Shown here: one piece after another, positions 1 to 11,755 of the stretch | How the letters are laid out: the number at the start of each line of letters is the position of its first letter | How positions within the stretch are numbered: position 1 is the stretch's first letter | Source of the DNA: Dehalococcoidales bacterium | GTDB taxonomy: Bacteria; Chloroflexota; Dehalococcoidia; Dehalococcoidales; RBG-16-60-22 | DNA length: 11,755 nucleotides | Direction: 5' to 3' | NCBI GenBank assembly: GCA_023135135.1 | Contig: JAGLTT010000013.1 | Coordinates: 1 to 11,755 of the forward strand | Made by a program: the position numbers and the translations under genes | The notes under the pieces: generated by a model | The model's database searches: none | Seen by the model: the letters and a program-made list of their open reading frames with translations, nothing else | What the model was told of the DNA's origin: nothing

Positions 1-160
1 GCGGTATCCCAATTACTGACTGTACGGCATTTGACTTAGCGGCACGGTTCGTGTCAAAATTCCGTTATAAGGGCCTGATTCACCTCTTTATCTGCTAATT
101 AACCTTGATTAAAAAGGATTTAGCCTGAAAAAGCTTGACAATTTAAAAAAAGAACGTAAA
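1..160. other. Upstream flank, no supported gene
   Basis: This AT-leaning stretch precedes the first ATPase gene. One plus-strand frame is open from the window edge to a TAA at 96-98 (31 codons), but its translation matches nothing I recognise and does not look like an ABC permease end, so I do not call it. No convincing promoter pair is visible; a TTGACA at 135-140 is too close to the start codon to act as a -35 box for the gene at 161. Confidence 0.4.
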
Positions 161-1144
161 ATGACGGAATTATTAAAAGTTAACAACCTGGTAACTCAAT
201 TTAAGACGGAGAGCGGCCTGGTTAAGGCCGTCGACGGCGTTTCCTACTACCTCGACGAGCAGGAAATCATCGGCCTCGTGGGTGAAAGCGGCTGCGGTAA
301 GTCCGTCAGCCAGCTATCCGTCATGCAGCTCATCAGCGCCCCGGGCGAAATTGCCGGCGGCGAGGTCATGTTCGAAGGCCAGAACCTCCTCAATTACAAG
401 GCCAACGGCCCTGAAATGCGTTCCGTACGCGGCGCTAAAATCGCCATGATTTTTCAGGAGCCCATGACCTCCCTTAACCCCGTCCTGACCATCGGCCAGC
501 AGCTTACCGAAATGCTGCAACTCCACATGAAAATGAACGATGACACCGCCCGTAAGAGAGCCATCGAGCTCATGAGCATAGTGGGTATTCCCGGCGCGGA
601 AAGCCGCATCGATGATTACCCCCATCACTTCTCCGGCGGTATGCGCCAGCGCGTCATGATTGCCATGGGCCTTTCCTGTAACCCCAAAATAATCATCGCC
701 GACGAGCCGACTACCGCCCTGGACGTTACCACACAGGCACAGCTCCTGGAACTGATGAAAGACATGGTCCAGCGTTTCCGCACCTCATTGATCATCGTCA
801 CCCACAACCTGGGGGTCGTCGCCCGATACGCCCAGAGAATCTATATCATGTATGCCGGGCGTATCGTTGAGTCCGGCACTACCAAGGATATCTTCAGTAA
901 ACCGCGCCACCCCTATACCATCGGCCTCCTCAAGTGCATACCCAGACTCGATGAGGAGGAGGGCACCAAGCTGGTACCCATCGAAGGTCTGCCACCCAAC
1001 CTGATTAACATGCCCACTACCTGCGCCTTCCTGCCCAGGTGTTCCTACAAACTGGATAAATGCGCCCGGGAACCGTGGCCACCTCTGAAAGCTATCGAGG
1101 GTAACCACTACATTAGCTGCTATGCTGATACCAAGGAGAAATAA
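161..1144 (+). CDS. oppD: Oligopeptide/dipeptide ABC importer ATPase, OppD/DppD type
   Basis: Cytoplasmic ATP-hydrolysing subunit that powers peptide (or related solute, such as nickel or sugar oligomer) import through an inner-membrane permease pair. Visible in the 327-residue product: Walker A GESGCGKS (41-48), Q-loop Q99, ABC signature FSGGMRQR (157-164), Walker B ending in DEP with catalytic E182, and switch His215. The C-terminal extension typical of the Opp/Dpp/Nik group is present, with cysteines at 288, 294, 301 and 320; in a solved DppD structure the equivalent cysteines hold a [4Fe-4S] cluster. The ATG at 161 gives the usual N-terminus, though its ribosome site is only a purine-rich A stretch. 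The next gene starts directly after the stop. Permease and binding-protein genes are not in the window, so the substrate cannot be named. Confidence 0.93.
1133..1138 (+). promoter_or_regulatory. Ribosome binding site for the second ATPase (GTG start)
   Basis: AAGGAG lies inside the last codons of the upstream ATPase, six bases before the GTG at 1145. It supports GTG as the real start and suggests coupled translation of the two subunits. Confidence 0.75.
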
Positions 1145-2134
1145 GTGAACCAAAAAAGCAATGATGCTATCCTGGACATCCAGGACCTGAAAATGTACTT
1201 CCCGGTTACCCGTGGCTTGCTACGTAGAAAGGTCGCTGATGTTAAAGCAGTTGACGGCGTTACTTTTAAACTAAAACGGGACGAAACCCTGGGCCTCGTG
1301 GGCGAAAGCGGTTGCGGTAAGACCACTGTCGGCCGCTGCGTCCTCGGCCTCTATAAACCCACCGAAGGTAAAATCCTCTTTGAAGGCGAGGATCTTGCCA
1401 CGTTTCCCGAAAAGAAGCTGCGGGAAATCCGCAGCAACATGGCCCTCATCTTCCAGGACCCCTACTCCTCACTTGACCCGCGCCAGAACGCCGGGAATAT
1501 CGTCGGCGAACCATTGAAAATTCACCAGATGGTCCTGAGTAAGGGTGAATACCGCGAGAAAGTGGAGCAGCTATTCGGCGTCGTCGGCCTCGACACCTCC
1601 ATGACCGACCGCTTCCCCCATGAGTTCTCCGGCGGCCAGCGCCAGCGTATCGGCGTGGCGCGCGCCCTGGCCTGCGACCCCGACCTCATTGTCTGCGATG
1701 AGCCCATCTCCGCCCTGGACGTTTCTATTCAGGCCCAGATTATCAACCTGCTGGAAGAACTGCAGGCCAGGACCCAAGGGCTCAGCTACCTCTTCATCGC
1801 TCACGACCTTTCCGTGGTAAGGCATATCTCCGACCGCGTGGCTGTGATGTACTTGGGACGTATTGTGGAAATATGCAGGTCAAGAGAGCTCTACGAAAAT
1901 CCGCTGCACCCCTACACCAGGGCCCTGCTCTCCGCCGTGCCTATCGCCGATCCATTCGTGGAGGAAACCCGCGAGCGTATCATCCTGAAGGGTGAAGTCC
2001 CCAGTCCGCTGAATCCGCCACCGGGCTGCTCTTTTAACCCCCGCTGTTTCATGGCTATACCTGAGTGCAGCCAGGCTGTACCCCCGCTACGTGATATCGG
2101 TGACGGCCATGAAGTAGCTTGCATCCGGGTGTAA
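1145..2134 (+). CDS. oppF: Oligopeptide/dipeptide ABC importer ATPase, OppF/DppF type
   Basis: Second ATPase of the same importer; such systems normally use a heterodimer of D-type and F-type subunits. The 329-residue product shows Walker A GESGCGKT (53-60), Q-loop Q104, signature FSGGQRQR (161-168), Walker B with CDEP and catalytic E186, and switch His220. The N-terminal insert before Walker A, with a basic GLLRRK segment, is characteristic of the F subunit. The C-terminal extension has cysteines at 295, 301, 308 and 326 in the same spacing style as its partner, so both subunits may carry an iron-sulfur cluster. It begins with GTG immediately after the upstream stop codon, preceded by AAGGAG. 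It is the last gene of its operon: the next gene is convergent. Confidence 0.93.
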
Positions 2135-2188
2135 CCATACCCGGTATATCCTGAAAAATTGGAAATGTCTGACTTGTAGCGCATTCCT

Positions 2189-2959
2189 TCAGATTTTAAG
2201 TCGCATACCTTCATGCGCCACGGTGATGGGGATGTCCAGCCTTCTAGCCACTGCTGAAATTTCTTCTTTAGTTTCCGGCTCAAGGCTGATATCCATGTGT
2301 ACCGCTATCACTTGGGGCAGGTAGCCTTTTAATTCCCGGAAGCTGATTAACTCCTGCTCAAGCATGTGGGGGGTGAGATGACTTGTTTCTCTGGCAAATA
2401 ACTCGCATTCGTCAGGCAGGGTAACTTCAATCATCAATAGCTGCGGAGATATATGCCGCCAGCAGTCTGATAACCCCGGGCCGGTATCACCCGTGTAAAA
2501 AATAGTCCTACCCTGATTATCGCTAATCTGATAACCAACGGTAGCGCCGAAATGGTTTACCGGTACAGCCAGGATATTGTGACCGTCAACTTCCTGCGGC
2601 TCTAGTGGTTTAATCGTGTTAAAATGAACGGTTGGTTTTGTCTCGGGTATCTTATGGAATCGAGGGTAAATCTTCCCGTTCAGCAGGTTGGTTTCAATAA
2701 TATCACAGACCGTAGCCGTGGAATATATCTGGATACTGGCACCACACCGGAAAAGATTCAGGGCTATCCCGGGAATATCCCGTATATGGTCGAAGTGTTG
2801 ATGCGTTATTACAACTGCGTTTAATCTCCGTTGCTCCTGAACGGAAAGGCTGGACGTCAGGCTTCCGGCATCGATAGCCAGAGTATCATCGATGAGAAAG
2901 CAGACGCATCTGGAAGTCAGTGTTTCACAATTGTGTGCGCCAAGAATACGGATATCCAC
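2189..2959 (-). CDS. Metallo-beta-lactamase-fold hydrolase, possibly a cyclic-nucleotide phosphodiesterase
   Basis: Soluble 256-residue protein with a complete binuclear metal site: HQHFDH (H53, H55, D57, H58), H136, D158 in the YTGDTG motif, and H221. This is the Lactamase_B_2 style of fold, which includes RNase Z-like enzymes and class II cyclic-nucleotide phosphodiesterases. The HxHxDH segment followed by I-x-x-I loosely resembles the class II phosphodiesterase signature, but it is not an exact match. The GTG start at 2957-2959 is supported by an AGGAG six bases upstream. It is the last gene of a minus-strand group with an adenylyl cyclase and an HD-GYP protein, which makes degradation of a cyclic nucleotide an attractive but unproven role. 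Other possibilities are a lactonase, phosphorylcholine-type esterase or nuclease. Fold is near certain; substrate is not. Confidence 0.85.
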   Translation of the reverse strand: MDIRILGAHNCETLTSRCVCFLIDDTLAIDAGSLTSSLSVQEQRRLNAVVITHQHFDHIRDIPGIALNLFRCGASIQIYSTATVCDIIETNLLNGKIYPRFHKIPETKPTVHFNTIKPLEPQEVDGHNILAVPVNHFGATVGYQISDNQGRTIFYTGDTGPGLSDCWRHISPQLLMIEVTLPDECELFARETSHLTPHMLEQELISFRELKGYLPQVIAVHMDISLEPETKEEISAVARRLDIPITVAHEGMRLKI

Positions 2960-2965
2960 TCTATT

Positions 2966-2970
2966 CTCCT
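2966..2970 (-). promoter_or_regulatory. Ribosome binding site fixing the GTG start of the metallo-hydrolase
   Basis: On the minus strand AGGAG stands six bases before the GTG at 2959. A second AGGAG lies further upstream, at plus-strand positions 2976-2980. The good spacing of the first supports GTG as initiator. Confidence 0.65.
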
Positions 2971-3038
2971 GCTATCTCCTTGTAACCCCTTACGTAAAAT
3001 CCCTCCGAGTGTTAATTTACGGTCCGATTATCTGATGA

Positions 3039-4175
3039 TCATTTACTGGTATTCATGCGAAGTCCAGATGAAAAAGCTTTTACGGCAACAGGGCAGAACT
3101 GACTGCCGGAACACTTATTTAATTCCTTGATTGCCTGATCGATGGTCATAGCCGGACGATAGGAACGGTCGGTGGTCATGCTATCGAAAGCATCAGCCAC
3201 GGCTATTATACGAGCCCCGAGCGGTAACGCATCACCCTTGAGTCCGGTGGGATAGCCTTCTCCGTCAAACCTTTCATGGTGATATAACACAAGCTCATTT
3301 GCCTTTTCCAGAAAGGAAATTCCCCTTAACAAGTTAGCTCCATCAGTGGGATGCTCTTGTATTACCTCCCACTCGTTTTCGGTTAGAGAGCCGGGTTTAT
3401 TCAGTATAACGGAATCAATGGATATTTTACCGATGTCATGGAGAATACTCGCATATTCCAGAGTTTCCATTTCCTCAGAGGACAGCGAAAGGTTAGCGCC
3501 GGCCAGCAAAGCGTATTCCATCACCCGCTGGGAATGCCCGCGTGTATACGGGTCTTTAGCATCAATGGCTGCCGCCAGGGTCTTAATGGTGTTTTTATAG
3601 GCATCAAGCACGGTCTGGTGCAGCTTCGTATTTTCAATCGCCATAGCGGCCGTATTGGCGACCGAAATAACGGCGTCCATGTCCTGGTCCTCGAATTGGC
3701 TACCATTCAGTTTGTTCAGGACTTCAATCACGCCCAGGATTTTCCCATGTACCGCCAGCGGCGCACAGACAAGAGATTTCGTGCTAAAGCCGGTGTAATC
3801 ATCAATCATTTTATGAAAATTCTCGCTACGGCTGACGTCATTTACAATCAACGCCTCTCCCGTGCGGGCAACCTGTCCGGCAATACCATACTTAGTACTC
3901 AATTTCACCTGCCGCAATGCTTTGCCTACCGGACCCGAGGCAACCTCAAAGTACAACTCATGGTCGTTGTCCCTGAACAGCAGTATTGAGGCCGCCGAGG
4001 CATTAAGAGTCTTCTGAGTCATTTTTATAACCTGTTCCAGCATCTGTGCCATACGCGGAACCGACCCGACCTTCTTACTTACCTCGTAAATAAGGTCCAA
4101 CCGCGCCTTATTTTCTTTTTCCACGCGGCCGGACACTACTGTTGGGGGTTGTGATTTACCCAGGCTAGATACCAT
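3039..4175 (-). CDS. GAF domain / HD-GYP domain protein, predicted cyclic-di-GMP phosphodiesterase
   Basis: The 378-residue product has a GAF sensor domain at about 40-183 and an HD-GYP domain at about 190-370. HD-GYP enzymes hydrolyse cyclic-di-GMP to GMP or pGpG. The metal and signature residues are all present: H214, the HD pair H246-D247 in LHDIGK, H275, H299-H300, the GEGYP motif at 305-309, and D328. The enzyme is therefore predicted to be active. The GAF domain could bind a small ligand or a cyclic nucleotide; its ligand cannot be read from sequence. No membrane segment or signal peptide is visible, so it should be cytoplasmic. The ATG has only a weak GAGAA-type ribosome site. It lies 36 bases after the cyclase gene and 79 bases before the metallo-hydrolase gene, all on the same strand. 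Confidence 0.92.
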   Translation of the reverse strand: MVSSLGKSQPPTVVSGRVEKENKARLDLIYEVSKKVGSVPRMAQMLEQVIKMTQKTLNASAASILLFRDNDHELYFEVASGPVGKALRQVKLSTKYGIAGQVARTGEALIVNDVSRSENFHKMIDDYTGFSTKSLVCAPLAVHGKILGVIEVLNKLNGSQFEDQDMDAVISVANTAAMAIENTKLHQTVLDAYKNTIKTLAAAIDAKDPYTRGHSQRVMEYALLAGANLSLSSEEMETLEYASILHDIGKISIDSVILNKPGSLTENEWEVIQEHPTDGANLLRGISFLEKANELVLYHHERFDGEGYPTGLKGDALPLGARIIAVADAFDSMTTDRSYRPAMTIDQAIKELNKCSGSQFCPVAVKAFSSGLRMNTSK

Positions 4176-4211
4176 TTACTATTTTCTCGCTTTCAAATCC
4201 AGCATGAGACG

Positions 4212-5033
4212 CTAGGTTAAAGATGCTACGGGTTTAAGACTCCGAAATAGCTCTTTGTTTTTGTCCGGCAACCTTTCAAACTCTTCTTTGCCTACCCACA
4301 CCAGCTCATTATCGCCCACTCCACGAATGGAAACATACTTGGGTATAAAGAGCTGGCGGTATTCGACGGGCATGTGCTCTCGAACCTGAAAACCGCGGTG
4401 GGGGAAGCCAAACGATAAGGCGCCTACCCGCGATAACCTGGAAGCATTATTTATACAATGGCCGACATAATCACTACCGTCACCCACACTGAAGACCTTA
4501 CCACGTGCTAAGCCGCACCTGAGAACACTCGGCGGTTTATTCACGGCCATGCTCATCTGGGGGTAGAATTCGCGCCTGTAGGCACGGCAAACCCCATAAA
4601 GTGTAGCTGCTATCCTGCAAATCTGGTCTTCCGTCATCCCTCTGGCATGCCAGATAAGCAGGAGCCCGTCTCCCAGGAACTTCACCAGGGTAGGAAAGTC
4701 CGCCCAAAATGTGCTATGGTTACCGAAATCGTTTTCAGTCAGCCCTTTCTTGATACTATTGAAAAACCACTCCAGAAAATCGTTGAGAAATTTAGGAATG
4801 GCGAGATACGAGTCTACCTGGTTGCAGAAAGTCGTAAAGCCAGTGAGGTCAAATACAGCGGCTATCGCCTCTTTCTCCTGGCAGGGCGCACTGATATCGC
4901 CGAGCTGCAGCATTGAGGGATTAAAGCTCTTGATAATTTCATCATTAAGCAGTTTTATTCCGTTTTGCTGCTTTTGGACAGTCTGGGTTCTTGGTCTTGG
5001 GGCTCTTACACGTCTTACTATTATCCTTTTCAT
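4212..5033 (-). CDS. Soluble class III adenylyl cyclase
   Basis: Predicted to make cyclic AMP from ATP. The 273-residue product is essentially one catalytic domain (about 55-215) after a basic N-terminal tail. Every residue class expected of an active class III cyclase is present with correct spacing: metal aspartates D62 (in FDLTGFT) and D122 (in FLGDG), adenine-selecting K118 and D188, transition-state N195 and R199. K118 to D122 is four residues, D188 to N195 seven, and N195 to R199 four, matching the well-studied mycobacterial enzyme Rv1625c. The Lys/Asp pair favours ATP over GTP. No sensor or membrane domain is attached, so control must come from partners, dimer formation or expression. 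The ATG at 5033 has an AGG directly against it rather than a spaced ribosome site, so the exact start is uncertain. It is the first gene of the minus-strand group. Confidence 0.87.
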   Translation of the reverse strand: MKRIIVRRVRAPRPRTQTVQKQQNGIKLLNDEIIKSFNPSMLQLGDISAPCQEKEAIAAVFDLTGFTTFCNQVDSYLAIPKFLNDFLEWFFNSIKKGLTENDFGNHSTFWADFPTLVKFLGDGLLLIWHARGMTEDQICRIAATLYGVCRAYRREFYPQMSMAVNKPPSVLRCGLARGKVFSVGDGSDYVGHCINNASRLSRVGALSFGFPHRGFQVREHMPVEYRQLFIPKYVSIRGVGDNELVWVGKEEFERLPDKNKELFRSLKPVASLT

Positions 5034-5114
5034 CCTGTAAATATTAATTCAGGTATGATAAACAAGCCATAAACATAATCGAGATATGTCTAAACATTCC
5101 GTGAACAAATGCAA

Positions 5115-5141
5115 ACAGAGGTTGATACTCTGTCTTTTTTT
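5115..5141 (+). terminator. Terminator-like hairpin with T tract, no obvious gene in front of it
   Basis: ACAGAG (5115-5120) pairs perfectly with CTCTGT (5128-5133) around a seven-base loop, followed after one C by seven Ts (5135-5141). It has the form of a modest intrinsic terminator for rightward transcription. The genes to its left run leftward, so it would stop antisense or small-RNA transcripts, or protect the downstream promoters from read-through. Confidence 0.45.
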
Positions 5142-5208
5142 AACATATATAATTATCTAAAATTTTCACCAACAGTAATGAATTACAGAAGATTCGTAAA
5201 GGTTCTGT

Positions 5209-5237
5209 TTGCTTTTAGTTGGTGGTGGTTTTATAAT
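5209..5237 (+). promoter_or_regulatory. Candidate sigma-70 promoter P1 for the glutamate synthase operon
   Basis: TTGCTT (5209-5214), a 17-base spacer and a perfect TATAAT (5232-5237). Transcription would begin near 5243-5245, giving a leader of about 130 bases before the ferredoxin gene. Confidence 0.5.
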
Positions 5238-5242
5238 ATTTC

Positions 5243-5374
5243 ATGACTGCTCTTTCTTGGCGAGAAGCGATACCTTTATGGAAAGCTATTGACGAAGTGA
5301 CGAAAACCTGCTATTATAAATTGAGGGGAATGCGGCAACCGTTTACCGCATTTATTTGTATCGAGAACATTTAA
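5243..5374 (+). CDS. Possible 43-codon leader ORF, overlapping the ferredoxin start
   Basis: An ATG at 5243 opens a 43-codon frame whose TAA (5372-5374) overlaps the ATG of the ferredoxin gene as TAATG, an arrangement typical of translational coupling. The start coincides with the predicted start point of promoter P1, so it would be read from a leaderless message; there is no properly spaced ribosome site. The product, beginning MTALSWREAIPLWKAIDEV, matches nothing I recognise. Promoter P2 lies inside it, which argues that the frame may be chance. Low confidence. Confidence 0.22.
   Translation: MTALSWREAIPLWKAIDEVTKTCYYKLRGMRQPFTAFICIENI
5289..5317 (+). promoter_or_regulatory. Candidate sigma-70 promoter P2 for the glutamate synthase operon
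   Basis: TTGACG (5289-5294), a 17-base spacer and TATTAT (5312-5317): five of six consensus bases in each box. Transcription would begin near 5324, about 50 bases before the ferredoxin ATG. This is the best promoter match found in the window. Confidence 0.65.
5329..5352 (+). promoter_or_regulatory. Hairpin in the mRNA leader
   Basis: AATGCGG (5329-5335) and CCGCATT (5346-5352) form a perfect seven-base-pair stem with a ten-base loop, just after the P2 start point and 21 bases before the ferredoxin ATG. The following TTATTTG is T-rich but not a clean T tract, so it may stabilise the message or affect initiation rather than terminate transcription. Confidence 0.4.
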
Positions 5375-5826
5375 TGAAAAAGGTATATGTTAAAGAGGAT
5401 GTATGTATCGGCTGTGGCCTCTGCGAGGTCTATTGCCGGTTAAAGCATTCCAAGTCAAAAGACCTGATTAAGGCCTATAAAAAAGAAATACCCCGGCCAT
5501 TATCAAGGCTTCGGGTAGATGAAAGCGGAATCGTATCTCTCTCGGTGCGGTGCCAGCACTGCGACGATGCACCATGTATTCGGGCATGCCTGACCGGTGC
5601 CCTATCGCGCGACCCTTCGACTTCTCTGGTCATGGTAGATGAAGAGCGCTGTATCGGTTGCGGTACGTGCACCCTGGCCTGCCCGCTGGGTGTGCCGAAG
5701 CTGGATACTTCGCAGAAGAAGATGGTCAAGTGCGACCTCTGTCAGGACGAGGAATTACCGGTATGCGTCGCCAACTGCCCAAACGAGGCACTTCTGTATG
5801 CGGAAGTCGAGGAAGCTCTTGCTTAA
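5374..5826 (+). CDS. Four-cluster [4Fe-4S] ferredoxin, CooF/HycB-like
   Basis: Electron-transfer protein of 150 residues with sixteen cysteines in four groups: C11/14/17/21, C60/63/68/72, C93/96/99/103 and C120/123/131/135. This is the pattern of the CooF/HydN/DmsB family, which holds four [4Fe-4S] clusters. No signal peptide is present, so it acts in the cytoplasm. I chose the ATG at 5374 (GAG eight bases before it); an in-frame TTG at 5356 would add six residues without family support. The flavoprotein gene follows 15 bases later, a pairing also seen beside carbon monoxide dehydrogenases. Here the partners downstream are glutamate synthase subunits, so I infer that it passes electrons from the flavoprotein to the glutamate synthase. 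It leads the operon. Confidence 0.9.
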   Translation: MKKVYVKEDVCIGCGLCEVYCRLKHSKSKDLIKAYKKEIPRPLSRLRVDESGIVSLSVRCQHCDDAPCIRACLTGALSRDPSTSLVMVDEERCIGCGTCTLACPLGVPKLDTSQKKMVKCDLCQDEELPVCVANCPNEALLYAEVEEALA

Positions 5827-5841
5827 TCAGGTGGTAACAGA

Positions 5842-7188
5842 ATGGTAGCAACTAAGAAAACAAAATATTTGATAATCGGGAACTCGGCCGGTGGTATCGG
5901 TGCCGCCGAGGCTATTCGTGAGGTAGATAAGACCGGGACTATCACCATAGTCTCCGACGAACCCTACCCGGCTTATTCGAGGCCGCTTATCTCCGAGTAC
6001 CTGGCCCTCCCCTGCCCCGTCGAGAAAATGGCTTACCGCCAGCCCGATTTCTACGAGAAGAATAAGATTAAGACTCTTCTCGGCGAGAAAGTTATTCAGG
6101 TCAACCCGGACAAACATACGGTTAAACTGGAAAGCGGGACAACGCTGGGCTGGCAGAAACTGCTGCTCGCTACCGGTGGCACACCTATTTTCCCGGAAAT
6201 GGAAGGCAACCGGCTAAAAGGTGTCTTCACCTTTAATAAACTTGACGATGCCAAAGCTATCGATGGCTTCCTGAATCAACACCGGGGCAGGTTAAGAGCC
6301 GTGGTTATCGGGGGCGGTCTGATAGGTGTCAGCGTTACGGAGGCCCTGCTCAAGCGGAGCGTCGAGGTTACCGTCGTCGAGATGAAGGACCGGGTTCTCA
6401 ATACGATACTTGACGAAGAAGCATCTGTCTTTGAGGCGCAGGCCCTGGTACATGCCGGCACCAATATCATCACCGGACATACCCCCGAAAAAATAAACAG
6501 TTACCTGCTCGGCGAGGTCTGCGGCGTCACTCTCGACGACGGATGCGTCCTGCCCTGCGAAATGGCTGTAATCACCATCGGCGTCCGTCCCCGTCTGGAA
6601 GTCGTTTCCGAAAGCGGTATCAAGATAAACCGCGGCATCGTCGTCGACCGCCGCATGGCGACCTCCGCTCCTGATATCTATGCCTGCGGCGATGCCGCCG
6701 AAGCTCACGATTTCGTTTACGGAGAAAACCGGCTCACCCCGGTCTGGCCGAACGCTTACGAAGGGGGCAGGGCCGCCGGCCTGAACATGGCGGGTAAACC
6801 GACGGAATATCAAGGCGGGACGGCCATGAACGCCCTGAAGTATTTCGGCGTGTATATTGCTTCGGCCGGACTGGTGACACCGCCCGATGATAGCTATGAG
6901 ACTCTGATAAACAGGTATGACGGTATTTACAGGAAGGTGATAATTAAAAAAGGCAAATTAGCCGGGATGGTCTTCGCCGGTGATATTGAGAAGTCGGGCA
7001 TCATCTATAATCTGATGAAAGATGGAGTTAATGTCAGAAAGTTTAAAGAAGTCCTCGTCGCCGACGATTTCGGGCTGGCTTCACTGCCGGAATCAATCTG
7101 GAAAGACCGGCTGGAGAGTTCGCCTCCGGAAGGGGTTCCGGTGGTAACCTCTATTGAAGAGCCGGAGGAACTGGTCATCGGTGACTAG
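5842..7188 (+). CDS. FAD/NAD(P)-dependent oxidoreductase, probable NAD(P)H:ferredoxin oxidoreductase
   Basis: The 448-residue flavoprotein belongs to the two-dinucleotide-fold family that includes rubredoxin reductase and the N-terminal part of NirB. Visible are the FAD-binding GNSAGGIG (13-20), the LLLATGG motif (107-113), the NAD(P)-binding VVIGGGLIG (154-162), and the second FAD contact DIYACGD (278-284). An acidic residue, E180, ends the second strand of the NAD(P) fold, which suggests NADH rather than NADPH. There is no CxxxxC redox disulfide, so it is not a thioredoxin-reductase-type enzyme. AGGTGG seven bases before the ATG supports the start. Placed between a CooF-like ferredoxin and glutamate synthase genes, it most likely supplies reductant for glutamate formation, replacing the usual GltD subunit. 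The electron partner is inferred from context. Confidence 0.88.
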   Translation: MVATKKTKYLIIGNSAGGIGAAEAIREVDKTGTITIVSDEPYPAYSRPLISEYLALPCPVEKMAYRQPDFYEKNKIKTLLGEKVIQVNPDKHTVKLESGTTLGWQKLLLATGGTPIFPEMEGNRLKGVFTFNKLDDAKAIDGFLNQHRGRLRAVVIGGGLIGVSVTEALLKRSVEVTVVEMKDRVLNTILDEEASVFEAQALVHAGTNIITGHTPEKINSYLLGEVCGVTLDDGCVLPCEMAVITIGVRPRLEVVSESGIKINRGIVVDRRMATSAPDIYACGDAAEAHDFVYGENRLTPVWPNAYEGGRAAGLNMAGKPTEYQGGTAMNALKYFGVYIASAGLVTPPDDSYETLINRYDGIYRKVIIKKGKLAGMVFAGDIEKSGIIYNLMKDGVNVRKFKEVLVADDFGLASLPESIWKDRLESSPPEGVPVVTSIEEPEELVIGD

Positions 7189-7212
7189 CACTTTTTCCCG
7201 AGGGGAATATAG

Positions 7213-8367
7213 ATGAGAAAATTGAGACAGCTAAATAACTCATATGGCGATGACAAGGTAATCGACGCCTGTTCGATATTCGGCGCCATGAACACGGCAG
7301 GCAAGAGGTTCTCCGGGGAGAGCGTCATTAAAGCAATCGCCAATATGCACGACCGCGGCAACGGACTGGGCGGGGGCTTTGCGGTCTACGGGCTGTACCC
7401 CGAGCATGCCGACCTCTATGCCTTTCACATCATGTTTCTCGATAATGAAGATAAACAGGAGACGGAAGGATTCCTGCGTAAACATTTTACCGTTATCCGC
7501 GAGGAAGAAGTACCCACCCGGTCGACACCGGCGATTAAGAATACCCCGCTGGTATGGCGTTACTTCCTTGACGTACCGCAAAATCTACCGGAAAACCTGT
7601 CAATTGACGATTATATCGTGGCTAAGGTCATGGAGATTAATACCGGTAGCAATAATAGTTTCGTTTTCTCCAGCGGCAAGAATATGGCCGTATTTAAGGG
7701 CGTGGGTTACCCCGAAGAGCTGGCTGAATATTTCCGACTGGAAGAGTACCAGGGCTATCTCTGGACGGCGCACGGAAGGTTCCCGACCAATACGGTGGCC
7801 TGGTGGGGAGGGGCGCACCCGTTTTCGATTCTGGACTGGACGGTGATTCATAACGGTGAAATTTCATCCTACGGAATAAACCGCCGCTTCCTGGAGCAGT
7901 ACGGTTACCAGTGCACTATGCAGACCGATACCGAAGTTATCGCCTATGCTGTCGACCTGCTCATGCGCCAGCACAACCTGCCTTTGGAAATAACCGCTAA
8001 AGTAGTGGCGGCCCCCTTCTGGGACGAAATCGAACGCATGCCGCCGAAAGAGCAAAAACTCATGCGGGCATTACGTCAGGTATACAGCAGCCTGCTCCTG
8101 AACGGGCCTTTCGCCGTAATTATCGCCCGTCAGGGCGAAATGATAGGCCTGACCGACCGTATCCGGCTGCGACCGCTGACCGTCGGAGAGAAGGGCGATA
8201 TGCTGTACCTTTCATCCGAGGAGTCGGCCATACGCCTGATATGCCCCGACCTGGACAAGTCCTGGATTCCCATGGGCGGCGAGCCGGTTATCGGCAGGCT
8301 TAAAAAAGGGCCCAATCCACAAGATATCACTGGCGGGGAGAGGCTATCAGCCGGGAAGTCGGTATAA
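7213..8367 (+). CDS. Glutamate synthase glutaminase subunit (class II amidotransferase domain, GltB1 type)
   Basis: Releases ammonia from glutamine and channels it to the synthase subunit. The 384-residue protein equals the N-terminal domain of bacterial GltB as a separate gene. The nucleophile is C20 in DACSIFG; the glutamine-binding HGRFPTN motif is at 187-193 (R189), the oxyanion-hole HNGEI at 213-217 (N214, G215), and D239 in QTDTE. Class II enzymes need the cysteine at the N-terminus, so the first 19 residues must be a propeptide removed after synthesis, as in full-length GltB. AGGGG seven bases before the ATG supports the start. The gene is four bases from the synthase subunit gene. A split three-gene layout also occurs in N-methylglutamate synthase (MgsABC), a possible alternative, but the amt and regulator context favours glutamate synthase. 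Confidence 0.9.
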   Translation: MRKLRQLNNSYGDDKVIDACSIFGAMNTAGKRFSGESVIKAIANMHDRGNGLGGGFAVYGLYPEHADLYAFHIMFLDNEDKQETEGFLRKHFTVIREEEVPTRSTPAIKNTPLVWRYFLDVPQNLPENLSIDDYIVAKVMEINTGSNNSFVFSSGKNMAVFKGVGYPEELAEYFRLEEYQGYLWTAHGRFPTNTVAWWGGAHPFSILDWTVIHNGEISSYGINRRFLEQYGYQCTMQTDTEVIAYAVDLLMRQHNLPLEITAKVVAAPFWDEIERMPPKEQKLMRALRQVYSSLLLNGPFAVIIARQGEMIGLTDRIRLRPLTVGEKGDMLYLSSEESAIRLICPDLDKSWIPMGGEPVIGRLKKGPNPQDITGGERLSAGKSV

Positions 8368-8371
8368 CACT

Positions 8372-9877
8372 ATGAAGACTTATAGCGCACCAAAATTTAA
8401 AATAATCAGAGACAAAGACCGGTGTATTCAGTGTCAGGTCTGTGTCAACCAGTGCAGCTTTGGCGCATACTACTACGACGAAGAAGACGACGAGGTAAGG
8501 AGCTGCGAGGAAAATTGTGTCGGTTGCCAGCGCTGCGTGCTCTTTTGCCCTACCCGAGCATTAACTATCAGCTATAGCCCGCTGGACTACCGCGGGAACC
8601 AGAACTGGCGTCCTGAAATTATCGAGGACATTAACAAGCAGGCGGAGACCGGGGGCATGCTATTGACCGGCATGGGCGATGACAAGGGCCAGCGCATCTA
8701 CTGGGACCATCTGGTGCTCAATGCCAGCCAGGTGACCAATCCCTCCATCGACCCCCTGCGCGAGCCGATGGAACTGGCCACTTACCTGGGGCGTAAACCC
8801 GATAAACTGGAAGTCGAACCGGACTCGTTCGATTTAAAAACGCAGTTATCGCCGCTGGTCAGGGTGGAAGTGCCGGTGCTGTTCGCCGCCATGTCTTACG
8901 GGGCGGTAAGCCTCAACGTACATGAATCCCTCGCCCGGGCGGCGACTGAGATGGGTACACTGTGGAACACCGGCGAGGGCGGGCTTCACCCCAGCCTGTA
9001 TAAATACGGAGACAACACTATCGTTCAGGTGGCATCAGGGCGTTTCGGCGTTCATGCCGATTACCTCGATGCGGCCAGAGTAGTTGAAATAAAAATTGGA
9101 CAGGGAGCCAAGCCGGGTATCGGCGGGCACCTGCCCGGAGAGAAAGTAAGCGCGGACGTATCACTCACGCGGATGATTCCCGAAGGAACCGACGCCATCT
9201 CACCGGCGCCGCAGCACGATATCTACTCCATTGAGGACCTGGCCCAGCTTATCTACGCCCTGAAGGAAGCGACCAACTATACCAAGCCGATATCGGTAAA
9301 GATAGCCGCCGTCCATAATTCCGCCGCCATCGCCAGCGGCATCGTTAGAGGCGGCGCCGATATCGTCGTCCTCGACGGACTGCGCGGGGCTACCGGCGCC
9401 GCGCCCAAGGTCATCCGCGATAACGTCGGTATTCCCATCGAACTGGCCCTGGCCTCGGTGGACAGCCGGCTGAGGCAGGAAGGCATACGCAATCAGGCCT
9501 CCGTCGTGGTCTCGGGCGGTATCAGGAACAGCGGCGACGTAGCCAAGGCAATCGCCCTCGGGGCCGACGCCGTGTATATCGGGACGGCCGCGCTCATTGC
9601 GCTGGGCTGCCATGTCTGCCAGCAGTGCCATACCGGCAAGTGCGCCTGGGGCATCTGTACTACCGACCTGCGCCTGACCAAGAGAATCAACCCGGAAATC
9701 GGCGCCCGCCGGGCGGCCAACCTGCTCCGCGGCTGGAGCCTCGAACTGAAAGATATACTCGGTGGACTCGGCGTTAACGCCCTGGAGAGCCTGCGGGGGA
9801 ACCGCCTGCACCTCAGGGGCGTCGGCCTGACCGATACCGAGCTCGAAATTCTGGGCGTAAGAATGGCAGGAAGCTAG
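8372..9877 (+). CDS. gltB: Glutamate synthase central FMN subunit with fused ferredoxin domain (GltB2 type)
   Basis: Synthase core that reduces the 2-iminoglutarate formed from 2-oxoglutarate and ammonia. Residues 1-65 form a two-cluster ferredoxin domain: C18/21/24/28 and C49/52/55/59, plus an extra C45. From about 90 to the end is an FMN-binding barrel, with MSYGAVS (174-180), GEGG (201-204), a glycine-rich DGLRGATGAAP (335-345) and a phosphate-binding SGGIRNSGD (381-389). Cysteines 413, 419 and 424 have the six- and five-residue spacing of the [3Fe-4S] ligands in GltB; C416 and C429 are additional. The fused ferredoxin is typical of archaeal-style glutamate synthases and gives a docking route for electrons from the upstream redox genes. 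The ribosome site is weak (GGGAAG thirteen bases away), so translation is probably coupled to the gene four bases upstream. Confidence 0.92.
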   Translation: MKTYSAPKFKIIRDKDRCIQCQVCVNQCSFGAYYYDEEDDEVRSCEENCVGCQRCVLFCPTRALTISYSPLDYRGNQNWRPEIIEDINKQAETGGMLLTGMGDDKGQRIYWDHLVLNASQVTNPSIDPLREPMELATYLGRKPDKLEVEPDSFDLKTQLSPLVRVEVPVLFAAMSYGAVSLNVHESLARAATEMGTLWNTGEGGLHPSLYKYGDNTIVQVASGRFGVHADYLDAARVVEIKIGQGAKPGIGGHLPGEKVSADVSLTRMIPEGTDAISPAPQHDIYSIEDLAQLIYALKEATNYTKPISVKIAAVHNSAAIASGIVRGGADIVVLDGLRGATGAAPKVIRDNVGIPIELALASVDSRLRQEGIRNQASVVVSGGIRNSGDVAKAIALGADAVYIGTAALIALGCHVCQQCHTGKCAWGICTTDLRLTKRINPEIGARRAANLLRGWSLELKDILGGLGVNALESLRGNRLHLRGVGLTDTELEILGVRMAGS

Positions 9878-9878
9878 C

Positions 9879-10637
9879 ATGACAGATACCAGAGATTCCG
9901 CAGTTAATATCGATGCCAGCGGTGTCCATTACCGGGAGCTCAATACCAGGCTCAGGGATATTGTTACCAACAGCAACCGTAAGATTGAGCTGCGTAATGT
10001 TTACGGGCAGAGATACATCGGCACCAACCTGAACAAGCCGATAGAGATTGAAATTTTCGGCACGCCGGGCAACGACCTCGGCGCCTTCATGAACGGGCCG
10101 AGGATTATCGTCCACGGCAATGCCCAGGACGGCTGCGGCAATACCATGAACGAAGGCGAGATAATCGTTCACGGCCATGCCGGGGATACGGTTGGTCTAT
10201 CGGCCAGGGGCGGTAAGATATTTATCCGCGAAGATGTCGGCTACCGTGCCGGCATCCACATGAAAGAGTACCGGGACAAGATGCCGGTAATTGTCATCGG
10301 TGGCACCGCCCAGGACTTCTTCGGCGAGTACATGGCCGGAGGCACCCTGGTTCTCCTCGGCCTGAATCTCGGCGAAGGGAAAAACCACAAGGCCAGGTTC
10401 ATCGGCACCGGCATGCATGGCGGCGTTATTTACGTACGGGGGAATGTCGAGGAATACCAGTTGGGTAAGGAAGTGGGCGTTACCGACCTCGAAGAAAGCG
10501 ACCGCGCCGCTCTCCGCAGGTATGTCAGCGAGTTCGCCGGATATTTCGACTTTGATGCGGATGATATACTGTCGCACAAATTTATAAAACTGTACCCGCG
10601 CTGGCTCCGGCCCTACGGAAGGCTTTACACCTATTAG
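9879..10637 (+). CDS. Glutamate synthase GXGXG-domain subunit (GltB3 type)
   Basis: Structural subunit equal to the C-terminal right-handed beta-helix domain of GltB. In the 252-residue product the repeated glycine pattern is clear from about 61 to 190, for example GNDLGAFMNG (64-73), HGNAQDGCGNTM (79-90), HGHAGDTVG (98-106) and GGTAQDFFGEYMAGG (141-155). In whole GltB this domain holds the ammonia tunnel region and glutaminase and synthase domains together; here it would assemble with the two preceding products. It starts one base after the synthase stop, with AGGAAG five bases before the ATG. The last 55 residues after the helix are charged and tyrosine-rich, as is common in stand-alone versions. 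Formylmethanofuran dehydrogenase subunit C has the same fold, but nothing else of that complex is here. Confidence 0.9.
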   Translation: MTDTRDSAVNIDASGVHYRELNTRLRDIVTNSNRKIELRNVYGQRYIGTNLNKPIEIEIFGTPGNDLGAFMNGPRIIVHGNAQDGCGNTMNEGEIIVHGHAGDTVGLSARGGKIFIREDVGYRAGIHMKEYRDKMPVIVIGGTAQDFFGEYMAGGTLVLLGLNLGEGKNHKARFIGTGMHGGVIYVRGNVEEYQLGKEVGVTDLEESDRAALRRYVSEFAGYFDFDADDILSHKFIKLYPRWLRPYGRLYTY

Positions 10638-10655
10638 CGGTGTTGGAGTGGAGGT

Positions 10656-11330
10656 ATGACACACGTTTTAATAATCGCGCGGGACGATGAGACTAAATCA
10701 AAGCTCCGCAAAAGTTTGGCTCATTATGACCTTTCATGCTCCTTCACCTCTTACAGCAATGGGGTATGGGAGGCCGTAAACAGCGGTAAACCCGATATAC
10801 TCCTGTTTGAAATGGACGAAAATCCGCCGGCTTCCGAGATTTGGGAACTTACCAGAAGAGTGAAAAGGACGAGAAACCTGCCGGTAATCGCGCTCATCCC
10901 GGGAGAGATGCCCGGCAGCATCGACAGTCTCCTCGATATTGGCGATTTTGTTGCCGCCCCTTATAATTCCACTGAGCTGATTTTGAGGATAAACCGCCTC
11001 CTCCACAGAACCGAAAGCACCGAAAGCAAAGAGCAAATAAAACATAACGACCTGAAAATAGATCTCATCACGTGCGAGGTAACCGTAGAAGGTAAAATAG
11101 TCGAACTGACCTTTAAGGAATATGAACTGCTCAAGCTGCTGGCGGGCAACCCGGGACGCGTCTACACGCGTGACGCCCTGCTGGATAAAATCTGGGGCTA
11201 TGACTACTTCGGCGGGGACCGCACCGTGGACGTGCATATACGCCGACTCCGCAGTAAAATAGAAGACCCCGACCATACCTTCATTGAAACGGTACGCAAC
11301 ATCGGCTACCGTTTCATCAAAAATTCGTAG
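10656..11330 (+). CDS. OmpR/PhoB-type regulator with degenerate receiver domain, GlnR-like
   Basis: DNA-binding regulator of 224 residues: receiver domain about 1-118 and winged-helix domain about 128-222, with recognition helix segment DRTVDVHIRRLRSKI (188-202) typical of PhoB/OmpR proteins. The receiver pocket is broken. The phospho-accepting Asp is Glu at 52 (LLFEM), the conserved Thr/Ser is Ile at 81 and the conserved Lys is Ala at 101; only the early acidic pair D10-D11 remains. Phosphorylation is therefore unlikely, and no sensor kinase gene is nearby. Actinobacterial GlnR, the nitrogen master regulator, is likewise a phosphorylation-independent OmpR protein. GGAG seven bases before the ATG supports the start. 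It is the last gene of the glutamate synthase operon, 18 bases after it, and directly upstream of amt, so nitrogen control is a strong inference. Confidence 0.88.
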   Translation: MTHVLIIARDDETKSKLRKSLAHYDLSCSFTSYSNGVWEAVNSGKPDILLFEMDENPPASEIWELTRRVKRTRNLPVIALIPGEMPGSIDSLLDIGDFVAAPYNSTELILRINRLLHRTESTESKEQIKHNDLKIDLITCEVTVEGKIVELTFKEYELLKLLAGNPGRVYTRDALLDKIWGYDYFGGDRTVDVHIRRLRSKIEDPDHTFIETVRNIGYRFIKNS

Positions 11331-11344
11331 CCAATCCCCGGCGT

Positions 11345-11382
11345 GTAACACAGATTTAACCCCCCTGTAATATATTCGTAAC
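11345..11382 (+). promoter_or_regulatory. Four-fold 11-bp-phased operator-like array upstream of amt
   Basis: Four pentamers occur at exact 11-base intervals: GTAAC (11345), TTAAC (11356), GTAAT (11367) and GTAAC (11378), each separated by six bases. Eleven-base direct repeats are the usual target geometry of PhoB/OmpR-family regulators, and GTnAC-n6-GaAAC-n6 is the actinobacterial GlnR box form. The array lies between the regulator gene and amt and ends just before the predicted -10 box, so it is a likely activator site for the neighbouring regulator. Confidence 0.65.
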
Positions 11383-11392
11383 ATTAGCCCGC

Positions 11393-11398
11393 TATCCT
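11393..11398 (+). promoter_or_regulatory. Candidate -10 box of an activator-dependent amt promoter
   Basis: TATCCT matches four of six consensus bases. The position where a -35 box should lie (about 11370-11375) is a poor match and is occupied by the repeat array. The last pentamer ends ten bases before this box, the geometry of PhoB-activated promoters where the operator replaces the -35 element. Confidence 0.4.
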
Positions 11399-11407
11399 TA
11401 TTGGTAG

Positions 11408-11414
11408 AAGGAGG
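11408..11414 (+). promoter_or_regulatory. Strong ribosome binding site of amt
   Basis: AAGGAGG stands six bases before the ATG at 11421. It is the strongest Shine-Dalgarno match in the window and fixes the amt start. Confidence 0.8.
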
Positions 11415-11420
11415 ATAGCC

Positions 11421-11755
11421 ATGAACCTGAGAGGCAGTGTAACGAAGATAGCCATAAGAGGGGTATTGACCTTTGGCCTTGTTTGCCTGATATGGCTGGC
11501 GTGGGCAGGGACGGGGAGTGTAGCCCTGGCGGCTGACCCCACCGGATTGGGGGGGACAGCGGATACGGCGATAGACTACGTGTGGATACTGGTCTGTGCC
11601 TTCCTGGTGATGTTTATGCAGCCAGGGTTTGCTCTCCTAGAAGCTGGCTTCTGTCGGGCTAAAAATGTTGCCAACTTAATGACTAAAAACCTGATGGATT
11701 TCGCTATTGGCTCGATAGCTTTTTTCTTCGTAGGCTACGCCATAATGATGGGTGG
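11421..11755 (+). CDS. amt: Ammonium transporter, N-terminal part (cut by the window edge)
   Basis: Membrane channel protein for ammonium uptake. Only the first 111 codons are present and the frame is open to the edge. Residues 1-37 form a signal peptide (basic start, hydrophobic core about 13-29, probable cleavage after ALA at 37), common in bacterial Amt proteins. The first mature membrane helix, about 53-72, runs into the family hallmark MQPGFALLEAGFCRAKN (66-82), followed by LMTKNLMDFAIGS (86-98) and a second helix reaching the window end. The usual Ala in MQAGF is Pro here. It has its own strong ribosome site and probably its own promoter, 90 bases after the regulator gene. A P-II protein gene (glnK/glnB) often follows amt and would be expected just outside the window. 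Confidence 0.92.
   Translation, partial: MNLRGSVTKIAIRGVLTFGLVCLIWLAWAGTGSVALAADPTGLGGTADTAIDYVWILVCAFLVMFMQPGFALLEAGFCRAKNVANLMTKNLMDFAIGSIAFFFVGYAIMMG

Follow-up and report, generated by a model that had tools for sequence, protein, structure and literature searches.

Regulators of the PhoB/PhoP type act at Pho boxes, which are 11-bp direct repeats placed about 10 nt upstream of the −10 element. The other closely related system is that of the actinobacterial regulator GlnR, whose boxes are described as 5-bp sites separated by 6-bp gaps, with the motif gTnAc-n6-GaAAc and often the arrangement a-b-a-b (PMC10704036). For M. smegmatis, the GlnR consensus is given as Gn2AC-n6-GnAACA, with a spacing that matters (PMC3662644). 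In the GlnR–DNA complex, four DNA-binding domains lie head to tail together with a receiver tetramer, and the receiver Asp, of the D50 type, is kept for dimerization (PMC10704036).

The DNA analyzed here, called the window, is a stretch of 11,755 nucleotides from a genome assembly that is 55% complete. On its forward strand, an array of four pentamers lies between the gene for an OmpR-family regulator (10656–11330) and amt (from 11421), and we consider it very likely that this is a four-half-site operator of the GlnR type, through which the neighboring orphan regulator activates amt. The half-sites are GTAAC (a1, 11345–11349), TTAAC (b1, 11356–11360), GTAAT (a2, 11367–11371), and GTAAC followed by A (b2, 11378–11382); the steps between all four are exactly 11 bp. 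The original prediction had every one of these coordinates right, and the chain indeed ends at four units, with no fifth in phase. It had also placed half-site 4 ten bases before a −10-like box and judged the canonical −35 position poor. Both points held: exactly 10 nt separate the half-site from TATCCT (11393–11398), and a consensus scan of positions 11200–11500 found neither a sigma-70 promoter pair, there being no −35 match, nor a terminator. A ribosome-binding-site-like AAGGAGG was recognized by eye at 11408–11414. Read as pairs, half-sites 1-2 (AC-n9-AC) and 3-4 (AT-n9-AC) both fit the GlnR box as given in PMC3662644, and pair 2-3 reads AC-n9-AT. An inverted repeat, GCTATCCT/AGGATAGC (11391–11419), covers the −10 and the ribosome site and has an identical counterpart at another locus (L007); its fold z-score is a modest −1.55, a stability matched or exceeded by 13 of 200 shuffles, and transcription probably does not include its upstream arm.

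The genes around the array, all on the forward strand, are largely recognizable from profile matches. The amt gene (11421–11755) runs off the window and matches Ammonium_transp with 64 bits and TIGR00836 with 74.8 bits, the latter under the family cut-off, as the window contains just a fragment of the gene. The regulator has 224 amino acids and a degenerate receiver, and upstream of it lie split glutamate synthase genes (7213–10637), in the parts GATase (7213–8367), Glu_synthase (8372–9877), and GXGXG (9879–10637). This three-ORF glutamate synthase adjoins an NADH-oxidoreductase-like gene. A similar glutamate synthase gene order was seen in the regions of three other genomes (G128, G079, and G043), with a hisF-like gene inserted in the last two.

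Relatives of the regulator were found in 20 of the 31 genomes of the family (E up to 1e-30), one of these, G007, having a paralog-like match only, and the nearest relative in the named genomes (L030) is 88% identical. At E up to 1e-45, matches occurred in 313 of the 393 genomes of the class, a figure that probably includes paralogs and hence is no ortholog count. The regions downstream of 51 relatives, which are mutually related and therefore not independent draws, the window being one of them, were scanned for the pentamers [GT][AT]AA[CT] without preselecting arrays and compared with first-order Markov simulations. Pairs at 11 bp numbered 73 (simulated mean, 1.18), those at 22 bp 45 (1.28), and those at 33 bp 22 (1.34), the largest simulated value being 5 at each distance. 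Lesser excesses at 26 bp (8), 27 bp (6), and 37 bp (8) were also beyond every simulation. These 51 regions came from 54 loci, of which L193, L195, and L198 were removed because they duplicate L014, L019, and L022; L013 and L018 (contig ends) and L025–L029 (taken as paralogs) had been excluded earlier, and the class-level loci in the set are the best 30 only. A KTAAY pattern of four units, in which two mismatches were allowed and which was picked after the array was seen, matched once in the window and in none of 200 dinucleotide shuffles. On this result and the 11-bp periodicity downstream of the 51 relatives, a chance origin of the array was rejected.

Persistence of the array beside the regulator was the check proposed originally, and at least two in-phase units were present in 31 of the 51 regions, at least three in 24, and at least four in 16. 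The other 20 regions had no array directly after the regulator; in six of them (L194, L196, L199, L202, L204, and L211), an array stands 1.5–1.7 kb from it. At these six loci and at L208, the gene after the regulator was identified by eye as asparagine-synthase- or class-II-amidotransferase-like, not amt. The setting of the array to the promoter also recurs: of 36 chains, 27 have a TAnnnT 10 nt beyond their last unit, and four have it at 9 nt.

In the proposed a-b-a-b arrangement, two dimers of the adjacent regulator would sit on the same face of the DNA in head-to-tail order. The bound regulator would cover the place of the missing −35, its last half-site lying 10 nt before the −10, and would recruit RNA polymerase to amt. 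We infer the binding to this operator, the direction of control, and nitrogen as the signal; activation is favored because of the setting of the last half-site to the −10 and the absence of a −35. The same regulator could instead bind the array and repress amt, or switch between activation and repression with nitrogen. Half-site 4 is close enough to the −10 to suggest this, and PMC3662644 reports GlnR of M. smegmatis as both activator and repressor, but a 10-nt gap that recurs and a −35 that is missing would suit an activator standing in for that element, and such a repressing or switching role seems improbable.

Genome-wide, the arrays were searched for with a strict pattern of three units, 10 nt, and TAnnnT, the reversed pattern serving as control. 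There were 29 matches in 21 of the 31 family genomes (control, 0) and 137 in 98 of the 393 class genomes (control, 6); when the −10 part was left out, three units alone gave 65 matches in 22 of the 31 family genomes (control, 6). Among the 137 class arrays, at least 59 share a contig with a regulator match, at least 46 lie within 3 kb of one, and at least 28 within 300 bp. The analysis of targets covered part of the family and class arrays; after those with identical flanks were merged, it comprised 43 arrays whose middle unit begins with G (G-first) and 12 with T (T-first), 55 in all; merging by another key left 44 and 12 for the unit statistics. This G/T split, which separates nitrogen-type from Pho-like arrays by the unit corresponding to half-site 3, was defined after the data were seen.

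All 44 G-first arrays also had G in the last unit, which the search did not require. A fourth in-phase unit upstream, likewise not searched for, was present in 33 of the 44, whereas no other distance tried gave more than 8 of 44. The b1 unit is TTAAC or GTAAC, GTAAT predominates as the third unit (38 of 44 with T), the last is GAAAC or GAAAT in 21 of 44, and the A trailing it carries 1.15 bits, so that the rough consensus reads GTAAC-n6-TTAAC-n6-GTAAT-n6-G(T/A)AACA-n9-TAnnnT. Three other genomes belong to the window's genus; two of them, both incomplete assemblies, yielded neither the regulator (E up to 1e-30) nor a G-first array.

The target of each array was called as the first tblastn match among seven reference proteins within 1.6 kb. 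Gene names in general come from inspected translations; amt, glnA, PII, and nifH were also assigned by tblastn, with references chosen in the same way. Besides amt, arrays were found upstream of glnA and PII, for which a scan had been suggested with the array's discovery, and of nifH. Among the 43 distinct G-first arrays, the first reference gene was amt in 32, glnA in six, PII and nifH in one each, and a regulator-like gene in two, and the one remaining array has only 97 nt of sequence before the contig ends. Forty of the 43 thus lead to a nitrogen-assimilation gene, as expected of GlnR boxes, with another reading frame intervening between array and target in a few cases (for example, at L112). 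A further seven in-class arrays, found in the search of the phylum, all precede amt or glnA.

These targets bear on a different reading of the array, as a Pho box bound by a phosphate-responsive paralog of the PhoP/PhoB type. TTAAC-like repeats at 11 bp resemble the Pho boxes of Bacillus PhoP, many close relatives of the regulator are named PhoP by JGI, and the T-first arrays have the same spacing, with pstS as first reference gene in three of 12. Yet pstS, the sole phosphate gene among the references, comes first in none of the 43 G-first arrays, of which 40 precede amt, glnA, PII, or nifH. The T-first arrays lead to pstS (3), a regulator-like gene (2), no reference (6), or amt (1), and the last of these (L185) is a G-first array in a register shifted by one unit. 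The last unit differs as well, being G-first in all 44 G-first arrays versus T-first in 10 of the 12 others. Because the targets split by array type, the Pho-box reading was set aside, and we regard it as quite unlikely.

The T-first arrays themselves, with TTAAC or TTAAT, stand before or near pstS, methylglyoxal-synthase-like genes, and coiled-coil genes (L144, L156, L170, L183, L190, L110, L111, and L114), all but pstS named by eye, and this array type is perhaps a Pho-type operator. The split of targets may not be clean, since a methylglyoxal synthase of Dehalococcoides is reported in PMC4340931 to be induced by nitrogen limitation. Of the two models named originally, PhoB and GlnR, we prefer the GlnR model because the clade of the regulator groups with GlnR and because the T-first arrays near pstS form a type of their own. 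DNA could be bent by TAA steps that recur about once per helical turn, but specific base identities (G in the middle and last units, the informative trailing A), restricted targets, and the many arrays near the regulator gene leave almost no room for a curvature or UP-like promoter element, made of phased A/T pentamers and read by RNA polymerase alone.

As a GlnR-type code, the array was also looked for beyond the class. In Chloroflexota outside Dehalococcoidia, 12 strict matches occurred in 10 of 346 genomes, against one for the control, and for the 11 arrays examined no match to amt, glnA, PII, or nifH turned up within 1.6 kb. The idea of a phylum-wide nitrogen code was dropped on these grounds, and at this strictness the nitrogen link within Chloroflexota is seen in Dehalococcoidia only. 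Arrays outside the class (L247–L250 and L258–L264) are G-first and above the control, and they may be real. Four matches with one mismatch (L226, L233, L236, and L237) had no recognized nitrogen gene downstream.

Within the class, reductive dehalogenase matches (E up to 1e-3) number 20 to 53 per genome in 11 genomes of a Dehalococcoides-type family (f2); matches over the family cut-off were present in all 11 and in none of 14 controls. An array match with at most one mismatch was found in 10 of the 11, the exception being G043, with one control match over the 21 genomes searched. Arrays precede amt or glnA in the regions examined in G128, G098, G079, and G043, and nifH of G098 has one directly upstream. 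In G128, the order of the glutamate synthase genes, the regulator, and amt is that of the window, followed by PII and glnA. Looser three-unit arrays lie there both in the interval from the regulator to amt and upstream of glnA, where the array reads GTAAC-n6-GAAAC-n6-GAAAT-n6-GAAAT, with 10 nt to TAGACT. A strict array in the same genome is followed by a second regulator-like gene (L241:15645–16361), molybdate-transport-like genes, and the nif cluster.

Arrays were also found in Omnitrophota, with 17 matches in all eight genomes, which had been chosen through their regulator relatives, and none for the control. Downstream lies glnA in five cases, amt in one, a rubredoxin-like gene in seven, and another gene in four; in five of the seven, amt comes about 1 kb beyond the rubredoxin-like gene, and in two the available sequence has no amt. 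Eleven of the 17 thus have amt or glnA ahead of them. Gaps of 9 and of 10 nt to the −10 both occur, as the pattern permitted. At seven of the 17 (L266, L267, L268, L271, L272, L273, and L281), the rubredoxin-like gene has 57–60 residues and is followed mostly by a secreted-looking protein. Across Dehalococcoidia and in some Omnitrophota, the same pair of regulator and operator would constitute a nitrogen regulon, with amt, glnA, and PII as members and nifH added in one genome. On these comparisons of sequence, the proposal of a four-half-site operator for the adjacent regulator appears well supported by the arrays beside the regulator in relatives, their position before nitrogen genes, and the recurrent 10-nt gap to the −10.

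Like GlnR, the regulator of the window has a C-terminal DNA-binding domain of the ordinary OmpR type (Trans_reg_C, 99 bits), and the profile search gave no receiver-domain match for it. In a 22-row alignment, read by eye against the canonical receiver positions, it has Glu at the usual phospho-Asp position and Ala at the usual Lys. The Asp column over these 22 relatives, window included, holds E in nine, D in eight, A in two, and T, Q, and G in one each, with Asp in all five Omnitrophota rows, and the Lys column holds K in two only (L011 and L022). The receiver thus appears to lack a conventional phosphorylation site, as in GlnR, and carries Glu where GlnR keeps an Asp for dimerization. Because the usual phosphorylation residues have been lost, the activity of the regulator would probably be set by some other nitrogen signal, for which protein partners or metabolites would be expected.

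Its relationship to GlnR is indicated by sequence matches and by a tree. The best PDB sequence matches are the GlnR chains 8hig, 8hml, and 8hih, by a modest margin (GlnR, 167 bits; RegX3, 152 bits; 10 to 30 bits over RegX3 and MtrA), and for a paralog from the same genome (L002) the best match is MtrA. The Pfam model GlnR_1st (cut-off, 27 bits) had no match in the window protein at E up to 1; at that threshold it matched 13 of the 22 relatives, as did the ordinary receiver model. When 10 relatives were scanned singly, six matched GlnR_1st, and only one, from Omnitrophota (L038, 27.5 bits), passed the cut-off.

In the 51-row tree, which has a midpoint root and few outgroups, 17 Dehalococcoidia, five Omnitrophota, and six actinobacterial GlnR sequences group at 99/98, sharing descent apart from the other OmpR regulators; the 23 rows outside the group are eight paralogs, 10 Firmicutes or Calditrichota sequences, and five solved regulators. 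Each of the six GlnR sequences has the GlnR_1st domain and was taken from among the relatives of chain 8hig. This placement could be an artifact, as the GlnR branch is long (1.78) and the six rows were chosen by likeness to one solved chain. An AlphaFold model of the regulator (mean pLDDT, 80; pTM, 0.58) matches many OmpR regulators about equally, with MtrA, PhoP, and KdpE chains ranking above GlnR, and the fold comparison was set aside as a means of assignment, failing as it does to separate GlnR from the others.

For nitrogen control in Dehalococcoidia, this analysis supplies a regulator, an operator code, and a set of targets, and it suggests that a receiver without a phosphosite can still run a nitrogen regulon. 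Since most of the genomes with reductive dehalogenases carry array-like sites, dechlorinators that can be cultivated offer a way to test the idea. We give an even chance to a broader proposal, namely that GlnR-type nitrogen control did not originate as an invention of Actinomycetota but is older and independent of phosphorylation, with one operator code in Dehalococcoidia, Omnitrophota, and Actinomycetota, and that it forms the master nitrogen switch of Dehalococcoidia, including the nif genes of organohalide-respiring diazotrophs, without a working receiver phosphosite. In the open-licence literature, covered in part through titles and abstract openings and with subscription papers mostly outside its scope, no nitrogen regulator or GlnR-type control was described for Dehalococcoidia or Omnitrophota, which is weak evidence that the system is new as a form of GlnR-type control. 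The only paper there to contain both GlnR and Dehalococcoides mentions each solely among its references, and passages of Dehalococcoides papers likewise gave no name of a nitrogen regulator.

Among the known systems, MtrA and RegX3 have the same general fold as the window regulator but lie outside the tree group that contains GlnR. PhoB/PhoP-type regulators, with their Pho boxes, share the OmpR-family DNA-binding domain; they differ from the present system, which has nitrogen-gene targets, a window receiver without phosphorylation residues, and, in the same class, a separate T-first array type linked to pstS. The closest likeness is to actinobacterial GlnR, likewise an orphan OmpR-family regulator with 5-bp sites, 6-bp gaps, up to four sites in a row, and amt and glnA as targets, as described in PMC10704036, PMC3662644, and PMC5826061. 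Unlike that system, the one described here occurs in Dehalococcoidia and Omnitrophota; the receiver Asp of GlnR is replaced by Glu in the window and is Asp in only eight of the 22 relatives, and the window protein has no GlnR_1st match. The third unit of its operator is usually GTAAT, with TTAAC or GTAAC as b1, and nifH is, in one genome, among its targets.
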